Below, piece by piece: positions 1 to 64,000 of a stretch of DNA of 64,000 bases; the stretch's first letter is position 1, and each line of letters opens with the position of its first letter. A program made the position numbers and the translations under genes. This stretch comes from Spirochaetaceae bacterium (GTDB lineage Bacteria > Spirochaetota > Spirochaetia > DSM-27196 > SKKC01). Below the pieces are notes generated by a model, which saw nothing but the letters and a program-made list of their open reading frames with translations, ran no database searches and was not told the DNA's origin. Where the stretch lies: positions 1 through 64,000 of the forward strand of contig RECN01000074.1 of NCBI GenBank assembly GCA_007694005.1, written 5' to 3'.

Positions 1-14
1 AAGATGATAACACT

Positions 15-1013
15 ATGGCTATAACACACACACGTATTGGCGCCCACGGCGCTCTGGTCAGCAATCTCTGTCTCGGGACTATGAACTTCGGTCCAAGAAC
101 GGATGAAAAAACCTCGTTCGCGATCATGGATCGCGCTCTCGAGCTCGGTGTGAACTTTTTTGACACTGCAGATGTGTACGGTGGCGAGGCAGGGCGTGGA
201 GCCACCGAGACGATACTCGGAAAGTGGTTCGCGCTTGGCGGCGGACGTCGTGAGGCGGTTGTTCTTGCGACCAAGGTATATAACCCTGCCGACACCGAAG
301 CGGATCGACCGGAACCGAACCACAACAGCAGAAATCTCTCGGCGCTCAAGATACGTCGACATTGTGATGACAGTCTCAGACGTCTCCAGACCGACGTGAT
401 CGATCTATACCAGATGCACCACGTGGACCGACTGTGTCCGTGGTCCGAGATACTTGACGCATTTGAGGCTCTGAAGACGCAGGGTAAGATTATCTACACA
501 GGTTCGAGCAACTTCGCAGGCTGGGACATTGCGACCGCCTGTATGGAAGCACGATCGCGCGGAATGACCGGCCTGGTCAGCGAGCAGAGCATCTACAATC
601 TGACGAATCGCATGATTGAACTCGAGGTAATACCTGCATCGCGGCATTACGGCCTTGGAATCCTGCCCTGGAGCCCACTCGGTGGCGGTCTGCTCGGTGG
701 CGTGCTCAAGGATACTGATGGCGTGCGACGCGCGGGTGAGGGGGTGCAGAAGCGCGTGCAGGAGCTTAAGCCGCAACTTGAACAGTACGAATCCCTCTGC
801 AGCGAACTCGGCGAAGAGCCCGCAACAGTCGCACTAGCGTGGTTGCTGCATAACCCGGCTGTGACGGCACCGATCATCGGTCCGCGGACTATTGATCAAC
901 TGAACCGGGCTGTGCGGGCCACCGAGCTCACGCTATCAGACGAGGTTCTTTCCCGTCTCGATGAGATATGGCCCGGTCCGGGTGGGGAAGCTCCCGTTGC
1001 GTATGCCTGGTAA
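15..1013 (+). CDS. Aldo/keto reductase
   Basis: A 332-residue NADPH-dependent oxidoreductase of the AKR superfamily, presumably cytosolic and acting on a carbonyl or sugar-like substrate that cannot be named. The AKR tetrad is visible: Asp50 and Tyr55 in FFDTADVYGG, Lys87 in VVLATKVY and His135 in DLYQMHHVD. The C-terminal cofactor region includes IIGPRTIDQL. Length is normal for the Tas/YghZ-like AKR branch. Only 14 bases lie upstream in the window, so the promoter and operon head are out of view. The gene overlaps the following hydrolase by 11 bases, so the two are probably co-transcribed. Family is clear; substrate is unknown. Confidence 0.9.
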   Translation: MAITHTRIGAHGALVSNLCLGTMNFGPRTDEKTSFAIMDRALELGVNFFDTADVYGGEAGRGATETILGKWFALGGGRREAVVLATKVYNPADTEADRPEPNHNSRNLSALKIRRHCDDSLRRLQTDVIDLYQMHHVDRLCPWSEILDAFEALKTQGKIIYTGSSNFAGWDIATACMEARSRGMTGLVSEQSIYNLTNRMIELEVIPASRHYGLGILPWSPLGGGLLGGVLKDTDGVRRAGEGVQKRVQELKPQLEQYESLCSELGEEPATVALAWLLHNPAVTAPIIGPRTIDQLNRAVRATELTLSDEVLSRLDEIWPGPGGEAPVAYAW

Positions 1014-1824
1014 GCTCAGAATCCTTGCGATCGCTCTGGGATCGATTCTTGCGCTGATAGTCATCGTAGTACTAGGTTTCGTCATCTGGGCATCGCGTCC
1101 GCTCGGCCCTGACGGGAGGGCTCTGGAAGCCCTGCAGGACGGGCCGGACCTTGCCGTACAGCGTACCGATGATTCGTGGCTGCTGTTCGGGCACGTTGCA
1201 GACGTATACGCAGGAAGGGTCGGTTGGAACGGAGGCAGTGCCTCCGCGCGGGAACGTACAGGTATCGTGTTCTACCCCGGTGGGCTGGTTGATCATCGCT
1301 CCTACGCAGCGTTTGCGCGCTTGCTCGCAACTGAGGGATACAGCGTCGTGATCGTTCCCGCTCCGCTGAACCTCATGGTGTTCGCCCCGGATCGCGCTCT
1401 TGAGGTCATAACCCGTTTTTCGTCCATCGATCGCTGGGTGATTGCGGGGCATTCGCTTGGTGCGGCTATGGCTACGAACTTCGTGCGGCGCAATCCACAG
1501 CTCAGCCGAAGCGGGCAGCTGCGAGCTATGGTTCTGCTTGCCGGATACCCGGCTGAGGGCTGGGACCTGTCCTCAGATCCCGTATCGGTTCTCTCAATCA
1601 GTGCAGAGTATGACGAGGTCTTCAACCGGGAGTCCTTCGAGAACACGGTCGGGCTGTTACCACCGGACACCGTATTCTCGACGATTGACAGGGGCAACCA
1701 CGCCGGTTTCGGAGACTACGGCCTGCAGCGGGGTGACGGGACCGCTCGCATATCCACGGCAGAACAGCAGCGTGTCACCGTGGAGCGGATCGTCGATTTT
1801 CTCGATCGTGTCTTAGAGTTCTGA
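1003..1824 (+). CDS. Membrane-anchored alpha/beta hydrolase
   Basis: A 273-residue protein with an N-terminal membrane anchor (about residues 7-29) followed by an alpha/beta-hydrolase domain. The nucleophile elbow is GHSLGAAMA with Ser151. A late His in DRGNHAGFGD is the likely catalytic base, and an acid lies in the AEYDE segment before it. The short fold resembles the hydrolase-5 type family of small bacterial esterases. I chose the ATG at 1003, overlapping the reductase stop, because it places the anchor directly at the N-terminus; an in-frame ATG at 961 would add 14 unconvincing residues. Its 3' end overlaps the convergent oxidoreductase by 12 bases. Fold is likely; substrate is unknown. 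Confidence 0.75.
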   Translation: MPGKLRILAIALGSILALIVIVVLGFVIWASRPLGPDGRALEALQDGPDLAVQRTDDSWLLFGHVADVYAGRVGWNGGSASARERTGIVFYPGGLVDHRSYAAFARLLATEGYSVVIVPAPLNLMVFAPDRALEVITRFSSIDRWVIAGHSLGAAMATNFVRRNPQLSRSGQLRAMVLLAGYPAEGWDLSSDPVSVLSISAEYDEVFNRESFENTVGLLPPDTVFSTIDRGNHAGFGDYGLQRGDGTARISTAEQQRVTVERIVDFLDRVLEF

Positions 1825-3033
1825 TGCGAGCGGGCTGTTAGACAGGAATGCTTTGCGGGCGGCTTCTTCTATTCCCGGTCTCGTCCAGCTTTGTATGGTG
1901 GATCCTTCGGGCCCGGGTTTCGTCCGTTCCACCGTCCCCGGCATGCTCTGTATCGCATTCACGTCGGGAAGCGCCTGTTCGACTATGGAGGCATGAGCCC
2001 TACACTGATCTACTTCACTGGGCAGCGGTTCTTCGGCGGTGAGTCCCTGTACGATGGAATCAAATGCGTGGGCCACCGGATCGTAATGGCTTCCGTCGAA
2101 GATCATGCGAATCTCAGGGTCTGCGCTGGATACCGCCGCGTCGAGCGACGCTCGGTCTGCGTAACGCGGTGTTGTTTCAGGAGGGGCCGTGACGACAAGA
2201 CCTTCGTGAAGCCAGTACACGTGTTTATCCTCGAACTGGTACACGGTGAAGGTGTTGCTTTGTGCCTCGCAGGCGTGGCTGACGATCATTCGGAGCGTCG
2301 GACCGTGAGGTTCCGCCGCTTCGACGTCCTGGGTATCTGCGGTTTCGATCGGAGCACTCCGGAAGTTATCCGCCCGAAGGACGGGCAGGTCCGAAGAGAT
2401 TTCCGAGTCGCTCGAAGACACGTACAACATGTTCTGAAAAAAATGAGCGCAGGCGTTGTTCAGTGGGCAGTCCCGGACGGCCACTCCGCGCGTCTCAAAT
2501 CGACCGGCCCAGCCGTTTCGAGTAAAATAGGTCGATTTTCGTGGCCACAGCACCAGGGTGTCTGCCCGCAGCAGACGACCGTACGCACCGGACTGGGCAA
2601 GACCGCGGACAAACTCAATCGATGGGTGATACATGAACTGGTACGCGATAATGAGTCGTTTCCCGCTTCGTTTCCGGGCATCGATCATGGAATCAGCATC
2701 GGCAACCGAGCCCGCAAGCGGTTTCTCGCAGACCACGTTGTAGCCTGCTTCAAGGCAGCGGACCGAAAGGTCACGATGCAAGGGAATGCCGACCGGAAGA
2801 AACATCGTATCGATGTCCGGTTTCTGCTCGAGGAATTCGTCAATCGAGTCGAAGATAGCGAGCTTCCGGTCCGCGAGTGACTGCATGTCCTCGTCTGACG
2901 CATCATACATACCACCGAACTTCGGCACGACGACGGCATGGAGTCTGACCAGTCCGGCCGCCTCGAGTCGTGAGATCTGTGTGTGGTGTATACCAGCATA
3001 GCCTCTGACTCCGGTAATCCCTGTGTTGAGCAT
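1813..3033 (-). CDS. Gfo/Idh/MocA family oxidoreductase
   Basis: A 406-residue NAD(P)-dependent dehydrogenase of the Gfo/Idh/MocA family, which typically oxidises sugars or inositol-like polyols. The N-terminal Rossmann fold has an unusual glycine loop, GITGVRGYAG. The family CEKPLAG motif follows near residue 115 and supplies the catalytic Lys, and YQFMYHPS continues the active-site region. I start at the ATG at 3033, preceded by GGAGG at a good distance; the longer frame begins at a TTG and lacks support. The gene has its own promoter and is divergent from the FMN-binding gene. Its 3' end overlaps the convergent hydrolase gene. Substrate is unknown. Confidence 0.85.
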   Translation of the reverse strand: MLNTGITGVRGYAGIHHTQISRLEAAGLVRLHAVVVPKFGGMYDASDEDMQSLADRKLAIFDSIDEFLEQKPDIDTMFLPVGIPLHRDLSVRCLEAGYNVVCEKPLAGSVADADSMIDARKRSGKRLIIAYQFMYHPSIEFVRGLAQSGAYGRLLRADTLVLWPRKSTYFTRNGWAGRFETRGVAVRDCPLNNACAHFFQNMLYVSSSDSEISSDLPVLRADNFRSAPIETADTQDVEAAEPHGPTLRMIVSHACEAQSNTFTVYQFEDKHVYWLHEGLVVTAPPETTPRYADRASLDAAVSSADPEIRMIFDGSHYDPVAHAFDSIVQGLTAEEPLPSEVDQCRAHASIVEQALPDVNAIQSMPGTVERTKPGPEGSTIQSWTRPGIEEAARKAFLSNSPLASEL

Positions 3034-3051
3034 CGTATCCTCCAGAGGACA

Positions 3052-3081
3052 GTAGTACCGGCCGGAACTGGAGATTGTCAA
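3052..3081 (-). promoter_or_regulatory. Sigma-70-type promoter for the Gfo/Idh gene
   Basis: On the minus strand, TTGACA (3076-3081) and TACTAC (3052-3057) are 18 bases apart, just upstream of the GGAGG and ATG of the oxidoreductase. The -35 box is perfect and the -10 box is moderate. The implied leader is short. Not tested. Confidence 0.5.
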
Positions 3082-3195
3082 CGAAAGGTTTCGGAATGTG
3101 TTTCGCCGATGGTACTGTGCGTCTCGACTGAGTGTAGTCGGACAAGTACACTGTGGTCACGAATTCTTAGAATCATGTGAGGAGTCATAGTTTTT

Positions 3196-3861
3196 ATGCA
3201 TAAAGATCTATTGAAAAGCATCGTTGCTATAGGCGGGCTTGCAGTCGTCGTTGCCGTTCTCATTTTCTTCAATCTACCGGGTCCTGTCGTAGAACCGGAC
3301 GCTACCTACACCGGGCAGGCTGAAAGCTATGGTGGTACCATGAACGTCACGGTCGGTCTTGCACGAAACGAGATCGTTGCTATCGACGTATCGCATACCG
3401 ACACCCCAGGGATCGCCAACCCGGCTATAGAGACTGTCCGATCGAACATACTGTCGGCTCAGAATGTGGATGTAGACGGGAAATCGGGCGCAACAGTGAC
3501 CGTTAACGCCGTAAAGGAAGCGGTTGCGCGAGCCCTGCACGAGGCCGGCTGGAGCGAGAGTCGGATCGGCATGGCGCTCCCGGAAGAGCCCACGATTGAA
3601 CCTGACGTTACCTACAGTGGCACGGCTGAGTCCTATGGCGGTCCCCTGACCGTAACCGTCGGACTCAAAGACGGGGAGATCGTGACGATCGAAGTCGAGC
3701 ACGAAGATACTCCTGGTATTGCACGGCCCGTGATCAACGAGATTCGCAACGCGGTCATCTCTGCACAGAGCGCGGATGTTGATCTGATCAGCGGTGCAAC
3801 CGTTACGTCCCGGGCGCTTGTTGAAGCGATCTCCGAAGCGCTCACCGAAGCGGGTTTCTGA
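3196..3861 (+). CDS. Membrane-anchored tandem FMN-binding domain protein
   Basis: A 221-residue protein with one N-terminal membrane helix (about residues 10-27) followed by two FMN-binding domains arranged as a direct repeat (about 36-118 and 138-221). Each repeat starts with a Y[TS]G.AESYGG motif, continues with HEDTPGIA or HTDTPGIA, and ends with DGKSGATVT (94-102) or DLISGATVT (196-204). These endings match the ApbE flavinylation motif Dxx[ST]GAT, so FMN would be attached covalently to Thr100 and Thr202. The topology puts both domains outside the cytoplasmic membrane. A GAGGAG site lies 11 bases before the ATG. No apbE, Rnf or Nqr gene is nearby. The likely role is extracytosolic electron transfer; the partner is unknown. 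Confidence 0.8.
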   Translation: MHKDLLKSIVAIGGLAVVVAVLIFFNLPGPVVEPDATYTGQAESYGGTMNVTVGLARNEIVAIDVSHTDTPGIANPAIETVRSNILSAQNVDVDGKSGATVTVNAVKEAVARALHEAGWSESRIGMALPEEPTIEPDVTYSGTAESYGGPLTVTVGLKDGEIVTIEVEHEDTPGIARPVINEIRNAVISAQSADVDLISGATVTSRALVEAISEALTEAGF

Positions 3862-3897
3862 CAGGTTTCTTTACAGCGGTCGGTTCCCGGCCCTGTG

Positions 3898-4938
3898 TCA
3901 GCTGATCTTGCGGGCGGCAAGCTGCCCGCAGGCAGCATCGATGTCTTTTCCCCGGCTGTGTCTTACCGTCACAGTTACGTCCGCGTCGCGGAGTCCCTGC
4001 GCAAAGGTGTCGATCGCGCCCTCGGGGGTTCCAGTAAATGGTATGCCCACAACCGAATTATACTCGATCAGGTTCACCTTACACGGCAGGGCGCGTGCGT
4101 AGCGAAGCAGCGCGGCGTGTTCTTCGGGTGTATCGTTCACTCCTGACAGAAGAAGATACTCGAAGGTGACGATTTCGCCGGTTTCCTGGCGCCAGGAGCG
4201 GACCGCGTCCGCGATCTCGTCAAGATCGTAGGTTCTCGCGCTCGACATCATCGATCGCCGGGTACTCTCGATAGCAGAATGCAGCGAGACAGCAAGATGA
4301 ATGCCGAGTTTCTCCCCGGCAAGTCGTCTGATCTCCGGTACGAGTCCCGCAGTCGAGAGTGTTATGCGTTTCGGAGAGAAGGCGAGTCCGTTCTCAGCGG
4401 TAATCAGGCGAATAGAGCGCACAACCTCGTCGTAATTGGCGAGAGGCTCTCCCATTCCCATGTAGACGATGTTACTGAGCCTGCGGCCATGATCAGCCTC
4501 GCTTCGTGCATTGAGGTCTGCGACCTGATCGACGATTTCGCCTGCGGTGACGTTGCGACCAAACGGGATGCGCGCGGTCGCACAAAACGCGCACCTCAAG
4601 GAACATCCGACCTGGGATGAAACACACGCGGTCACCCGCTGATCATCCGACTTTGACGGGATCAGGACGCCCTCGAGTACCGCTCTACCGTGCAGTGCAT
4701 AAATGACTTTCTCACTCCCGTCGGCGCTGCGGCTCGTCTGTATCTCCCGGATGTGATTCAGCGAAAAACCCTCGCCAAGCCGCGCGCGGAGATCCTTCGG
4801 TATATTCGACATCTCTTCGAGGTCGCGAACCTGCTTCTTCCAAAGCCACTCGTAAATCTGACGGCCGCGGTACGCAGGCTGGTCCTGCTGCACGCACCAG
4901 TCTGTCAGTTCGTGTTCTTCAAGGGATCGGATATCCAA
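3898..4938 (-). CDS. rlmN: 23S rRNA/tRNA adenine-C2 methyltransferase RlmN
   Basis: A 346-residue radical-SAM enzyme that methylates C2 of A2503 in 23S rRNA, and of A37 in some tRNAs. The CxxxCxxC iron-sulfur cluster ligands are Cys112, Cys116 and Cys119. The two catalytic cysteines expected for RlmN are present: Cys105, seven residues before the cluster, and Cys337 near the C-terminus. MGMGEPLANYDEV is the family GEP signature. The N-terminal helical domain (PAYRGRQIYEWLW) is complete. The best start is a TTG at 4938, two bases after the upstream stop codon and without its own ribosome binding site, so translation is probably coupled. Length is normal. Confidence 0.96.
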   Translation of the reverse strand: MDIRSLEEHELTDWCVQQDQPAYRGRQIYEWLWKKQVRDLEEMSNIPKDLRARLGEGFSLNHIREIQTSRSADGSEKVIYALHGRAVLEGVLIPSKSDDQRVTACVSSQVGCSLRCAFCATARIPFGRNVTAGEIVDQVADLNARSEADHGRRLSNIVYMGMGEPLANYDEVVRSIRLITAENGLAFSPKRITLSTAGLVPEIRRLAGEKLGIHLAVSLHSAIESTRRSMMSSARTYDLDEIADAVRSWRQETGEIVTFEYLLLSGVNDTPEEHAALLRYARALPCKVNLIEYNSVVGIPFTGTPEGAIDTFAQGLRDADVTVTVRHSRGKDIDAACGQLAARKIS

Positions 4939-4940
4939 GG

Positions 4941-5654
4941 TCAGGTACTCTGCTTCTGTGTCTCTATATCCTCAAGCGCGACGCCTCGCAGGACGAGCTC
5001 CCTTCGAAGCCGGTCTGCGTCTGCATGGACGATAGCGTCCAGTCCCCGGCTTACAAGCGGGTAGAGAACCTGTGGATTCCAGGCGATAAACAGTGGGTTT
5101 CCTGCTTCGTTACCTTCAATCAGTTCTTCTACCGCATCCGAGAGCGATGGCTGTCCCGGAGCGAACTTACGGCGTATACACCGCGCAAAGAGGTCATTGT
5201 GATCGGTCACAAGCGGGTTAAGGACGAAGTCGGGAAGATCGTTCCAGAGAAACAGCGGGAAAAGCTCACCAAGTCGGGTCAGAAGTTGAACGGTTTCCTG
5301 ATACCTGTTCCTGCTCTTTCCGCTTTCCAGACGTCGGCGCTCGTAACTCGGGGACAGTGCCTGTTCGAGTGCCGCACTCAGTTCGTCGGTGCCCCGGCCG
5401 AACTGTTCGGAGAGCGCGTGAAGGAAGTATTCCCTGGACATGCTCAGGAACGAAGAACTGAGTATGAGGCGATAGACATCGTTGTGCAGGTCCGTGGCCG
5501 GTTCCTTCTCGGAGGCAGACAGTCCAATAAGGTCGAGAAAGTCTTCGAGTATCTCTTCCCGTGGTGGTGTTATGACGCCTTCGGGAAAAACGACGATCAA
5601 GTCTGGTCGGCTGGAGCCGGTGCGCTCGTGTTCGGGTATCAGCTCATCAATCAT
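4941..5654 (-). CDS. Unrecognised protein, possibly a degenerate HAD-like fold
   Basis: A 237-residue cytosolic protein that I do not recognise by name. Its plan resembles HAD phosphatases: an N-terminal strand PDLIVVFPEGVI where DxDGVI would be, a helical cap-like middle (about 40-135), LFLWNDLPDF near motif II, and a C-terminal PLFIAWNPQVLYPLVSRGLD resembling the motif IV helix. The catalytic Asp pair is absent from the first motif, so if it is HAD-derived it is probably not a normal phosphatase. It overlaps yjbQ by four bases and sits two bases from rlmN, forming a yjbQ-unknown-rlmN operon. The HAD reading is inference. Confidence 0.6.
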   Translation of the reverse strand: MIDELIPEHERTGSSRPDLIVVFPEGVITPPREEILEDFLDLIGLSASEKEPATDLHNDVYRLILSSSFLSMSREYFLHALSEQFGRGTDELSAALEQALSPSYERRRLESGKSRNRYQETVQLLTRLGELFPLFLWNDLPDFVLNPLVTDHNDLFARCIRRKFAPGQPSLSDAVEELIEGNEAGNPLFIAWNPQVLYPLVSRGLDAIVHADADRLRRELVLRGVALEDIETQKQST

Positions 5655-6079
5655 GTCTCAAAATCTCCCATAAGGTGAACGGAAGCAGTGCATACCCGCG
5701 GCTGATCTTCGAAATCGATAAACACCAGATCCTGATACGCACCCAGGCACAGTTGCCCGTCGCGTACTGAAACGACCTGCTGTGTGCCGGACATTGCGCT
5801 GATTACGTGCGCTCCACCGTTCCGGTCAACGCCGCGACGGTGATGACTGAATCCGGTAGCGGCAACCCGTTCGAGGCGCTGTTTGAGGTCGGACAGGCTG
5901 CCCATCTCGTACTCAAGCAGGAATAGACCACATGTGGTGTGGCATACGTTCACGTGCACCAGTCCCGCTACGAGTCCGTGCGCGGATACAATATCCTGAA
6001 CGATTTCTGTGAGATTCTGGGAAAAAAAACTACCCCGGGAATATATGTGCATATCCGTGCTGTGCGACGTTACGGTCAT
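5651..6079 (-). CDS. yjbQ: YjbQ/UPF0047 family protein
   Basis: A 142-residue protein of the YjbQ/UPF0047 family, small trimeric metal-binding proteins reported to have weak thiamine-phosphate synthase activity; the physiological role is uncertain. Family hallmarks are visible: VNVCHTTCGLFL (usually HTTAA or HTSCG), GFSHHRRGVDRNGGAHV, and a C-terminal LCLGAYQDLVFIDFE resembling the usual LGTWQ.IFL.E.D. The conserved His residues presumably bind metal. The ATG at 6079 has no strong ribosome binding site. The gene heads the operon with the HAD-like gene and rlmN, divergent from transketolase across 99 bases. Confidence 0.87.
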   Translation of the reverse strand: MTVTSHSTDMHIYSRGSFFSQNLTEIVQDIVSAHGLVAGLVHVNVCHTTCGLFLLEYEMGSLSDLKQRLERVAATGFSHHRRGVDRNGGAHVISAMSGTQQVVSVRDGQLCLGAYQDLVFIDFEDQPRVCTASVHLMGDFET

Positions 6080-6128
6080 TTTTGTATCGTATGCTGCACG
6101 AACCTCGCTGTCAATTATGGTGCTGCAA

Positions 6129-6157
6129 TTGACAAGTGTTCCCGGGTGGTTTTGAAT
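6129..6157 (+). promoter_or_regulatory. Sigma-70-type promoter for transketolase
   Basis: TTGACA (6129-6134) and TTGAAT (6152-6157) are separated by 17 bases, upstream of the CAGGAG site and ATG of the transketolase gene. The -35 box is perfect and the -10 box matches at four positions. Read by eye only. Confidence 0.45.
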
Positions 6158-6178
6158 GTTGGCACAGGAGTCAAAATC

Positions 6179-8086
6179 ATGAGTTTTCCCATTGATGTAG
6201 GAGCGTATAAGCCTCTTTCATTCGATCTGTCGCAAGAGCGACTGACAACCGAACAGCTCAAGCAGCTTGAAACGAACGTCGCTCTGTATCGCGACACAAT
6301 CATTTTCCTTACGGCAGTTGCCGGCGCGAAAGGTTACAGTGGACATTCCGGCGGACCGTACAGCATTGTTCCCGAAACCCTGGTCGCCGAAGCGTTCATG
6401 CGTGGTACCGATGTCGTGTATCCCGTGTGTTTCGACGAAGCCGGACATCGTGTTGCCCTGCAGTACGCACTCGCTGCGTTCAACGGCGACATGCCGTTTG
6501 AGAAGCTTCTCCACTATCGTGAGGCGAATCACGGTCTGTACGGACATCCTGAGCGGGACGACGCTCTGGGTATCAAGTTCAGTTCCGGTCGACTCGGTCA
6601 TATGTGGCCTTTTGCGAACGGCGTGGCAATGGCACACCCGGAAATGCAGGTGGTCGTGCTCGGAAGCGATGGCAGTCAGCAGGAAGGTGACGACGCGGAA
6701 GCGGCACGGCTCGCCGTTGCCTGTGGCTTGAACGTAAATATTCTGGTTGATGATAACAACGTCACGATAGCCGGGCATCCGAGTGAGTACCTCACCGGGT
6801 ACAGCGTCGAAAAAACGCTCGCCGGCCATGGGCTGAACGTCGATTCGGGAAACCCGGAAGATCTTGCGTCACTGTATGGCCGCGTTCGAAGCGCCTTGAG
6901 TGCCAAAGGACCAAACGCCCTGATCAACCGCCGCCCGATGGCGCCTGGTGTTCCTGGAATCGAAGGAAGCCACAAAGGCCATGACGTCGTTCCGACCGAC
7001 TCGGCGATCGAGTACCTGACTGCAAAGGGACACCATGAAGCAGTCGAGTACATCAAGTCACTGAACAAGGTAAGCGGACCGAAAGGTTCACGTGGTGTTT
7101 CCGAAGAGTTCGGCAGTAACCGGAAAGAGTTTGGCGTTATCGTCTCCGAGCTTATCGAAGCAATTCCTGCAGATGAACGCAAATCCCGGATCTGCGTTAT
7201 CGACAGTGATCTTGAAGGATCAACCGGTCTGAATACGATCGGACAGCGGGTTCCGGAAGTGTACGTGAAAGGCGGCATAATGGAGCGGGGGAACTTCTCC
7301 GCTGCAGCGGGTTTCGGATTCGAGAAAGGACGGCAGGGAGTATTCTCGACCTTCAGCGCCTTTCTCGAAATGGTGGTGAGCGAAATTACGATGGCCCGCC
7401 TGAACGAGTCCAACGTACTCTGTCACTTCTCTCACGCCGGAATCGACGACATGGCAGACAATACCTGCCACTACGGCACGAACATATTCTTCGCGGATAA
7501 TGCTCCGGATGAGCTATCGAATCACAACAGGCTGTACTTCCCGGCAGACCGCTACCAGCTGCGAGCCATCGTTCGCGCAGTATTTGACGACCCGGGTCTT
7601 CGCTTCGTGTTTTCTACCCGTTCGAATGTCCCGTATCTGCTCGATGATGCCGGTGATCTTCGATACGACGAGGCTAAGGGTTACACCTTTGAACCGGGCA
7701 AGGACGACATCATTCGCGAGGGGTCGGCCGGTTATATCGTTACATACGGAGAAATGATATACCGCGCGCTCGACGCGGTGGAGCGAATGCGGGAGGCCGG
7801 TATCGATGTAGGACTCGTCAACAAACCGACGTTGAACGTCGTAGACGAGACGACGCTGGCGACAGTCGGTGCATCACCCGCTGTCATGGTCGTGGAGACT
7901 CAGAATACCCGGACCGGCCTCGGGTCACGGTACGGAACCTGGCTCATTGAGCGCGGTTTCTCGCCGAAATACGCTCGTCAGGGTGTCACAAAACAGGGAG
8001 CAGGTGGTCTTTCCGAGCACGTGATTCATCAGGGTCTTGGAAGCGAGGGAATCGAAGCAAGCTTCAGAGCGCTGATCGGCTCATAG
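6179..8086 (+). CDS. tkt: Transketolase
   Basis: A 635-residue thiamine-diphosphate enzyme of the non-oxidative pentose phosphate pathway, moving two-carbon ketol units between sugar phosphates. The TPP/Mg site is visible as GSDGS (162-166) followed by DDNN (191-194). The N-terminal domain carries GYSGHSGGPYS and RLGHMWPFANG. The central Pyr domain starts at VIDSDLEGSTGL and contains GIMERGNFSAAAGFG, and the C-terminal domain ends in a TWLIERGF-type segment. The start is the ATG at 6179, eight bases after CAGGAG; in-frame codons back to 5939 overlap yjbQ and look non-coding. It is monocistronic and ends at a strong terminator. It differs somewhat from the classical E. coli type, so exact specificity is inferred. 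Confidence 0.88.
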   Translation: MSFPIDVGAYKPLSFDLSQERLTTEQLKQLETNVALYRDTIIFLTAVAGAKGYSGHSGGPYSIVPETLVAEAFMRGTDVVYPVCFDEAGHRVALQYALAAFNGDMPFEKLLHYREANHGLYGHPERDDALGIKFSSGRLGHMWPFANGVAMAHPEMQVVVLGSDGSQQEGDDAEAARLAVACGLNVNILVDDNNVTIAGHPSEYLTGYSVEKTLAGHGLNVDSGNPEDLASLYGRVRSALSAKGPNALINRRPMAPGVPGIEGSHKGHDVVPTDSAIEYLTAKGHHEAVEYIKSLNKVSGPKGSRGVSEEFGSNRKEFGVIVSELIEAIPADERKSRICVIDSDLEGSTGLNTIGQRVPEVYVKGGIMERGNFSAAAGFGFEKGRQGVFSTFSAFLEMVVSEITMARLNESNVLCHFSHAGIDDMADNTCHYGTNIFFADNAPDELSNHNRLYFPADRYQLRAIVRAVFDDPGLRFVFSTRSNVPYLLDDAGDLRYDEAKGYTFEPGKDDIIREGSAGYIVTYGEMIYRALDAVERMREAGIDVGLVNKPTLNVVDETTLATVGASPAVMVVETQNTRTGLGSRYGTWLIERGFSPKYARQGVTKQGAGGLSEHVIHQGLGSEGIEASFRALIGS

Positions 8087-8108
8087 AGACCGTCTCGAGC
8101 AACGTCCA

Positions 8109-8134
8109 GGCGGCCGAAAGGCCGCCTTTTTTTT
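8109..8134 (+). terminator. Rho-independent terminator after tkt
   Basis: A perfect 7-bp stem GGCGGCC/GGCCGCC closes a GAAA tetraloop and is followed by eight T residues (8127-8134). It lies 22 bases after the transketolase stop and touches the 3' end of the convergent lipoprotein gene. Confidence 0.93.
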
Positions 8135-9002
8135 AGAATCGTGTCTCACCACTGAGGGAAAACGGGATGCGGGTTACCGAAAGAAAGGGAAGATCGAGGC
8201 CGAACGCGAGTTCACCTTCGAAGGTGTAAGGTATCCTGCCGCTGCCCTGTATGATCCGTCGGACTGCGTCCCCGGTTTCAAGGAACCGCAGATCAACGAG
8301 AATCGTCCGCCGTGCGCTGCTCTCCGCGGCGACGGAAGCCTGTTCGTCCAGTCGACCGTCGGTGATCTCACGTCCGTCTATACTGAAGCTGAAACGCATT
8401 GTATCCGGATTAAGGCTCACAGCATTCGGGTTGCTGATCTCGAATCCGATCGCAATCTGCGCCCCGAGAAAGGACACGGACTCGAGCGACAGACCGTCAA
8501 AGCGAACCGAGGGCATTCTCAACACGGGAATTGTGCCTTCCCAGCTGAGAGGAATGTCGACAGGGCCGAGAACCGGTACGTCAAATCCCGGAACCATCTC
8601 AAGCCGGTATGCAGTCTCGGATCTGTTTGCGAGACTCGACGCCGAGGCGAAAAGGTCCTCATAGCGGAGTTGTACGGTCAGCTCGGTCTGAGCGTCCCCT
8701 TCGGCGGCCAGAGCGACGGTGCGGTTTGAACGCCCGGAAACCGGCCTCGAGTCGTCGATATCCACCGCGTACGCGAGGCGTGCGAGTTCGAGCGCGAAAC
8801 TGTTCGGGTTCGACAGGGTAATGTCTGCAGTCAGTTCTACGTACTCGAAGGTAAGATCGGTCATCCTCACCGCGTCGACGCGTGCCGTCGGAGCCCTCGG
8901 GGGAACTAGAAACTGCTCGAGAAGCGCGCATCCACTTATTGCGACAAGCACAGCAGCGATTGCTGCAGCTCGGAGAAGAATCATGCCTTTAGCTGACTGC
9001 AT
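8133..9002 (-). CDS. LEA type 2 (WHy-like) lipoprotein
   Basis: A 289-residue predicted lipoprotein. A short signal sequence ends in a lipobox-like AISGC, followed by two related beta-rich domains. Each repeats the LEA14/WHy pattern: a strand, then L.NPNSFAL or F.ISNPNAVSL, then a hydrophobic strand and a hydrophilic turn. Such domains are known from desiccation-related and envelope proteins, but the bacterial role is unclear. I use the ATG at 9002, nine bases after GGGGAGG; an upstream TTG and a downstream ATG (8984) are alternatives. It overlaps the MATE gene by 14 bases, so the two share an operon. Confidence 0.75.
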   Translation of the reverse strand: MQSAKGMILLRAAAIAAVLVAISGCALLEQFLVPPRAPTARVDAVRMTDLTFEYVELTADITLSNPNSFALELARLAYAVDIDDSRPVSGRSNRTVALAAEGDAQTELTVQLRYEDLFASASSLANRSETAYRLEMVPGFDVPVLGPVDIPLSWEGTIPVLRMPSVRFDGLSLESVSFLGAQIAIGFEISNPNAVSLNPDTMRFSFSIDGREITDGRLDEQASVAAESSARRTILVDLRFLETGDAVRRIIQGSGRIPYTFEGELAFGLDLPFLSVTRIPFSLSGETRF

Positions 9003-10443
9003 GTGCCTCAACCTCCCCGGTGTCGACGTCGTCTTCGACGTTCACACGAGTTTTCTGCGTTTCCCTGTGGTGCTTGTGGTCGAGCTTTTTCAGTTCTACA
9101 CGAAGAAACAGGATCGTAACCGTTGTCGCAAGCGTATCGGCAACCGGAAATGCGATCCAGACACCCATGGTTCCCCAGAACCACGCAAACAGTATGACAA
9201 AGGGAATAAGAAAGAGAATCTGCCGTGCAATCGAAAGGATGAAGGCGGGCAGCGCCTTGCCGACCGCCATATAGTACGCGGCTCCAACAAGCTGTATTCC
9301 GATGATCGGGAGCGCGAACACGACTATGCGCATCGCAGTCACACCGAGCGCGATCATCTCGGGGTCCGAACTGAAAGCTCGCATAAGCGTTGCCGGGAAC
9401 AGCTGCATCGCGACGAAGAAAACTGACGTGAACAGGGTCGTCGCAACCGCAGCCGTTCGGACGACCTCTTTTACCCGGTCATACTGCCTTGCTCCATAGT
9501 TGTATCCGGCAATAGGCTGGAAACCCTGAACGATCCCGAACATGGGCATGACGGCGAACATGAGCAGTCGGTTGATAACGCCAAAAACGGCTATGGACAG
9601 GTCTCCGCCGTAGACACTCAAGGTGTTGTTAATGACAACCGCGAGTACCGATCCCCCGAGCTGTTTGGAGAAATTCGGGAAGCCGATCTGTAGAATCTCT
9701 CGCGAGAGTGGTGCCTGAAAACGAAAATCTGCCAGTGAGGGACGCAGGCTGCTATCGGCGAACAGAAAGTACCCTGCGATGTACAGCGCCGACATGGAAA
9801 ACCCGGCGACGGTCGCAAGAGCGGCTCCCTGTACACCGAGACCAAATCCGAAGATCAAGACCGGGTCAAGGATGAGATTCGTCCCCGCGCCGATCAGCAT
9901 CGAAATCATCGCCGAGCGTGCCCGGCCTTCGCTGCGAATCAGATTCGTGCCGGTGACCGCGATAATGAGGACGGGCGCGCCGAACACGATGGTTTGCAGA
10001 TATGTACGAGCCGAGTCGTACAGACCCTCGGTCGCACCGAACAGGCCAAGGATGGCTTCGAGATACACGACACCGATGACGAGGATGAGCAGGCCGAGCG
10101 CTGTCGCTAAGATGAACGCCTGCGCCGTTGCCTGTCTCGCTCGCCTGCCGTCTTTACTCCCGAGGGCGCGAGAGGCTACGGATGCTGAGCCTATCCCGAC
10201 CATTGTTGCGAGGGCGAAAAGGAATATCTGAAAGGGAAATGCTATGGCGAGTCCGCCTATCCCGGATGGACCAACCGCCTGACCGACAAAGATCGTATCG
10301 ACAAGATTGTATAATGCGTTTACAAACATACCGACCATGGCCGGTATCGACATGCGCATGAGAAGAGGTCTGATCGGTTGCTGGCCGAGCATCTGTTCAC
10401 GTCGGACCTGCCGATCGTCGGAAGTTGATGTCACCGTTTTCAT
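8989..10443 (-). CDS. MATE family efflux transporter
   Basis: A 484-residue inner-membrane protein with about 12 hydrophobic segments, typical of cation-coupled MATE exporters of drugs and metabolites. Family features include PIRPLLMRMSIPAMVGMF at the start, a first-helix NALYNLVDTIFVG motif, and the repeated GxxxFQPIAGYNYGA loop midway. The ATG at 10443, 38 bases after the upstream stop, gives the normal N-terminus; the longer frame back to 10575 runs inside the preceding gene. It is the third gene of a leftward operon with the kinase and voltage-sensor-like genes upstream and the LEA lipoprotein downstream. Substrate is unknown. Confidence 0.92.
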   Translation of the reverse strand: MKTVTSTSDDRQVRREQMLGQQPIRPLLMRMSIPAMVGMFVNALYNLVDTIFVGQAVGPSGIGGLAIAFPFQIFLFALATMVGIGSASVASRALGSKDGRRARQATAQAFILATALGLLILVIGVVYLEAILGLFGATEGLYDSARTYLQTIVFGAPVLIIAVTGTNLIRSEGRARSAMISMLIGAGTNLILDPVLIFGFGLGVQGAALATVAGFSMSALYIAGYFLFADSSLRPSLADFRFQAPLSREILQIGFPNFSKQLGGSVLAVVINNTLSVYGGDLSIAVFGVINRLLMFAVMPMFGIVQGFQPIAGYNYGARQYDRVKEVVRTAAVATTLFTSVFFVAMQLFPATLMRAFSSDPEMIALGVTAMRIVVFALPIIGIQLVGAAYYMAVGKALPAFILSIARQILFLIPFVILFAWFWGTMGVWIAFPVADTLATTVTILFLRVELKKLDHKHHRETQKTRVNVEDDVDTGEVEAHAVS

Positions 10444-10481
10444 AAGCCCCAAATATACCGTAGAGGCTCGACAAAGGACAG

Positions 10482-11555
10482 TCAGCGCTGTTCTGAGCTG
10501 GCAACCCGCATGAACTCGTCGCGAAGCAGTCGCCGGAACTCTTCCTCGTCTGCCGCGGTGTCGCGTATCTGCCACTGCTTTATGGCCACGTGTTTTTTCA
10601 CGATATCAAGAGCCTCGGTGATCGTCAAAACAACCGTATCGGCGAGCTTCTCGTCTGACTCGGACCTCGCGATTGCCTCGAAAATGATGTGAACCACTTC
10701 GTTGACGAAGATTCTGTTATGAACCGACGCTAGATCCTGTAAGGTGTCGGAGACAACCCGGTTCACAATGTCGGTGACGGTTTTCTCCACGGTCACGCGA
10801 ACCTGCTTACCCACCACGGGTATCGATTCTATCCTTGCAACATCCCGGTTCGTTTTTATCGCGGTGTGCAGACGATGGTTCACGTAGCGTTTCAGTTGGG
10901 CCTCGTAGGTGTCAAAGTTTCGCCCGAGACTCTGCTCGACGCGTTTCGACAGCCATTCGACGAGGTCATCCTGTCGCGGGACGACAACTTCATCGATGAT
11001 ATGTTCAAGTACCGGTGTACCGTTGCGGGCCTCGCCCTGGAGACGCGACAGGATGTTGATTGTCACCCGATCGGTGAGTTCCTGTATCAGTATGCCGTAG
11101 TACTTGATAAGCGATCGCAGCAGCAGCCACGAGGTGATATCGATAGCGCCGACTCGCTGGAGGCGGAACGTGATCGAGACGACTCTGAGCAGTCGCAGTA
11201 TGCGAAAACCCGCCAGTGGCACAAGGCCAATCAGATCGTACCAGTGCACGAAGGGGAAAAAGAACCAGCGGTGATGCGTTTTTGCCCAGACCGCGATACC
11301 CCAGCGTATCAGGAACTCAAGCAGGAAAACCGAAATGAACAGCAGATCAATGAAAAGGAACCGTGGCTGTACGGTCGACACGTACCACCGGGTAACCTCA
11401 GGGACGACGGCTATCAGGGCGTTATAGAACCATCCGAAAGATAGCAGCGAGTCAAAGAGTATCAAGCCCAGATTGACGACGAGCAGCAGCACCATTGTGA
11501 GATCGACGAGAAATACGCCGAGCTGTCCCTGCCGTCGTATCGCCTTGATGTTCAT
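10482..11555 (-). CDS. Voltage-sensor-like membrane protein without an obvious pore
   Basis: A 357-residue membrane protein. Hydrophobic segments lie at about 14-38, 66-90 and 104-126 and resemble S1 to S4 of a voltage-sensor domain. Asp70, Glu80 and Arg84 lie in the S2-like helix, Asp107 in the S3-like helix, and the S4-like stretch carries Arg118, Arg121, Arg124, Arg131 and Arg134. No pore helix, selectivity filter or S5-S6 pair follows. The remaining 220 residues are soluble, amphipathic and rich in charged helices. This fits annotated ion-transporter-like proteins, but conduction is doubtful. It overlaps the upstream kinase gene by four bases (ATGA) and precedes the MATE exporter. Confidence 0.65.
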   Translation of the reverse strand: MNIKAIRRQGQLGVFLVDLTMVLLLVVNLGLILFDSLLSFGWFYNALIAVVPEVTRWYVSTVQPRFLFIDLLFISVFLLEFLIRWGIAVWAKTHHRWFFFPFVHWYDLIGLVPLAGFRILRLLRVVSITFRLQRVGAIDITSWLLLRSLIKYYGILIQELTDRVTINILSRLQGEARNGTPVLEHIIDEVVVPRQDDLVEWLSKRVEQSLGRNFDTYEAQLKRYVNHRLHTAIKTNRDVARIESIPVVGKQVRVTVEKTVTDIVNRVVSDTLQDLASVHNRIFVNEVVHIIFEAIARSESDEKLADTVVLTITEALDIVKKHVAIKQWQIRDTAADEEEFRRLLRDEFMRVASSEQR

Positions 11556-12064
11556 GAGAGGACGAGCACCTCTCGGAACCCTTCGCTTCGGTCCGGGAGT
11601 TCCATGGCTGCCGCAAGGTTGGCAATAAGCGATTCGGGCACGGGCTGATCGGAACTGGCGTTTCGCTCCAGACAGATTCTGGGCGACACATCCAGGAAAA
11701 CCATACCAATGGACTTGCGAAGCGACTTCGCGAGTTTTACGTGCGAGGCCCGGGCATCGCGATTGATACTGGTGTTGTCGATGACGATCTTCTTGTGGCT
11801 TTCGAGCAGGTGCTCAATGATACGCCTCTCCACGTGCGTCACGAGGTATTCATCGGAATGGTCGAATACATCATCACTCCAGGGCTCACCGAAATGGGTC
11901 ATCTCATAGAGCATGCGCCGTATTTCCTTCCGGTTCACACGAAGACGCCCCTGTTTCAGGTGAGTGGTTGCAAATCTGGACTTTCCACAGGCGGGGAGTC
12001 CACCGAGCATTACAATGTCGAGTTCATCGAATGCAGCGAGGCTGACCCGTTTTTCTGTTGCCAT
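11552..12064 (-). CDS. P-loop kinase, polynucleotide-kinase or zeta-toxin-like
   Basis: A 170-residue cytosolic P-loop protein. The Walker A motif is GLPACGKS (22-29), followed by NRKEIRRMLY, a lid-like middle and a likely Walker B/substrate segment KIVIDNTSINRDARA (about 93-107). This order matches AAA_33-type kinases such as the kinase half of T4 polynucleotide kinase and zeta-like enzymes, where the NTS motif contacts the phosphate acceptor. No toxin or antitoxin partner is adjacent. It is the first gene of the operon with the voltage-sensor-like and MATE genes. Substrate is unknown. Confidence 0.75.
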   Translation of the reverse strand: MATEKRVSLAAFDELDIVMLGGLPACGKSRFATTHLKQGRLRVNRKEIRRMLYEMTHFGEPWSDDVFDHSDEYLVTHVERRIIEHLLESHKKIVIDNTSINRDARASHVKLAKSLRKSIGMVFLDVSPRICLERNASSDQPVPESLIANLAAAMELPDRSEGFREVLVLS

Positions 12065-12100
12065 GCGACATTCCTCCAGTCCCTATATCACAACCGGGTA

Positions 12101-13069
12101 TCACCCGGTTGTCAATGGAATCAGCGCTGATTCGATTTCGGCCCGCCTGCTTTCGAGAAACGGAGGAAGGGCGAGCTCCTGACCGAGTGACTTCTTGTCC
12201 TCGTCGACGGCGAAACCGGGGCCGTCGGTAGCTATTTCGAAGAGTACTCCTCCGGGTTCGCGGAAGTAGATAGAGCGGAAGTAGAACCGGTCGACCAAAC
12301 CGCTCGTCGATACTCCGCGTTCGCCGAGCTCGGCGAGAACGGCATCCTGAGACTCCCGGTCAGGTACGCGGAACGCGACATGGTGTACGCCGCCGACACC
12401 GACAGCGCCCCGACGACCAGCGGCGGTGTCGACGATCAGCTGTACGTCACCGTAGGCGGCTCCACCACGAACACCGCTACCGCTACGGAAACGGTACACC
12501 GTTTCGCCGTCGGTGGTCGTGCGGTCGGAAAGACGTTCGAAGTCGAGATACGCGGGCAGAAAGTCGGTCGTCGGCCAGTTTGCCGCAACTCGTATCTCAA
12601 CCGACGCGAAGCCTCGAAGCTGGTGTTCGGAGGGAACCTCACCATCCTGGACGGGTGAAACGTCATCCGGAACGGGTTCGATCGCCAGAAGCCCGAGACG
12701 CTGGCCTTCGGGATCGCTGAAACGAACAACTGTCGCGCCGTCATACGCATCCTCGGCAGTAGCGACTGCTCCATGGTCGCGGAGGCGCTCACTCCAGTAA
12801 TCCACCGAATCTTTCGGTATCAGGAAGAGGGTGCGGTCTATGGTCCCCGGGCCGACCCGGGACTGGTTCACGTGAGGCCAGTGAAAAAAGGTCATATCAG
12901 TACCGGGGTTACCGTCATCGTCGGCGTAGAAAAGGTGATAGGCCGATACGTCGTCCTGATTGACCGTCTTCTTTACAAGGCGGAGGCCCAGCGTCTTCGT
13001 GTAGAAGCCGTAATTTCCGGCGGGATCAGCGGTTACGGCTGTGACGTGATGTATTCCAGATAAATTCAT
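12101..13069 (-). CDS. Ring-cleaving dioxygenase, VOC superfamily (MhqO-like)
   Basis: A 322-residue protein made of two vicinal-oxygen-chelate modules. The first starts GIHHVTAVTADP and the second carries GVGGVHHVAFRVPDRESQ. The late GVLFEIATDGPGFAVDED segment supplies the third metal ligand (Glu), giving the 2-His-1-carboxylate Fe(II) site. Length and motifs match the MhqA/MhqO hydroquinone-type dioxygenases involved in quinone and electrophile resistance. The ATG at 13069 gives the standard N-terminus, although no good ribosome binding site is seen. It stands alone, just downstream of the terminator of the RRM gene. Confidence 0.88.
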   Translation of the reverse strand: MNLSGIHHVTAVTADPAGNYGFYTKTLGLRLVKKTVNQDDVSAYHLFYADDDGNPGTDMTFFHWPHVNQSRVGPGTIDRTLFLIPKDSVDYWSERLRDHGAVATAEDAYDGATVVRFSDPEGQRLGLLAIEPVPDDVSPVQDGEVPSEHQLRGFASVEIRVAANWPTTDFLPAYLDFERLSDRTTTDGETVYRFRSGSGVRGGAAYGDVQLIVDTAAGRRGAVGVGGVHHVAFRVPDRESQDAVLAELGERGVSTSGLVDRFYFRSIYFREPGGVLFEIATDGPGFAVDEDKKSLGQELALPPFLESRRAEIESALIPLTTG

Positions 13070-13085
13070 GCACTATAAAGTACGT

Positions 13086-13122
13086 AAAAAAAAAGGCTCC
13101 GTCATCTTTCGACAACGGAGCC
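13086..13122 (-). terminator. Terminator of the RRM protein gene
   Basis: Read on the minus strand, the stem GGCTCCGT/ACGGAGCC (8 bp, 13095-13122) is followed by nine T residues (plus-strand A tract 13086-13094). It lies 24 bases after the RRM gene stop and directly before the dioxygenase start, separating the two transcription units. Confidence 0.9.
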
Positions 13123-13145
13123 CGACAGTCTTTTTAAAGTCTGTT

Positions 13146-13424
13146 CTAGTACCGGCGCGGTCCCCGGCGCTCATCGGTGCGGGGCTTTGCCTCGTTCACC
13201 TTAAGCTGACGGCCATCAAGGTCGTGACCATTGAGTGCATTTTCAGCGTTGCGCGCAGCGTCTGCGTCCGACATTTCCACGAAGCCGAAGCCGCGTGAAC
13301 GACCGGTGTCCCGATCGGAGATAATGTTGCAGGAAACAACTTCACCGTGTGTAGAGAAAAGATCCCGAAGATCCTGTTCCTGAGTCTGAAAACTAAGATT
13401 GCCGACGTAAAGTTTTGTCGCCAT
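13146..13424 (-). CDS. RRM-domain RNA-binding protein
   Basis: A 92-residue single RNA-recognition-motif protein. RNP2 is LYVGNL (5-10) and RNP1 is RGFGFVEM (44-51), with the aromatic residues that stack on RNA in place. The tail is short and Arg/Pro rich. Such proteins occur in cyanobacteria, spirochaetes and some other bacteria, where they are often cold- or stress-regulated. The ATG at 13424 is chosen because AAGGAG lies seven bases upstream. The gene is monocistronic, with a visible promoter giving a leader of about 155 bases and its own terminator. Confidence 0.93.
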   Translation of the reverse strand: MATKLYVGNLSFQTQEQDLRDLFSTHGEVVSCNIISDRDTGRSRGFGFVEMSDADAARNAENALNGHDLDGRQLKVNEAKPRTDERRGPRRY

Positions 13425-13587
13425 CAAACTGCTCCTTCTGCGTTTCCGCAGAGATTAAGAAAATAGTTCGTCCCCACAGGACGTAACGTACGAACGGAAC
13501 GTGAACGCGGTTGTCTGTTCGGTCGTACATCACGAAGAAGGACGGAAAAGCAGCACGGCAACTCACGGAATCCGAAGTAACATTATC

Positions 13588-13616
13588 AGTATACCCGCTT
13601 AATATAAGTACGTAAA
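13588..13616 (-). promoter_or_regulatory. Sigma-70-type promoter for the RRM gene
   Basis: On the minus strand, TTTACG (13611-13616), a 17-base spacer and TATACT (13588-13593) form a good promoter. The transcript would have an unusually long leader, roughly 13580 down to 13425, in a stretch with no gene. Confidence 0.55.
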
Positions 13617-13639
13617 CCCATGAAGTGACGATCTGTGTA

Positions 13640-14443
13640 TTACTCGTGCGGAATGTCGCAGACACCCTGGAGTATGTAGTTCGGTCTGTAGGCATAGCTC
13701 GACAGTTCCGATTCGGCGGTGACACCGCTTAAGACCAGGACCGTCTCGATTTCGCTTTCAATGCCCGCGATAATGTCGGTGTCGACGCGGTCGCCGATAA
13801 TGACGGTATCTTCGCGCCGACAGGCGAGCTGCTTGAGCGCCTGTCGCATCATGAGTGGATTTGGTTTTCCGACAAAGTAGGCCTTCGCACCGGTACAGAG
13901 TTCTATCGGCGCGATCAGGCTTCCGGTGCCTGGTGTAATGCCGTCTTCGACCGGACCTGTCAGGTCAGGATTCGTACCGACGAGGCGGGCTCCGTTTCGA
14001 ACCAGATTGACTGCCTTCTCGACGGTGTCGAGGTTATATGTGTGACTTTCGGCGACAACGACATAGTCGGGATTCGCGTCGGTCAGAGAGAATCCCGCGT
14101 TATACAAGGCGTTGGTAACCCCGGGTTCGCCGATCACGTACGCAGTTCCGTGCGGCATCTGTGAGGCGAGGAAACTGGCTGTCGCAAGAGCACTCGTGTA
14201 GAAGTGTTCCGGATCGACGTCGATTCCAAGACGTCCGAGCTTCTGTGCCAGTTCCAGAGGCGAGCGGGCACTTGAGTTTGTCAGAAAGAGAAAGCGCTTA
14301 TCAAGCTTTTTGAGCCAGTCAACAAACTCCTTCGCACCCGGAAGGAGGCGGTTTCCGTGGTACAGAACACCATCCATATCGCAGATGAAAGCTTTCTTGC
14401 CGGCCAGGCGCCGCTGTATTACGTGCACATTGCGTTCGGGCAT
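13640..14443 (-). CDS. HAD-IIA phosphatase, NagD-like
   Basis: A 267-residue HAD-superfamily phosphatase. Motif I is CDMDGVLYHG with nucleophile Asp22 and acid/base Asp24, motif II is FLTNSSA, and the late GDRVDTDI supplies the Mg-binding acids. The position of the C2 cap and the GKPNPLMM segment match the NagD/p-nitrophenylphosphatase group, which hydrolyses sugar phosphates and nucleotides in the cytosol. Exact substrate cannot be read. It ends before the RRM promoter and starts 20 bases after the large GH-like gene; both read leftward and may be co-transcribed. Confidence 0.88.
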   Translation of the reverse strand: MPERNVHVIQRRLAGKKAFICDMDGVLYHGNRLLPGAKEFVDWLKKLDKRFLFLTNSSARSPLELAQKLGRLGIDVDPEHFYTSALATASFLASQMPHGTAYVIGEPGVTNALYNAGFSLTDANPDYVVVAESHTYNLDTVEKAVNLVRNGARLVGTNPDLTGPVEDGITPGTGSLIAPIELCTGAKAYFVGKPNPLMMRQALKQLACRREDTVIIGDRVDTDIIAGIESEIETVLVLSGVTAESELSSYAYRPNYILQGVCDIPHE

Positions 14444-14463
14444 CAGTTCTTGTCGTTCTCCCT

Positions 14464-16749
14464 TTACTCTGAGACGGACTTAAGAGTATCCGCTTGATCA
14501 GGCTGCGTCAAAGGACTCGTACGCACTGAGAAAAACTCTGCTGCTTCCATAATGTCAGGCGAGGGCGTGTCACCAGAAAAAGGAAACACCGCCAGCGCAA
14601 ACTTCAAGGACTTCCCGTTCCAGCTCGGGGCGTAGCTGTCAAGCTGATCGGCTGTCTTCAGCGCTACCGCGCGCCCGATGCCGGTTCGAGCTGTAGGATA
14701 CGCGTACTGTCTTCCGTACCAGGTTCCGAAGGGATTCAGTCGTATCCATTGGCTCTCGCCACGAAAGCCCGTCTGCACAGGGCAGAAGGCAAAGTTATTG
14801 TGAAAGCCCGTGTGCTGCGCAATCAGAAGACCCTGAACCCCGTTTGTCACTGCAATCCACGAGTTCGTGATGTGGTTATTGATCGAGGCGAGGTTCCTGT
14901 TCCGGGAGAACTGATGATAGTCGATGGCGTAGGAGGACACATCACCGAAAAAATTACGCTTAATGATACGAAACGGGCTGTCGGCGGTCGCGGTAAACCG
15001 CGGGCTGATCTCCGCCGGTATGACTTCTTTCCAGCGGGCGTCCCAGCGCCGGTTCAGATTTACCGCTTTTTTTCGGTTCCAGCCCCGGTCCGGAGTGAGT
15101 GGATAGCGAATATCCAGAATCATGAATAATCCTTCAGGACCGGGAACCGTGCCTGTGCGGCGCGTCCAGCTGCCGCTGTTCGTCTGTCCCGGGAGATCAA
15201 GGCTGCCGGACGCGACGTCGCGGGTATCATCAAAACCCGAAATCACGGCCGGGTACGTGGATGATCCGTAACGTATCTGTGGATCGTAGATCTGAAAGCT
15301 CATGGCGGCCGCTTCAGGAAGAGAAGCAACGGGAGCGGGTTCGGCCCGGTCGAGATGTACAAAGGGAAGGGCGGTCTGGTCGGGAACAAGCTGAACACGC
15401 ACGAGTTCGGCATGCTTCCGGCTTGAACGCAGCATGTATCGGGCTGACTCGGAGGTGCGACGTGGCGGAAGCGCGATATCGGGTTGTTCCGACCCCGAAC
15501 CCGACCCGAGCCACGCACCGAGGAGAACCTGCAAGGACTGATGTGCATAGGCAACACCGTGCGCGAGCCGCTCGGGATTCATGACCGGAGAGGCCAGGCC
15601 GAAGTGTGTCGTCGAAAGCGAGAGCACCCGCAGACGCAGGGATCGTTCAAGGGAGGATTGCAGATTCGAGTCGGATGCACGGTCCGGGTCGGCGTTGACC
15701 GCGTGCTGCACCGAGGTCCAGAGATCGCGGCTTCTCTGTATCATGGTCCACAGCTCGGTGTTTTCCCATTTCTCCGCCCAGGATGAGTAACCGTCGAAGC
15801 TCCCGTCGGCAGTATCCTGTCCGATCGAGATGGATGCGACCGCTTCATGGTCTTCCAGGTAGGTGCCAGGAGTGCTGAAGGTGAGCCAGGGAAGATCCGC
15901 GACCGATTTCGCGAGATGGTACATGCCGGCGAAGGAAGGACACAGCGAACGAAGACCACGGGGAAACAGCCCTGCCCAGAACTCATCATCTGCATCGGCG
16001 TCGAGAATGAGCAGGAGGTCCTGAGGGTGCTCAAGACGGATCTGCTGGCGTCGTAGATGCTTCAACCACCGCCTCAGCGACAGATAGTGGTCCGCAAGGT
16101 CACCGTGGTTGTAGCAGGGCAGGAGCGTCATGGTCTCGCTGCCCTGCGAGCTCTGCAAAGTCAGGGGATTGTAGCGCTCGACGAGCGAGAGTGGTCGAAC
16201 GAAGTTACTGAAGCCGTTGAACGGTACCGCGCTGTAGTAAAGGCTGATGGTACTGATTCCGTGCCGGGGATACTCGCGCAGAAAGGACGGGGTGTACATG
16301 CATTCCTGGGGCCGGAGAATCGGTGCCCAGGATGAGAACAGATCATCAAGCCCGGACTGCTGCGGATTCGTCTTCATCGATCTCATCTGATACGTGAACT
16401 CTTCCGGGTTGGACGCAGCTACGAGACCGTTATTGAAGCTCATCGCCTCCACTTCGTCGATACCGTTTCGAACGCGGCCCTGTATGCGCGAAATGAGATC
16501 CGGGGCGTGTTCCCGCATCATGTACTCGAGACTGAAGTAGTTCTCGATGTCCCAGGTTCCCCGCACGGGTATTCCTTCCGCGTTCAGTCGGTCGAGTGCA
16601 TCCAGCGTTCCACGGATGATGCGGATATCCTTGCCGATCCCGCGTTCGTCGAGAGAGTCTCCGCGGTAGGAGTGATAGAAGTTCACGTGATGACGGAATG
16701 CAAGATGGATCCGACTGTGTTGTGGTTGTGTCCGTTCGCTCTTCGACAT
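14464..16749 (-). CDS. Large GH38/GH57-like carbohydrate-active protein
   Basis: A 761-residue protein with no signal peptide. Its N-terminal 350 residues look like the beta/alpha barrel of the GH38/GH57/deacetylase superfamily: a first strand with HLAFRHHVNFYHSYRG, then RGTWDIENYFSLEYMM, then GIDEVEAMSFNNGLVAASNPEE, and later LLLILDADADDEFW. The remainder is beta-rich, as in alpha-mannosidase-type enzymes. I cannot assign a family or the catalytic residues with certainty. The ATG at 16749 is preceded by GAGGAG at seven bases; the upstream extension is non-coding. It is divergent from a GPH-type sugar symporter, so a role in glycoside breakdown after uptake is likely but inferred. Confidence 0.6.
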   Translation of the reverse strand: MSKSERTQPQHSRIHLAFRHHVNFYHSYRGDSLDERGIGKDIRIIRGTLDALDRLNAEGIPVRGTWDIENYFSLEYMMREHAPDLISRIQGRVRNGIDEVEAMSFNNGLVAASNPEEFTYQMRSMKTNPQQSGLDDLFSSWAPILRPQECMYTPSFLREYPRHGISTISLYYSAVPFNGFSNFVRPLSLVERYNPLTLQSSQGSETMTLLPCYNHGDLADHYLSLRRWLKHLRRQQIRLEHPQDLLLILDADADDEFWAGLFPRGLRSLCPSFAGMYHLAKSVADLPWLTFSTPGTYLEDHEAVASISIGQDTADGSFDGYSSWAEKWENTELWTMIQRSRDLWTSVQHAVNADPDRASDSNLQSSLERSLRLRVLSLSTTHFGLASPVMNPERLAHGVAYAHQSLQVLLGAWLGSGSGSEQPDIALPPRRTSESARYMLRSSRKHAELVRVQLVPDQTALPFVHLDRAEPAPVASLPEAAAMSFQIYDPQIRYGSSTYPAVISGFDDTRDVASGSLDLPGQTNSGSWTRRTGTVPGPEGLFMILDIRYPLTPDRGWNRKKAVNLNRRWDARWKEVIPAEISPRFTATADSPFRIIKRNFFGDVSSYAIDYHQFSRNRNLASINNHITNSWIAVTNGVQGLLIAQHTGFHNNFAFCPVQTGFRGESQWIRLNPFGTWYGRQYAYPTARTGIGRAVALKTADQLDSYAPSWNGKSLKFALAVFPFSGDTPSPDIMEAAEFFSVRTSPLTQPDQADTLKSVSE

Positions 16750-16802
16750 GACGAATCTCCTCGACCGGAGTGTAGCACGGAAAATATGCACTAAGTTGAT
16801 TG

Positions 16803-16814
16803 CGGTGAGCACCG
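16803..16814. promoter_or_regulatory. Small inverted repeat between divergent sugar genes
   Basis: CGGTG-AG-CACCG lies in the 110-base gap between the GH-like gene and the symporter. On the plus strand it sits between TTGCGG (about 16800) and TAATAT, a possible symporter promoter. It could be an operator for a shared regulator; the signal is short and could be chance. Confidence 0.22.
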
Positions 16815-16859
16815 TGCCGGGGTAATATCGCGCTCAATACCTGAATTCCGGAGGATGCC

Positions 16860-18302
16860 ATGAAATCTACCGAGCGGCTCCGTATGAGAACCCAGCTTGG
16901 CTACGGTGCCGGCGACCTGTATGGTGGCGGAGCGTTTTTTATCGTCTCCACTCTGTATCTTGTGTTTCTTACCGATGTGATGGGTGTCCGGCCGGCTCTT
17001 GCGGGGCTTGTGGTTCTGATCGCGCGTGGATGGGATGCGGTCAGCGACCCTGTTATGGGAATGATTACGGACCGCACTCGCACCAGAATGGGGCGACGCA
17101 GACCCTATTTCCTTCTCGGTATGCCGTTCATAGTCCTGAGTTTCGTATTTCTCTGGTATCCTGCCGGATTCGCAGCCGAGTGGGCACGGTTCAGCTATGC
17201 GCTCGTGACCTACCTGTTTTTTTCGACGGTCATTACCATGGTCATGATCCCCTATAACGCGCTTGCGAGCGAGCTGACACTCGACTACGGAGAGCGCAGC
17301 CGGCTCACTGCGTACAGGCTCGCGTTCTCCGAGCTTTCAACGATTATCTGTGCGCTTGTGCCGCTACTGATCATCGACGCAGCAGCGAGTCGTGCAGTCG
17401 GGTATCCCATCATGGGACTCATATTTGGACTCTTCTTCGCCCTTCCTTTCCTGGCTACGTTTCTGACGACATCCGAGCGACCGGACTTCACCGCGCGTTC
17501 GACACCTGCGGAATGGAAGGCCTTCGCGGAGCCGTTCAGAAATCGCACCTTCCGGCGCTTTATACTGATTTTTCTGTTCTCGTTTGCAGCCATCGATATC
17601 GTGCTCGCGATAATCGTATTTTTTGTAACGCACTACCTCCGTATTCCCCACCTCACCAATCTGCTGCTGGGGACTCTCCTGATCGTACAGCTCGTGCTTC
17701 TCCCGCTGTACTACGCGCTGAGTCGACGGTACAGCAAGATCATCGCACTGATTACCGGTGCGGTAATCTGGATTATCGCCATGCTCAGCAGTCTCTTTCT
17801 GCGGCCCGGCCTGCCGATACCGGTGTACTTTGTTTTCGCCGCGCTGGTTGGATCGGGTACCGGAGGCGTGATCGTCATGGCCTACGCGATCTTTCCCGAC
17901 ATTCCCGACGTCGATGAGCTGGTAAGCGGCCGTCGCCGTGAAGGGATCTTTGCGGGCGTCCAGACCTTCCTTCGAAAACTGACCGGAGCGTTCGCCGTCT
18001 TTCTCGTAGGACAGGCAATCGATATTGCCGGCTATGTTTCGCCGACCGAGTCCATGGTAAACGGAGCAGCACAGGTCGTAATAGCCGAACAGAGCCAGGC
18101 CTTTATCACCGTGCTTCGTGTCGTATTTGCCGCAGTACCTATCGTGTTCATCTTCCTGACCATTCTGATATCCCTGCGGTTCCCCTTAAGCCGGGAGGTG
18201 CACGGGAAACTGAAAGCCTATCTCGCAGAACGCCGCGCGAACGATGGTAAGGTCGTCGACGAGGCCTATGAGAAGGAACTTCGCGCGCTGCTGTTCGACT
18301 GA
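16860..18302 (+). CDS. GPH-family sugar:cation symporter (MFS-like)
   Basis: A 480-residue inner-membrane transporter with about 12 helices. The GPH (glycoside-pentoside-hexuronide) signature is clear: [14 protein letters not shown] at the start, [29 protein letters not shown] after helix 2, and a conserved [12 protein letters not shown] loop. These match MelB/XylP/YicJ-type symporters. The start is secured by GGAGG shortly upstream. The divergent neighbour is a large GH38/57-like protein, so a glycoside or oligosaccharide substrate is plausible. The last 37 bases overlap the convergent ABC ATPase gene. Confidence 0.9.
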
Positions 18303-19387
18303 GTAGGTTCGTAGGTAAAGCTGCGATCGGGACCGTGGTGCGCGGCATCTTTCAGCCCGTTTACAATCTGCTCACGTGATGCGGTAATGCGTGGTCCTAC
18401 GACCCGATCATCTATGTGATGACACGCAACGCTGTGCCCCGTGCCGACGTCTCTGGGTTTCGGTTCACTGTTGCGGCATAGGTCAGTTGCGAACGGACAT
18501 CGGGAAGAAAAGACACAACCGGTCGGTGGCTGCACTGGACTCGGAAGGTCGCCCTCAAGGATAATGCGTGCTCGTGACTTCTCTATCGCAGGGTCCGTTA
18601 TAGGAACCGCGGACATGAGAGATTGTGTGTAGGGGTGCAGAGGCTGTTCGAACAGCTCGTCGTACGACGCGATTTCCATGATCTTTCCGAGATACATGAC
18701 GGCGATCCTGTGCGAGATGTGGCGAACCATGCTCAGATCGTGCGCAATGAACAGATACGTCAGCCCCAGTTCATCCTGCAGGCGGGAAAGCAGATTCACC
18801 ACCTGAGCCTGTATCGCGACGTCCAGGGCGGATATAGGTTCGTCGCAGACGATGAGCTCGGGGTTCAGCACGAGGGCCCGGGCAATGCCAATTCTCTGTC
18901 GTTGTCCCCCTGAGAACTCGTGTGGAAAGCGTTTCATGTGGTCGGGATTCATACCGACAAGCTGAAGCATCTCCTGCACACGGTTCTGAAGGTTTGCTCC
19001 CGGTCGTTCTCCACGAATCAGCAGGGGCTCTGCGACGATGTACTCAACGGTGTGCCTCGGGTTCAGCGAAGAATACGAGTCCTGAAAAATCATCTGCATG
19101 CGCGATCGGAAGCTTCGAAGGTCCCGATAGTTGAGCCTCGTGACGTCGGTCTCGCCGATACGGACGCTTCCTTCGGTTGGTTCATGCAGACGGAGCATGC
19201 TGCGTGCGGTCGTGGATTTACCACATCCGCTTTCTCCGACGAGTCCAAGGGTTTCTCCCCTCGGGATGCCGAACGATACCCCATCGACGGCCTTGACGTA
19301 CCCGACGGTCCGGTTTACGAGCAGACCCTTCTGTACGGGGAAGTACTGTTTGAGGCCGTGAACCTGAACGAAGTCACCGGCGCTCAT
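18266..19387 (-). CDS. Oligopeptide-type ABC transporter ATP-binding protein (OppF-like)
   Basis: A 373-residue ATPase, the second of two for a peptide/nickel-type importer. Walker A is GESGCGKST (51-59), the signature is [10 protein letters not shown], and Walker B ends in CDEPISALD. The C-terminal Cys-rich segment [14 protein letters not shown] is the oligopeptide-transporter tail that in relatives binds an iron-sulfur cluster. About 45 extra residues follow it and overlap the convergent symporter gene by 37 bases. It overlaps the OppD-like gene by four bases, as the last member of the operon. Confidence 0.94.
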
Positions 19388-20460
19388 ACCGCACCCTCTG
19401 TTCTGCGCGTATTGTGTTCCAGATCGTACCAGCAGGCCGAGGTATGTCTTGAGTCGCTGACTGCATTTCCGTCGAGAGCAAAGAGCGGCGGGCGTTGTTG
19501 AGTGCAGAGGTCAAACGACCACGGACAGCGTGGCGCAAACGGACATTGACGCAACGCGCTGTAGACACTCGGCGGGGTCCCTTTGATGTTCACGAGGCGT
19601 TTGTTGTCCTGATGCAGTTTCGGGATCGCGCCTAAGAGTCCGACCGTGTACGGGTGGCGTGGATGCCGGTACACGGTTTCTGCCGTGCCAGTCTCGACTG
19701 CAGTTCCCCCATACATGACCATCACCCGGTCAGCAATCCCCGCCACTACGCCGAGATCGTGCGAGATCCAGATCACCGAGATCCCCATCTCCCGTTTCAG
19801 TTTCATGAGCAGATCGATGATCTGCGCCTGTATGGTTACATCGAGCGCGGTTGTCGGTTCATCGGCAATGACCAGTTCCGGGTTGCAGGCAATAGCGATC
19901 GCGATCATGACGCGCTGTCGCATTCCGCCGGAGAACTCGTGCGGATAGGAGTGATAGCGATTGTCGGCGTCCGAAATGCCAACCTGTTTGAGCAGATCGA
20001 CGCTTCGGCGCTTCGCCGCCGATCCGCGAGCGATATTGTGTCGCTCGATGATTTCCCGTATCTGTTTACCGACAGAAATCAACGGATTGAGTGAACTCAG
20101 AGGATCCTGAAACACGAATCCGACCCGACGGCCTCTGACTCTGTTCATCTGTTTCCAGGACAGCGAGATCAGGTCTACAGACTCATCGCCGCTTCTGAGA
20201 ATAGCGGATCCTGAGGTGATTTCTCCGGGAGGCTCCGGGATAAGTCTCAGCAGAGACAGCATCGAGACGCTTTTACCGCTCCCGCTTTCTCCGACGACAC
20301 CGAGTGTTTCGCCCCGGTACAGGTCAAACGAGATGGAGTTCACGGCGTGTACGACGCCGTCGACAGTATTGAATCGTACCGACAGATCTTTCACCGACAG
20401 AATCGGCTCCGAGCGCGGCGGGTGTGGCGTGTGACCCTGTGTCTTCCTTCGCCGCATCAT
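19384..20460 (-). CDS. Oligopeptide-type ABC transporter ATP-binding protein (OppD-like)
   Basis: A 358-residue ATPase with Walker [10 protein letters not shown], signature [10 protein letters not shown] and Walker [11 protein letters not shown]. The C-terminal [14 protein letters not shown] is the OppD/DppD-type cysteine tail. It pairs with the OppF-like ATPase encoded next. It overlaps the permease gene upstream and the OppF-like gene downstream by four bases each, indicating tight translational coupling within the importer operon. Confidence 0.95.
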
Positions 20461-21353
20461 GAACTTCTCCGCTGCCGGGGATCGAGGACATCGCGTAACC
20501 AGTCACCGAGCAGGTTCATGCTCAGCGAAGTGACCACAATGGCAAGGCCCGGAAAGGTCGCGATCCACGGTGAGAACTGTATGTACTGGCGTCCTGCGGC
20601 GAGCATATTACCCCAGCTCGGTATTGACGGTGGTACGCTCAGACCCAGAAAACCCAGTCCCGCCTCGTAGAAAATCATGCCTGACATCTCGAAAGTGGCT
20701 ACCGTCAGAATCGGACCGATGAGATTCGGCAGAATATGTCTGGTGATGATGTGGTGTCGCGAAGCGCCTATGCTGATTGCTGACTCGACGTAGCCCGACG
20801 TTCGGATACGGAGAACTTCGCCCCGGGTCACTCGAACGAAGAGGGGGGCATTCGTGAAACCGAATATGAGGATGACGTTGAGCAGGCTTCGTCCGAGGAC
20901 CGACGCGACGACGACGACCAGAAGCAGATACGGAACCGAGAGTACGAGATTTGTGACCGCCATTATCGCGCTGTCCGTCCGTCCCCCCATGTAACCGGCG
21001 GTCATGCCGAACACGAGACCTATTGAGGACGCGATAAGAACACCAAAAAACCCCACCGTCAGCGATACTCTCGTGCCGACGAGTATGCGACTGAGCATGT
21101 CCCGTCCCAGATTGTCCGTACCCAGAGGATGCTCCATGCTTCCGGCTTCATGCCAGGCGGGTGGCTGCCGGCTGCTGCGTAGATTCTGCTGCAGAGGATC
21201 GTGTGGCGAAAGAGCTGGTGCAGCAAGAGCGAGAAACACGATCAGCACGAACAGGATCAGGCCGAAAAGGCCTGCCTTGTCGCGCAGAACAATTCGGGCA
21301 AGACGCTGCGGTGCGCGGCGGAGATCCTGCCTGTCAAGCGCGTCAATCCTCAT
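20457..21353 (-). CDS. Oligopeptide-type ABC transporter permease (DppC-like)
   Basis: A 298-residue permease with about six membrane helices. The N-terminal HDPLQQNLRSSRQPP and HPLGTDNLGRDMLSRI segments are hallmarks of the DppC/OppC subfamily. The EAA-like coupling loop contains SIGASRHHIITRHILPNLIGP. I chose the ATG at 21353, seven bases after GAGG, rather than a TTG at 21371. It overlaps the DppB-like permease gene by 11 bases. Confidence 0.94.
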   Translation of the reverse strand: MRIDALDRQDLRRAPQRLARIVLRDKAGLFGLILFVLIVFLALAAPALSPHDPLQQNLRSSRQPPAWHEAGSMEHPLGTDNLGRDMLSRILVGTRVSLTVGFFGVLIASSIGLVFGMTAGYMGGRTDSAIMAVTNLVLSVPYLLLVVVVASVLGRSLLNVILIFGFTNAPLFVRVTRGEVLRIRTSGYVESAISIGASRHHIITRHILPNLIGPILTVATFEMSGMIFYEAGLGFLGLSVPPSIPSWGNMLAAGRQYIQFSPWIATFPGLAIVVTSLSMNLLGDWLRDVLDPRQRRSS

Positions 21354-22263
21354 AGCGTATCCTCGGATCAATGAGCACGTAGGCGAGGTCGGTGAGCAGG
21401 TTCAGCAGAACGATGAACGCCGCGCTCACGAAGGCGAGCGCCTGCACGAGCGGGAAGTCGCGCGCCTGAACCGCTTCGTTGATCATACGGCCGACACCGG
21501 GCCAGGCAAATATCGTTTCGATGTATATCGATCCGCCAAGCAGATATCCGAACTGTACACCGACGATACTTACCAGAGTTACCGATACATTCAGAAAAAT
21601 ATGGTGCGTGTACACCCGGTGATCGAGAAGTCCTTTGCTGTAGGCGGTTCGCACGTAGTCTTCGTTCCGAACCTCGAGCACTGCCGACCGGACCAGACGT
21701 GTGAATTTTCCGAGCGGGAACAGGCCGAGCGCCACCGCGGGGAGGACTATGGAGCCGAACCCGCCTCTGCCGAAGGTCGGAAACCACCCAAGCGTAACCG
21801 AGAACAGCGAAATCATCATGAGCGCGAGCCAGAAGTTCGGTACCGTCTGACCGACCAGACCGACTGCCCTGCAGACGGTGTCCCAGGTAGTGCCTGGACG
21901 CGAGCCACCGATGACACCAAGAGGAATCGCAACGATCAGCGCAAATACCAGGGCTGCGAGCGAAAGTTCAATCGTCGCCGGCATGCGTTCCAGTACGATG
22001 CGCATGGCCGGCGCACGGTAGTGCAGGGAGCGTCCGAAATCACCCTGCAGGGCGCCGGTCATGAAGTGAAAGAACTGGGCTGGCAGCGGTTCGTTGAAAC
22101 CCATCGCGTCCCGGAACGCCTCGATATCGGCCGGTGAGGCATCCCGGGGCATCATGATGCGCGCAGGGTCTCCTGTCAGGCGAACCAGAAAGAAGACCAG
22201 AATCAGCACGCCGAACATGAGCATAATGGACTGTATCACTCGCGACAGGAGATAACGCTGCAT
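21343..22263 (-). CDS. Oligopeptide-type ABC transporter permease (DppB-like)
   Basis: A 306-residue permease with six predicted helices. It has the family N-terminus (LLSRVIQSIMLMFGVLILVF), the periplasmic FNEPLPAQF region, the EAA-like loop with RTAYSKGLLDHRVYTHHIF, and a C-terminal LTDLAYVLIDPRIRY typical of DppB/OppB. It is the second gene of the importer operon, 24 bases after the binding-protein gene. Confidence 0.95.
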   Translation of the reverse strand: MQRYLLSRVIQSIMLMFGVLILVFFLVRLTGDPARIMMPRDASPADIEAFRDAMGFNEPLPAQFFHFMTGALQGDFGRSLHYRAPAMRIVLERMPATIELSLAALVFALIVAIPLGVIGGSRPGTTWDTVCRAVGLVGQTVPNFWLALMMISLFSVTLGWFPTFGRGGFGSIVLPAVALGLFPLGKFTRLVRSAVLEVRNEDYVRTAYSKGLLDHRVYTHHIFLNVSVTLVSIVGVQFGYLLGGSIYIETIFAWPGVGRMINEAVQARDFPLVQALAFVSAAFIVLLNLLTDLAYVLIDPRIRYED

Positions 22264-22287
22264 GTCGGTCTGATTTACCCTCGACCT

Positions 22288-23841
22288 TTAGTCGAGGGAC
22301 GTAAACATCAGAAAGTAGTCTTCCGCCGCCCGTGGTATGTAGTCCCGCACATTGCTTCGAACCGCTTCAAAGGTCTCGGGCACGTACAGATATATAAACG
22401 GAGGGTCATCCTGCATGTAGCGGTGCAGCTCCCGATACAGCGCGGCCCGTTCGTCCTGGTCTATCGTTACCGATATGCGGTCGAGCAGGTCATCGATTAC
22501 CGGATCGCTCCATGCCGAAAAGCTTGCGTCCCAGCCGCCGAGAGCACCGCGCAGGCGGGGCAGGGATTCACCCGATCGCTCAGACCAGCTGTCGCCGAAC
22601 AGCGGCGGAAGCTGCTTTTCTGCTTCGAGATCCCAGAAGCGTCCCGACTCGATGATGTCGAGATCTGTTACGATGCCCACCTCGGCAAGATAGCCCTGAA
22701 CGGCCTCGGCGACCTGTTCAAAGTTGGTGTAGGCACCTGCAGGAGCGGCGAAACCTATCTCAAAACCGTCGGGATAGCCCGCTTCGGCAAGGAGCTCCCG
22801 TGCCCGGTCGGGGTCGAAAGGAAAGGGCTCAACCGAGGGATCGTAGCCCAGGTTCGACGAGGTCATGAGACCCGTAGAGAGTTGTGCCCGGCCGCCGAAC
22901 AGGCTGTCGATTATCGCCTGCCGGTCAACCGCGTAGTTCATTGCACGGCGGACTCGGGGGTCCATGGTCGGTTGGTCGATTCCTGTCGTGAGATTATTGA
23001 ATGCGATGTAGAACACGCGATCGATAGGATAGGTGACGACATCGACGTCGTTCACCCGCTCGAGTGCATCTGCCTGCTCAAAGCTCAGGCGATTAACGAT
23101 ATCGATTTCACCCGTCTGTATCGCCGCCATGCGTGTCGATGACTCGGGAATGGGGCGGAACACGACGCGATCAACGAGCGGAAGCCCTTCGCGCCAGTAG
23201 CTGTCGTTCCGCTCAAGGACAACACGGTCCTCCCGGACCCACTCGACAAACTGAAATGGACCGGTACCCACCGGAGCTGCGCCGAAACCGTCGTCGCCGA
23301 CTTCCTGCGTGTACAGCGGCGGAACCATGTTCCAGTGCTGAGCCATGACGCCAAGCAGCAGGGGGTCGGGTTCTGCGGTGCTAATGCGGACCGTATACTC
23401 GTCAACCCGTTCCACGGACTCTGCGCGAGCCCACCGGTCACTCCATTCGATGTGAGGCTGTATGCCGCGTTCCCAGGAAAACACGACAGCATCCGCGTTA
23501 AAGGGCTCGCCGTTGTGGAAGTCCACGCCTTCGCGCAGAAAAAAGGTGTACTCGCGGCCGTCTTCAGAAACGTCCCAACGTTCTGCGAGAGCAGGTTCGA
23601 TCACGTTCTGTTCATTTGCCCACACGAGACTGTCGAACAACTGCCAGGAAACATTCTGTGCATTGCGTTCTGCAGCAACTGATGCATCCAGCGAGTTGGG
23701 GAAAGTCGGGACGGCAACCCGAAGAGTGACAATCTCGGGTTCAGTCGTCTCGGCCTGCCCGCAGGCAAAAAACAGCAAGACCAGGGCAGACAACGCGAGA
23801 AGCAGTGTCGGCCCCTTCCATTTCGTATGTAATGTATTCAT
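22288..23841 (-). CDS. Solute-binding lipoprotein, family 5 (peptide/nickel type)
   Basis: A 517-residue extracytoplasmic binding protein. The signal peptide ends in a loose lipobox (LFFAC), so the mature protein is a lipoprotein. The family-5 fold is recognisable from LVWANEQNVIEPALAERWD, YTFFLREGVDFHNGEPF.ADAVVFSWER, the GTGPFQFVEW motif and a dyad near RRAMNYAVDRQAI. Such proteins feed peptides, opines, nickel or oligosaccharides to the cognate permease; the substrate cannot be read. It is the first gene of the five-gene operon. A possible inverted repeat lies just before its ATG. Confidence 0.93.
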   Translation of the reverse strand: MNTLHTKWKGPTLLLALSALVLLFFACGQAETTEPEIVTLRVAVPTFPNSLDASVAAERNAQNVSWQLFDSLVWANEQNVIEPALAERWDVSEDGREYTFFLREGVDFHNGEPFNADAVVFSWERGIQPHIEWSDRWARAESVERVDEYTVRISTAEPDPLLLGVMAQHWNMVPPLYTQEVGDDGFGAAPVGTGPFQFVEWVREDRVVLERNDSYWREGLPLVDRVVFRPIPESSTRMAAIQTGEIDIVNRLSFEQADALERVNDVDVVTYPIDRVFYIAFNNLTTGIDQPTMDPRVRRAMNYAVDRQAIIDSLFGGRAQLSTGLMTSSNLGYDPSVEPFPFDPDRARELLAEAGYPDGFEIGFAAPAGAYTNFEQVAEAVQGYLAEVGIVTDLDIIESGRFWDLEAEKQLPPLFGDSWSERSGESLPRLRGALGGWDASFSAWSDPVIDDLLDRISVTIDQDERAALYRELHRYMQDDPPFIYLYVPETFEAVRSNVRDYIPRAAEDYFLMFTSLD

Positions 23842-23845
23842 GCCT

Positions 23846-23864
23846 TACAACTTATCAGGTTGTA
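23846..23864. repeat. Inverted repeat before the binding-protein gene
   Basis: TACAAC and GTTGTA, 6-bp perfect arms seven bases apart, lie about five bases upstream of the importer operon start codon. This could be an operator or a small mRNA hairpin hiding the AAGG ribosome binding site. Weak evidence. Confidence 0.3.
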
Positions 23865-23925
23865 TTGTGTCTCGACAAGCTTATGTACGACGTAAGATGG
23901 GAGTATTCATGCAAAGCTAACAGGC

Positions 23926-23964
23926 AAAAAAAAACGGTATGCCTGGACGTCATTCGGCATACCG
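23926..23964 (-). terminator. Terminator of the lepB-transpeptidase-DUF115 operon
   Basis: On the minus strand, CGGTATGCC pairs with GGCATACCG (9 bp, 23935-23964) around a 12-base loop and is followed by nine T residues (23926-23934 as A on the plus strand). It lies about 80 bases after the DUF115 gene. The rest of the 202-base gap holds no gene I can support. Confidence 0.9.
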
Positions 23965-24043
23965 TTAACGAATTATAGTCTCACAGCGCAGCATTCGCTG
24001 TCTGATTGACCACTTTTTACCGTTAGTATGTGTATCGACCGGC

Positions 24044-25831
24044 TTACTCATTTTCTTGAGTTAGAAACTCTTTGTGTCGTTCGATGCTTTCGAGAATGTG
24101 AGTGTATATCTGTCTGCTCTTTTCGATGGGATGTAGCGACGCATCGAGCATGACATCCTCGACTGCGTGTTGTACGAGAAAACCCGCGACATCGCGGGCA
24201 TCGACCCCCATGATCTGTGCGTCAATTCTGTCGAGTGCTTCAAGGTCAGGCTGTGACGTGGATAGTTCTTCGAGCGCGCTGCCGCATAAGGCTGCCAGGG
24301 TCTCAAGCTGCCCGCTCAGCCGCGCGAGGCGGTCGCGAATTCTTGTGCGTCGTATGGTCAGTTCCGCATCGTCGCGCCTCAGGCCTTTCGAACGAATCAG
24401 CGCGTCTATGTCGGGCCTCCGAACCGGTTTCGCGAGGATCTCTCCGGGCCTGCTGCACGCCATACCGGGTATGCCGACTGCGTGCGGGTTGAGGTTCAGG
24501 GTCTTTGTCCCGGGGTGCAGGCTCATCTGGTTCTCGAACCACCAGTGATACACCCGCATGCGTTCGTCGGTGAGCACCTGCGATCCGGTGAAGTCCCTGG
24601 TGTAGAAGGGAGTACCACTGTTTAGGTATCTCCACGCCATCGACTCGGTCGGATACAGGCGATCGCAGTAGGAGAGGCTGCGCTCCTCGAAAAAACTGCC
24701 CCGAAAGTGCGTGTTTCGACCGGGGAATCCGAGGTCGAGGCCGGCACAAAAGATCTCGCTGACACCAAGATGACGCGCAAAATCCCATGCCGTCGTGCTG
24801 ACCGACCCGCCGGCTCCCAGACTTCCGAATTCGCCAAGGTTCTCTTCGAGGTAACGCCCGAGCGGAAACAGGGATGAGCACATATAGGTCTGTGAACCAA
24901 GCAGACGGAATACGCGAGGATGCGTGGAACTTTCTGAAACCAGTACCGAGTTCGAGTTACGACACAGATCAAGATGCCGCGTGTTCCAGTATTGTGGATC
25001 GACGATAATCGTGTAGTCAGGGTCGACTCCGCTTCTCAGCGCTGCCACGAGACTCGTGTCGACCGCAATTATGAGGCATCGCCTCGCCAGTTCCGGCAGT
25101 ACAGGGAGCACTTCGTCGAGACCGGGGCCTCCGGCGAGAACCACCGCGGGAACACCATGGAAAAGGTCGGCAAGCTCCGCGACCGGACGCGCCCGGGCGA
25201 GAACGTCCAGATTCGTAACAAGGTTCACGACCCAGCGTCGCCCGAAGCGCTTCAGGGTCGCGCGATTCACGTCACGGCGGCGGAATGTGTCATCGATGAC
25301 GCGGTCAAGCTGTTCAAACTCGGCCCTATTTCTCGAGTACAGCGAACGGAGTCTCACTGCGTAAACCTGTGAGCGGTGCATGTTACGCAAAAGCATCGCC
25401 ACCTGCTCCGGTGGACACGCGGTAAACAGGGACAGCCGATCCGAACCGAGTACGTGTTGCAGATCCCGCCATTTCAGTGTTTCGTGAAACAGGGCGGTAT
25501 CGGGTTCGTAGACGATGCAGTGTACGTCGTGACAACTGCGAAGCGCTTCTTCGACGTGATACCCGAGTCCGAAGCCGAAAAACACGATAACCTGTATGCC
25601 GTCCGAACGTTGCACGTCCTGAATGGTCCTGATCGCCTCGCGATAGGGATCTCGTGCCGAATGCACGTATGTACCGGAAGCCCTGAGCGATACGACACCC
25701 GTTTCTGTGTCTATGGCGAAGTCCGCGTCGGTACACGCTCCCGCTCTGCGTACCGCGTCGGCGAGACCGGGGTGTGCACGATCGAGAGCTTCCAGGTTCT
25801 GGTCACGCAGGAGGTTGCTATTCGAGTTCAA
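24044..25831 (-). CDS. DUF115/Maf-type motility-associated protein
   Basis: A 595-residue cytosolic protein with the DUF115 (MptE-like) core of motility-associated factors. Key segments are VIVFFGFGLGYHVEEAL, PAVVLAGGPGLDEVLPVL, a DPDYTIIVDPQYWNT strand-loop, and GAGGSVSTTAWDFARHLGVSEIFCAGLDLGFPGRNTH. In Campylobacter, Aeromonas and other bacteria, Maf proteins transfer nonulosonic acid sugars to flagellin; spirochaetes have relatives. The coiled C-terminal 150 residues are less recognisable. It overlaps the transpeptidase gene by 14 bases, which is unusual company for a motility gene. No sugar biosynthesis genes are in the window. Flagellin glycosylation is therefore inference. Confidence 0.75.
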   Translation of the reverse strand: MNSNSNLLRDQNLEALDRAHPGLADAVRRAGACTDADFAIDTETGVVSLRASGTYVHSARDPYREAIRTIQDVQRSDGIQVIVFFGFGLGYHVEEALRSCHDVHCIVYEPDTALFHETLKWRDLQHVLGSDRLSLFTACPPEQVAMLLRNMHRSQVYAVRLRSLYSRNRAEFEQLDRVIDDTFRRRDVNRATLKRFGRRWVVNLVTNLDVLARARPVAELADLFHGVPAVVLAGGPGLDEVLPVLPELARRCLIIAVDTSLVAALRSGVDPDYTIIVDPQYWNTRHLDLCRNSNSVLVSESSTHPRVFRLLGSQTYMCSSLFPLGRYLEENLGEFGSLGAGGSVSTTAWDFARHLGVSEIFCAGLDLGFPGRNTHFRGSFFEERSLSYCDRLYPTESMAWRYLNSGTPFYTRDFTGSQVLTDERMRVYHWWFENQMSLHPGTKTLNLNPHAVGIPGMACSRPGEILAKPVRRPDIDALIRSKGLRRDDAELTIRRTRIRDRLARLSGQLETLAALCGSALEELSTSQPDLEALDRIDAQIMGVDARDVAGFLVQHAVEDVMLDASLHPIEKSRQIYTHILESIERHKEFLTQENE

Positions 25832-27692
25832 GACGTACTGTCATTCCGTGTTCGAGTGGCGTGCCGGGTGCCGGAGTTTGTCTGACAACCCATCCACTTC
25901 CCTCAATCTCAACGCTGATGTCGTCGCGACTATGAAGCGAGCTCACAACCCTGCGCGGAAGACGGGTCAGGTCCGGCATGACCGAACGCATTTCCGGGAG
26001 CGAGGGCAACTCCCGGGCGAAATGCTCCGGAAGCGGCACGGAACGGTCGCCGTCGCGCTGTATCCCGAGGTAGGGAATGAGAAACTCCGCCATTTCGGCT
26101 ACAACGGGAGCGGCGACCCGGGCGCCCCATATAAACTCGGCCTGTGGATTCTCCACCACCATATATACAATTATTTCCGGGTTTTCCCGCGGAAAGAGCG
26201 CGAGCGTTGAGCCAATGAAACGGTCCGACGAGTAAGTCCCGGTCAACGCGTCGAAGTACTCGGCAGTGCCGGTCTTTGCCGCAATCTCCACGCCTTCGAT
26301 CTGTGCGCGGACACCGGTGCCTCCGGGTTGCGCCGCGCTGTGCAGATAGTCAAGTATGGTTTCCGCCACCGAAGGGCTGATGACCTCGCGTACGGGGCGG
26401 CGCTCAAACTCCTGCAGAACCGTTCCGTCAGGAGCAATTATTTCACGAACAATCTGTGGGGCGACAAGTACGCCACCATTCGAGAATGTCGTTGCGGCGG
26501 CTGCGATCTGCATGGCCGTTACACCGACTTCCTGACCAATTGCGATGGTGGGGAGGCTTCTTCGGGTCCACCGTTCCGGAGGATTCATCAGGCCCGCTTC
26601 CTCGCCGTTGATTCCGACGTTCGTCGGTTCACCGAACCCGAAGGCCACAAGACGCGAATACAGGTCCTGCGCCGTAAGGTTCTCCGTCGCGTACGCGACA
26701 CCGACGTTACTCGACCGAACCATGACCCGGCGCAGGTCCATCGTCCCGTAGTTCTGTATATCAGTAATCGGTCTGTGCGAACCCCAGCTTTCAGGGTGAT
26801 AGATTCCGTCGGTAACAAAAACATCACCGTCCCTGGTCGATCCGAGCTCAAGTGCGCTCGCAAGACTGAAGACCTTGAATACGCTGCCGGGTTCGAAAAT
26901 CATCGATACCGGACGATTACGTCGTGCGTCGGCGGGAAAGCTCCCGTATGTGTTCGGGTTAAAGGTCGGGGCGGATGAGTAGGCGAGTACTTCACCCGAT
27001 CGGGCGTCGAGTACGACCATCATTGCGGAGTCTGCACGTTCACGTGCAAGGGTCTCGCGGACAAGCCTGTCGGCGGTCTGCTGAATGTTAATATCTATCG
27101 TGAGAACGACCTGATTACCGTAGAGCATGTCTGCGCGCGGCCTGCCGTCGGTGGGGAACAGGTCACGATCCCGCATGAACTCGATTCCGTCGAGCCCGCG
27201 GTTTTCGGTTCCTACGAACCCGAGCACGTGAGCTGCGAGATCACCATGGGGATAGGTGCGGGAAGCGGTCGGCTCGAGCAGGATTCCGCGTAGACGACCT
27301 TCCGCCTGAGCCGACGTAATCTGGTCGCTGATCCTCTGTGGGACACGTCGCTGGAGATACACGAAGTTTCGCGGTCCGGTCAGCAGATCCAGAATCTCGT
27401 CGACTGGACGGTCCATTATTCCCGCGAGTTCGACCGCGGTGGTGTCCGGGTCGCGTACGTAGGGGACCCATGCGCTGACGGTGTACAGCTCGGTCTGCAG
27501 AGCGAGTACGCGGCCGTTACGGTCAAGAATCGGACCCCGTTCCACACCGATCCCCCGGCTTCCGACGGGACGCTCCGCATCCGGGCGGAAAACCATGATA
27601 TCCGCGTATCCAGCGACCAGGCTGACGGAGAAAACGAGGGTCATACCAGCGGCAATGATGATTCGTCGACGGTTTTTTGAGCTCTGTTCCAT
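25818..27692 (-). CDS. Class B penicillin-binding protein (FtsI/SpoVD-like, PASTA)
   Basis: A 624-residue peptidoglycan transpeptidase with one N-terminal membrane helix (about 11-30), a PBP dimerisation domain (RGPILDRNGRVLA onward) and a transpeptidase domain. The active-site motifs are Ser270-xx-Lys273 (EPGSVFK), Ser327-x-Asn329 (SSN) and Lys473-Thr-Gly475 (KTGTAEY). The C-terminal 60 residues (MPDLTRLPRRVV to VRLELE) form one PASTA domain. This matches FtsI/SpoVD-type enzymes of septal or elongation wall synthesis. The ATG at 27692, five bases after GAAGG, is preferred over a TTG at 27719. It lies between lepB and the DUF115 gene in one operon. Confidence 0.93.
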   Translation of the reverse strand: MEQSSKNRRRIIIAAGMTLVFSVSLVAGYADIMVFRPDAERPVGSRGIGVERGPILDRNGRVLALQTELYTVSAWVPYVRDPDTTAVELAGIMDRPVDEILDLLTGPRNFVYLQRRVPQRISDQITSAQAEGRLRGILLEPTASRTYPHGDLAAHVLGFVGTENRGLDGIEFMRDRDLFPTDGRPRADMLYGNQVVLTIDINIQQTADRLVRETLARERADSAMMVVLDARSGEVLAYSSAPTFNPNTYGSFPADARRNRPVSMIFEPGSVFKVFSLASALELGSTRDGDVFVTDGIYHPESWGSHRPITDIQNYGTMDLRRVMVRSSNVGVAYATENLTAQDLYSRLVAFGFGEPTNVGINGEEAGLMNPPERWTRRSLPTIAIGQEVGVTAMQIAAAATTFSNGGVLVAPQIVREIIAPDGTVLQEFERRPVREVISPSVAETILDYLHSAAQPGGTGVRAQIEGVEIAAKTGTAEYFDALTGTYSSDRFIGSTLALFPRENPEIIVYMVVENPQAEFIWGARVAAPVVAEMAEFLIPYLGIQRDGDRSVPLPEHFARELPSLPEMRSVMPDLTRLPRRVVSSLHSRDDISVEIEGSGWVVRQTPAPGTPLEHGMTVRLELE

Positions 27693-27715
27693 GATGCCTT
27701 CGCTATGAGTGTCGG

Positions 27716-28237
27716 TCAAAATGTGACAACTCTTCCCCGAATGTCATCAATTTTCACGAACCCGTAGTGTCGGGAGTCAACCGATACCCTCGGGTTATCG
27801 CCAAGAACGAAGTAGGCTCCCTCCGGTATCGCCGAATGCCCCTGTATACGATCAAAACCATCGATATCCATTACGATGTCCCTGCTACCGATCCGCACCG
27901 TGCCGTTCACGGTCGTAATTCGGTCGCCTGACACCGCAAAAACTCTCTTTACTACGATGGCGCCGTCTATCGGATTTCTGAGTACAACGATATCACCTGC
28001 CGCGGGTTCACGCCATCTCGTGAGATATCTCGTTCCAAACGGAGCGTTGAGACCGTATGAAAGCCGGTTCACGAGCAGCGTCGAGCCTGCCGCGATGGAT
28101 GGCTCCATGCTCGAACCTTCTACGCGCACAATTTCGAAGGCGAACCCCCGTAACAGCAGGAGAAAGAGTATTGCCGGCAGAAATATGTAGATCGGCGAGA
28201 AATCGTCATCACTCTCGACAGGACTTTGTTTGACCAC
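27716..28237 (-). CDS. lepB: Signal peptidase I
   Basis: A 173-residue membrane-anchored type I signal peptidase that removes Sec/Tat signal peptides. One N-terminal helix (about 16-34) precedes the catalytic Ser43 in GSSMEPS. The general base is Lys97 in VVKRVFAVSGD, and box E is GDNPRVSVDSRHYG. The apparent start is a GTG at 28237 with no clear ribosome binding site; TATTAT shortly upstream may be the -10 box of a short-leader promoter. It heads the leftward operon with the transpeptidase and DUF115 genes, and is divergent from the LysM/M23 gene. Confidence 0.93.
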   Translation of the reverse strand: MVKQSPVESDDDFSPIYIFLPAILFLLLLRGFAFEIVRVEGSSMEPSIAAGSTLLVNRLSYGLNAPFGTRYLTRWREPAAGDIVVLRNPIDGAIVVKRVFAVSGDRITTVNGTVRIGSRDIVMDIDGFDRIQGHSAIPEGAYFVLGDNPRVSVDSRHYGFVKIDDIRGRVVTF

Positions 28238-28289
28238 GGATGAAACGCACTATAATATGCGCTCGGGTTCATGTCGATATGAGTATGGT

Positions 28290-29708
28290 ATGGAATCAGT
28301 CATCAACAGGCAGTCGCTTACCAGGCGCTCTTCCTCCGGTCTCTATGGACGCGGTCGCATGAGCTCCCTCGAAGGCTCCGGTGCCTTTCTTACGCGGGTA
28401 CGTGAGGCGGGTGCGCGAAGGATTCCTTTGAACCCCCCGGTTTCGTTTCGATCAGGCCGGTCAACACCGCCCGTCCCGCCCAAGGCCGGTTTACTGAGCC
28501 GCCTCGAGCAGTCCAGGACGACACGAAGCCGGAAATCGATGCTCAGGCGGGTGCACCGGCAGCAGTTGCAATCCGATGCAGCGCAGGATTTTCCGTTCCG
28601 GGCGAGCAGTCGTACGGCCGGAGTCTCTGTCCTGAACTTCGTCGTGACACCGCTCTCCAGTACCGTTAATGCCGTATATCGCGTGGTGTATGGACTGACT
28701 GCCGATATCCTGCGACTTCCAGAGCGTATTCTTGTCACTGATGATGGAGAACTCGCACCGATTGATCAGGGTTTTATCGCTGCCGGCATGCTGTTTGTGG
28801 TCGCCAGCCTCGCAATCCTGTCCTCGCCTGTCGTGCAGGATGTCATGAGATACGATCCGTTTCCGGTGAGTATTTCCCTGGACCATACGCGGCTTGCCGA
28901 TCCCCTGGAACAGTCTGAAAGTCAGCGCAGCGGTTTCCATCTTGACGGCCCGGAAGTCGAACTCGATGTTTCCCGTTTTCAGCGTCTGACCTTTCAGGAG
29001 CACACCGTGGCCCCGGGTGAAACAATCTCGGGAATCGCTGCGCGCTATGGCATCACGATGGATACACTCGTCAGTTTCAACCAGATCAACGACAGTCGCC
29101 GGGTGCAGGTTGGATCCCGATTCCAGATTCCAAGCAGGAGTGGTCTTCGACATATTGTCCGTACCGGCGAGAGTCTCGGAAGCATCGCTACATCGTACGG
29201 AGCGGAGGTCTCGGCGATTCTCGACGCGAATGACCTTGTCACCGACACGGTCACCGTCGGTCAGGAACTGTTTATTCCCGAAGCACGAATGCGAAACACC
29301 GAGCTGCGGCTCATTCTTGGTGAACTCTTTGTCATGCCTACGACCGGACGAGTGACCTCAGGCTTCGGGTATCGCCCCGATCCGTTTACCGGCCGGCGCA
29401 GCTTTCACAACGGGATAGACTGGGCCGGGCCACGGGGTACTCCCATCGTCGCTTCCATGGCGGGGCGCGTTGTGGAATCAGGCGTACACAGCATATACGG
29501 CAACTACGTCGTCATACAGCATCCCGAAGGGTTTCAGTCGCTGTATGCGCATATGGATCGGGTCACGGTGAACCGTGGCCAGACAGTCAACCAGCGGCAG
29601 CAGATAGGAACTATGGGTTCAACGGGTCGAAGCACCGGAAGCCACCTGCATTTCAGTCTCTTCCGCAACGGTCAGGCAGTGGATCCTATGCGGCATATTC
29701 ATCGATAG
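28290..29708 (+). CDS. LysM/M23 endopeptidase with a long basic cytoplasmic N-terminus
   Basis: A 472-residue bitopic protein. Residues 1-160 are Arg/Ser-rich and predicted cytoplasmic. A single helix at about 162-182 leads to two LysM domains (about 238-281 and 288-330) and an M23 LytM-type domain (about 355-472). Zinc ligands are His373 and Asp377 (HNGID) and His454 of HLH (452-454), all intact, so it should be an active peptidoglycan endopeptidase. The start at 28290 is the best guess; in-frame ATGs at 28257 and 28230 exist. It is divergent from lepB. The role in wall remodelling is inferred from the domains. Confidence 0.85.
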   Translation: MESVINRQSLTRRSSSGLYGRGRMSSLEGSGAFLTRVREAGARRIPLNPPVSFRSGRSTPPVPPKAGLLSRLEQSRTTRSRKSMLRRVHRQQLQSDAAQDFPFRASSRTAGVSVLNFVVTPLSSTVNAVYRVVYGLTADILRLPERILVTDDGELAPIDQGFIAAGMLFVVASLAILSSPVVQDVMRYDPFPVSISLDHTRLADPLEQSESQRSGFHLDGPEVELDVSRFQRLTFQEHTVAPGETISGIAARYGITMDTLVSFNQINDSRRVQVGSRFQIPSRSGLRHIVRTGESLGSIATSYGAEVSAILDANDLVTDTVTVGQELFIPEARMRNTELRLILGELFVMPTTGRVTSGFGYRPDPFTGRRSFHNGIDWAGPRGTPIVASMAGRVVESGVHSIYGNYVVIQHPEGFQSLYAHMDRVTVNRGQTVNQRQQIGTMGSTGRSTGSHLHFSLFRNGQAVDPMRHIHR

Positions 29709-29721
29709 TCGCCGTTTCGGG

Positions 29722-32475
29722 TCAGCGTCCGTGACAGTGCTTGTATTTCTTACCGCTCCCACAGGGGCAGGGCTCATTCCTGCCGACTTTCGGAATGGAA
29801 CGCTGCACGGTTGCCGTAGGTGAGCCTGCAGTATTCGGTCTCATTTTAGCCGACGGGCTCGTTCCGCCACCGGCACCGGCGAAGCCTTCAATGGATCCGT
29901 GCTGTTCGCGCATCGCCGACGCGCCTACGGTCTGGCGTTCACGCGGTCTGAAACCTTCCGGTTTGACCAGGAAAAACTTCCGTGCGATCGCAACTCTGAT
30001 ATCGAAGAGCATTTCATCAAATATCTGAAAGCCTTCCAGCTTGTACTCGAGCAGCGGGTTTTTCTGACCATACTGTCTCAGATAGACCGCCTCCCGCAGC
30101 GATTCAAGGTTCTCCAGATGGTCCTGCCAGCGTGCGTCGATGTTTCTGAGATACTCGTACCGGACCGCGAAATTGAACAGCTCGGTTCCCGCCGCTTCCA
30201 TCCGGGCATCGAGTTCCTGATGAACGAGCTGCATGATCCGGTCCCTGATCGAGTCTCCGCCTTCGTCGGTACTGTCTCGGGCAATCCAGTTCTCCGGCAT
30301 GAAATAGAGCCGTTCTTTCAGATGAGCAACAAGGTCACTTTCCAGGGTTCGTTCATCCGCACCGTGAGTCTGGGCCGACTGGAGAAAATCGTCGATCACG
30401 TCTTCGGCGGTAGATACGAGGCGTCCCTTGAGATCTGAATCCGTCAGTATCGTGTCACGCTGGCCGTAGATGTACTTGCGCTGCTCGTTTACTACGTCGT
30501 CGTACTCGAGCAGATGCTTGCGGATGTCGAAGTTCCGCTCCTCGACCTTGCTCTGTGCCCGCTCTATGCTCTTGTTTATGAGTGGACTGTTGATGGGCTC
30601 GCCCGGCTTCATGCCGACACGAGACATCATTTTCTTGAGCGTTCCCTGACCACCACCGAACAGTCTCATCAGGTCATCGTCCATGCTCAGGAAGAAACGA
30701 CTGCGGCCGGGATCACCCTGACGGCCGCTGCGTCCTCGCAGCTGGTTATCGATGCGCCGACTCTCGTGACGCTCGGTACCGAGCACGTACAGTCCACCAA
30801 GGTCCTTGATTTCCTGGTACTGAGCCTCCCACCTGGCGCGTTCGACGCGATACGCTTCCTGAAACTCCTCTTCGGAAGCCTCGGTACCCGACCGTCGGCG
30901 TGCCCGAAACTCGGGATTACCGCCGAGTTTGATGTCCGTTCCGCGGCCTGCCATGTTTGTCGCGATTGTAATCGATCCCTTCGCGCCTGCCTCTGCAATA
31001 ATCATGGCCTCACGTGCGTGGTTCTTTGCATTGAGAACCTCGTGTGGAACGCCTTTGCGATGCAGCAGCTGCGAGAGCTGCTCGCTTCGCTCTATGCTCG
31101 CGGTACCGCAGAGGATGGGCTGGCCGATCGCGTGGACTTCAGCTATTTCGTCGCCGATGGCCTCATACTTGTCGGATTCGTTGAGAAAGATAACGTCATC
31201 TTCGTCTTTGCGGGCAACGGGGAGATTGGTCGGAACGACGATGACCTCAAGTCCGTAAATCTTTCCGAACTCCTTCTCCTCGGTTGCAGCGGTACCGGTC
31301 ATACCGCTGAGCTTGGTGTACATGCGGAAGAAATTCTGGAACGTGATCGTGGCGAGCGTTCTGTTACGCTGTTTGACCCGTATTCCTTCCTTCGCCTCGA
31401 TAGCCTGATGGAGCCCGTCCGAGTACCGGCGTCCGTACAGGATACGCCCGGTAAACTCATCGACAATCTCGACTTTTCCGTCCTGGACGACATAGTCTGT
31501 GTCCTTCCGGAAGAGCTTGTGCGCGCGCAGTGCCTGTGTGGCGTAGTGAATGTATTCGAAGTTTTCGTCGTCAAAGAGCGAAGAGCTTATGATCTTGTTC
31601 GTCTTCAGGAGCTCTTCGAGATGGTTCAGACCCTCGTCGGTAAAAGAGACCCTCTTGTTTTTCTCCTCGGCTTTGTAATCCCCCTGGGCATCGTCGGGGT
31701 ATTCGCCGGTGGATGGATCAACCGCACACTCCGAGAGTTCCCCTATGACGCGGTTAACATTCATGAACTGTCGGGTGTCGTCTTCGGCGGTACCGCTGAT
31801 GATCAGTGGCGTCCGCGCCTCGTCGATGAGGATGGAGTCGATTTCGTCGACGATACAGAAGTTATGACCCCGTTGCACTTTGTGATCGAGCGTCATCTGC
31901 ATGTTGTCACGGAGATAGTCGAATCCAAACTCGTTGTTCGTACCGTAGGTTATGTCTTTCTGGTATGCCTGCTTGCGCTTTTCGTGGTCTATGCCCGCGG
32001 CGATGTATCCGACACTGACACCGAGATACTCGTAGACCGGGCCCATCCATCCTGCATCGCGCTCAGCGAGATAGTCGTTCACGGTGATCAGGTGCACGCC
32101 CTTGCCGGTGAGACTGTTCAGATACGCGGCGGTAACGGACGATACCGTTTTTCCTTCACCGGTTTTCATTTCCATGATCTTGCCCTGATGCAGGACAATA
32201 CCGCCGAGCAGCTGTACGTCAAAAAGCCGTTCTCCGAGAACCCTCCGGGCGGCTTCGCGTACCATCGCAAACGCCTGCGGGAGAATGTCGTCGAGACTGT
32301 GCGTGCCGCTGTGTACCTCTGAACGCATGCGCTCGGTTTCAGCCAGAAAATCGGCCTGTGTGAGCGACATGGCCCAGGGTTCGCGTTTATTGATTTCGAG
32401 GAGGAGTGGTGTAAGACGCTTCAGGTCTGACTCGTGTTTGGAGCCAAAGACCGCGTCGATGAGACGAGAGATCAT
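29722..32475 (-). CDS. secA: Preprotein translocase ATPase SecA
   Basis: A 917-residue SecA motor that drives Sec-dependent export through SecYEG. The N-terminal nucleotide-binding domain has the MKTGEGKT Walker A and a [14 protein letters not shown] Walker B. The preprotein cross-linking, second NBD ([17 protein letters not shown]) and helical scaffold regions are in order. The C-terminal zinc finger is complete ([13 protein letters not shown]), which in relatives binds SecB and lipids. The ribosome binding site is weak. It is a single gene, divergent from the lipoprotein at 32551. Confidence 0.98.
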
Positions 32476-32550
32476 TCGCCCACTGTATAGCTCTCGCGAT
32501 GTGGGGTCAAGATTGACACTTGATCAAGAAGCTCGCTACGCTCGGCAGCA

Positions 32551-33738
32551 ATGAAGCATTATTTGCCTGTCGTATTGATCCTGCTTCTTCTGTCCGCCTG
32601 CGAACCCGATCTTCCGCGAACGCTTGAACGGGAGGTACTGTTCTCGCTTGAAATCGGGAAGGGATCGGAACAGATCGATCTTCTTCAGACCCAGGCAGGG
32701 CACCATTTCCGCAATCGCATCGAAAGTCGTGAGGGACGTATTTTTCTGTCGAATGGACAGGCGTCGAAGCTTATGGAGTTTACCGGTTTCGGTGATCTGC
32801 TGTGGATGGCATACGATCCCGCTCTGAATCCGGAAAGTCTTCTGCCTGAGCGGGGCAGCATGCAGGGTGCGACACGAACGTCGCTGGCTCGCGATTTCGA
32901 GAATCTCGGTGAGATTGCTGTCGGTACAGACCGTACGATTCTCGTCGAAGAGCAGATGGAATCTGAAGGAATCTGGGACGATGACTTTGGCGTGAGACTC
33001 CGGTCCAGGGTGCTGCGGTTCTCCGGCGGGGTTTTCCGGGATACCCTGGGTCAGGAAGGCCCTGGAGGTACTCGCTTCCCGCGAATAGAGAACATGCATA
33101 TCCGTCCGGACGGAGATATTGTAGTCATTACGCGTATACGGGACGGACGGGTCGTCTTCTGGTACAACTCCGACGGCGCGCTCGTCTATGAGGCCAGGAT
33201 ACAGAACGACAGGCTTCCGGTACCGGATCGCGATAATCTGCTGCCGGTGCTTGAGACGCTGGTCCCGGATCCGGTGCGAGACGTTCTGCATCTGAAACTC
33301 GACTATTACGAGCATACCGGATCTGACCTCGGCGGACGCGATGTCACCGATACCTTCAGCATGATGTATCAGCTCGATCTCCAGCGGTCCGTGTACACCG
33401 ACCCGATCGAGATTCCCCGGCTGACAACGGTGGTGCGGAGTTTTCCGGCATTCGAAGATGAAGAGGTACAGCACCTGTACCGTCTGGTTGGAACAGGCCC
33501 GGCAGGGCACCTGTTTCTGATTGCAAGAACGGACTCGGCCGATCATGTGCTCCTGATTCTTGATCCCGATGGATCGGTTGTCGCGCGCAGGAGCCTTCAG
33601 ATTGAGGATGAGACGGTTACCGAGAAGCATCTATCGGTGTCATCCGAAGGAATTCTGGTGGGACTCATAGGAAGATCTGACCGCGCCGATGTCGTCTGGT
33701 GGCGGACGGATCGTCTGATCGGACGTGGTGCGTTGTGA
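32551..33738 (+). CDS. Predicted lipoprotein, beta-propeller-like
   Basis: A 395-residue predicted lipoprotein with a short signal peptide ending in LLLLSAC. I do not recognise a named family. The mature part is beta-rich with repeated strand-turn segments such as IFLSNGQASKLMEFTGFGDL, VRLRSRVLRFSG and HIRPDGDIVVITRIRDGRV, which suggests a six-bladed propeller. Similar unnamed lipoproteins are common in spirochaetes. TTGACA lies about 40 bases upstream next to a CTTGATCAAG palindrome, a possible promoter. It is seven bases from the NAD(P)HX repair gene, so both are probably one transcript. Confidence 0.65.
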   Translation: MKHYLPVVLILLLLSACEPDLPRTLEREVLFSLEIGKGSEQIDLLQTQAGHHFRNRIESREGRIFLSNGQASKLMEFTGFGDLLWMAYDPALNPESLLPERGSMQGATRTSLARDFENLGEIAVGTDRTILVEEQMESEGIWDDDFGVRLRSRVLRFSGGVFRDTLGQEGPGGTRFPRIENMHIRPDGDIVVITRIRDGRVVFWYNSDGALVYEARIQNDRLPVPDRDNLLPVLETLVPDPVRDVLHLKLDYYEHTGSDLGGRDVTDTFSMMYQLDLQRSVYTDPIEIPRLTTVVRSFPAFEDEEVQHLYRLVGTGPAGHLFLIARTDSADHVLLILDPDGSVVARRSLQIEDETVTEKHLSVSSEGILVGLIGRSDRADVVWWRTDRLIGRGAL

Positions 33739-33744
33739 GTTAGT

Positions 33745-35274
33745 ATGGAATATCTCGTTGGTTCGGCTGAAATGACGCGTCTCGACAAACTTGCACAAGA
33801 TCGCTACGGGATTCCCGGCATCGTACTCATGGAGCACGCGGCGCTGCATGCCTGGCGCTCGATTGCGGCACTCAAGCCCGCACGCGTTACGGTCGTAGCC
33901 GGGCCCGGCAACAACGGCGGGGACGGACTCGCGCTCGCCCGCATTGCACACGTTTCGGGTCGGTGCGAGGTGTGTGTGATCGAAGCTGGCTGTGAACGTG
34001 CAGATTCCGCGTCGCCGGCCGGGGTACACTATAAAAGCTGCCGCGAACTCGGTATCCGTCTGATCTCGTTTCGCGACGCTGAACACGATGCCCGTGGCTG
34101 TATGTGTGAGTCCGACATCATCGTGGACGCGGTCCTCGGTACAGGGCTCGCCGGAGCCGTACGGGAGCCGGTTCGGCAGCTCATCGAGGCAATATCCAGC
34201 GCACGCACCGCCGGAGCAGTGGTTGTAAGCCTCGACATCCCGAGCGGACTCAGAGACGGAGCGTCCGCGCTGGAAGACAGCGTCGCTGCGGATCGCACCC
34301 TGACCTTCGGATGGGCCAAACACATCCTGTATACTCCGTGGGGCAGATCGCGATCGGGAGACATCATCAGCCTCGATATCGGGTTTCCGCAGCAGCTCGA
34401 GGCTGCCCTGTCCGAACCGCGCGTCGTCCTCGCGGCTCACGAGGACCTCAGGCGTTTCCTGAAGCCCGTGTCTCAGTCCGCTCATAAAGGTGTCCGCGGG
34501 CACGTTGCGGTCTGTGCGGGTTCAGTTGGTATGACCGGGGCTGCCCGCCTGAGCTGTGAGGCGGCCATACGGTCGCGCGCGGCGCTCGTCACCCTCGTGT
34601 CCGAAACCATACCGGAGGGTCTGTCGGCATCGATCATGACCCGTTTTGCACCTGATACGCTTGAGGGGATGAACGGGCTGACCCGGAGCATCGATGCTCT
34701 GTTGATCGGACCGGGGTGGGGACGAGGCGCGGCCCGCGCGGACACGCTGCCCGAACTGCTCGCCTGTGCCCGTCGGGGCGTCATTGACGCTGACGGGCTT
34801 GCGGCGCTCAAAGACATCGGCCGCATACAACTCGGAGACTGGATTCTGACGCCGCACCCGGCCGAGGCGGCCCGTCTCGCAGACTGCTCGACGGACGAGG
34901 TGCTCGTTGATCCGCTGCGGATCGGCGGCTTTCTCGCTTCGGCATACGGGTGTACTGTTGTCATAAAGGCAGAGACGACACACGTCATCTCCGCAGATGG
35001 CCGTATCGTCGTCATCGACGGTCATAACCCCGCGCTCGCCTGTGGCGGAAGCGGGGATGTCCTTGCCGGTGTCATTGCGGGCATACTCGCCACAGGCGGA
35101 TTGTCCTTCGACGCGGCTGTAGCAGGCGTGCTTGCGCATGCCGAGGCGGGTCGAAGGCTCTTCCTCAGTCGCGGCTGGTTCGCCGCCGACGAGCTTCCAC
35201 GCGAAATTTCGCGGGTGCTCGCCGGTGTGCCGGAAGTGGAGCAGGGGAATCATGGACAGACAGCCACGGAATGA
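33745..35274 (+). CDS. nnr: Bifunctional NAD(P)HX epimerase/dehydratase
   Basis: A 509-residue two-domain enzyme that repairs hydrated NADH and NADPH. The N-terminal YjeF epimerase domain (about 1-220) contains VVAGPGNNGGDGLALAR and VDAVLGTGLAGAVREPV. The C-terminal ribokinase-like dehydratase domain (about 230-505) contains DALLIGPGWGRG, LTPHPAEAARL and GGSGDVLAGVIAGILA. This is the usual fusion architecture in bacteria, and its length is normal. Its 3' end overlaps the next membrane protein gene by 23 bases. Confidence 0.95.
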   Translation: MEYLVGSAEMTRLDKLAQDRYGIPGIVLMEHAALHAWRSIAALKPARVTVVAGPGNNGGDGLALARIAHVSGRCEVCVIEAGCERADSASPAGVHYKSCRELGIRLISFRDAEHDARGCMCESDIIVDAVLGTGLAGAVREPVRQLIEAISSARTAGAVVVSLDIPSGLRDGASALEDSVAADRTLTFGWAKHILYTPWGRSRSGDIISLDIGFPQQLEAALSEPRVVLAAHEDLRRFLKPVSQSAHKGVRGHVAVCAGSVGMTGAARLSCEAAIRSRAALVTLVSETIPEGLSASIMTRFAPDTLEGMNGLTRSIDALLIGPGWGRGAARADTLPELLACARRGVIDADGLAALKDIGRIQLGDWILTPHPAEAARLADCSTDEVLVDPLRIGGFLASAYGCTVVIKAETTHVISADGRIVVIDGHNPALACGGSGDVLAGVIAGILATGGLSFDAAVAGVLAHAEAGRRLFLSRGWFAADELPREISRVLAGVPEVEQGNHGQTATE

Positions 35275-35761
35275 AGGCGAACTGCATTTCCATTACAATC
35301 GCGACGAGCGCCTCGCACAGGCCGAACGTCGTCCCCGCTTTATCACGAAGGGTAGCATTTTTCGACGAAATCGCAGTCTGCTCATCATCCTGCTTGACAT
35401 CATTCTTCTGCTGATCGTCTTCGGCGTCTGGTGGGGTTTTCTCAGAACTCCGGAGGACAGTCTGGTCCGCGACGGATATCGCTTCGAACTTGTAGCCTTG
35501 AGTACCGGTGAGGAGATTCTTGCCACGCTCACGATCACGAACAGAGGCGACGCGGTCGACGCTTCGATCTTTGACGCAGAGTTTCGCACGACGCGTGATG
35601 AGGATGACCACGAAGGCGCTATCTCGCGTGACCGTGATGTGCTGCCGGTACCCGGTGACGTACGAACCATGCGCGTCCGCTTTCCTGAGTCGGGCGACCG
35701 GGTCGTCGTGACGGTCCGTTACGGTGAAACGCAGTTAAGCCTGCGAACCCGTGTGCGCTGA
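35252..35761 (+). CDS. Small membrane-anchored protein of unknown function
   Basis: A 169-residue protein with a charged cytoplasmic N-terminus, one membrane helix (about 44-66, LLIILLDIILLLIVFGVWW) and a beta-rich extracytoplasmic domain of about 100 residues that resembles a small immunoglobulin-like sandwich. No family is recognised. The ATG at 35252, after GCAGGGG, lies inside the 3' end of nnr and suggests translational coupling; longer in-frame codons lie within nnr. Function unknown. Confidence 0.6.
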   Translation: MDRQPRNEGELHFHYNRDERLAQAERRPRFITKGSIFRRNRSLLIILLDIILLLIVFGVWWGFLRTPEDSLVRDGYRFELVALSTGEEILATLTITNRGDAVDASIFDAEFRTTRDEDDHEGAISRDRDVLPVPGDVRTMRVRFPESGDRVVVTVRYGETQLSLRTRVR

Positions 35762-35833
35762 GCCGGTTTGATACCGGCCACGTTTGACGCATGACCCTCA
35801 GGTCGGTATCGTGAAACGACATACGAGGTAATC

Positions 35834-36262
35834 ATGTATCAGTTTTATGCTTTAAACATCCTGTTTAACATCGTTGGCGGTGTAACGCTGGCCTACGGAT
35901 TTTTCGAGGAGAAAATGGGATTCGGTGACTTTCTCAACGCGGAAGGAATGCGGAACGAAGTATTTCGAACCGCGATCGGCGCGTTGACGCTGCTCTTTGG
36001 ATTCGCGAAACTCATCAGCGTCACTGAAGGGAACTGGTATGTTCTGGGCGATTTCTTTCCTGCGATCACGGGCATGGCCACAGGTTTTACGCTCCTTCTT
36101 GAACGCTGGTATAGGGAAGAGGCTCGCACGGAGGTACTTGACGCGCGATCACTGCGCTACCGGCTGGAGCGTGTGTTCATACTGCCGAAGAATGTGTACG
36201 GCGGGATATCGGTCATTGCCGGTATCATGCATCTGCTGTTTCACCACATACCACTGCTGTAA
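35834..36262 (+). CDS. Four-helix membrane protein of unknown function
   Basis: A 142-residue integral membrane protein with hydrophobic stretches at about 5-23, 43-63, 72-90 and 117-138. No catalytic or ligand motif is seen. GAGGT lies five bases before the ATG. The gene sits between the nnr transcript and a Nudix hydrolase, all reading rightward. Probably a conserved spirochaetal membrane protein; nothing more can be supported. Confidence 0.6.
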   Translation: MYQFYALNILFNIVGGVTLAYGFFEEKMGFGDFLNAEGMRNEVFRTAIGALTLLFGFAKLISVTEGNWYVLGDFFPAITGMATGFTLLLERWYREEARTEVLDARSLRYRLERVFILPKNVYGGISVIAGIMHLLFHHIPLL

Positions 36263-36282
36263 AACCGAATCCGGAGGTATAC

Positions 36283-36774
36283 ATGGACGGACACGACGAG
36301 ATGATGGACTTCGAGCGTGCGATCTATGACGGAGGCGAGCAGAGCATTCCGACGGCAACAGCCGATGAGCCGGTACAGGAGACGATGTCGGTTTCCGGCG
36401 TCGTCTTCCGTGACGGACGCTATCTTATGGGAAAGCGCAAACCGGGTGGGACCCTCGGTGGATGCTGGGAGTTCATCGGTGGAAAGGTAAACAGAAGTGA
36501 AGCACCTGGTGTTGCCCTGAAACGGGAGTTTCAGGAGGAGCTGGGGGTCGAAATCGATCTCGGTCCCCTGTTCTACCGGGGGAGCTTTCAGCACAACGGA
36601 ACGCATTTCACACTCCAGGCCTACAAGGCAGTTCTTTTAAGTGATGATTTTGCCGTCATTGAGCACGAGAAGGTCGACTGGGTCAGCGTCCCGGAAATGG
36701 CGGATCTTTCTATGGCGAGCTCTGACTACGGGATCTACGAGTATCTGAAATACCACCCGGAAGAGTGGTCTTGA
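36283..36774 (+). CDS. Nudix hydrolase, MutT-like
   Basis: A 163-residue Nudix enzyme. The Nudix box is complete: GGKVNRSEAPGVALKREF with QEELGV following, matching Gx5Ex7REUxEExGU, so Mg-dependent pyrophosphohydrolase activity is expected. The preceding VSGVVFRDGRYLMGKRKPGG and the late VDWVSVPEM are typical of MutT/NudG-type proteins that cleanse oxidised nucleotides. The N-terminal 30 residues are acidic and unusual. GGAGGT supports the start. It is convergent with glgC, six bases apart. Confidence 0.92.
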   Translation: MDGHDEMMDFERAIYDGGEQSIPTATADEPVQETMSVSGVVFRDGRYLMGKRKPGGTLGGCWEFIGGKVNRSEAPGVALKREFQEELGVEIDLGPLFYRGSFQHNGTHFTLQAYKAVLLSDDFAVIEHEKVDWVSVPEMADLSMASSDYGIYEYLKYHPEEWS

Positions 36775-36780
36775 CTCCTC

Positions 36781-38061
36781 TCAAATGACGGTCCCCGGAG
36801 GCACAATTCCGTTTTTCGGTATGATGATGATCCCGTCTCGCACGTAGTGATGCGGGTAGTCTCCGTCGGTATACGTCTCATACTGAAAGCCTATGCTGCA
36901 GCTCTCGCCAATGCGCGCGTTCTTGTCGATGATGGCGCCGCGTATATGTGCGTTCGCACCTATCCCTATATCCGGTAGGCCGCTCTCGCGGTTTTCGGCG
37001 CGACGGTTCACTGACTCGTAGTAGTCGGCACCCATGCACACGACACCGTCAAGATACGCTCCGTTTTCAACGTAGGTGCGGATTCCGACGATGGAGTTTT
37101 CTACCGTGGCGTTGGTCAGGACGCTTCCGTCACCGGTGAGACTCTGCGAGATGCGGCAGGAGTTGAACTTCGTTGCCGGAAGATCGCGTCGGTGTGTGTA
37201 GATCGGCATCTGTTCGTCGTAGAAATTGAAGTCCGGGTTGATCTGTGCGAGGTTCAGATTGGTGTCGTAGAAACTTTTTATCGTACCGATGTCTTCCCAG
37301 AAGCCGTCAAACAGATAGACGCTGACATTGCCTTCCTCGATTGCCGCGGGCAGGATGTGGCTGCCGAAGTCGGTCAGACTGTTATCGAGCCACTTTTCGA
37401 GGGCTGCGGCGCTGAACACGTATATTCCCATACTGCCGAGAAACTCCTTACCCTGCATTTCGTGTTCAGGGTTCGGATGAAGCTCGCTGGGAATGCGCAT
37501 GTGCGAAATGTCGGTGCTCAACGGTGGTTTCTCTACAAACTCGGTTATCTGTCTGTTCTTCTTCGCCGAGAGAACTCCGAAGGCGACCGCCTGTTCTCGG
37601 GTCACGGGAGTCGCTGCAACCGTAATATCGGATCCACTCTCAACGTGCAGTTTTACCATTTCCGCGAGGTCCATGCGGTAGAGCTGGTCCCCCGACAGTA
37701 TGAGATAGTAGTCGGGTTCCTGCGGGCGAAAATGGACAAGATTCTTTCTGACGGCGTCAGCTGTTCCCTCGTACCAGCCCGAGTCGCCGAAGGTCTGTTC
37801 CGCAGCGAGAATTTCGACGAAGCCCCTCGTAAAACTATCAAAGAGGTAGGTGCTCGCGAGGTGTATGTGCAGGCTCGCTGAGTTGAACTGCGTGAGCACA
37901 TACATCTGCTTGAACCCGCTGTTTATGCTGTTTGAGATCGGAATGTCGACAATGCGGTATTTCGCTCCAAAAGGAACAGCCGGCTTGGCGCGTTCTTTGG
38001 TCAGGGGATACAGGCGGGTACCTTTGCCGCCGCCGAGAATGATCGAAAGAACTTTTGCCAC
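36781..38061 (-). CDS. glgC: Glucose-1-phosphate adenylyltransferase
   Basis: A 426-residue ADP-glucose pyrophosphorylase, the committed step of bacterial glycogen synthesis. The N-terminal nucleotidyltransferase domain has LGGGKGTRLYPLTKERAKPAVPFG, the substrate region contains EKPP, and the C-terminus is a left-handed beta-helix with several ENSIVG/IGIGANAHIRGAIIDKNARIG turns. The GTG at 38061, seven bases after GGGGG, gives the family length; the open frame further upstream is not supported. It has its own promoter. No complete glgA or branching enzyme gene is in the window, only the orphan domain at 41647. Confidence 0.96.
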   Translation of the reverse strand: MAKVLSIILGGGKGTRLYPLTKERAKPAVPFGAKYRIVDIPISNSINSGFKQMYVLTQFNSASLHIHLASTYLFDSFTRGFVEILAAEQTFGDSGWYEGTADAVRKNLVHFRPQEPDYYLILSGDQLYRMDLAEMVKLHVESGSDITVAATPVTREQAVAFGVLSAKKNRQITEFVEKPPLSTDISHMRIPSELHPNPEHEMQGKEFLGSMGIYVFSAAALEKWLDNSLTDFGSHILPAAIEEGNVSVYLFDGFWEDIGTIKSFYDTNLNLAQINPDFNFYDEQMPIYTHRRDLPATKFNSCRISQSLTGDGSVLTNATVENSIVGIRTYVENGAYLDGVVCMGADYYESVNRRAENRESGLPDIGIGANAHIRGAIIDKNARIGESCSIGFQYETYTDGDYPHHYVRDGIIIIPKNGIVPPGTVI

Positions 38062-38118
38062 AATATACCCCCGGACGTGCGAGTGATTCCGCTTACAGCC
38101 TGCACAAATGGTATATGC

Positions 38119-38148
38119 AGTGTATGAACCGTTTGGTTCTGCGGTCAA
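38119..38148 (-). promoter_or_regulatory. Sigma-70-type promoter for glgC
   Basis: On the minus strand, TTGACC (38143-38148) and TACACT (38119-38124) are separated by 18 bases. The predicted leader is about 50 bases, in the gap shared with the divergent mrfA gene. Confidence 0.5.
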
Positions 38149-38201
38149 GCTCTGTTTTGACCTGTGGATTGATGATATGCTTCCGATCGGAGGCCATACG
38201 G

Positions 38202-40520
38202 ATGTCGGATGTCGGAAGCGTGCTCGAGGACCTCTCGAGAGACCCGTCGTTTACTGATTGCGTGACCCGATGGGAGCACATGGCTTCAGTTACCGGACGA
38301 TACCGGGACGTGCCGGAAGACCTCTCGCCACGTCTCAAGGACCTTCTTGAGGCACGAGGCATCGACAGGCTGTATACGCATCAGGCGGAGGCCTACGAAG
38401 CGGTGCGCGCCGGGCGGCACACCATAATTGTCACACCTACCGCGAGTGGAAAGACCTGGTGTTATAACCTCCCGGTCATGCAGACCATCCTCGAACACCC
38501 CGAGGCGCGTGCCCTGTACCTTTTTCCTACGAAAGCCTTGAGTCAGGATCAGCAGTCGGAGCTCAACGAGTCGGTCATCGCCGGGAATCTTCCGGTAAAG
38601 GTTGTGACCTACGATGGCGACACGCCGACGAGCATACGGGCTGCCGCACGGACGACGGGTCAGATCGTCATATCGAACCCGGACATGATCCACTCGGGCG
38701 TGCTCCCGAATCATCCCCGATGGATCACGTTTCTGAAGAATCTTCGCTTTGTCGTGATCGACGAAGTTCACACCTACCGCGGCGTGTTCGGAAGCCACAT
38801 GACAAACGTGATTCGCAGACTCAAGCGTATAGCCGCTTTCTACGGGGCAAACCCGCTGTTTATCTGTTCCTCGGCAACCATCGGAAACCCGCGCGAACTC
38901 GCCGAACGTATTATCGCTGAACCTCTGCACCTGATCGATCAAAGCGGTGCACCTCGGGGTGAGAAGCACGTGATTCTCTATAATCCGCCCTTCGTCGATC
39001 GCGTGCAGGGTATACGGCGTGGCGTTGTCCTTGAGGCACGCCGACTGGCGCTCGAGTTTCTTCGCAGAAGGGTCAAGACCATAGTCTTCAGTCGCAGCAG
39101 AACGCGAACCGAGCTCATTGCGGCGTACATCAACAAGACCCTCGCAAACACCTATACGGATAACGGGGGTATCCGCGTGGAGAGCTATCGCGGGGGCTAT
39201 CTTCCCTCCGAACGGCGTGAGATTGAGCGTGGGCTTCGGGACGGCAGCATACACGGCGTTGTTTCGACGAACGCTCTCGAACTGGGCATAGATATCGGTG
39301 GACTCGACGTTTCGATCTCCGCCGGGCTGCCTGGTGCGATATCGAGTGCATGGCAGCAGGCCGGGCGGGCAGGGCGCAGGAACTCCCTGAGCGCGTCGAT
39401 ACTGGTGGCGTCGTCGAATCCTCTGGATCAGTACATGGTCGGTAACCCCGACTATTTTTTCGGGCGGAGTCCCGAAGACGGATTCGTGGATCCTGATAAC
39501 CTGTTTATCCTCGGTGACCATTTGAAGTGTGCCGTCTTCGAGCTGCCATTCTCCGAGGAACAACCGTTCCCCGAGGGGTCCCGACAACTTCTGCACGCAA
39601 TCGAAGAGACGGGAGTTGTCCGGCATACCGCAGGCCGGTTTCACTGGGCCGACCGCAGTTATCCGGCTGAGTCGATCTCCCTTCGAACCGCCACGAACGA
39701 TAATGTGGTCATCGTTGACACAACCCGTGGTGCGAACTCCGTCATTGGTGAGATCGACCGTGCCTCGGCAAAGGAAGAACTTTTTGACAACGCCGTGTAC
39801 ATACACCGGGGTGAACAGTTCATTGTGACGAATCTGGATATCGCAAACCGTCGGTGTTACGTAGAGCAGTCACAGGTCAACTACTACACCGACGCCATCG
39901 TCAAGCGCGACATCAAGGTGCTTCACGAAGACGAGTCGGTCGTTTCCGGAGCGTGCCGGATCGTAACCGGAGACATCCTCGTCAGAAGTCAGATATCAAA
40001 GTTCAAGAAGATACGCTACCGCACGCACGAAAACGTTGGCTATGGCGAGATCAGTCTGCCCGAAGAACAGATGCATACGCGGGCGTGCATGATCATACTG
40101 GAACCGACGAGTCCGGCAGGTAAGAGTCTTGAAGACCTCGTTCCGGAAGCGCAGCCCATAGTCCTCGGTCGTCTGGGGTCGGTGATCCGTAACCTTGCCC
40201 CGGTGCATCTCCTGTGTGATCGTGGAGACATCGGAACCGCAGAACGGCTTAGAGACCCACACTTCGACCATCCGACGGTATATGTGTATGATCGCTATCC
40301 GGGCGGTGTAGGCCTGGCGGAGACCTTCACGCATAAGCTGCTCGACATACTCGATGCCTGCCGTACGCTCGTCGATTCCTGCGCCTGTGTGGACGGTTGT
40401 CCGTCCTGTGTCGGCCCACGAAACAGGGAAGAGGAGATCGACGCGAATCCGAAAGACGCCGTCTCCCGTCTGCTTTCAGCCTGGTTGTCGGCCCGACCGG
40501 ATCGCCTGTCTGAGGAGTGA
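38202..40520 (+). CDS. mrfA: DEAD/H-box DNA helicase MrfA-like (YprA)
   Basis: A 772-residue superfamily-2 helicase. Motif I is TPTASGKTW, motif II is IDEVHTY (a DEVH variant), motif III is SSAT, and motif VI is QQAGRAGRR. The C-terminal DUF1998 region carries four cysteines (DSCACVDGCPSC) that bind zinc in this family. This layout matches Bacillus MrfA/YprA, the helicase of the mitomycin-C repair pair. The ATG at 38202 follows CGGAGG at eight bases. It overlaps the MrfB-like exonuclease gene by four bases, preserving the Bacillus gene order. Function in this organism is inferred. Confidence 0.9.
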   Translation: MSDVGSVLEDLSRDPSFTDCVTRWEHMASVTGRYRDVPEDLSPRLKDLLEARGIDRLYTHQAEAYEAVRAGRHTIIVTPTASGKTWCYNLPVMQTILEHPEARALYLFPTKALSQDQQSELNESVIAGNLPVKVVTYDGDTPTSIRAAARTTGQIVISNPDMIHSGVLPNHPRWITFLKNLRFVVIDEVHTYRGVFGSHMTNVIRRLKRIAAFYGANPLFICSSATIGNPRELAERIIAEPLHLIDQSGAPRGEKHVILYNPPFVDRVQGIRRGVVLEARRLALEFLRRRVKTIVFSRSRTRTELIAAYINKTLANTYTDNGGIRVESYRGGYLPSERREIERGLRDGSIHGVVSTNALELGIDIGGLDVSISAGLPGAISSAWQQAGRAGRRNSLSASILVASSNPLDQYMVGNPDYFFGRSPEDGFVDPDNLFILGDHLKCAVFELPFSEEQPFPEGSRQLLHAIEETGVVRHTAGRFHWADRSYPAESISLRTATNDNVVIVDTTRGANSVIGEIDRASAKEELFDNAVYIHRGEQFIVTNLDIANRRCYVEQSQVNYYTDAIVKRDIKVLHEDESVVSGACRIVTGDILVRSQISKFKKIRYRTHENVGYGEISLPEEQMHTRACMIILEPTSPAGKSLEDLVPEAQPIVLGRLGSVIRNLAPVHLLCDRGDIGTAERLRDPHFDHPTVYVYDRYPGGVGLAETFTHKLLDILDACRTLVDSCACVDGCPSCVGPRNREEEIDANPKDAVSRLLSAWLSARPDRLSEE

Positions 40521-41701
40521 TCGTGAGGGAGAACCTCAGTAAACGTCTGCAACGTCTGCAGACCGACGGAAAAAACATCATCACTCCGGTACATGAACAC
40601 ACCGGCAGCTCTCCTGCGGTTGGGGATGCCGAACTCGCCAATCTCGGATTCGATCGCCTCTTTGATCATGTATGGTGCCGGACGAGCACGCACGAACTCG
40701 GCGCTGATCTCTCGCAGCGTATCGGGCAGTATCAGCGCAGCGGTCTGATTCTGCCGGATCATCCCGGCCCCTACGTCTTTTTTGACGCGGAGACGACGGG
40801 ACTGGGCGTCGGGGCCGGGACAGTCGCCTTTCTGTCGGGTTGTGGGTTTCTCGAGTCAGACGGGGTGTTTCGTCTTCATCAGTACATTATGTCGGACTAT
40901 CCGGGCGAGCCGGCCTATCTCGAACTGCTCGCCGGCCATCTCTCACCCGATGTCCGGATCGTCAGTTACAACGGGAAAAGTTTCGACACCAGCGTGCTGA
41001 CCACCCGCTTTCTCATGAACGGGATACCCTGGACCCGACCGTCGCAGCTCGATCTCCTGTACACCGTGCGCCGGCTGTACCGCACACGCATCGGGCGCTG
41101 TAATCTCGGTACCGTCGAGGAAGAGCTTCTTGATATCCACAGACACATGGATATACCCGGAGCGGAGGTGCCACAGCGCTACTTCATGTTTCTCGAAACA
41201 GGCGCTGCCGAGCTGCTGAAACCGGTCATTGCGCATCACGAGCAGGATATCGTGAGCCTGGTCAAACTACTGGTCTTTGTCGAAGACGATCTGCACAGGG
41301 ACCATTCAGAGCGGAAAGCCGATCCTGTCGGCATGGCCCGCCACGTCGTGCCTGTGGATGTCGAGCGTGCCATTCGTCTCCTGTCCCCGTACGTCAGACC
41401 CGACTACCCCTTTGGCGATTCGCGACGAGCCATGGTTCTTCAGGCGGGCCTGCTCAAGCGGGTGGGGCGTACGCACGAGGCCGTCCCGCTGTGGCGGAGT
41501 CTGTATCGGCCCGGGGGCAGTGTGACCGCGGGTATAGAACTCGCAAAGTACTTCGAACATCGAGCCGGCAAACCCGATTCAGCCCTCGCAATCTGTCAGG
41601 AAATGTGCGAAACATCGCTTGAAAGCCGGGTGCGCGAAGCGCTCGATCATCGTATCGAGCGTCTGCTCAGGCGTGTCCGCGACCGGACGAGCGATGAGTA
41701 G
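40517..41701 (+). CDS. mrfB: RNase H-like exonuclease MrfB-like (YprB)
   Basis: A 394-residue protein with an N-terminal RNase H-like DEDDh exonuclease domain and a helical TPR-like C-terminus. The catalytic acids are in VFFDAETTGLG (DxE), the YNGKSFDTSVL segment, and HHEQDIVSL (His and last Asp). This matches MrfB/YprB, the nuclease partner of MrfA. The start is a GTG inside the helicase stop (GTGA). The last 55 bases overlap the convergent glycogen-synthase-like gene. Activity is predicted from the intact motifs. Confidence 0.88.
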   Translation: MIVRENLSKRLQRLQTDGKNIITPVHEHTGSSPAVGDAELANLGFDRLFDHVWCRTSTHELGADLSQRIGQYQRSGLILPDHPGPYVFFDAETTGLGVGAGTVAFLSGCGFLESDGVFRLHQYIMSDYPGEPAYLELLAGHLSPDVRIVSYNGKSFDTSVLTTRFLMNGIPWTRPSQLDLLYTVRRLYRTRIGRCNLGTVEEELLDIHRHMDIPGAEVPQRYFMFLETGAAELLKPVIAHHEQDIVSLVKLLVFVEDDLHRDHSERKADPVGMARHVVPVDVERAIRLLSPYVRPDYPFGDSRRAMVLQAGLLKRVGRTHEAVPLWRSLYRPGGSVTAGIELAKYFEHRAGKPDSALAICQEMCETSLESRVREALDHRIERLLRRVRDRTSDE

Positions 41702-42423
41702 GTCTCGGACCATCTGTCAGCCGACCACGAGACGTGCTCCCCGGCGGATAGCTCCAGGTCGACAAACGAGCGGCCGGCTTCAAGAAGGGAGATTCCGCCG
41801 TCCGAGTACAGACCGGTGCGCACAGCGTCTTCGTGGCGTATTCCAAGGCGGGACAGGAGCATAGGGTCGCCTGTCGGGCACCGTTCACCGTCAGCGCTCC
41901 CGTCAATCGACAGAACCGTCGCGGTTCCGGAAAACCCGCGGCGCAGTTCCCGGGTCCGCGCGAGAACCGCTGCGTACGCGGTCTGCCAGGTAAACAGATG
42001 CAGCAGGTGTGGAGTCCAGAACAGGGCCCGACATACCGGGAACACCGACGCGGACAGAAACGCGGCGCGTTCGATAGCGGCGGGAGCGCCGTCTGCCCCC
42101 CGTGCAAAATAGTCCTGGTGATCGACGAAGTACAGCGCTGTGGCCGAGTCTTCCGGATGTGAAGCGGTCAGTACTGCAACGAAGTGCTCGTGAACACCCA
42201 ACTCCACAGAAACCGGATCCGGATGACGGTACAGCGGCGTCCGGTCAACACCCGATAGACAGGGCATGAGCACTCGTGCGTCGATTCCCGTGTCCCGTAA
42301 CGATCGCGCAAGATCCGAGACGGCGCGACCAGTCGCCGTTTCTCCGGTGATTGGAGCCGTCTCCGGCGAAACAAGCAGGACGCGTAAGGGTAGGGATTCG
42401 GCTTCGAATGTCGGTTGGACCAT
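41647..42423 (-). CDS. Orphan glycogen-synthase N-terminal domain-like protein
   Basis: A 258-residue protein that resembles only the N-terminal Rossmann domain of GT5 glycogen/starch synthases: RVLLVSPETAPITGETATGRAVSDLARSL aligns with the usual opening strand-loop-helix, followed by VLMPCL and HLLHLFTWQTAYAAVL, where active enzymes have HxHDWQT. The KxGGLxDV nucleotide-sugar loop is not conserved and the C-terminal ADP-glucose-binding domain is missing. It is therefore probably not a working synthase. Its C-terminus is encoded over the 3' end of mrfB. glgC lies 3.6 kb away. It could be a regulator, a remnant or a new activity. Confidence 0.6.
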   Translation of the reverse strand: MVQPTFEAESLPLRVLLVSPETAPITGETATGRAVSDLARSLRDTGIDARVLMPCLSGVDRTPLYRHPDPVSVELGVHEHFVAVLTASHPEDSATALYFVDHQDYFARGADGAPAAIERAAFLSASVFPVCRALFWTPHLLHLFTWQTAYAAVLARTRELRRGFSGTATVLSIDGSADGERCPTGDPMLLSRLGIRHEDAVRTGLYSDGGISLLEAGRSFVDLELSAGEHVSWSADRWSETYSSLVRSRTRLSRRSIR

Positions 42424-42438
42424 ACCTGATGAGCTCTC

Positions 42439-43305
42439 CTATACGTTTCGATAGTAGGTTATGCGGAATTCGTCGGTGGTAGTGTACTGTAGTGTCCGAT
42501 ACATGCGAAGAGCCGGAGCATTATGCGTTTTCACAAAGAGGCTCGTGCGTCGTTCCTCCGTGTCGGTTTCGCTCAGAAGCGCACGCATCACGAGTTTGCC
42601 TATGCCGCGGGAACGGAAACTCTCCCGGGTAAAAACGCCTCCGATCTGGTCCCATCCGAAACCGCGGGCGTTAGTCTGAGCCTTCGCGACGATGCCTGCG
42701 TGGGTAGTCGCAACGTAGACGGCCTGTTTTTTCAGCGATACGCGAAGCTGCTTCATGCAGACATCCGGGTCGAACTGTGCCGGATCGATAAGAACTTCCT
42801 CAAGCTCATACAACCTCTGAATGGGGTATATGCTCTCGGCATCCGACAGTTCTGCACGGCGTATCCTGACGGTACCGTCGCCGACACTTTGTGAAGCGGC
42901 GACCGGGAGCTGCCGCTCCATCAGGTAATAGGACACGTGGGTAAGCGCAGGGCGCGAAAACACCGCTTCCATGTTCAGAACGTCGCGCTGTGTACCCATG
43001 ACGCAGAAGAGACGGGGTCCGAGAGCGTTCAGCGCGGTCTTGAGTCCGACCCGGTCCGGCAATGCGCCTTCCGAAAGGACCGGATACACGAAACCACCAG
43101 CGGTGTAGTAAACGCAGCCTTCGATGCCTGATGGTCCGTCGTAAATCAGATACCGGCCCGATACCGGATTGCGGCCGCTTTCGTGTTTAATGCGTTCGGT
43201 GACCGTTACGCAGCGTGATTCACGCTGCATGAGGTAGTGTTGGAGTTCCTTCTTATGGCTGCGCTTGGCCGGACGCCACCGGGACTTGCCGGAAAAGCTG
43301 ATCAT
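42439..43305 (-). CDS. GNAT family N-acetyltransferase
   Basis: A 288-residue protein with an unassigned N-terminal half and a C-terminal GNAT domain (about 145-280). The acetyl-CoA loop is FRSRGIGK, preceded by WDQIGGVFT and followed by TSLFVKTHNAPALRMYRTLQY, all typical of GNATs. The N-terminal half (YLIYDGPSGIEGCVYYTAGG and further) may be a second degenerate GNAT-like module. It overlaps the GH3 gene by four bases. Acceptor substrate unknown. Confidence 0.82.
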   Translation of the reverse strand: MISFSGKSRWRPAKRSHKKELQHYLMQRESRCVTVTERIKHESGRNPVSGRYLIYDGPSGIEGCVYYTAGGFVYPVLSEGALPDRVGLKTALNALGPRLFCVMGTQRDVLNMEAVFSRPALTHVSYYLMERQLPVAASQSVGDGTVRIRRAELSDAESIYPIQRLYELEEVLIDPAQFDPDVCMKQLRVSLKKQAVYVATTHAGIVAKAQTNARGFGWDQIGGVFTRESFRSRGIGKLVMRALLSETDTEERRTSLFVKTHNAPALRMYRTLQYTTTDEFRITYYRNV

Positions 43306-45032
43306 TCCAGGGCCTCTAAGAGCGGCCGGCGAAGCGCAGACAGCGGAATCCGGCCCTGCGGTGTAAAGTCACCGAAGATCGCGGACAGCCCCGCTGCGTG
43401 ACTGACATCGGTGAGCCCGAATACCGCAACAGCATCCTGAACCCATTCCATTTCGGCGAGATAGAGCGGGGACAGACTCGACAGCACGATGACCCGGTCG
43501 GCAAAGGGTTCAAGCTCGGCCAGTATTTCCGCACTGTTACGATTCGACAGGCCGAACACGATCGTGTCGAAACGAGCTGCGTTGTTGCGTATCCATGCCC
43601 GGTCAGAAGCGCGCGAGACGTGGGTCGGCGTGTAGGGAAACACAAAACGCTCGGCTGCGGGGATGCGCCTGGTGGCAGCCGAGAGAAATGAAGCGACGTT
43701 TCCTGCGACGAGAACCCTGCCGAGCGCGTCTTCGCGAAGCGGTAGACGGCTGTTGCGGAGTACGGTGACCCCGAGTGCGGCCTGCTCGGCGAAAAAATGC
43801 TGGTGTTCGTCGATAGGGAGGCTGTCGCGTATAAGGGATAGGTCCGGCACGAGCGGCACACGGTTCTCGTGGCCGAGGAAGCGTATCTTGGTTTCGAGAA
43901 CGCGAAGCACCGACTCGTCGGTGGTTCTGCGAAAGTCGGCATCGTCGCGGTAGCGGCGGAGCAGTGTCTGCCAGATGGGCCCCTGCGCGTCGGGGGTTCG
44001 TGAGAGCATGACCATGTCGTTTCCGGCAGCGATCGCCTCGACGACCATCTCTTCGAAGCTCCAGCCCTGACCCTGCGCGTAGTCAATAGCGCCTCGCATA
44101 TACAGGTCGTCCGTGATCGCAAGGCCGGTAAAACCGAGTTCGTCGCGGAGGATGTCTCTCATAAAGAAGCGGGACAGCGAGGCGGGGGTGTACGCGTCGG
44201 TGATGTTCGGGAACGCGAGGTGCGCACTGAGTACCGCCGGAACGCCTTCGTGAATCATCATTCGGAAGGGGAGCAGATCGAGCTCGTGCAGTTGAGCAAG
44301 CGTTTCCTCGAGACGGGGCAGCAGGAGATGGCTGTCGCCAACGGCGTTTCCGTGACCGGGGTAGTGCTTCGCCGTTGGTATGACCCACTCGGCCTGGGAA
44401 CCCGCCGCAAATGCCATGCCCAGAACTGCGGTCTGCACGGGATCGTCGCTGAACGCACGCGAGCCGATTACCGATGCCTCTGTGTTGCGATAGACATCGA
44501 CGGTCGGTGCGAAGTTCATGTTCATGCCCAGAAGTCGGAGTTCTCTCGAGATACGCACCGCCGACTCGTAGCTGTCGTGTGGAGATCCCCCGGCACCGAG
44601 CGCCATATTCCCCGGTGTATGGCTCGTCCGGTCGCGCACGTGGCGGACCCAGCCTCCCTCCTGATCGGTCGCTGTAAACAGGGGTATGCCCGCCCGCTGT
44701 GCCAGCGCTCTCGTCTGCATGGTACCGAGCGAACGGGCAAGTTCAATGGCGTTGTTCGTGTTCCAGCCGAACACCTTCACACCACCGATCCCCCGGGTGT
44801 TTATCCACTCGAGAACCGCCTGACTCGGGGAGACGCCGTCCCAACCGACCAGAAACAGCTGCGCGAGACGTTCTTCCGTGGACATCGAATCAAAGAGATT
44901 CCGTGCCTGCTCAGCGACGGTCGTGTCTTGTTCATGAAAGAGAAAAGAATCCGGCGGTGCGGCCGATGCGAAATACGTCGCGAGAAGCAGAATGAAGGCT
45001 GTCAGAAAGCAGGTTGGTCTAGGTGTCTTCAT
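43302..45032 (-). CDS. Exported glycoside hydrolase family 3 (NagZ-like beta-N-acetylhexosaminidase)
   Basis: A 576-residue exported protein with an N-terminal signal peptide (about 1-25). The GH3 barrel carries TAKHYPGHGNAVGDSH, the NagZ-type signature that includes the His/Asp acid-base dyad, and the nucleophile Asp in GLAITDDLYMRGA. A C-terminal alpha/beta domain (about 380-576) is present, unlike short single-domain NagZ. Periplasmic release of GlcNAc from peptidoglycan or chitin-like sugars is likely. It overlaps the thioredoxin reductase gene by 14 bases and the GNAT gene by four, forming a leftward three-gene unit. Confidence 0.9.
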   Translation of the reverse strand: MKTPRPTCFLTAFILLLATYFASAAPPDSFLFHEQDTTVAEQARNLFDSMSTEERLAQLFLVGWDGVSPSQAVLEWINTRGIGGVKVFGWNTNNAIELARSLGTMQTRALAQRAGIPLFTATDQEGGWVRHVRDRTSHTPGNMALGAGGSPHDSYESAVRISRELRLLGMNMNFAPTVDVYRNTEASVIGSRAFSDDPVQTAVLGMAFAAGSQAEWVIPTAKHYPGHGNAVGDSHLLLPRLEETLAQLHELDLLPFRMMIHEGVPAVLSAHLAFPNITDAYTPASLSRFFMRDILRDELGFTGLAITDDLYMRGAIDYAQGQGWSFEEMVVEAIAAGNDMVMLSRTPDAQGPIWQTLLRRYRDDADFRRTTDESVLRVLETKIRFLGHENRVPLVPDLSLIRDSLPIDEHQHFFAEQAALGVTVLRNSRLPLREDALGRVLVAGNVASFLSAATRRIPAAERFVFPYTPTHVSRASDRAWIRNNAARFDTIVFGLSNRNSAEILAELEPFADRVIVLSSLSPLYLAEMEWVQDAVAVFGLTDVSHAAGLSAIFGDFTPQGRIPLSALRRPLLEALE

Positions 45033-45957
45033 ACATTCTGTCGTACAGGTCTTTCACCGCCACGACTCCGTCAGCGGCGGCGACGACAAACTGCGGAATC
45101 GGGTTCGACCGCGCTGAGCCGACTGCGTATATCATGGTTCCCGAAGTTCTCATGTGTCGGTCGGTATGAAGACGACCGTCCGCATCCGCATCGAGTTCCG
45201 GCGCAATCGAGGCGGCCAGCCCTCGTCGTCCGACGAATACGAACGCGGCTGCTACGGCAAGACTCGTTTCAGTTCCCCCCCAGCGGAATCGTACCGACTG
45301 AAGAACACGAAACCCCATGTCCGTAATCGTGCCTTCGAGGCCACGTACCTGGGCACCGAAATATTGCCGGATGTTGTCACGACCCGACAGTTCAGTCCTC
45401 AAGGCAGGAAGCGCGGTCAGCTCTTCGGACCTGCAGAGCAGATGCACCGTCGAGCAGATTTCGGAGAGAAATAAGGCCTCGTCGCAGGCGCTGTCGCCAC
45501 CCCCGATCACACACACATCCCTGCCGCGAAACAGCGGGCCATCGCAGGTAGCGCAGTAACTCAGACCGCGACCGGCGAACTCTTCCTCACCGGGTATCCC
45601 TGCCGGCTTACGCTCGTCTCCAACCGCAATAATGCATGCATCTGCGAATGTCTCATCGCTTTCAGTGCGTATGGTGACGGGTCCATCGGCGGATGCAGGT
45701 TCCCGTGAAGAGACCTGCAGGACCCGCTCGTTGCGGAGTACGGCACCCGAATCGAGAACCTGTGATTCCAGTCGTTCCGCAAGGGTAACAGCTTTTTCGT
45801 CCGCGGGAAGACCGGGGAAGTACTTCGCGTGTACCGTCTCAAGACAGCGACCACCGGGTGCAAGTTCCTCATAGATCGTGGTTTCAAATCCGTAGAGGCG
45901 CGCATACAGCGCTGCGGAAAGCCCCGCAATACCGGCGCCGACAATTACTAGATGCAT
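45019..45957 (-). CDS. trxB: Thioredoxin reductase-like flavoprotein
   Basis: A 312-residue FAD/NADPH pyridine nucleotide-disulfide reductase of the low-molecular-weight TrxR type. The FAD loop is VIVGAGIAGLSAALYA at the N-terminus, the redox disulfide is CATC in LSYCATCDGPLF, the NADPH loop is VIGGGDSACDEALFL, and the C-terminal FAD contact is MIYAVGSARSNPIPQFV. I start at the ATG at 45957, right before the FAD loop; an ATG at 45996 has a better AAGGA site and would add 13 residues. No thioredoxin gene is adjacent. It is divergent from flgN. Confidence 0.9.
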   Translation of the reverse strand: MHLVIVGAGIAGLSAALYARLYGFETTIYEELAPGGRCLETVHAKYFPGLPADEKAVTLAERLESQVLDSGAVLRNERVLQVSSREPASADGPVTIRTESDETFADACIIAVGDERKPAGIPGEEEFAGRGLSYCATCDGPLFRGRDVCVIGGGDSACDEALFLSEICSTVHLLCRSEELTALPALRTELSGRDNIRQYFGAQVRGLEGTITDMGFRVLQSVRFRWGGTETSLAVAAAFVFVGRRGLAASIAPELDADADGRLHTDRHMRTSGTMIYAVGSARSNPIPQFVVAAADGVVAVKDLYDRMYEDT

Positions 45958-46007
45958 ATGCGGATTCTGCAGACCTCGACCGGTCTGCGTCAACATCCAT
46001 CCTTCAG

Positions 46008-46034
46008 TCAAGAAACAGCTTTGGCGACCGATAA
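46008..46034 (+). promoter_or_regulatory. Sigma-28 (FliA/SigD-type) promoter of the flgN operon
   Basis: TCAA (46008-46011), 15 bases, then ACCGATAA (46027-46034) closely matches the flagellar sigma consensus TAAA-N15-GCCGATAA. The ATG of flgN is 30 bases downstream. This makes flgN-flgK-flgL-fliW-csrA a late flagellar operon. Confidence 0.65.
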
Positions 46035-46063
46035 TCGTAACGAGATAGGGAGAGAACCGTCGA

Positions 46064-46564
46064 ATGAGTGTGAAAACTGTGGCAATTGAAGTATGTGATG
46101 TCATTCGGGCTCAGATCATGACTCTTGAGACCATAGCTGCCGAGCACAGCAGGCTTCAGGAAGCAGTGCTGAACCGGGACTGGGAAAGCCTCGAAGAGCA
46201 GATTCGAGCTCTGCAGGGAAGGGCGAAGGACGCTGGTACCCTCGAGGAGCAACGGAAGGCCACGTACGGCCGGCTCCGGCAGATGCTCGGACTTGGTCCC
46301 GAGGAAAGTTTCTTCGAACTGCTGTGTCTTCTCGACGAAGAGGAGCGCGCTGAACTCGCTTCTCTGTACCGGGGGCTCAAGATCGCTGTCATGAGAGTCG
46401 CGAGCGCGAACGGAGGACTCGAAGCCTACGTGCAGTCCTCCACGGAAACCATACAGGCGGTACTGAAAGAGCTGTACCCGGAACGCAAGGGTACCATTTA
46501 CAGCAGAACGGGGCGTATTCAAGGACACGACGACCGCGCATTCGTCGTGAACCAGAGCCTGTAG
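46064..46564 (+). CDS. flgN: FlgN-like flagellar export chaperone
   Basis: A 166-residue, almost all-helical cytosolic protein. Sequence alone is only weakly diagnostic, but length, coiled-coil content and position directly before flgK fit FlgN, the chaperone that delivers FlgK and FlgL to the flagellar export gate. A tail with GTIYSRTGR resembles the FlgN C-terminus that binds clients. GGGAG lies before the ATG. It is the first gene of the late flagellar operon. Confidence 0.82.
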   Translation: MSVKTVAIEVCDVIRAQIMTLETIAAEHSRLQEAVLNRDWESLEEQIRALQGRAKDAGTLEEQRKATYGRLRQMLGLGPEESFFELLCLLDEEERAELASLYRGLKIAVMRVASANGGLEAYVQSSTETIQAVLKELYPERKGTIYSRTGRIQGHDDRAFVVNQSL

Positions 46565-46576
46565 GCCGGAGGAAGT

Positions 46577-48451
46577 ATGCAGTCCACCTTTTCGGGCATT
46601 GAGATTGGAAAACGCGGTCTGCTCGCGCACAATCGGGCCCTCACCACAACCGGACATAACCTCACAAATGCAAACACCGAGGGCTATAGCCGCCAGCGTG
46701 TCGTCATGGAGACCTTCCATCCCCTGACGCGTCCGGGACTGACCCGGGCCGAACGTCCCGGGCAGCTCGGGCAGGGAGTGGAGGTCGCCCGTATCGAGCG
46801 TGTCAGAGATCTGATCCTCGAGGGACGTATCGTATCTCAGGCTGGCGGGGAGACCTACTGGGCCGCTCGTGACAACTACATGCTGCAGATCGAACAGGTC
46901 TATAACGAGCCGACCGACTCTTCCATGAGGACGCTGCTCGACCGCTTCTGGGACGGCTGGCAGGAGCTGTCGATGCACCCCGATCAGATTGCACCGCGTG
47001 AGGCAGTTCTCGAGCGCGGTAATGCGCTTCTCGACGGCGTGCAGCAGCGTTATCAGCAGCTTGACCGCATCGGAAGCATGCTCGAAGACGAAGTTCAGTC
47101 CGCAGTTACGCGAATAAACAACCTCACCGGCGATATCGCGGGACTCAATCGGGAAATCGCCCGGGCGGAGTCCGCCGGAGACAACCCGAACGACCTGTAC
47201 GACCGTCGCGACCTTCTTGTAGAACGCCTCGGTCAGATCATCGACATCTCCGTCGACCGGCGCGATCCGACCGAATTCAGGGTCAATACGGCAGGATACC
47301 ACCTCGTTCAGGGTGATATAGCCATACGAATGACAACAGAGCCGGACCGCAACAATCAGGGCTACTCACGCGTCGTCTGGGAGCATTCGGGTGAAGAGCT
47401 GCGTTTCCGCAGCGGTAGTCTCCGGGCACACCTCGAACTTCGGGACATAGACGTACGGAACGAGATACAGAACCTCGACACCTTCGCAATGAACTTCGCA
47501 GACGCAGTCAACGAAATCCATCGCAACTCGTTTGGTCTGAACGGCCGGACCGGACAGGACTTCTTCGTCGAACGTCCGATCATAGACAACACAATTGGCA
47601 ATTTCGACCGCAACGAAGACGGTGCAGCTGATTCGACCTACCTGTTTCGCCTGCACGGAGCGAATCGTCTCAATCCGGACGACCAGGTTGGTCTTGCGGG
47701 TACCATTACGCTTTCCGGACCCGTTGGACCCGTCGAAATCTCGTACGGACCTGCGGACACGGTGCAGGATGTCATACGGAGAATCAACAACAGCGGGGCG
47801 GAAGTCGTTGCCCGGCTCGATCGTGAGCAGAGGCTCTCACTCAAGGCGACAACAGCAGCCGACCCGGACAATCCTGACTTCGTCATTCGACAGGTCGAGG
47901 ACTCGGGGCAGTTCCTCGCAGGATATGCGGGACTGCTGCAGGCTCCAGGCGCAGACGGTGCCTTTTCCTGGAACGAACCGAACTCCGTGGTACAGCTGCG
48001 CGAGGATGGTGGCTTTGCGGTTGCGCCGCGGGCGAATCCGTCAGGGTGGCTTGCCATTAACCCCGCTCTCGGACGTGAACCGGCGAGTATCGCTTCGAGT
48101 GTTTCGAGGGGTGGGCGTGACGGTGAGGTAGGCGACGGTGCAGCCGCCGAACAGGTCGCGCTGTTGCGCCATGAAGCTCTTATGCTTGGTGGTATATCGA
48201 CCTTCGAGGACTATTTTGCCGACAGTGTCGCGAGCGTCGGACTTCGAGGGGAGCAGGCACGCAACGCACTTCGAACACATGAACTGATCATGAAGGATCT
48301 GCGCGATCAGCGCGAATCCATTTCAGGGGTCAACATGGACGAGGAGCTGAGCCAGATGATCATGTTTCAGCACGGGTACAGCGCCGCGGCACGCTTCATT
48401 AACGAAGTGAATACCATGCTCGATACCATAATTAACCGCATGGGTGTATGA
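46577..48451 (+). CDS. flgK: Flagellar hook-associated protein FlgK (HAP1)
   Basis: A 624-residue junction protein between hook and filament, exported by the flagellar type III system. The N-terminus has the rod/hook signature GIEIGKRGLLAHNRALTTTGHNLTNANTEGYSRQRV, broken here by nothing unusual. The C-terminus has SGVNMDEELSQMIMFQHGYSAAARFI, the classic FlgK coiled coil. The large middle domain is variable as expected. GGAGG precedes the ATG, and 12 bases separate it from flgN. Confidence 0.96.
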   Translation: MQSTFSGIEIGKRGLLAHNRALTTTGHNLTNANTEGYSRQRVVMETFHPLTRPGLTRAERPGQLGQGVEVARIERVRDLILEGRIVSQAGGETYWAARDNYMLQIEQVYNEPTDSSMRTLLDRFWDGWQELSMHPDQIAPREAVLERGNALLDGVQQRYQQLDRIGSMLEDEVQSAVTRINNLTGDIAGLNREIARAESAGDNPNDLYDRRDLLVERLGQIIDISVDRRDPTEFRVNTAGYHLVQGDIAIRMTTEPDRNNQGYSRVVWEHSGEELRFRSGSLRAHLELRDIDVRNEIQNLDTFAMNFADAVNEIHRNSFGLNGRTGQDFFVERPIIDNTIGNFDRNEDGAADSTYLFRLHGANRLNPDDQVGLAGTITLSGPVGPVEISYGPADTVQDVIRRINNSGAEVVARLDREQRLSLKATTAADPDNPDFVIRQVEDSGQFLAGYAGLLQAPGADGAFSWNEPNSVVQLREDGGFAVAPRANPSGWLAINPALGREPASIASSVSRGGRDGEVGDGAAAEQVALLRHEALMLGGISTFEDYFADSVASVGLRGEQARNALRTHELIMKDLRDQRESISGVNMDEELSQMIMFQHGYSAAARFINEVNTMLDTIINRMGV

Positions 48452-48461
48452 GGATAGATAG

Positions 48462-49706
48462 ATGAACAGAATCAGCACGAGCATGCCGAATGACAACACG
48501 CAGTTCTACATGCGGCGGCAGGAGACTGACCGGCGAACGCTCATGAACCAGATCTCGAGCCAGCAGCGTATCCTTGACCCGCGGGACGCCCCCATGTCTG
48601 CAGCCCATGCGACGCGCTACGACAGCGTAGCGACACGCCTGAACCGCTACAGCCGTAATATCGAGTACGCCCAGGACAACGCCCGTGTCACCGAAGGGCA
48701 CATGCGCTCCGCTGTGGATATCATGCAGCGGATCAGGGAACTCGCGATTCAGGGTGCACACGGTACCTTCAGCCGTGACGATACCCGGCAGATGGCGGTG
48801 GAGGTCGACGAGCTCCTTGAAGAACTCGTGGAGATCGCGAACGCGAAGAACGGAACAGGGGCGGCGATTTTCGGTGGTGCGCGGACCAGATCAACGGCGT
48901 TTCAGGTGCTTCGCGGTAATGTAGAGGGCGCCGACGGCATGCGGATCACTGAGGTTCTCTATAACGGCGATATTACGACGAACAGGGCCGAAATAGGTGA
49001 TAACGCTTTTATCGACCTGAATATTCCGGGGAACGACGTGTTCTGGGCGGAGAACCAGACTATCTCGAGTAACGTCGATGTAACTGATTTTGTGGCAACA
49101 CAGGATTCGGTCATGCATATAGACGGCGTGGAGATCCGAATCAACGAGGGCGACTCGGTATTCGCCGTCATGGACCGCATAAACGGAAGCGGCGCGGCGG
49201 TACGGGCACGGCTGGATCCCGTGAACGACGGCCTCGTTCTTGAAACAACCACACCTCATCAGTTATGGCTGCAGGATTCCGAGGGAAGCGTGCTTGAAGA
49301 TCTTGGCATTATCGCTCCCGGCGGTGAACGACCACCGGGAAACATCGCAACGGGTGCGTCCGCATTCGGAGGCAGTCTGTTCGACATGGTCATTAACCTG
49401 CGGGACGACCTTCTTGAAGGGCGTCAGATAGACGTCGGAGGACGATCGCTCGCGGGGATCGATGGCGGCCTCAACAACATGCTCGGTCGACTCGCGCGGC
49501 TCGGCGCGCAGGACAGTCGGCTTTCGGTCACGCACGACCGGATTACCGGCTTTTATGACAACATCAGAAACCAGTTGTCGCGGGAAGTCGACATCGACAT
49601 GGCCCAGGCTATAACTGATCTGCGGATGATGGAGTACTCACACCAGGCGGCCCTCGGTGCGGCCGGACGGCTTCTCCCGCAGACGCTGCTCGATTTCCTG
49701 AGGTAA
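48462..49706 (+). CDS. flgL: Flagellar hook-associated protein FlgL (HAP3)
   Basis: A 414-residue filament-junction protein. The N-terminal helix (RISTSMPNDNTQFYMRRQE, then ISSQQRILDPRDAPMSAAHATR) and the C-terminal helix (DIDMAQAITDLRMMEYSHQAALGAAGRLLPQTLLDFL) form the flagellin-like D0/D1 coiled coils. The length is somewhat above the E. coli protein. GAGGA precedes the ATG, 10 bases after flgK. Confidence 0.95.
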   Translation: MNRISTSMPNDNTQFYMRRQETDRRTLMNQISSQQRILDPRDAPMSAAHATRYDSVATRLNRYSRNIEYAQDNARVTEGHMRSAVDIMQRIRELAIQGAHGTFSRDDTRQMAVEVDELLEELVEIANAKNGTGAAIFGGARTRSTAFQVLRGNVEGADGMRITEVLYNGDITTNRAEIGDNAFIDLNIPGNDVFWAENQTISSNVDVTDFVATQDSVMHIDGVEIRINEGDSVFAVMDRINGSGAAVRARLDPVNDGLVLETTTPHQLWLQDSEGSVLEDLGIIAPGGERPPGNIATGASAFGGSLFDMVINLRDDLLEGRQIDVGGRSLAGIDGGLNNMLGRLARLGAQDSRLSVTHDRITGFYDNIRNQLSREVDIDMAQAITDLRMMEYSHQAALGAAGRLLPQTLLDFLR

Positions 49707-49726
49707 GGCATAAGGTAAGGCAACAG

Positions 49727-50176
49727 ATGAAAATACTGACCAAGGCGTACGGAGAGTACGAAATAGACGAGCGACAGCTCATCGATGTTCCCGTCGGTCT
49801 CTTCGGCTTCGAGAATCTGCACAGATACGCGTTGATTGATGCTCATCAGAAGCCGTTTTTCTGGCTGCAGAGTCTCGAGAAGACTGAGGTCGCATTCGTG
49901 CTCATCAATCCGCTTCTGTTTCGACCGGACTATACGGTCGATGCTACCGAAGATGATCTGGCAGCGCTTGAGATCGATGATCCGGACGACATGCTGTGCT
50001 TCGCGATCGTGACCATACCGGATGACGGCCGGGGTATGACGGCAAACCTGCAGGGGCCACTTCTGGTCAACAGAAAGACGCACCGTGCCAGGCAGATCAT
50101 CTCGGTAAACCCCCAGTGGCAGATACGACACAGCATCACCGATGAGCTTGAGCGCCAGAGGTCAAACGCATGCTGA
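49727..50176 (+). CDS. fliW: Flagellar assembly factor FliW
   Basis: A 149-residue cytosolic regulator. The opening ([36 protein letters not shown]) and the [19 protein letters not shown] segment are typical of FliW. In Bacillus, FliW binds either unassembled flagellin or CsrA, and so relieves CsrA repression when flagellin is secreted. It overlaps csrA by seven bases, the same pairing as in Bacillus and other spirochaetes. The targets here would be the two flaB mRNAs. Confidence 0.95.
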
Positions 50177-50397
50177 TTCTCGCAAGAAAGCTCAACGAAC
50201 GAATAATCATCGGTGACGAGATCGAAGTATCGGTCGTGGAAATCAAAGGTGATCAGGTAAAACTGGGAATCTCCGCACCGCGTGAGGTCAAGGTCTACCG
50301 ACACGAGGTGTACCAGGCGATACAGGACGAAAACAGAGCGGCGTCGGCGAGCACGAATCTTCCGGCGCTCGAAGGGTATTTCGAGCCGGAAGCCTAG
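50170..50397 (+). CDS. csrA: Carbon storage/translation regulator CsrA
   Basis: A 75-residue RNA-binding dimer that blocks ribosome access at GGA motifs. The first strand [10 protein letters not shown] and the RNA-contacting Arg44 in [11 protein letters not shown] are present. The C-terminus is about 12-15 residues longer than in E. coli, as in FliW-dependent CsrA proteins, where the tail helps FliW binding. It is the last gene of the operon and overlaps the convergent tsaB stop by four bases, with no terminator between. Confidence 0.97.
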
Positions 50398-51083
50398 GTC
50401 GACCTTGGCTCTTCGGCCTGGCTGACCCGGTAGTATGCCGGACCCTCATTCTCCTCCAGTACCGTCACAAGCGCGTCGCGTTCGAGATACAAGTCGGACA
50501 GCGCTTCAGCGACACCACCTGCAAGCGACTGTGCCTGAGGATACGGCGCCCACCGCTCCGGTGGAATACCGTCACCGGTGACAATCAGCGACTCCGGTTC
50601 GATTCCCAGTTCGTGAAGTCTCTGTTTCAGTAGCTCCGGGCCCTCATCCACGGGTCCGAAAAGCCGGTGATGTACCCCTTGCGAATCGATGCGTTCACAG
50701 GCTGCATACAACCGGTCCTTTCTACCGTCGATGACCGATAAAACCGTGCACGGGGTGTTCACCGCCCGGTATCGGGCGCGTATCATCGCTCTGAGGGTGT
50801 CGACTGCGTACACGGGAACATCGTGGGCCGCCTGCAGGCCTTTCGCGAATGAAATAGCGATTCTGAGGCCCGTAAAGCTGCCGGGCCCGCGCGGCACGAT
50901 CACTGCGGACAGCGCCGATACCGGAATGTCCGCGCGCAGGAGCAGGTCCCGGACGGCAGGACCGACAGCCTCGCCGTGGCCGCGACCGACGTCGACCGCG
51001 TGTGCATACATGGTATCATCGTTGCGAAGGACAATGTCGAGGAAGGGTCCGCTGGTATCAAAGGCAAGTATGTAGCTGCTCAT
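50394..51083 (-). CDS. tsaB: tRNA threonylcarbamoyladenosine (t6A) protein TsaB
   Basis: A 229-residue ASKHA-fold pseudo-enzyme that partners TsaD in t6A37 synthesis. The N-terminus [15 protein letters not shown] and the [19 protein letters not shown] and [18 protein letters not shown] motifs are characteristic. No TsaD gene is in the window. It overlaps tsaE by four bases (ATGA). Confidence 0.95.
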
Positions 51084-51499
51084 ATGGTGTCTTCACGAAA
51101 GGTAATCCGTATCCGCCTGTGTTCGTTGAGATCCAGACCCAGAAGCTCAAGGTGGACGGACACGCTGCATGAATCGACTACGCTGCTGAACCGGTCAGCC
51201 CACTCTATGAGTACCATGCCCTCGGCGGCCTGTTCCGAAAGCGCGAGGTCGTCGAGCTCTTCGTGGTCGGCTATGCGGTAGAGATCAGCATGATATACGG
51301 GTGGATCGGTGAGGTACTCGTTCAGGATCGTAAACGTCGGACTTGGAACCCGTCCGGTCCAGCCCGCCGCCCGGAGAAAGCCCCGGGCAAAGCTTGTTTT
51401 TCCCGACCCGAGATCGCCCACAAGTGCTATGCGCACCGGAGCATGAACCGACCCGTAGAGCCATGTAGCCAGATCGTGGCTTTCGTTTTCGCTGTGCAC
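51080..51499 (-). CDS. tsaE: tRNA t6A biosynthesis ATPase TsaE
   Basis: A 139-residue P-loop ATPase of the TsaBDE complex. Walker A is GDLGSGKTSFARG, followed by PSPTFTILNEY, YHADLYRI and LIEWADRF, all TsaE signatures. The start appears to be a GTG at 51499 with no strong ribosome binding site, 14 bases after the upstream small gene. tsaE-tsaB order is conserved in many bacteria. Confidence 0.95.
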   Translation of the reverse strand: MHSENESHDLATWLYGSVHAPVRIALVGDLGSGKTSFARGFLRAAGWTGRVPSPTFTILNEYLTDPPVYHADLYRIADHEELDDLALSEQAAEGMVLIEWADRFSSVVDSCSVSVHLELLGLDLNEHRRIRITFREDTI

Positions 51500-51513
51500 G
51501 ATGTGTTCGTAGG

Positions 51514-51777
51514 TCAGGGCAGGGAACCCTCCCGCTCAAGAGCAGTAATCGTTTCTTTCAGACGCTTAATCAGCGGGACAAGAGGATACGAAGGTCGGTT
51601 CGGGAATCTGACCTGTACTTCGACGGTCCCGAGCGGTGTGTGCTCAATATCAAATTCTATGCCGAAGATTGACTCACCGGTATTTCGACCGGAAACGACG
51701 GCGCTCGCGGTGTACGTCCTGCGATACGCTAAGGGTATGTCTTTTCGCACGACATTCTGCAGTGTAAGAGCTTCCAT
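51514..51777 (-). CDS. Small conserved protein of unknown function
   Basis: An 87-residue protein with a predicted alpha/beta mix and no membrane segment or known motif. The middle (SIFGIEFDIEHTPLGTVEVQVRFPN) looks like paired beta strands, and the tail is helical. The ATG at 51777 follows AGGA at six bases. It lies between a PilZ gene and tsaE in a leftward run, probably co-transcribed. I cannot name a function. Confidence 0.6.
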   Translation of the reverse strand: MEALTLQNVVRKDIPLAYRRTYTASAVVSGRNTGESIFGIEFDIEHTPLGTVEVQVRFPNRPSYPLVPLIKRLKETITALEREGSLP

Positions 51778-51825
51778 TTTTTTCCTGTCCAACCGTATTT
51801 GACTTGGTGGTTCGGGTCAAGTGAC

Positions 51826-52938
51826 TCAGCCGTAGGCGCGTTCCTGACGCTCTCCGGTGTAGCCGTAGACGTAAGCCATTATTTCGTTCATGTGAACACG
51901 GCTGACCTTCGTGAACTTCACGTGCAGAAGGCTTCCCCGATACCCCGGCTCGATTGACAGGAGCTTGCCGAAAACAGTTACATTTGTACCTTGTCGTACC
52001 TCGAAGGTGATTTTGATGAGCGTGCCCGGTTTCATGGATGTGCGCGCCCTGAGTCCGCAACCTCCGGCCGAGATGTCCTGTATGGTTCCCAGCTGCCGTT
52101 TCGCCGAATCGACTACAGCGCGTTTTTTTCTGTTTCTGCCACGACCCTCGGTCACAACGAGGACGGGAAAGAAGTAGGCCGGATTGCCGAAGTCCTTGCG
52201 GGGCGATTTCCGTTTTTGAGCACTGGAAATCGTGTCGCTGTGATCGACATAGAGAGCAGGTGTGCCCCGTCGTGTCCGATACCCTGCGACTTTCGTCTTG
52301 AAGCCGTACAGCCCGTCGCCGCCGACGTCAAAGAGTATCACCAGGGGCATACCCTTGCTCCACCCATAGTGCTCGTTCGGACCCGGGCCCGGCGCCTCGA
52401 TGCCAAGCAGCTGTTCGGTGGATGCGACGACCCTGGAGTCGTATTGTGTCTTGTCACTTGTTCGTATGATGACTTCGGTGCCCTGTCGGAGTTTCCGGCT
52501 GCTCTTTATAGGACTGCCGTTTCCATCCATACGTCCGAGCCTGGAACGTATCTGCAGCAGATCGTGTTTCATCTGCTCGCGGGTGTAGTCGGACGTGCTT
52601 TCAGTCTCTGCTGTTGCGAGTGAGCGGGTCAGGAGCCTGTCGAGTGCACGAGTACTTGTCAGCAGGCGATTCCGATCCGCCACGTTGTGCTTCTGGGCCA
52701 TGCGGTCGATAAGTCGTGCCTGCTGGCGGGAAAGCCCCGCCCGACGTGCCTTACGTTTGAACGACAGTCGAAGCAGGAACGATGCATTTCCTCCCGAACC
52801 GCCTGAGGTGCCCGGTCCGGACAGTTTGCTTCCAATGACCGCGACGAGAATAAGACCGATAAATATCCCGCCGAAAATAATACCCTGTCGGGGATCAGGG
52901 GGAACAAAAAAATCGACGTTGGTCTGAAGGAGTATCAT
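51826..52938 (-). CDS. Membrane-anchored YcgR-like PilZ protein
   Basis: A 370-residue protein with a membrane helix (about 18-37), a basic helical linker (about 52-145), a YcgR-like N-domain (about 147-235) and a PilZ domain (about 240-362). The c-di-GMP motif is present as Arg243-xxx-Arg247 (RKSPR) and Asp288-x-Ser290-xx-Gly293 (DISAGG). Such proteins slow or bias flagellar motors when c-di-GMP is high. It lies in the run from fliD to tsaB. It resembles unnamed PilZ proteins in spirochaete flagellar clusters. Binding is predicted, not shown. Confidence 0.87.
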   Translation of the reverse strand: MILLQTNVDFFVPPDPRQGIIFGGIFIGLILVAVIGSKLSGPGTSGGSGGNASFLLRLSFKRKARRAGLSRQQARLIDRMAQKHNVADRNRLLTSTRALDRLLTRSLATAETESTSDYTREQMKHDLLQIRSRLGRMDGNGSPIKSSRKLRQGTEVIIRTSDKTQYDSRVVASTEQLLGIEAPGPGPNEHYGWSKGMPLVILFDVGGDGLYGFKTKVAGYRTRRGTPALYVDHSDTISSAQKRKSPRKDFGNPAYFFPVLVVTEGRGRNRKKRAVVDSAKRQLGTIQDISAGGCGLRARTSMKPGTLIKITFEVRQGTNVTVFGKLLSIEPGYRGSLLHVKFTKVSRVHMNEIMAYVYGYTGERQERAYG

Positions 52939-52944
52939 CCGGTT

Positions 52945-53799
52945 TTACGAACCTGCGTCGTCGGAATCCAGAAGTGCCTCTATTCGAGGCAGAATCTCGT
53001 ACTCAACAAGATCACCAATCAGGACCGTGTCTTCGGCCTCAAAGGCCTGAATGAGTTCGCCAAAAAAGGTATTGAGTTCGCTGCCCTCACCATGCGACCA
53101 CGCACCCAGACGGATGAGCTTTTCTACCAGTTCGGTGAACTTCAGCAGTTGCTTCATGGCATCCGCGTCACGCCCCTGCTGCAGCATAACGGCAATGTCG
53201 GACAGTTCTGCGATCTGCGCGCGCAGAGCTTCTCTGGTGATGTTCAACTGCTGCTCGGGGTTCTGGAACTCCGACAGCCGGCCAGCGAGCTCAAGAACGA
53301 CGGCGCTCGCTGCGGTTACGGTCCGGCGTGCGGCATCATTGTCTGAAGTGAAAACATCGGGATCGTTTTTTACCTTCGCCGCGAGATCATCGAGAATGGA
53401 AAGAGCCGGGACTCCGGTGTCAGCCGATGCATTGAGTGCGCGGGCGAGAGTGGGCCGGGCGTACTCGTACTCGCGCATCGCTTCGACAAGGTTGTCCCGG
53501 TTACCCTGTTCTATGTTCCGCTCAATGAGGCCGAGAAGCTCGAGCAGGATCATGAGCGTTTCGGGGTCGCGCGACGGATGCATCATTGCATCAAGGGCAA
53601 TCGTCTCAACGGAATCCACCGCGCGGTCGTGCCAGCCGACAGTCTCATCCAGGGCGACCTTCTTGTCGTCGAGGCTGATTGCGTGGAGCTCCATCCCCTG
53701 GTCTCGAAGCCAACCGGCGAGCTCGCGCACGACATCGCCGACGGTATGTTCGTTCTCGAGCGTTACATCTACTTTTTCGTTGTTTACAAGGACAGTCAT
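52945..53799 (-). CDS. Conserved spirochaetal-type protein, helical with a possible beta-grasp N-terminus
   Basis: A 284-residue cytosolic protein of unknown function. The first 50 residues (MTVLVNNEKVDVTLENEHTV, then DVVRELAGWLRDQGMELHAI) have the strand-strand-helix order of a ubiquitin-like beta-grasp. The rest is almost entirely helical and acidic, with amphipathic helices and few aromatic residues. It sits between fliD and the membrane PilZ gene, nine and six bases apart, so a flagellar role such as a chaperone or export adaptor is plausible. AGGA precedes the ATG. Confidence 0.6.
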   Translation of the reverse strand: MTVLVNNEKVDVTLENEHTVGDVVRELAGWLRDQGMELHAISLDDKKVALDETVGWHDRAVDSVETIALDAMMHPSRDPETLMILLELLGLIERNIEQGNRDNLVEAMREYEYARPTLARALNASADTGVPALSILDDLAAKVKNDPDVFTSDNDAARRTVTAASAVVLELAGRLSEFQNPEQQLNITREALRAQIAELSDIAVMLQQGRDADAMKQLLKFTELVEKLIRLGAWSHGEGSELNTFFGELIQAFEAEDTVLIGDLVEYEILPRIEALLDSDDAGS

Positions 53800-53808
53800 T
53801 GTTTGTTC

Positions 53809-55836
53809 CTATCTGTTCTGATTCGTGTTCAGTCCTTCAAGCCGCCGGCGCATGTCTTCCATGCTGTCCACGGCCGATTCCATCTGCGCAAACTCACGCC
53901 GAAGTTGTGCTTCACGACGTTCAAGCCGTTCCGAATCGCGGCCAATTTGAGTGTTCGCATCGCTGATTCTTCGGTCTATGCTCTGCGTCCGAGTGGTAAT
54001 GATGCCCCCGGTCTGGGTAAATCCGCGGACGTAGTTATGCACCTCAAACGCCGCTCCGGCGTCGATGATTCCGTCACGATCGGAGTCAAAGCCAAACAGG
54101 TCCCGGATTGCCCGGTGGTTCTGCGCGATAGCCGCATCGAGAACATCTTCGTTCATTTCGAGGTACCCGCGCAGCTGTCGCGTGTCAACGCCTGCGCCAG
54201 GTCCACTCGCATTACTTGAAACACCGATCTGCTGAAGAATGCGCAGTTCGCTTCCGAGACGCGTCTCGTATGGGTTCATCATGATTGTCTGTAATCTGCT
54301 TCGAAGCTGGTTGAGGGTCGAGTCGCCCTGCATCAGGCCGAGCCGTTCCTCAGCCTCAGCTGCTTCGTCGTCGGTGAACCATGATATCTGGCTTATGATT
54401 TCCCTGCTTGTTCGCGTAAGAATATTCGTCTCAACCATGATCTGGTTGTACAGAGCGAGAAACTCGATAATCGCATTCTTGATTGCTTCCGCGTCGGGCT
54501 CGACACGAAGCCGCGCGCTTCCGGTGTCCTGAAGCGAAAGCGTGACACCTTCGATGAGATCGTCGATTTCGTTTGTGTCCCTGCTTACTTCAATTCCGTC
54601 GATTCGCAGACGAGCATCACGTGCCGTTTCGAGAGCGAGTACCGGCTCGAAATCGCCGACTGCATCAGGGTCGTAGATTCGGACATTCTGCAGCCGAACG
54701 CGTCGGAAGGTACTCCGGTTCGTCACCTCAATGCCGGTAATACCCGAAAGCGCTTCGCCGACGGGAAAACTGACGGTTATGAAGCCATCGGTATCTTCAA
54801 GCGGGGGGAGGGCAAAATCCTGTGTTCCGTCGAGAAGCGTAACAATGTTCAGATCGTCGATTACGGCGGGAGGTTCGGGGCGAACCCACTCGGGAAGGTC
54901 GAATATCGATGAGGCGAATGGTACGCGAACACCATCGAGCTCGGTTTCACCGAGTTCCGGAACCGTCGGACCGCGGGGTTCGACGGGTTCCTGAACTTCC
55001 TCGCGTCCGAGATTCTCGACCGAGATTTCGAAACTCAACACGAGGCCTTCTTCGAGTGCGACGCGCGGTTCTGCGTCAACGAACGCACGTGACGTCGGTT
55101 CGAGCACTACGGTACCGTCAGACAGACCGGCGGAACCCGTTTCCCCGTCTTCAAGCGTCACGGTTTCGCGTGCAAGCCGTATGTCCCGGTCCGCTTCGGT
55201 GGCCCGGGGCCTGATTGTGTTCGTTTCAAGTGCCAGAGTTTCAGCGTCATCGGAGAAATTGAGTCGGTTGGTCGCTCCGGTAATCTGTCCTTCGAAAATA
55301 AGAACACGGGAGCTTCGCGTGTCACGAACGGACCGGACCTCAACGATCTGCGATGCCCGTCGATTCACGCTCGAGACAAACTCGGCGATACTTCCTCCCT
55401 CGAAGGGGACTGAAATCTCGCTGTCACCTATACCAAAGGTGTAGCGTCCACCAGGTACACGGAAATCTTCCGGGAGCGACGCAGATCGAAAGACGTCAGC
55501 AGAGGCGGTCTGCAGTACTTCCAGACTCGATACGGACTCCGGCGCTTCGCGATTTGCCGAGGCCGTCAGGACGGATGAATCGGTAGAACTCGCAATGCGC
55601 TGCAGAAACGGGTTTCGAAAACTGTACAGGGTATTTGCGGCGTCCTGCAGGGCACTCATATCGCGGGACAGTCGATTCCACGCGTCGCGTTCTTTTTCGA
55701 GGCCCTCGATTCGCTGCTCGTTCCGCCGTATCGGGGCGCTTTCAGCGTCGATGATATCTTCAATCATCTGGTTGGTCTCGAATCGACTCGAGACGCCGGG
55801 AATTGAGATCTGTGAATAAGCTGATGGGAGCGTCAT
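53809..55836 (-). CDS. fliD: Flagellar filament cap protein FliD (HAP2)
   Basis: A filament-cap protein of 675 residues from the ATG at 55836. The N-terminus ISIPGVSSRFETNQMIEDII and the C-terminal coiled coil (RGFTQTGGIITTRTQSIDRRI, then EREAQLRREFAQMES-like helix) are the FliD hallmarks. The central D2/D3 region is larger than in E. coli. The frame stays open to an ATG at 55932, which has GGACGG upstream and would prepend a basic segment plus a hydrophobic stretch ending AYS. That looks like a Sec signal peptide, unusual for a type III substrate. The start is unresolved. The flaG gene is just upstream. Confidence 0.92.
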   Translation of the reverse strand: MTLPSAYSQISIPGVSSRFETNQMIEDIIDAESAPIRRNEQRIEGLEKERDAWNRLSRDMSALQDAANTLYSFRNPFLQRIASSTDSSVLTASANREAPESVSSLEVLQTASADVFRSASLPEDFRVPGGRYTFGIGDSEISVPFEGGSIAEFVSSVNRRASQIVEVRSVRDTRSSRVLIFEGQITGATNRLNFSDDAETLALETNTIRPRATEADRDIRLARETVTLEDGETGSAGLSDGTVVLEPTSRAFVDAEPRVALEEGLVLSFEISVENLGREEVQEPVEPRGPTVPELGETELDGVRVPFASSIFDLPEWVRPEPPAVIDDLNIVTLLDGTQDFALPPLEDTDGFITVSFPVGEALSGITGIEVTNRSTFRRVRLQNVRIYDPDAVGDFEPVLALETARDARLRIDGIEVSRDTNEIDDLIEGVTLSLQDTGSARLRVEPDAEAIKNAIIEFLALYNQIMVETNILTRTSREIISQISWFTDDEAAEAEERLGLMQGDSTLNQLRSRLQTIMMNPYETRLGSELRILQQIGVSSNASGPGAGVDTRQLRGYLEMNEDVLDAAIAQNHRAIRDLFGFDSDRDGIIDAGAAFEVHNYVRGFTQTGGIITTRTQSIDRRISDANTQIGRDSERLERREAQLRREFAQMESAVDSMEDMRRRLEGLNTNQNR

Positions 55837-55995
55837 TATCGCGATGACGATACTACAGAATACCAACCGGGCTCGGGTAAGCTCGGGGCGTGTTGAGGAG
55901 ATTAGTGATCCTTGTCGGCGAAGTCCATACATACAGTCCGTCCGTTTGCCTTTCTACAAGAGCATACCACAGGACTCATGGAGCATTCAGCCTTT

Positions 55996-56340
55996 TCATA
56001 CTCGTTCATCGAGCAACAGTCCGATTGCCTCGTTCAGGCGCAACTGTATTCGCTGTAATGCTTCGGGCGGCAGCTCCTTAATCACCTTATCGGTGTTCGC
56101 GTCTACCACCTTTACAATCACGCCACCCATATCACTGTTCACCGAGAACCGTAGCCTCCGGTTAATTACTGCCGCTGTTGTCTGCAGCTGGGCAACCATC
56201 TGGTCTATTTCTTCTCGCGTAGGTCGTTCGAATGAAACATCCGGTACAGCTCGTCCCTGAGTGCTCCCGGCATCCGTCCGTCCATGCGTAACCATGTCGA
56301 ACGATGGAGTTCCGAACGGACCACTTATTTCCATGGTCAT
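55996..56340 (-). CDS. flaG: FlaG family flagellar protein
   Basis: A 114-residue protein of the FlaG family. The C-terminal half has the conserved pattern RLRFSVNSDMGGVIVKVVD, then KVIKELPPEALQRI and LLDERV. FlaG is found next to fliD in many bacteria and influences filament length. GGAGG lies nine bases before the ATG at 56340. It precedes fliD by about 160 bases of leader (to 55836) and is probably co-transcribed with it. Confidence 0.88.
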   Translation of the reverse strand: MTMEISGPFGTPSFDMVTHGRTDAGSTQGRAVPDVSFERPTREEIDQMVAQLQTTAAVINRRLRFSVNSDMGGVIVKVVDANTDKVIKELPPEALQRIQLRLNEAIGLLLDERV

Positions 56341-56369
56341 ACCATCTTACCTCCGTGTAAGACGATGGA

Positions 56370-56393
56370 GTGGGGAGAGCGCGCACTCCCCAC
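56370..56393 (-). promoter_or_regulatory. Stable hairpin in the flaG leader
   Basis: GTGGGGAG pairs perfectly with CTCCCCAC (8 bp) around an 8-base loop, about 30 bases upstream of the flaG start. It has no T tract in the direction of flaG. It may shield or expose the nearby GGAGG; a regulatory role is speculative. Confidence 0.4.
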
Positions 56394-56502
56394 CTGCCAA
56401 AGTTACTGTCGGGTATCGGGCCCTCAGTGCATCGCTGAAAGCGTTGCCGAGAGATGACGTCCAGAAATCTCTCTTTGAACAGGCACGATTCCCTCCGTGC
56501 AT

Positions 56503-56519
56503 ACTGCCGTCGCGGCAGT
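56503..56519. repeat. Short perfect hairpin downstream of the second flaB
   Basis: ACTGCCG and CGGCAGT (7 bp) with a 3-base loop, located between the flaB terminator and flaG. No T tract follows on either strand. Function unknown. Together with neighbouring hairpins, it occupies the 226-base gene-free gap 56341-56566. Confidence 0.4.
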
Positions 56520-56528
56520 GATCACACT

Positions 56529-56564
56529 AAAAAGAGCCCGGGAACGAAGTACCCCGTTTCTCTT
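56529..56564 (-). terminator. Probable terminator of the second flaB
   Basis: On the minus strand, AAGAG...CTCTT and CGGG...CCCG pair around a loop of about ten bases with a small internal bulge, followed by TTTTT (56533-56529). It begins directly after the flagellin stop codon. Confidence 0.5.
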
Positions 56565-56566
56565 CT

Positions 56567-57421
56567 TTATCCGAGCAGCTGCAATACTGACTGAGGCTGT
56601 AGGTTAGCCTGTGCAAGCATTGCGGTGTTGCTCTGCATAAGGATCTGATTCCGAACGAACGAAACCATTTCCGCTGCCATATCGGTGTCGCGGATCTGAG
56701 ACTCTGCCGAAGCAAGGTTCTCAGCGGCAATGGCTACTCCAGACTGAGCCATTTCAAAACGGTTCTGATATGCACCAAGGTCTGCACGTTGCCGAGAGAC
56801 CGATCGAAGCGCTTCATCGACCATACCGATCGCCCGGTTTGCCGCCTCCGGTGTGGAGATCGAAACCGTGTCATCGCCACCTTGAGCATCTACCAGACCC
56901 AGTGCGGATGCCGTCATTGTTCCAATGAACACGCGGGCCGACTGATCCATATTTGCGCCGATCTGAAACTGCATGACACTTTCGGCTTCTTCGTTTCCAG
57001 CGAAGCGTCCTGTGAGCATGTTCAGACCATTGAACTGCGCATGCGAAGCTATGCGGTTTATTTCGCTCACCAGCTGTGAGACCTCGACCTGAATAAGCAT
57101 TCGGTCCTCAGCGGTATAGATACCGTTGGCTGACTGTACAGACAGCTCGCGGATGCGCTGAAGAATGTCCTGCGTATTCTGCAAGAATCCCTCTGTAGTC
57201 TGAATGAACGAAACGGCATTCTGAATATTACGCTCGGCCTGGTTCAGTCCTCTGACCTGGCTGCGCAGTTTTTCAGAAACCGCAAGTCCCGACGCGTCGT
57301 CTGCTGCACGGTTAACCCGCATCCCCGATGAAAGTCGCTCTACATTGGTCTGCATCGCTTCTCCACGGGAACCAAGAGTCCGATTCGCGTACGCTGCGGC
57401 GGTATTATGATTTATGATCAT
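56567..57421 (-). CDS. flaB: Flagellin FlaB (second copy)
   Basis: A 284-residue core flagellin of periplasmic filaments. It has the D0/D1 N-terminus [17 protein letters not shown] with [20 protein letters not shown] and the C-terminus [20 protein letters not shown] with [19 protein letters not shown]. The variable D2/D3 domain is almost absent, as usual for spirochaetal FlaB. The ATG at 57421 follows AAGGAGGG. It is clearly a paralogue of the upstream flaB (57687) and may share its transcript. No separate sigma-28 promoter is visible in the 265 bases before it. Its leader carries a GGA-loop hairpin (see 57426-57466). Confidence 0.97.
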
Positions 57422-57425
57422 ACAT

Positions 57426-57466
57426 CCCTCCTTGAACAAGATCGTCCGAGGCAATCCGTGCCTCGG
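57426..57466 (-). promoter_or_regulatory. Candidate CsrA-binding leader of the second flaB
   Basis: In the mRNA sense, CCGAGGC and GCCTCGG (7 bp, 57446-57466) close a 7-base loop ACGGATT containing GGA. About 28 bases downstream the ribosome binding site AAGGAGGGATGT (57433 to 57422) also contains GGA and resembles the CsrA consensus ACARGGAUGT. A second GGA lies in the 35-base loop of a perfect 10-bp stem GATGAAAACC/GGTTTTCATC (57529-57583). Two GGA sites at this spacing would let one CsrA dimer bridge them and block initiation. Confidence 0.5.
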
Positions 57467-57643
57467 TCCCATCGAATGCGATACCGGAGTCTAGAACGCG
57501 CTGTCTCCGCTTCGTCTTCTCGCAATCAGATGAAAACCAGCTGGCCGTAGAAGAGATATCATCCGGCTCATAAGGTTTTCATCTCCGACAGGCGACCTCA
57601 AGCGAGGTGATGTCTGATGTTTTTCAAAGAACAGGACGAGTAG

Positions 57644-57661
57644 AGGGGCCCGAAGGCCCCT
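57644..57661 (-). promoter_or_regulatory. Very stable hairpin after the first flaB
   Basis: In the mRNA sense, AGGGGCC and GGCCCCT (7 bp) close a TTCG tetraloop, 26 bases after the first flaB stop. No T run follows, so it is not a standard terminator. It may act as an mRNA stabiliser or processing boundary between the two flagellin messages, or as an inefficient terminator. Confidence 0.5.
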
Positions 57662-57686
57662 GTACCCGTTATCGAATAGTACTCCC

Positions 57687-58547
57687 TTAACCGAGGAGCT
57701 GCAATACTGACTGTGGTGTCAGGTTTGCCTGTGCGAGCATTGCGGTGCTCGCCTGCATGAGAATCTGGTCGCGCACGAAATCTACCATCTGCGCAGCCAT
57801 ATCGGTGTCGCGGATGCGACTTTCGGCGGCTGCGAGGTTTTCCGCTCCGACATCGAGTCCCTGCATTGCGTACTCAAGACGGTTCTGGTACGCACCGAGG
57901 TTGGCTCGCTGCTGGCTGACACTCATCAATGCCTCGTCCACCATTCCGATCGTGCGGTTCGCACTATCGGCTGAGGAAAGAGTCACGATATCACCGGTAC
58001 CGACTTCTCGCATGCCCAGCGAAGCCGCGGTCATTGTCCCAATAAAGACCCGAATTCTCTGATCCATGTTGGCACCGATGTGGAAGTGCATGCTTGCGGT
58101 GACGTCGTTGTCTCCGGTTTCCCGTGCGAAACGTCCGGTGAGCATGTTCAGTCCGTTGAACTGTGCGTGAGAGGCGATGCGGTCGAGTTCGGACACCAGC
58201 TGTGATACTTCGACCTGTATCTGCATACGGTCTTCTGAGGTATATATGCCGTTCGACGCCTGTACGGCGAGCTCGCGGATACGCTGCAGAATGTCCTGAC
58301 TGGTCTGAAGATAGCCTTCTGTCGTCTGAATGAACGAAACGCCGTCCTGAGCATTGGTAGATGCGCGCTGAAGACCGCGAACCTGGCTGCGCAGCTTTTC
58401 GCTGACAGCGAGTCCCGAAGCGTCGTCACCTGCGCGGTTGATGCGCATTCCCGAACTCAGGCGTTCCACGCTGCTCTGTATCCCGCTTTCGTTGACACCG
58501 AGCTGTCGCTGTGCGAACGCAGCGCTCGTATTGTGATTAATAATCAT
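57687..58547 (-). CDS. flaB: Flagellin FlaB (first copy)
   Basis: A 286-residue core flagellin. N- and C-terminal helices are conserved ([68 protein letters not shown]). The middle is short, typical of spirochaetal FlaB. The ATG at 58547 follows GGAGGA at seven bases; a TTG-initiated extension to 58631 is in frame but runs through the leader hairpins and is rejected. A sigma-28 promoter and a long structured leader lie upstream. The paralogue at 56567 follows. Confidence 0.97.
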
Positions 58548-58553
58548 GTGTAT

Positions 58554-58672
58554 TCCTCCGTGAAAATCATGCTGAAAAGCGTCCCTGCTTTTCAGTATCC
58601 CCTGTACAAGTAGGATCTTGATCCCGCACAAGCGGGATAATGGTCATTCTTTGCTACGACACCTCCTTGTCG
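58554..58672 (-). promoter_or_regulatory. Candidate CsrA-binding leader of the first flaB
   Basis: In the mRNA sense three GGA sites follow each other. First, CGACA-AGGAGG-TGTCG (58657-58672) shows GGA in a 6-base loop. Second, CTGAAAAGC-AGGGAC-GCTTTTCAG (58572-58595) shows GGA in the loop of a perfect 9-bp stem. Third, the ribosome binding site GGAGGA (58554-58559) lies about 25 bases further. A plain hairpin, ATCCCGC/GCGGGAT (58621-58638), lies between the first two. The layout resembles the Bacillus hag leader repressed by CsrA. Binding is inferred. Confidence 0.55.
58567..58647 (-). CDS. Possible 26-codon leader peptide upstream of the first flaB
   Basis: ATG at 58647 opens a 26-residue frame (begins [10 protein letters not shown]) that ends in TGA at 58567, 20 bases before the flaB start. 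A perfect AAGGAGGTG ribosome binding site lies upstream, but its spacing of 14 bases is long. Translation would pass through the GGA-loop hairpin. This may be chance; there is no codon-use or homology support. Confidence 0.25.
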
Positions 58673-58694
58673 ATGTGTGTTGCAGATTCGACTC

Positions 58695-58722
58695 AAACCT
58701 GTTCTAAACGCGTAACAGGTTT
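58695..58722 (-). repeat. 9-bp hairpin in the flaB leader
   Basis: AAACCTGTT and AACAGGTTT pair perfectly around a 10-base loop in the upstream half of the leader. No T tract follows in the flaB direction. It lies in the 338-base gap 58548-58885, which holds promoter, leader hairpins and the possible leader peptide but no other gene. Confidence 0.45.
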
Positions 58723-58800
58723 ATGCCGAAGCTGTAGATAGGGGCGAGAAGACGCTCTGGTAAAATACCGGCGCGTCACGGTCCTCACCCACTAATCGGT

Positions 58801-58828
58801 GTATCGGCTTTCTATACTGTATTCTTTA
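58801..58828 (-). promoter_or_regulatory. Sigma-28 (FliA/SigD-type) promoter of flaB
   Basis: In the minus-strand sense, TAAA (58825-58828), 16 bases, then GCCGATAC (58801-58808) closely matches TAAA-N15-GCCGATAA. An AT-rich stretch at about 58842-58865 could serve as an UP element. Transcription would start near 58795, giving a leader of about 245 bases. Confidence 0.8.
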
Positions 58829-58885
58829 GCGAGCTGAAACGCAAATTTTTAGAAAAGTTTTTGATGTACTCCGGGCAGCCGTTGT

Positions 58886-59983
58886 CTAAAGCTGTTTCAG
58901 GTACTCGTTAGCGACCGGATCTTCCGGATCGTAGGCGAGGACGCTGGAAAAGTACCGTTTTGCTTCGCCTGCGTTACCCATTTTCAGATGTACAACGCCG
59001 AGGTTGCACATGACCTTGGTGTTGTCCGGCTCGATCGTCAGCGCTTCGCGGAGGCGTTTCAGACTTGCGTCGTGTTCGCCGAGTTCCATCAGGCAGATTC
59101 CCAGCTCGTTCAGGGTGTCAGGCGAGGTGCCTCCGAGGGAAATGGCCTTATCAAACGCATCCCTGCCAGAGGCAAAGTCTCCAAGACGCCGGTGGGCCCA
59201 TCCAAGGATAAACCATCCGTTCCATACATCGGGGTGGCGTTCAAGGAACTCTTCTATTCGCTGTATACCCTGCTGCTCCTGGCCGAGACGAATAAAATCG
59301 AACGCTTCCTTGAACATGGTGTCGTCGAGGCTCTGCTGGCCAATCTGATCGACAACCCGCTGTGCTTCGGCGGTCTTTTCCTCGTCGTCTGATTCGGCAA
59401 CAAACTGCTCGAGGAGTTGCCGTGCCCGATCGTAGTTGCGCTTACGGAGATGAAAGAAACCGGCGTTCATGGCGACTTCCGGGGGAGCATCTTCGTCCTG
59501 AAGTAACTCCCGATACAGATTGAACGCCTGCTCGTCGAGCCGCTCGCTGAACGCCTCATCGTGACTCTGCTCGGACTGCTGCTCGTACATCAGGGCAAGA
59601 TTAAGTCGCGGTATGGGATCAGCGGGCAACAGGCCGCTGAGGGCAAGAAACAGCTCTTCGGCGAGTGCGTAATCTCCGTTTCGCGCTTTCAACACACCGG
59701 TCTCCGTCAGCTCGTTGACAATCTCGGGCCGCACCCCGCGAATGAAGCGACGGTAGTAGTCGGCGTCCGTGTGTTCGGGTTCGTATGCCAGAATCTTGAG
59801 CATTGCCGAGAGAATCATCTCCCAGCTCAAGGACTGCAGTGCTCCGACGCTCGGACCGTCGGGAAGCTCGACCGGAAGTTTGCGCTCGGGATCGAGGTGA
59901 ATCGATTCGGCGTGCGACTGCATGTCGTCCGGGACGGAAATGTAAACGATATCTCGTGTTGGATTGTGGTTCTGATTAATCAT
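58886..59983 (-). CDS. TPR-repeat protein
   Basis: A 365-residue cytosolic protein. After about 90 residues without clear repeats, helical pairs of the tetratricopeptide type follow, for example GDYALAEELFLALSGLLPADP, RNYDRARQLLEQFVAESD, WFILGWAHRRLGDFASGRDA and CNLGVVHLKMGNAGEAKRYF. TPRs mediate protein binding; the partner is unknown. It is 27 bases after the PlzA-like gene, so they form one leftward unit that ends just before the flaB promoter. A flagellar or c-di-GMP link is suggested only by position. Confidence 0.82.
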   Translation of the reverse strand: MINQNHNPTRDIVYISVPDDMQSHAESIHLDPERKLPVELPDGPSVGALQSLSWEMILSAMLKILAYEPEHTDADYYRRFIRGVRPEIVNELTETGVLKARNGDYALAEELFLALSGLLPADPIPRLNLALMYEQQSEQSHDEAFSERLDEQAFNLYRELLQDEDAPPEVAMNAGFFHLRKRNYDRARQLLEQFVAESDDEEKTAEAQRVVDQIGQQSLDDTMFKEAFDFIRLGQEQQGIQRIEEFLERHPDVWNGWFILGWAHRRLGDFASGRDAFDKAISLGGTSPDTLNELGICLMELGEHDASLKRLREALTIEPDNTKVMCNLGVVHLKMGNAGEAKRYFSSVLAYDPEDPVANEYLKQL

Positions 59984-60010
59984 GATTCGACGTCCTGTTT
60001 CTGAGTAGTT

Positions 60011-60961
60011 TCAACCTTCTGCTGCCGGATCGGTCCCGGCTTCGGTGTTTCGGCGGGCCTGTTCGTCCCGTTTTGCCCGCACGCCCGCTTCGGTCTTTGC
60101 CCGGGTCGCAGATAACTGGCGTTCGCGTTCTTCTGCCTGCGCTTTTGCCCGTGCTTTGGGCGACTGAGCGGCACGGATATACGAGTTGACGCGCATCTTG
60201 TACTTCGCGGGGACAAGATCCTGGTTAAACTGTATGGCGAACGCGGCAATGTCGCTGCGTCCTTCGACTGCTTCGAACCGGATGACGGTTCCCGGAATAT
60301 CGATGTTTTCCGGGGGATCGGGTATGGAAATGCGAAGGACCGCGTCTTTGTTCAGAATAAACTTCGCAACGCCCATGATGATCACCTTGGCGCCGCCAAA
60401 GCTGACGTCGCGCAGTATGCACTTTCTCGGCACTCCCTGAATGGAAATCTGAGCGTTTCGGGCTCCAAATCCAAGAATTTTTTCCGACGCTTCGGTGAGG
60501 GTTATCCGTTCATCTCTCCGGTTTTTGCTGTTTGCATGCGCTTCGAGAACCTGTCCGAGGATTTCGATGAGTCCGTCTGCGGGACGTTGTGTGTACTGTA
60601 GCGTCAGGAACACAAGACTCTGATTCTCGCGCGAATACGGTGTATAGCTGACGATCTTCGCCGACACGAGAAAGGTGATGGGGTCGGCCTTGTCTCGTTG
60701 AATGAAGCTGAATCTGAGCGAAACGACGTTGTTTGCCTTCTTGATCATCGCTTTGAGACTGTCTTTCATGTTGACGATGATCTTTGCCGAGTTCATCGAA
60801 CTGGAATATATGATGCATGGCCACTGATACCCCATGCACTTGAGACACACCTGTTTCGGGTATAACAGCGTCGCTTTGATGATATCTTTCGTGAACGTTA
60901 TTTCGGAGGCTGCGTATTGATCGTAATACGCTGAGATCTGCTGGCTTGTTATGATAGACAT
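60011..60961 (-). CDS. PlzA-like PilZ-domain c-di-GMP receptor
   Basis: A 316-residue cytosolic protein with an N-terminal PilZN3-type domain (about 1-135) and a PilZ domain (about 140-255). The c-di-GMP motif is intact: Arg148-xxx-Arg152 (RRDER) and Asp185-x-Ser-xx-Gly190 (DVSFGG). A Lys/Arg/Ala-rich disordered tail of about 60 residues (KARAKAQAEERERQ) follows, which is odd. The architecture matches the Borrelia PlzA type. The ATG at 60961 is preferred because the one at 60976 overlaps a predicted -10 box. Co-transcribed with the TPR gene. Confidence 0.85.
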   Translation of the reverse strand: MSIITSQQISAYYDQYAASEITFTKDIIKATLLYPKQVCLKCMGYQWPCIIYSSSMNSAKIIVNMKDSLKAMIKKANNVVSLRFSFIQRDKADPITFLVSAKIVSYTPYSRENQSLVFLTLQYTQRPADGLIEILGQVLEAHANSKNRRDERITLTEASEKILGFGARNAQISIQGVPRKCILRDVSFGGAKVIIMGVAKFILNKDAVLRISIPDPPENIDIPGTVIRFEAVEGRSDIAAFAIQFNQDLVPAKYKMRVNSYIRAAQSPKARAKAQAEERERQLSATRAKTEAGVRAKRDEQARRNTEAGTDPAAEG

Positions 60962-60974
60962 GCGTGTATGCAAC

Positions 60975-61004
60975 ATAGTAGTTTGGCGCCCGAGTTTACG
61001 TCAA
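60975..61004 (-). promoter_or_regulatory. Possible sigma-70 promoter of the PlzA-like gene
   Basis: In the minus-strand sense, TTGACG (60999-61004) and TACTAT (60975-60980) are 18 bases apart. The message would be nearly leaderless from the ATG at 60961, so this is tentative. Confidence 0.35.
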
Positions 61005-61020
61005 TGATGAGGGAGCAGGA

Positions 61021-62019
61021 ATGGGACCAGTATATGGGATAGGAAATCCCTTACTCGACACACTTGTATACGGAACACACGATTTTCTTCGTAGCATTGA
61101 CGTGAAACCAGGAACAATGAACCTCGTCGACGTCGATATGCAAAAGCAGATCGTCGCAGCCGGGCGTGTTGCCGACGCACAACCCGGAGGGAGCTCTGCG
61201 AATGCCATGCGCGTGTACGCGTGGCTTGCCGAAGGCCACCATACATCACCGATCTACACCGGTGCCGTTGGAGGCGATGCCTCGGGGCGTGAGTTCGCGG
61301 GGCTGCTCGACGCCGCAGGGGTTCAGTCGCGTCTCGCGACGGTGGACGCCTCGACCGGTGGTTCGATTATCTATATAACCCCCGATAAAGAGCGGACCAT
61401 GTTCACCGCCCTCGGCGCCTGCCTGCTCCTGAAACCCGAGCATATCGATGAGGATGCCCTTCAGCGGTGTTCGCGGGTGCATCTCACCGGCTACGTATGG
61501 GATGCTCCTTCGGGTCAGGAAGCTGCACTGAAGGCGATAGGTGCGGGAAACCGACGTGGTATCCCGGTAAGCTTTGACGTATCTGATGTCCTTGTCGCAG
61601 ACCGGCATCGCAGCGATTTTTTTGATGTACTCGCCGGGTCTCTTGACGTTCTCTTTGCGAATGAATCAGAGCTCGCTTCGCTCTCGGAGAGAGAAGACAT
61701 CGATGAGATGATAGAGCGGTGCAGGGGTCTCGCCGGCTGTCTTGTGATCAAGCGGGGCGCTGAGGGCTGCAGAATTGTTGAAGCCACGGCGGTGACCGAC
61801 GTTCCGGGCGAAGCCGTCGACGTCGTCGATACGTCGGGGGCAGGGGACACCTTTGCTGGAGCCTTTCTCTACGCCAGGGAGGATGGATTCACGACCCTGC
61901 AGGCAGCGCAGTTCGCAAACTTTGTTGCATCCCGGGTTGTACGGGTAATCGGGTGCGATACCGGCGCGTTCGACCGTGACGAGATACGTTCCCGGAAAAC
62001 CTCAATCAGAGTCGCTTGA
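61021..62019 (+). CDS. PfkB-family carbohydrate/nucleoside kinase
   Basis: A 332-residue ribokinase-fold kinase. Signature 1 lies near GGSSANAMR and GAVGGDASGREFAGLLDAAGV; signature 2 is DTSGAGDTFAGAFLY with catalytic Asp276. The opening YGIGNPLLDTLVYG and the general layout are closest to adenosine kinase-type members, so purine salvage is possible, but sugar substrates cannot be excluded. GGGAG lies just before the ATG. The 3' end overlaps the convergent zapA by 18 bases. Confidence 0.9.
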   Translation: MGPVYGIGNPLLDTLVYGTHDFLRSIDVKPGTMNLVDVDMQKQIVAAGRVADAQPGGSSANAMRVYAWLAEGHHTSPIYTGAVGGDASGREFAGLLDAAGVQSRLATVDASTGGSIIYITPDKERTMFTALGACLLLKPEHIDEDALQRCSRVHLTGYVWDAPSGQEAALKAIGAGNRRGIPVSFDVSDVLVADRHRSDFFDVLAGSLDVLFANESELASLSEREDIDEMIERCRGLAGCLVIKRGAEGCRIVEATAVTDVPGEAVDVVDTSGAGDTFAGAFLYAREDGFTTLQAAQFANFVASRVVRVIGCDTGAFDRDEIRSRKTSIRVA

Positions 62020-62310
62020 CTCGGTATCCTGAAGGACGCGATCGAGGGATGCCAGGAGGCGGGACGTGATTTCTTCCGCTTCGCTGTCAGACGGTGACCC
62101 AGGCTCGAGGTTCTGTCGGTTTCGTTCCTTGAACAGCTCGTCGACTGCGAGCATGCCGCTGAGAATGGCTACCTTCAGGGCGTCCGCGTTTCGCACCCCG
62201 CTCTGTATCTCGAATACTTTCTTACGGTAATAGTCGACGACGCGCTCAAGGTATGCAGGGTCTTCGTCTGTCTGTATCGTAAAACTGGTTCCGAGCAGTT
62301 CGATTTTCAT
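62002..62310 (-). CDS. zapA: Cell division protein ZapA
   Basis: A 102-residue FtsZ-bundling protein. The N-terminal globular part (MKIELLGTSFTIQTDEDPAYLERVVDYY) and the coiled coil with KVAILSGMLAVDELF are characteristic of ZapA. The acidic tail is extended. It follows the ZapB-like gene by 12 bases, so both are probably expressed with the ribosomal operon upstream. Confidence 0.88.
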   Translation of the reverse strand: MKIELLGTSFTIQTDEDPAYLERVVDYYRKKVFEIQSGVRNADALKVAILSGMLAVDELFKERNRQNLEPGSPSDSEAEEITSRLLASLDRVLQDTESSDSD

Positions 62311-62322
62311 AGTGACCGCAGT

Positions 62323-62730
62323 CTAAAAGATATCGAGCTCTGACTCCGATTCGGTTTCAGGGTTTTCGTCAGGCTCTTCATCAGCTGCCGGTGACCCTTC
62401 GGGTACGGCGGCAGTTTCGTCGATGTCGGCGGTCTCAGCTTCGGTGACGCTGTCCACTGGCGCCGCTGCTACCTGTTCCGCGGCGCCATCATCGACGGCT
62501 ATTTCGTCCTCGAGCACGTCAAGACGTTTCAGAGTACTCAGGATTCCTTCTTCGATGGCTTTCTGCCCGTCACGGAACTCGCTTATCAGAACTTCAAGCT
62601 CCTCGATCCGGCGCTCGTATTGAGAGAGACCGTCACGAAGCCGCTGATTTTCGTTCTGCAGCGAGGAGATCCGTTCAACTGCCTTGAGTACCCGGCTTTC
62701 CAGCAATTTGATCTGCTCTACCGTGAGCAT
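62323..62730 (-). CDS. ZapB-like coiled-coil protein
   Basis: A 135-residue protein. Residues 1-78 form a continuous heptad coiled coil (LESRVLKAVERISSLQNEN, then LSQYERRIEELEVLI), and the rest is a very acidic, Ala/Glu/Asp-rich tail. Size and position next to zapA suggest a ZapB-type division factor that crosslinks FtsZ through ZapA. The similarity is weak because coiled coils are generic. Confidence 0.6.
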   Translation of the reverse strand: MLTVEQIKLLESRVLKAVERISSLQNENQRLRDGLSQYERRIEELEVLISEFRDGQKAIEEGILSTLKRLDVLEDEIAVDDGAAEQVAAAPVDSVTEAETADIDETAAVPEGSPAADEEPDENPETESESELDIF

Positions 62731-62759
62731 GAATCCCGCCTTTCCACACCTGTGGTCTG

Positions 62760-63116
62760 TCAGTCGAGCTTGGACTTGGCCTGTTCGACCAGTGTCGAGA
62801 ATGCGTTCGGATCTTCGATAGCGAGATTGCTCAAGGCCTTGCGATTAATCGCGATTTCGGAACGCTGCAGACCGCTTATGAAGCGTGAGTAGGTGATACC
62901 CTCGTTACGGCATGCAGCTGAGATGCGGGCAATCCATAATCTGCGAAAATCACGCTTTCGTACCTTGCGGTCCCGGTAGGCATAGCTCTGTGCTTTTGCT
63001 ACTGCATCCTTAGCCGTGCGAAAAAGCTTGCTGCGGCGCCCCCAGTAACCCTTTGCCTGACGAAGAATCTTTGTTCGCCGGTCTTTTCGTCTCGATCCGT
63101 CTACTGCGCGTGGCAT
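62760..63116 (-). CDS. rplT: 50S ribosomal protein L20
   Basis: A 118-residue basic protein. The N-terminus RAVDGSRRKDRRTKILRQAKGYWGRRSKLF and the globular C-terminus (LWIARISAACRNEGITYSRFI) are L20. In relatives L20 represses its own operon by binding the leader. AGGAG precedes the ATG. Last gene of infC-rpmI-rplT. Confidence 0.98.
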   Translation of the reverse strand: MPRAVDGSRRKDRRTKILRQAKGYWGRRSKLFRTAKDAVAKAQSYAYRDRKVRKRDFRRLWIARISAACRNEGITYSRFISGLQRSEIAINRKALSNLAIEDPNAFSTLVEQAKSKLD

Positions 63117-63162
63117 GTGTATACTCCTGAATTAACGTAAAAAGTGTCTGTAGTGAAAAAAT

Positions 63163-63360
63163 CTAGCCGTACGGCAGCATTTTTTTTACGCGAGGGGCTT
63201 CCGTTCTGTCAAGAATCCCCGATTTTCGGAGCTTTCGCTTCCGCTTGGTGCTCTTCTTGCTGAGAATATGACGAAGTCCCTGCTTCTTGTACTTAACCTT
63301 ACCGTTCGGTGTTATCGTGTAGCGTTTCGCTGCTGCACGGCGTGTTTTCATCTTTGGCAT
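63163..63360 (-). CDS. rpmI: 50S ribosomal protein L35
   Basis: A 65-residue very basic protein. [20 protein letters not shown] and [23 protein letters not shown] are L35 hallmarks. AGGAG precedes the ATG. It lies between infC (three bases) and rplT (46 bases). Confidence 0.98.
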
Positions 63361-63363
63361 GTG

Positions 63364-63927
63364 TTACTCCTGCGGCGTCTCTTCTGTCGCCGGCTCTTCG
63401 GTTTTCTTTGGTGCCTTTTTAGTACCGGGGGATACAATCATTGACATGAAACGCCCTTCCATCTGGGGAGGGCGGTCAATTACCGCTGCGTCTTCCAGCA
63501 TATCGATGATCTTATCCAGCACGACCCGTCCGAGTTCCGTGTGCGCCATTTCGCGCCCCCGGAACCGTATTGTTACCTTGACCTTTAATCCGTCCTCAAG
63601 AAAGCCTCGTATGTGGTTTGTTTTGAACTGAAGATCATGTTCCTCGATCTTCGGCTGCATACGAACCTCTTTCAGCTTGACCTGCTTCTGTTTCTTACGG
63701 GACTCCCGGTCTTTTTTGTCCTGCTCGAACTTGAATTTGCCGTAATCGAGCAGCTTGCAGACGGGAGGCTTGGCCTGAGGTGCAATTTCGACCAGGTCAA
63801 GGCCCCGCTCTTTTGCGAGTTCCATAGCCTGCGTCGTTGCGATCAAGCCGTGCTGTTCTCCGTCGTCGTCGATAAGACGGACCTCGCGCACCCTGATCTG
63901 TTCATTTATCCGTAAGTCCTTAGAAGC
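63364..63927 (-). CDS. infC: Translation initiation factor IF-3
   Basis: A 187-residue initiation factor that keeps 30S subunits free and checks start codons. The N-domain opens with DLRINEQIRVREVRLIDDDG and contains LAKERGLDLVEIAPQAKPPVCKLLDYGKFKFE; the C-domain contains KVTIRFRGREMAH. The best start is a TTG at 63927 after GAGGGGG. Rare start codons are typical of infC, because IF-3 itself discriminates against them and so limits its own synthesis. The upstream leader is cut by the window edge. Confidence 0.97.
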   Translation of the reverse strand, partial: ASKDLRINEQIRVREVRLIDDDGEQHGLIATTQAMELAKERGLDLVEIAPQAKPPVCKLLDYGKFKFEQDKKDRESRKKQKQVKLKEVRMQPKIEEHDLQFKTNHIRGFLEDGLKVKVTIRFRGREMAHTELGRVVLDKIIDMLEDAAVIDRPPQMEGRFMSMIVSPGTKKAPKKTEEPATEETPQE

Positions 63928-64000
63928 CAATCTACCCCCTCGTTCGTACAACTACAGCGTCTTTCTCCCGACGCCGCTCTACGAAACACTGTTCCGAAGA

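Follow-up and report, generated by a model that had tools for sequence, protein, structure and literature searches.

The intergenic region between the two tandem flaB genes of the window (the whole stretch of DNA analysed, 64,000 nt) is filled by an RNA of ~210 nt (57633-57417, minus strand). Comparison of related leaders showed this RNA to be conserved and covarying across Spirochaetia. Its elements, in order, are a boxA-like element, an anti-Shine-Dalgarno (anti-SD) arm (P1), P2/P3, P4 with its GCGC loop, the GGA hairpin P5, the SD arm (P1') and the AUG. We consider it fairly probable that this structured leader acts in cis to lower translation of the second flagellin of a two-gene operon, by way of P1, CsrA/FliW and boxA-Nus. 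The conserved regulatory RNA is broader and more elaborate than has been recorded, with CsrA its likely partner and Nus factors a possible one. The original prediction had placed the leader at 57422-57585, an extent that contains the hairpin and the SD and leaves out the 5' boxA (57633-57621) and the anti-SD arm (57618-57597).

Both flaB genes are encoded on the minus strand, and their leader features accordingly read from 57585 to 57422. The second flaB, the regulated gene (284 aa, 56567-57421; Flagellin_N and Flagellin_C; ATG at 57421-57419), stands in tandem with the first (286 aa, 57687-58547), which lies 265 nt upstream; the third flaB of the source genome is on a separate contig. On the plus strand, 7 kb from the tandem and also inside the window, lie fliW (49727-50176; PF02623, E 2.6e-39) and csrA (50170-50397; PF02599, E 1.2e-25), whose start overlaps the end of fliW. 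The best solved relative of the window CsrA is 5dmb_D, which we take to be a FliW-CsrA complex.

A sigma-28-like promoter of the first flaB, TAAAG..GCCGATAC, occupies 58801-58828 of the minus strand and agrees with the consensus at 11/12 positions. Promoters of this kind (at least 10/12 positions) were found in 59/76 first-class flaB leaders vs 2/81 second-flaB leaders. Since second flaB genes lack such promoters, transcription of the second gene probably runs on from the first, whose sigma-28-like promoter probably serves both. Between the first flaB stop and boxA lies a terminator-like hairpin with no U-tract, GGGGCC-TTCG-GGCCCC (57645-57660, minus), and the stretch of up to 60 nt preceding boxA in the window has an MFE of -24.3. 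This hairpin may serve in attenuation, in 3' stabilisation or in processing.

P5, CCGAGGCA-CGGAT-TGCCTCGG, lies at 57446-57466 of the minus strand with its loop GGA, a candidate CsrA site, at 57457-57455. The stem CCGAGGC/GCCTCGG that had been predicted to close a GGA loop is present here, with eight Watson-Crick pairs. When the 164-nt region was dinucleotide-shuffled 5000 times, 0.12% of the shuffled sequences had a GGA loop closed by at least eight Watson-Crick pairs. The SD, AAGGAGGGATGT (AAGGAGGGAUGU in RNA letters; 57422-57433, minus), stands immediately 5' of the ATG and is a candidate second CsrA site. An SD with GGA does follow the hairpin, as predicted, at a distance of 26 nt from loop GGA to SD GGA and not 28.

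From the species genomes of 80 second-flaB relatives we obtained 157 flagellin leaders; L085, whose leader is too short, was dropped from the hairpin counts. Stems of 5 bp or longer that close a GGA loop, no more than 120 nt from the start, were present in 60/80 second and 69/76 first or third flaB leaders, vs 7-22 and 4-17, respectively, in 20 shuffles. When all 64 loop triplets were ranked, GGA came first in both classes (60 and 69; runners-up 32 and 44). RNAalifold, applied to a raw MAFFT alignment of 50 leaders, recovered the GGA hairpin alone, because the middle of the leaders is too variable.

We therefore describe the larger RNA with a covariance model, R1, which has 46 pairs and was built from a 12-row alignment with its structure taken from the fold of one leader (L080). 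R1 was run on 79/82 sources (L015, L032 and L085 were left out) and recovers 78 second-flaB leaders, 12 of them training rows; its match in the window is 57632-57419 (29.9 bits, E 5.3e-6). The resulting alignment, A3, has 97 rows; since these are fitted to the model, its counts lean towards the L080-derived structure. In A3, pairing is seen in 87.3% of cells vs 60.6% when shuffled and 40.5-51.6% with the partner slid. Changes on both sides of a pair numbered 1065 vs 352 shuffled, with compensatory change in every helix. The permutation tests reported below do not use A3.

P5 (helix 9) is paired in 93.4% of cells of the 97 rows, and 7/8 of its pairs show change on both sides. Its stem sequence varies across relatives and its loop stays fixed. 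Stem and loop are thus conserved across Spirochaetia in the leaders compared, and this conservation, together with the covariation of the stem, supports the earlier proposal that the hairpin is functional; the lack of conservation that would have spoken against that proposal is not what the leaders show. The loop GGA is kept in 62/78 second-flaB leaders and in all 17 first-flaB leaders of the R1 alignment; in the other 16/78 second leaders it is lost and the P5 hairpin or its position is retained. These GGA-less second leaders belong to Alkalispirochaeta-like and several gut Treponema lineages, and the loop GGA was apparently lost several separate times. The replacement is confined to second-flaB leaders, those of L016, L021, L026 and L054 and of the gut Treponema loci L035, L036, L044, L047, L050, L052, L056, L059, L069, L077, L081 and L084.

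The 10-bp stem with a loop GGA that had been noted upstream corresponds to P3 (57528-57584, minus), seen in the fold and the alignment. The stem is real, at 11 bp (57584-57574/57538-57528); the GGA (57564-57562), in a 35-nt loop, is not conserved. L007, the closest separate relative, has the stem but not this GGA, and on this ground we rejected the GGA as a third CsrA site. Between P3 and P5 lies P4 (57485-57509, minus; CGGAG/CUCCG; helices 7-8), with a conserved GCGCG in its loop (57501-57497); the GCGC columns are nearly invariant in 50 aligned leaders. The GCGCG(A) of the P4 loop, in the window and in relatives, is self-complementary and might mediate dimerisation or bind a protein.

The SD is enclosed by P1. 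The 5' (anti-SD) arm, AUCAgACAUCaCCUCgCUUGAG (57597-57618, minus), is delineated by the MFE fold, permuted duplexes and covariation, and pairs with the SD and start-codon region (3' arm, 57417-57436, minus) in the MFE fold and nearly identically in the centroid fold. In the whole-leader fold of the window, the SD and start codon are shut within a discontinuous helix of 19 pairs (z -4.0; 0/200 shuffles as stable). The mean unpaired probability of the SD is 0.019 in the second and 0.43 in the first leader of the window. By class it is 0.157 (77 second leaders) vs 0.444 (72 first leaders), leaders with no recognisable SD or containing N being excluded.

Second-flaB leaders carry ACCCTCC, complementary to the SD, after the boxA-like element, and the upstream arm changes in step with the SD flank (for example in L016, L026, L077 and L035). 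Native arm duplexes gave -16.4 vs -13.9 for permuted ones (sd 0.29, 0/2000) in 77 leaders, a set without L064 (no box), and -16.7 vs -14.1 (sd 0.45, 0/10000) in 34 dissimilar leaders, a set without L061 (wrong box register). A control segment further downstream paired slightly above permuted (p 0.02), so a weak background of relatedness remains in the test. When the upstream 160 nt were swapped between species, the SD became hardly more accessible (unpaired 0.198 vs 0.157), which probably reflects conservation of the anti-SD core itself. In the 97 aligned rows, the P1 helices are 95-97% paired, with compensatory changes.

Among 296 Spirochaetota genomes, R1 at E <= 0.01 matched 30, of which 29 are in the window's class; the scan filters are strict, so this number is a lower bound. 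All 30 matches end at a flagellin start codon; a further flagellin begins some 1.0-1.4 kb upstream of 28/30, and the box is present in 27/30. In a genome of 1.14 Mb (G056, locus L120), the R1 RNA and box precede the second flagellin. A weak match (23.3 bits) lies at a flagellin start in a genome from another class of the phylum (G089, locus L127); this locus has the GGA hairpin but neither the box nor another flagellin upstream, and is possibly a simpler form.

The first flaB leader of the window has its own GGA hexaloop hairpin, CUGAAAAGC-AGGGAC-GCUUUUCAG (58572-58595, minus), identified from the sequence and the class statistics. The two paralogues do share the layout that had been noted for their leaders, a GGA hairpin followed by GGA in the SD, and do so across the order. 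Distances from loop GGA to SD GGA cluster mostly at 22-28 nt in both classes, and R1, built from second-flaB leaders only, matches 17 first-flaB leaders. The hairpins had been described as differently built. One steady detail agrees with this: loops of the form GC-N-GGA-N-GC have six bases in 45/45 first-flaB leaders and seven in 30/37 second-flaB leaders, and relative to the ANGGAN hexaloop the second leader (ACGGAUU) is one base longer, whereas the first (AGGGAC) fits. Otherwise hairpin and spacing are the same.

These observations bear on how the two leaders arose. The original prediction took their sequences to be unrelated and their architecture to be convergent, and by eye the window's two leaders do have no obvious sequence similarity. 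In most loci, however, both paralogues have the same hairpin at the same spacing, the hairpin occurs throughout the order in both classes, and the second-flaB model picks up first-flaB leaders. Common descent accounts for this more economically than convergence, which we reject as the simplest reading; independent gain of similar GGA hairpins is very unlikely.

Two further hairpins were seen in flaB leaders. The first flaB leader of the window contains a second GGA hairpin, CGACA-AGGAGG-UGUCG (58657-58672, minus), with an SD-like sequence in its loop. Just 5' of the start of the third flaB (L005; genome G000, contig C183, start 1758, minus), a CCGGACATGGATGTTCGG hairpin precedes an AAGGAGG SD; it is near the CsrA consensus RUACARGGAUGU as quoted in PMC8668096.

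With a GGA hairpin loop upstream and GGA in the SD, the window has the layout of a CsrA-repressed flagellin leader, although its SD is paired in P1. CsrA control is the likeliest function of the hairpin and SD, which we treat as predicted sites. The range of GGA-GGA distances that can be bridged, as given in the text of PMC7652899, includes 22-28 nt. According to the same text, extra loop bases can lower the affinity of the CsrA homologue RsmE; by analogy, the seven-base second-flaB loop may bind CsrA less tightly. Both CsrA and FliW are encoded in 29/30 R1-positive genomes. The exception, G215, has neither of the two and no flgK either, which points to an assembly gap. The correlated presence with FliW proposed earlier as a check is thus observed but uninformative, since CsrA and FliW are each found in 267/296 genomes and their co-occurrence with the RNA does not discriminate. 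Genomes with GGA-less loop types (G293, G091 and G260) still encode CsrA and FliW.

The RNA might instead act mainly by its own fold, with no role for CsrA, P1 setting a low constitutive rate or responding to temperature, salt or the ribosomes of the first flaB. In favour of this reading, few helices are paired as faithfully as P1 (95-97%), hardly any of the window SD is unpaired (0.019) and 16/78 leaders do without the loop GGA. A purely structural hairpin would not need GGA, however, and the retention of GGA in 62/78 second leaders despite a freely changing stem, together with the narrow GGA-GGA spacing in both paralogues, makes an RNA acting by fold alone somewhat unlikely.

The 5' boundary of the conserved RNA is the boxA-like element UGUUCUUUGAAAA (57621-57633, minus), which resembles the boxA of rRNA operons. 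TCTTTGA is present in 72/78 second-flaB leaders vs 3/72 first-flaB leaders (leaders of at least 250 nt), and in second-flaB leaders the element takes the form G[T/A]TCTTTGA[A/C]AAA, ~190 nt before the start. A UCUUUNA core is found both in the window (GTTCTTTGAAAA) and before the source genome's own 16S (GATCTTTTACAG). Nine other genomes were searched and 16S was found in six; by eye, TCTTTGG, TCTTTGA or TATTTGA forms precede 16S in 5/6, and four of the six have one or more operons with TCTTTGA in the 16S-23S spacer. In G291, no boxA-type element was seen by eye in either the 16S leader or the 16S-23S spacer. A search of open-licence PMC papers found no description of a boxA in a flagellin mRNA.

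Part of the element, TTTGAAAA/TTTGACAA, could be read as a promoter -35 rather than as boxA: TTGAMA looks like a sigma-70 -35 hexamer, and second-flaB genes lack a separate sigma-28 promoter. Transcription from this promoter would, however, leave out of the RNA the bases just 3' of the element that P1 needs. The conserved core also reaches further 5' (GWTCTTTGA) and is found again in rRNA leaders, and in T. denticola flaB1 and flaB3 are reported in one operon (PMC9481697). A -35 function is highly improbable.

As a boxA, the element might follow the example of E. coli suhB: a Nus complex on the nascent RNA would repress second-flaB translation and so promote Rho-dependent termination instead of protecting the gene. 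The text of PMC5725501 describes a boxA near the suhB SD that represses translation through Nus factors, and P1 brings the sequence just 3' of boxA onto the SD. The suhB boxA, however, is 6 nt from its SD, and the element here lies ~190 nt upstream and comes near only through the fold, so that action of the suhB kind is unlikely.

The mechanism we favour combines P1, CsrA/FliW and boxA. Transcripts started at the first flaB promoter would extend into the second flaB, whose SD would normally be closed by P1. A CsrA dimer would bind P5 and, once P1 opens, also the SD at a distance of 26 nt, keeping ribosomes off. Since an SD within P1 is unavailable to CsrA, closure by P1 and occupation of the SD by CsrA have to take turns. 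FliW, bound or released by free flagellin, would set the amount of active CsrA, so that the second flagellin would be made sparingly and rise as the flagellin pool falls. A Nus complex recruited by boxA would keep RNA polymerase going through the poorly translated stretch, or tune its termination. A more specific reading of the rRNA-type boxA in a flagellin operon is advanced tentatively, as a real possibility that falls short of probable: Nus loading may couple polymerase processivity to the SD-hiding fold and to flagellin sensing by FliW-CsrA, one RNA setting the subunit ratio of the periplasmic filament.

Published data on T. denticola can be set beside this proposal. Four primers of PMC9481697 (flaB1 and flaB3) match locus L123 without mismatch, which places the T. 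denticola R1 RNA between flaB1 and flaB3. As described in that paper's text, the two genes form one operon with a sigma-70-like promoter, and the ratios to FlaA are 0.71 for FlaB1, 0.61 for FlaB2 and 0.18 for FlaB3, the minor flagellin. In a flaB1 mutant FlaB3 reaches 0.94, a fivefold rise (PMC9481697). A minor second flagellin that rises without the first is what SD closure and FliW-CsrA feedback would predict; other explanations are possible, and FlaB3 might also rise through compensation during assembly or through polarity of the mutation. Where the text of PMC9481697 names CsrA sites, it places them at flaB1 and flaB2, not at flaB3.

The best Rfam match of the window is Termite-flg (RF01729), at 57542-57441 over the full length of the model (1-106), with 22.2 bits and E 0.077. 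The gathering cut-off is 40 bits, so that by the Rfam rule the window RNA is a relative of Termite-flg and not a member; a Treponema leader (L049, Treponema sp. Ct408_bin151) exceeds the cut-off at 47.3 bits. Of the 296 genomes, the RF01729 model matched 5 at E <= 0.1, 2 of them above the cut-off, where R1 matched 30. The other Rfam matches (mir-456, snoR9, CRISPR-DR16, SNORD38 and snoU61) are far below their cut-offs and were dismissed. In PMC2864571, Termite-flg is listed as 'Termite hind gut only' and as a probable cis-regulator, not a switch; in the main text of that paper neither CsrA nor 'flagell' occurs. The window RNA has the same helix order as Termite-flg, ending in a GGA hairpin before a flagellin, but also has a boxA and an SD:anti-SD helix, neither of which is in the Rfam model. 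We conclude from these alignments that Termite-flg is a partial view of the same RNA, to which the wider family adds boxA and P1.

If the proposed mechanism is correct, the orphan Termite-flg motif gains a function and flagellin joins the mRNAs controlled through boxA. An RNA motif orphaned since 2010 would be connected to FliW-CsrA feedback, and the FlaB3 data from T. denticola, as reported, point the same way. Spirochaete filaments are formed by several flagellins in a defined ratio, and the RNA offers one point at which that ratio could be controlled. A boxA in flagellin mRNA would also be an unexpected role for an rRNA antitermination element.

The UCUUU core is common to the present element, rRNA boxA and E. 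coli suhB, and suhB is a further parallel in that its boxA is able to control an mRNA (PMC5725501). Here, in contrast, the element belongs to a flagellin operon, lies ~190 nt 5' of the start codon and has an anti-SD after it. B. subtilis hag, Borrelia flaB and Leptospira flaB3/flaB4 resemble the present leader in encoding a flagellin, in a GGA overlapping the SD and in the adjacency of fliW and csrA, as described in the texts of PMC7652899, PMC8668096 and PMC3757020. The present leader differs from these in that its SD lies in a long-range helix, within a large conserved RNA with boxA, and in that its CsrA site is predicted. The E. coli glgC leader belongs to a different gene, and we know of no boxA in it. 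Its arrangement is nonetheless similar, with a CsrA hairpin just 5' of the SD that is bridged to the SD (PMC7652899).
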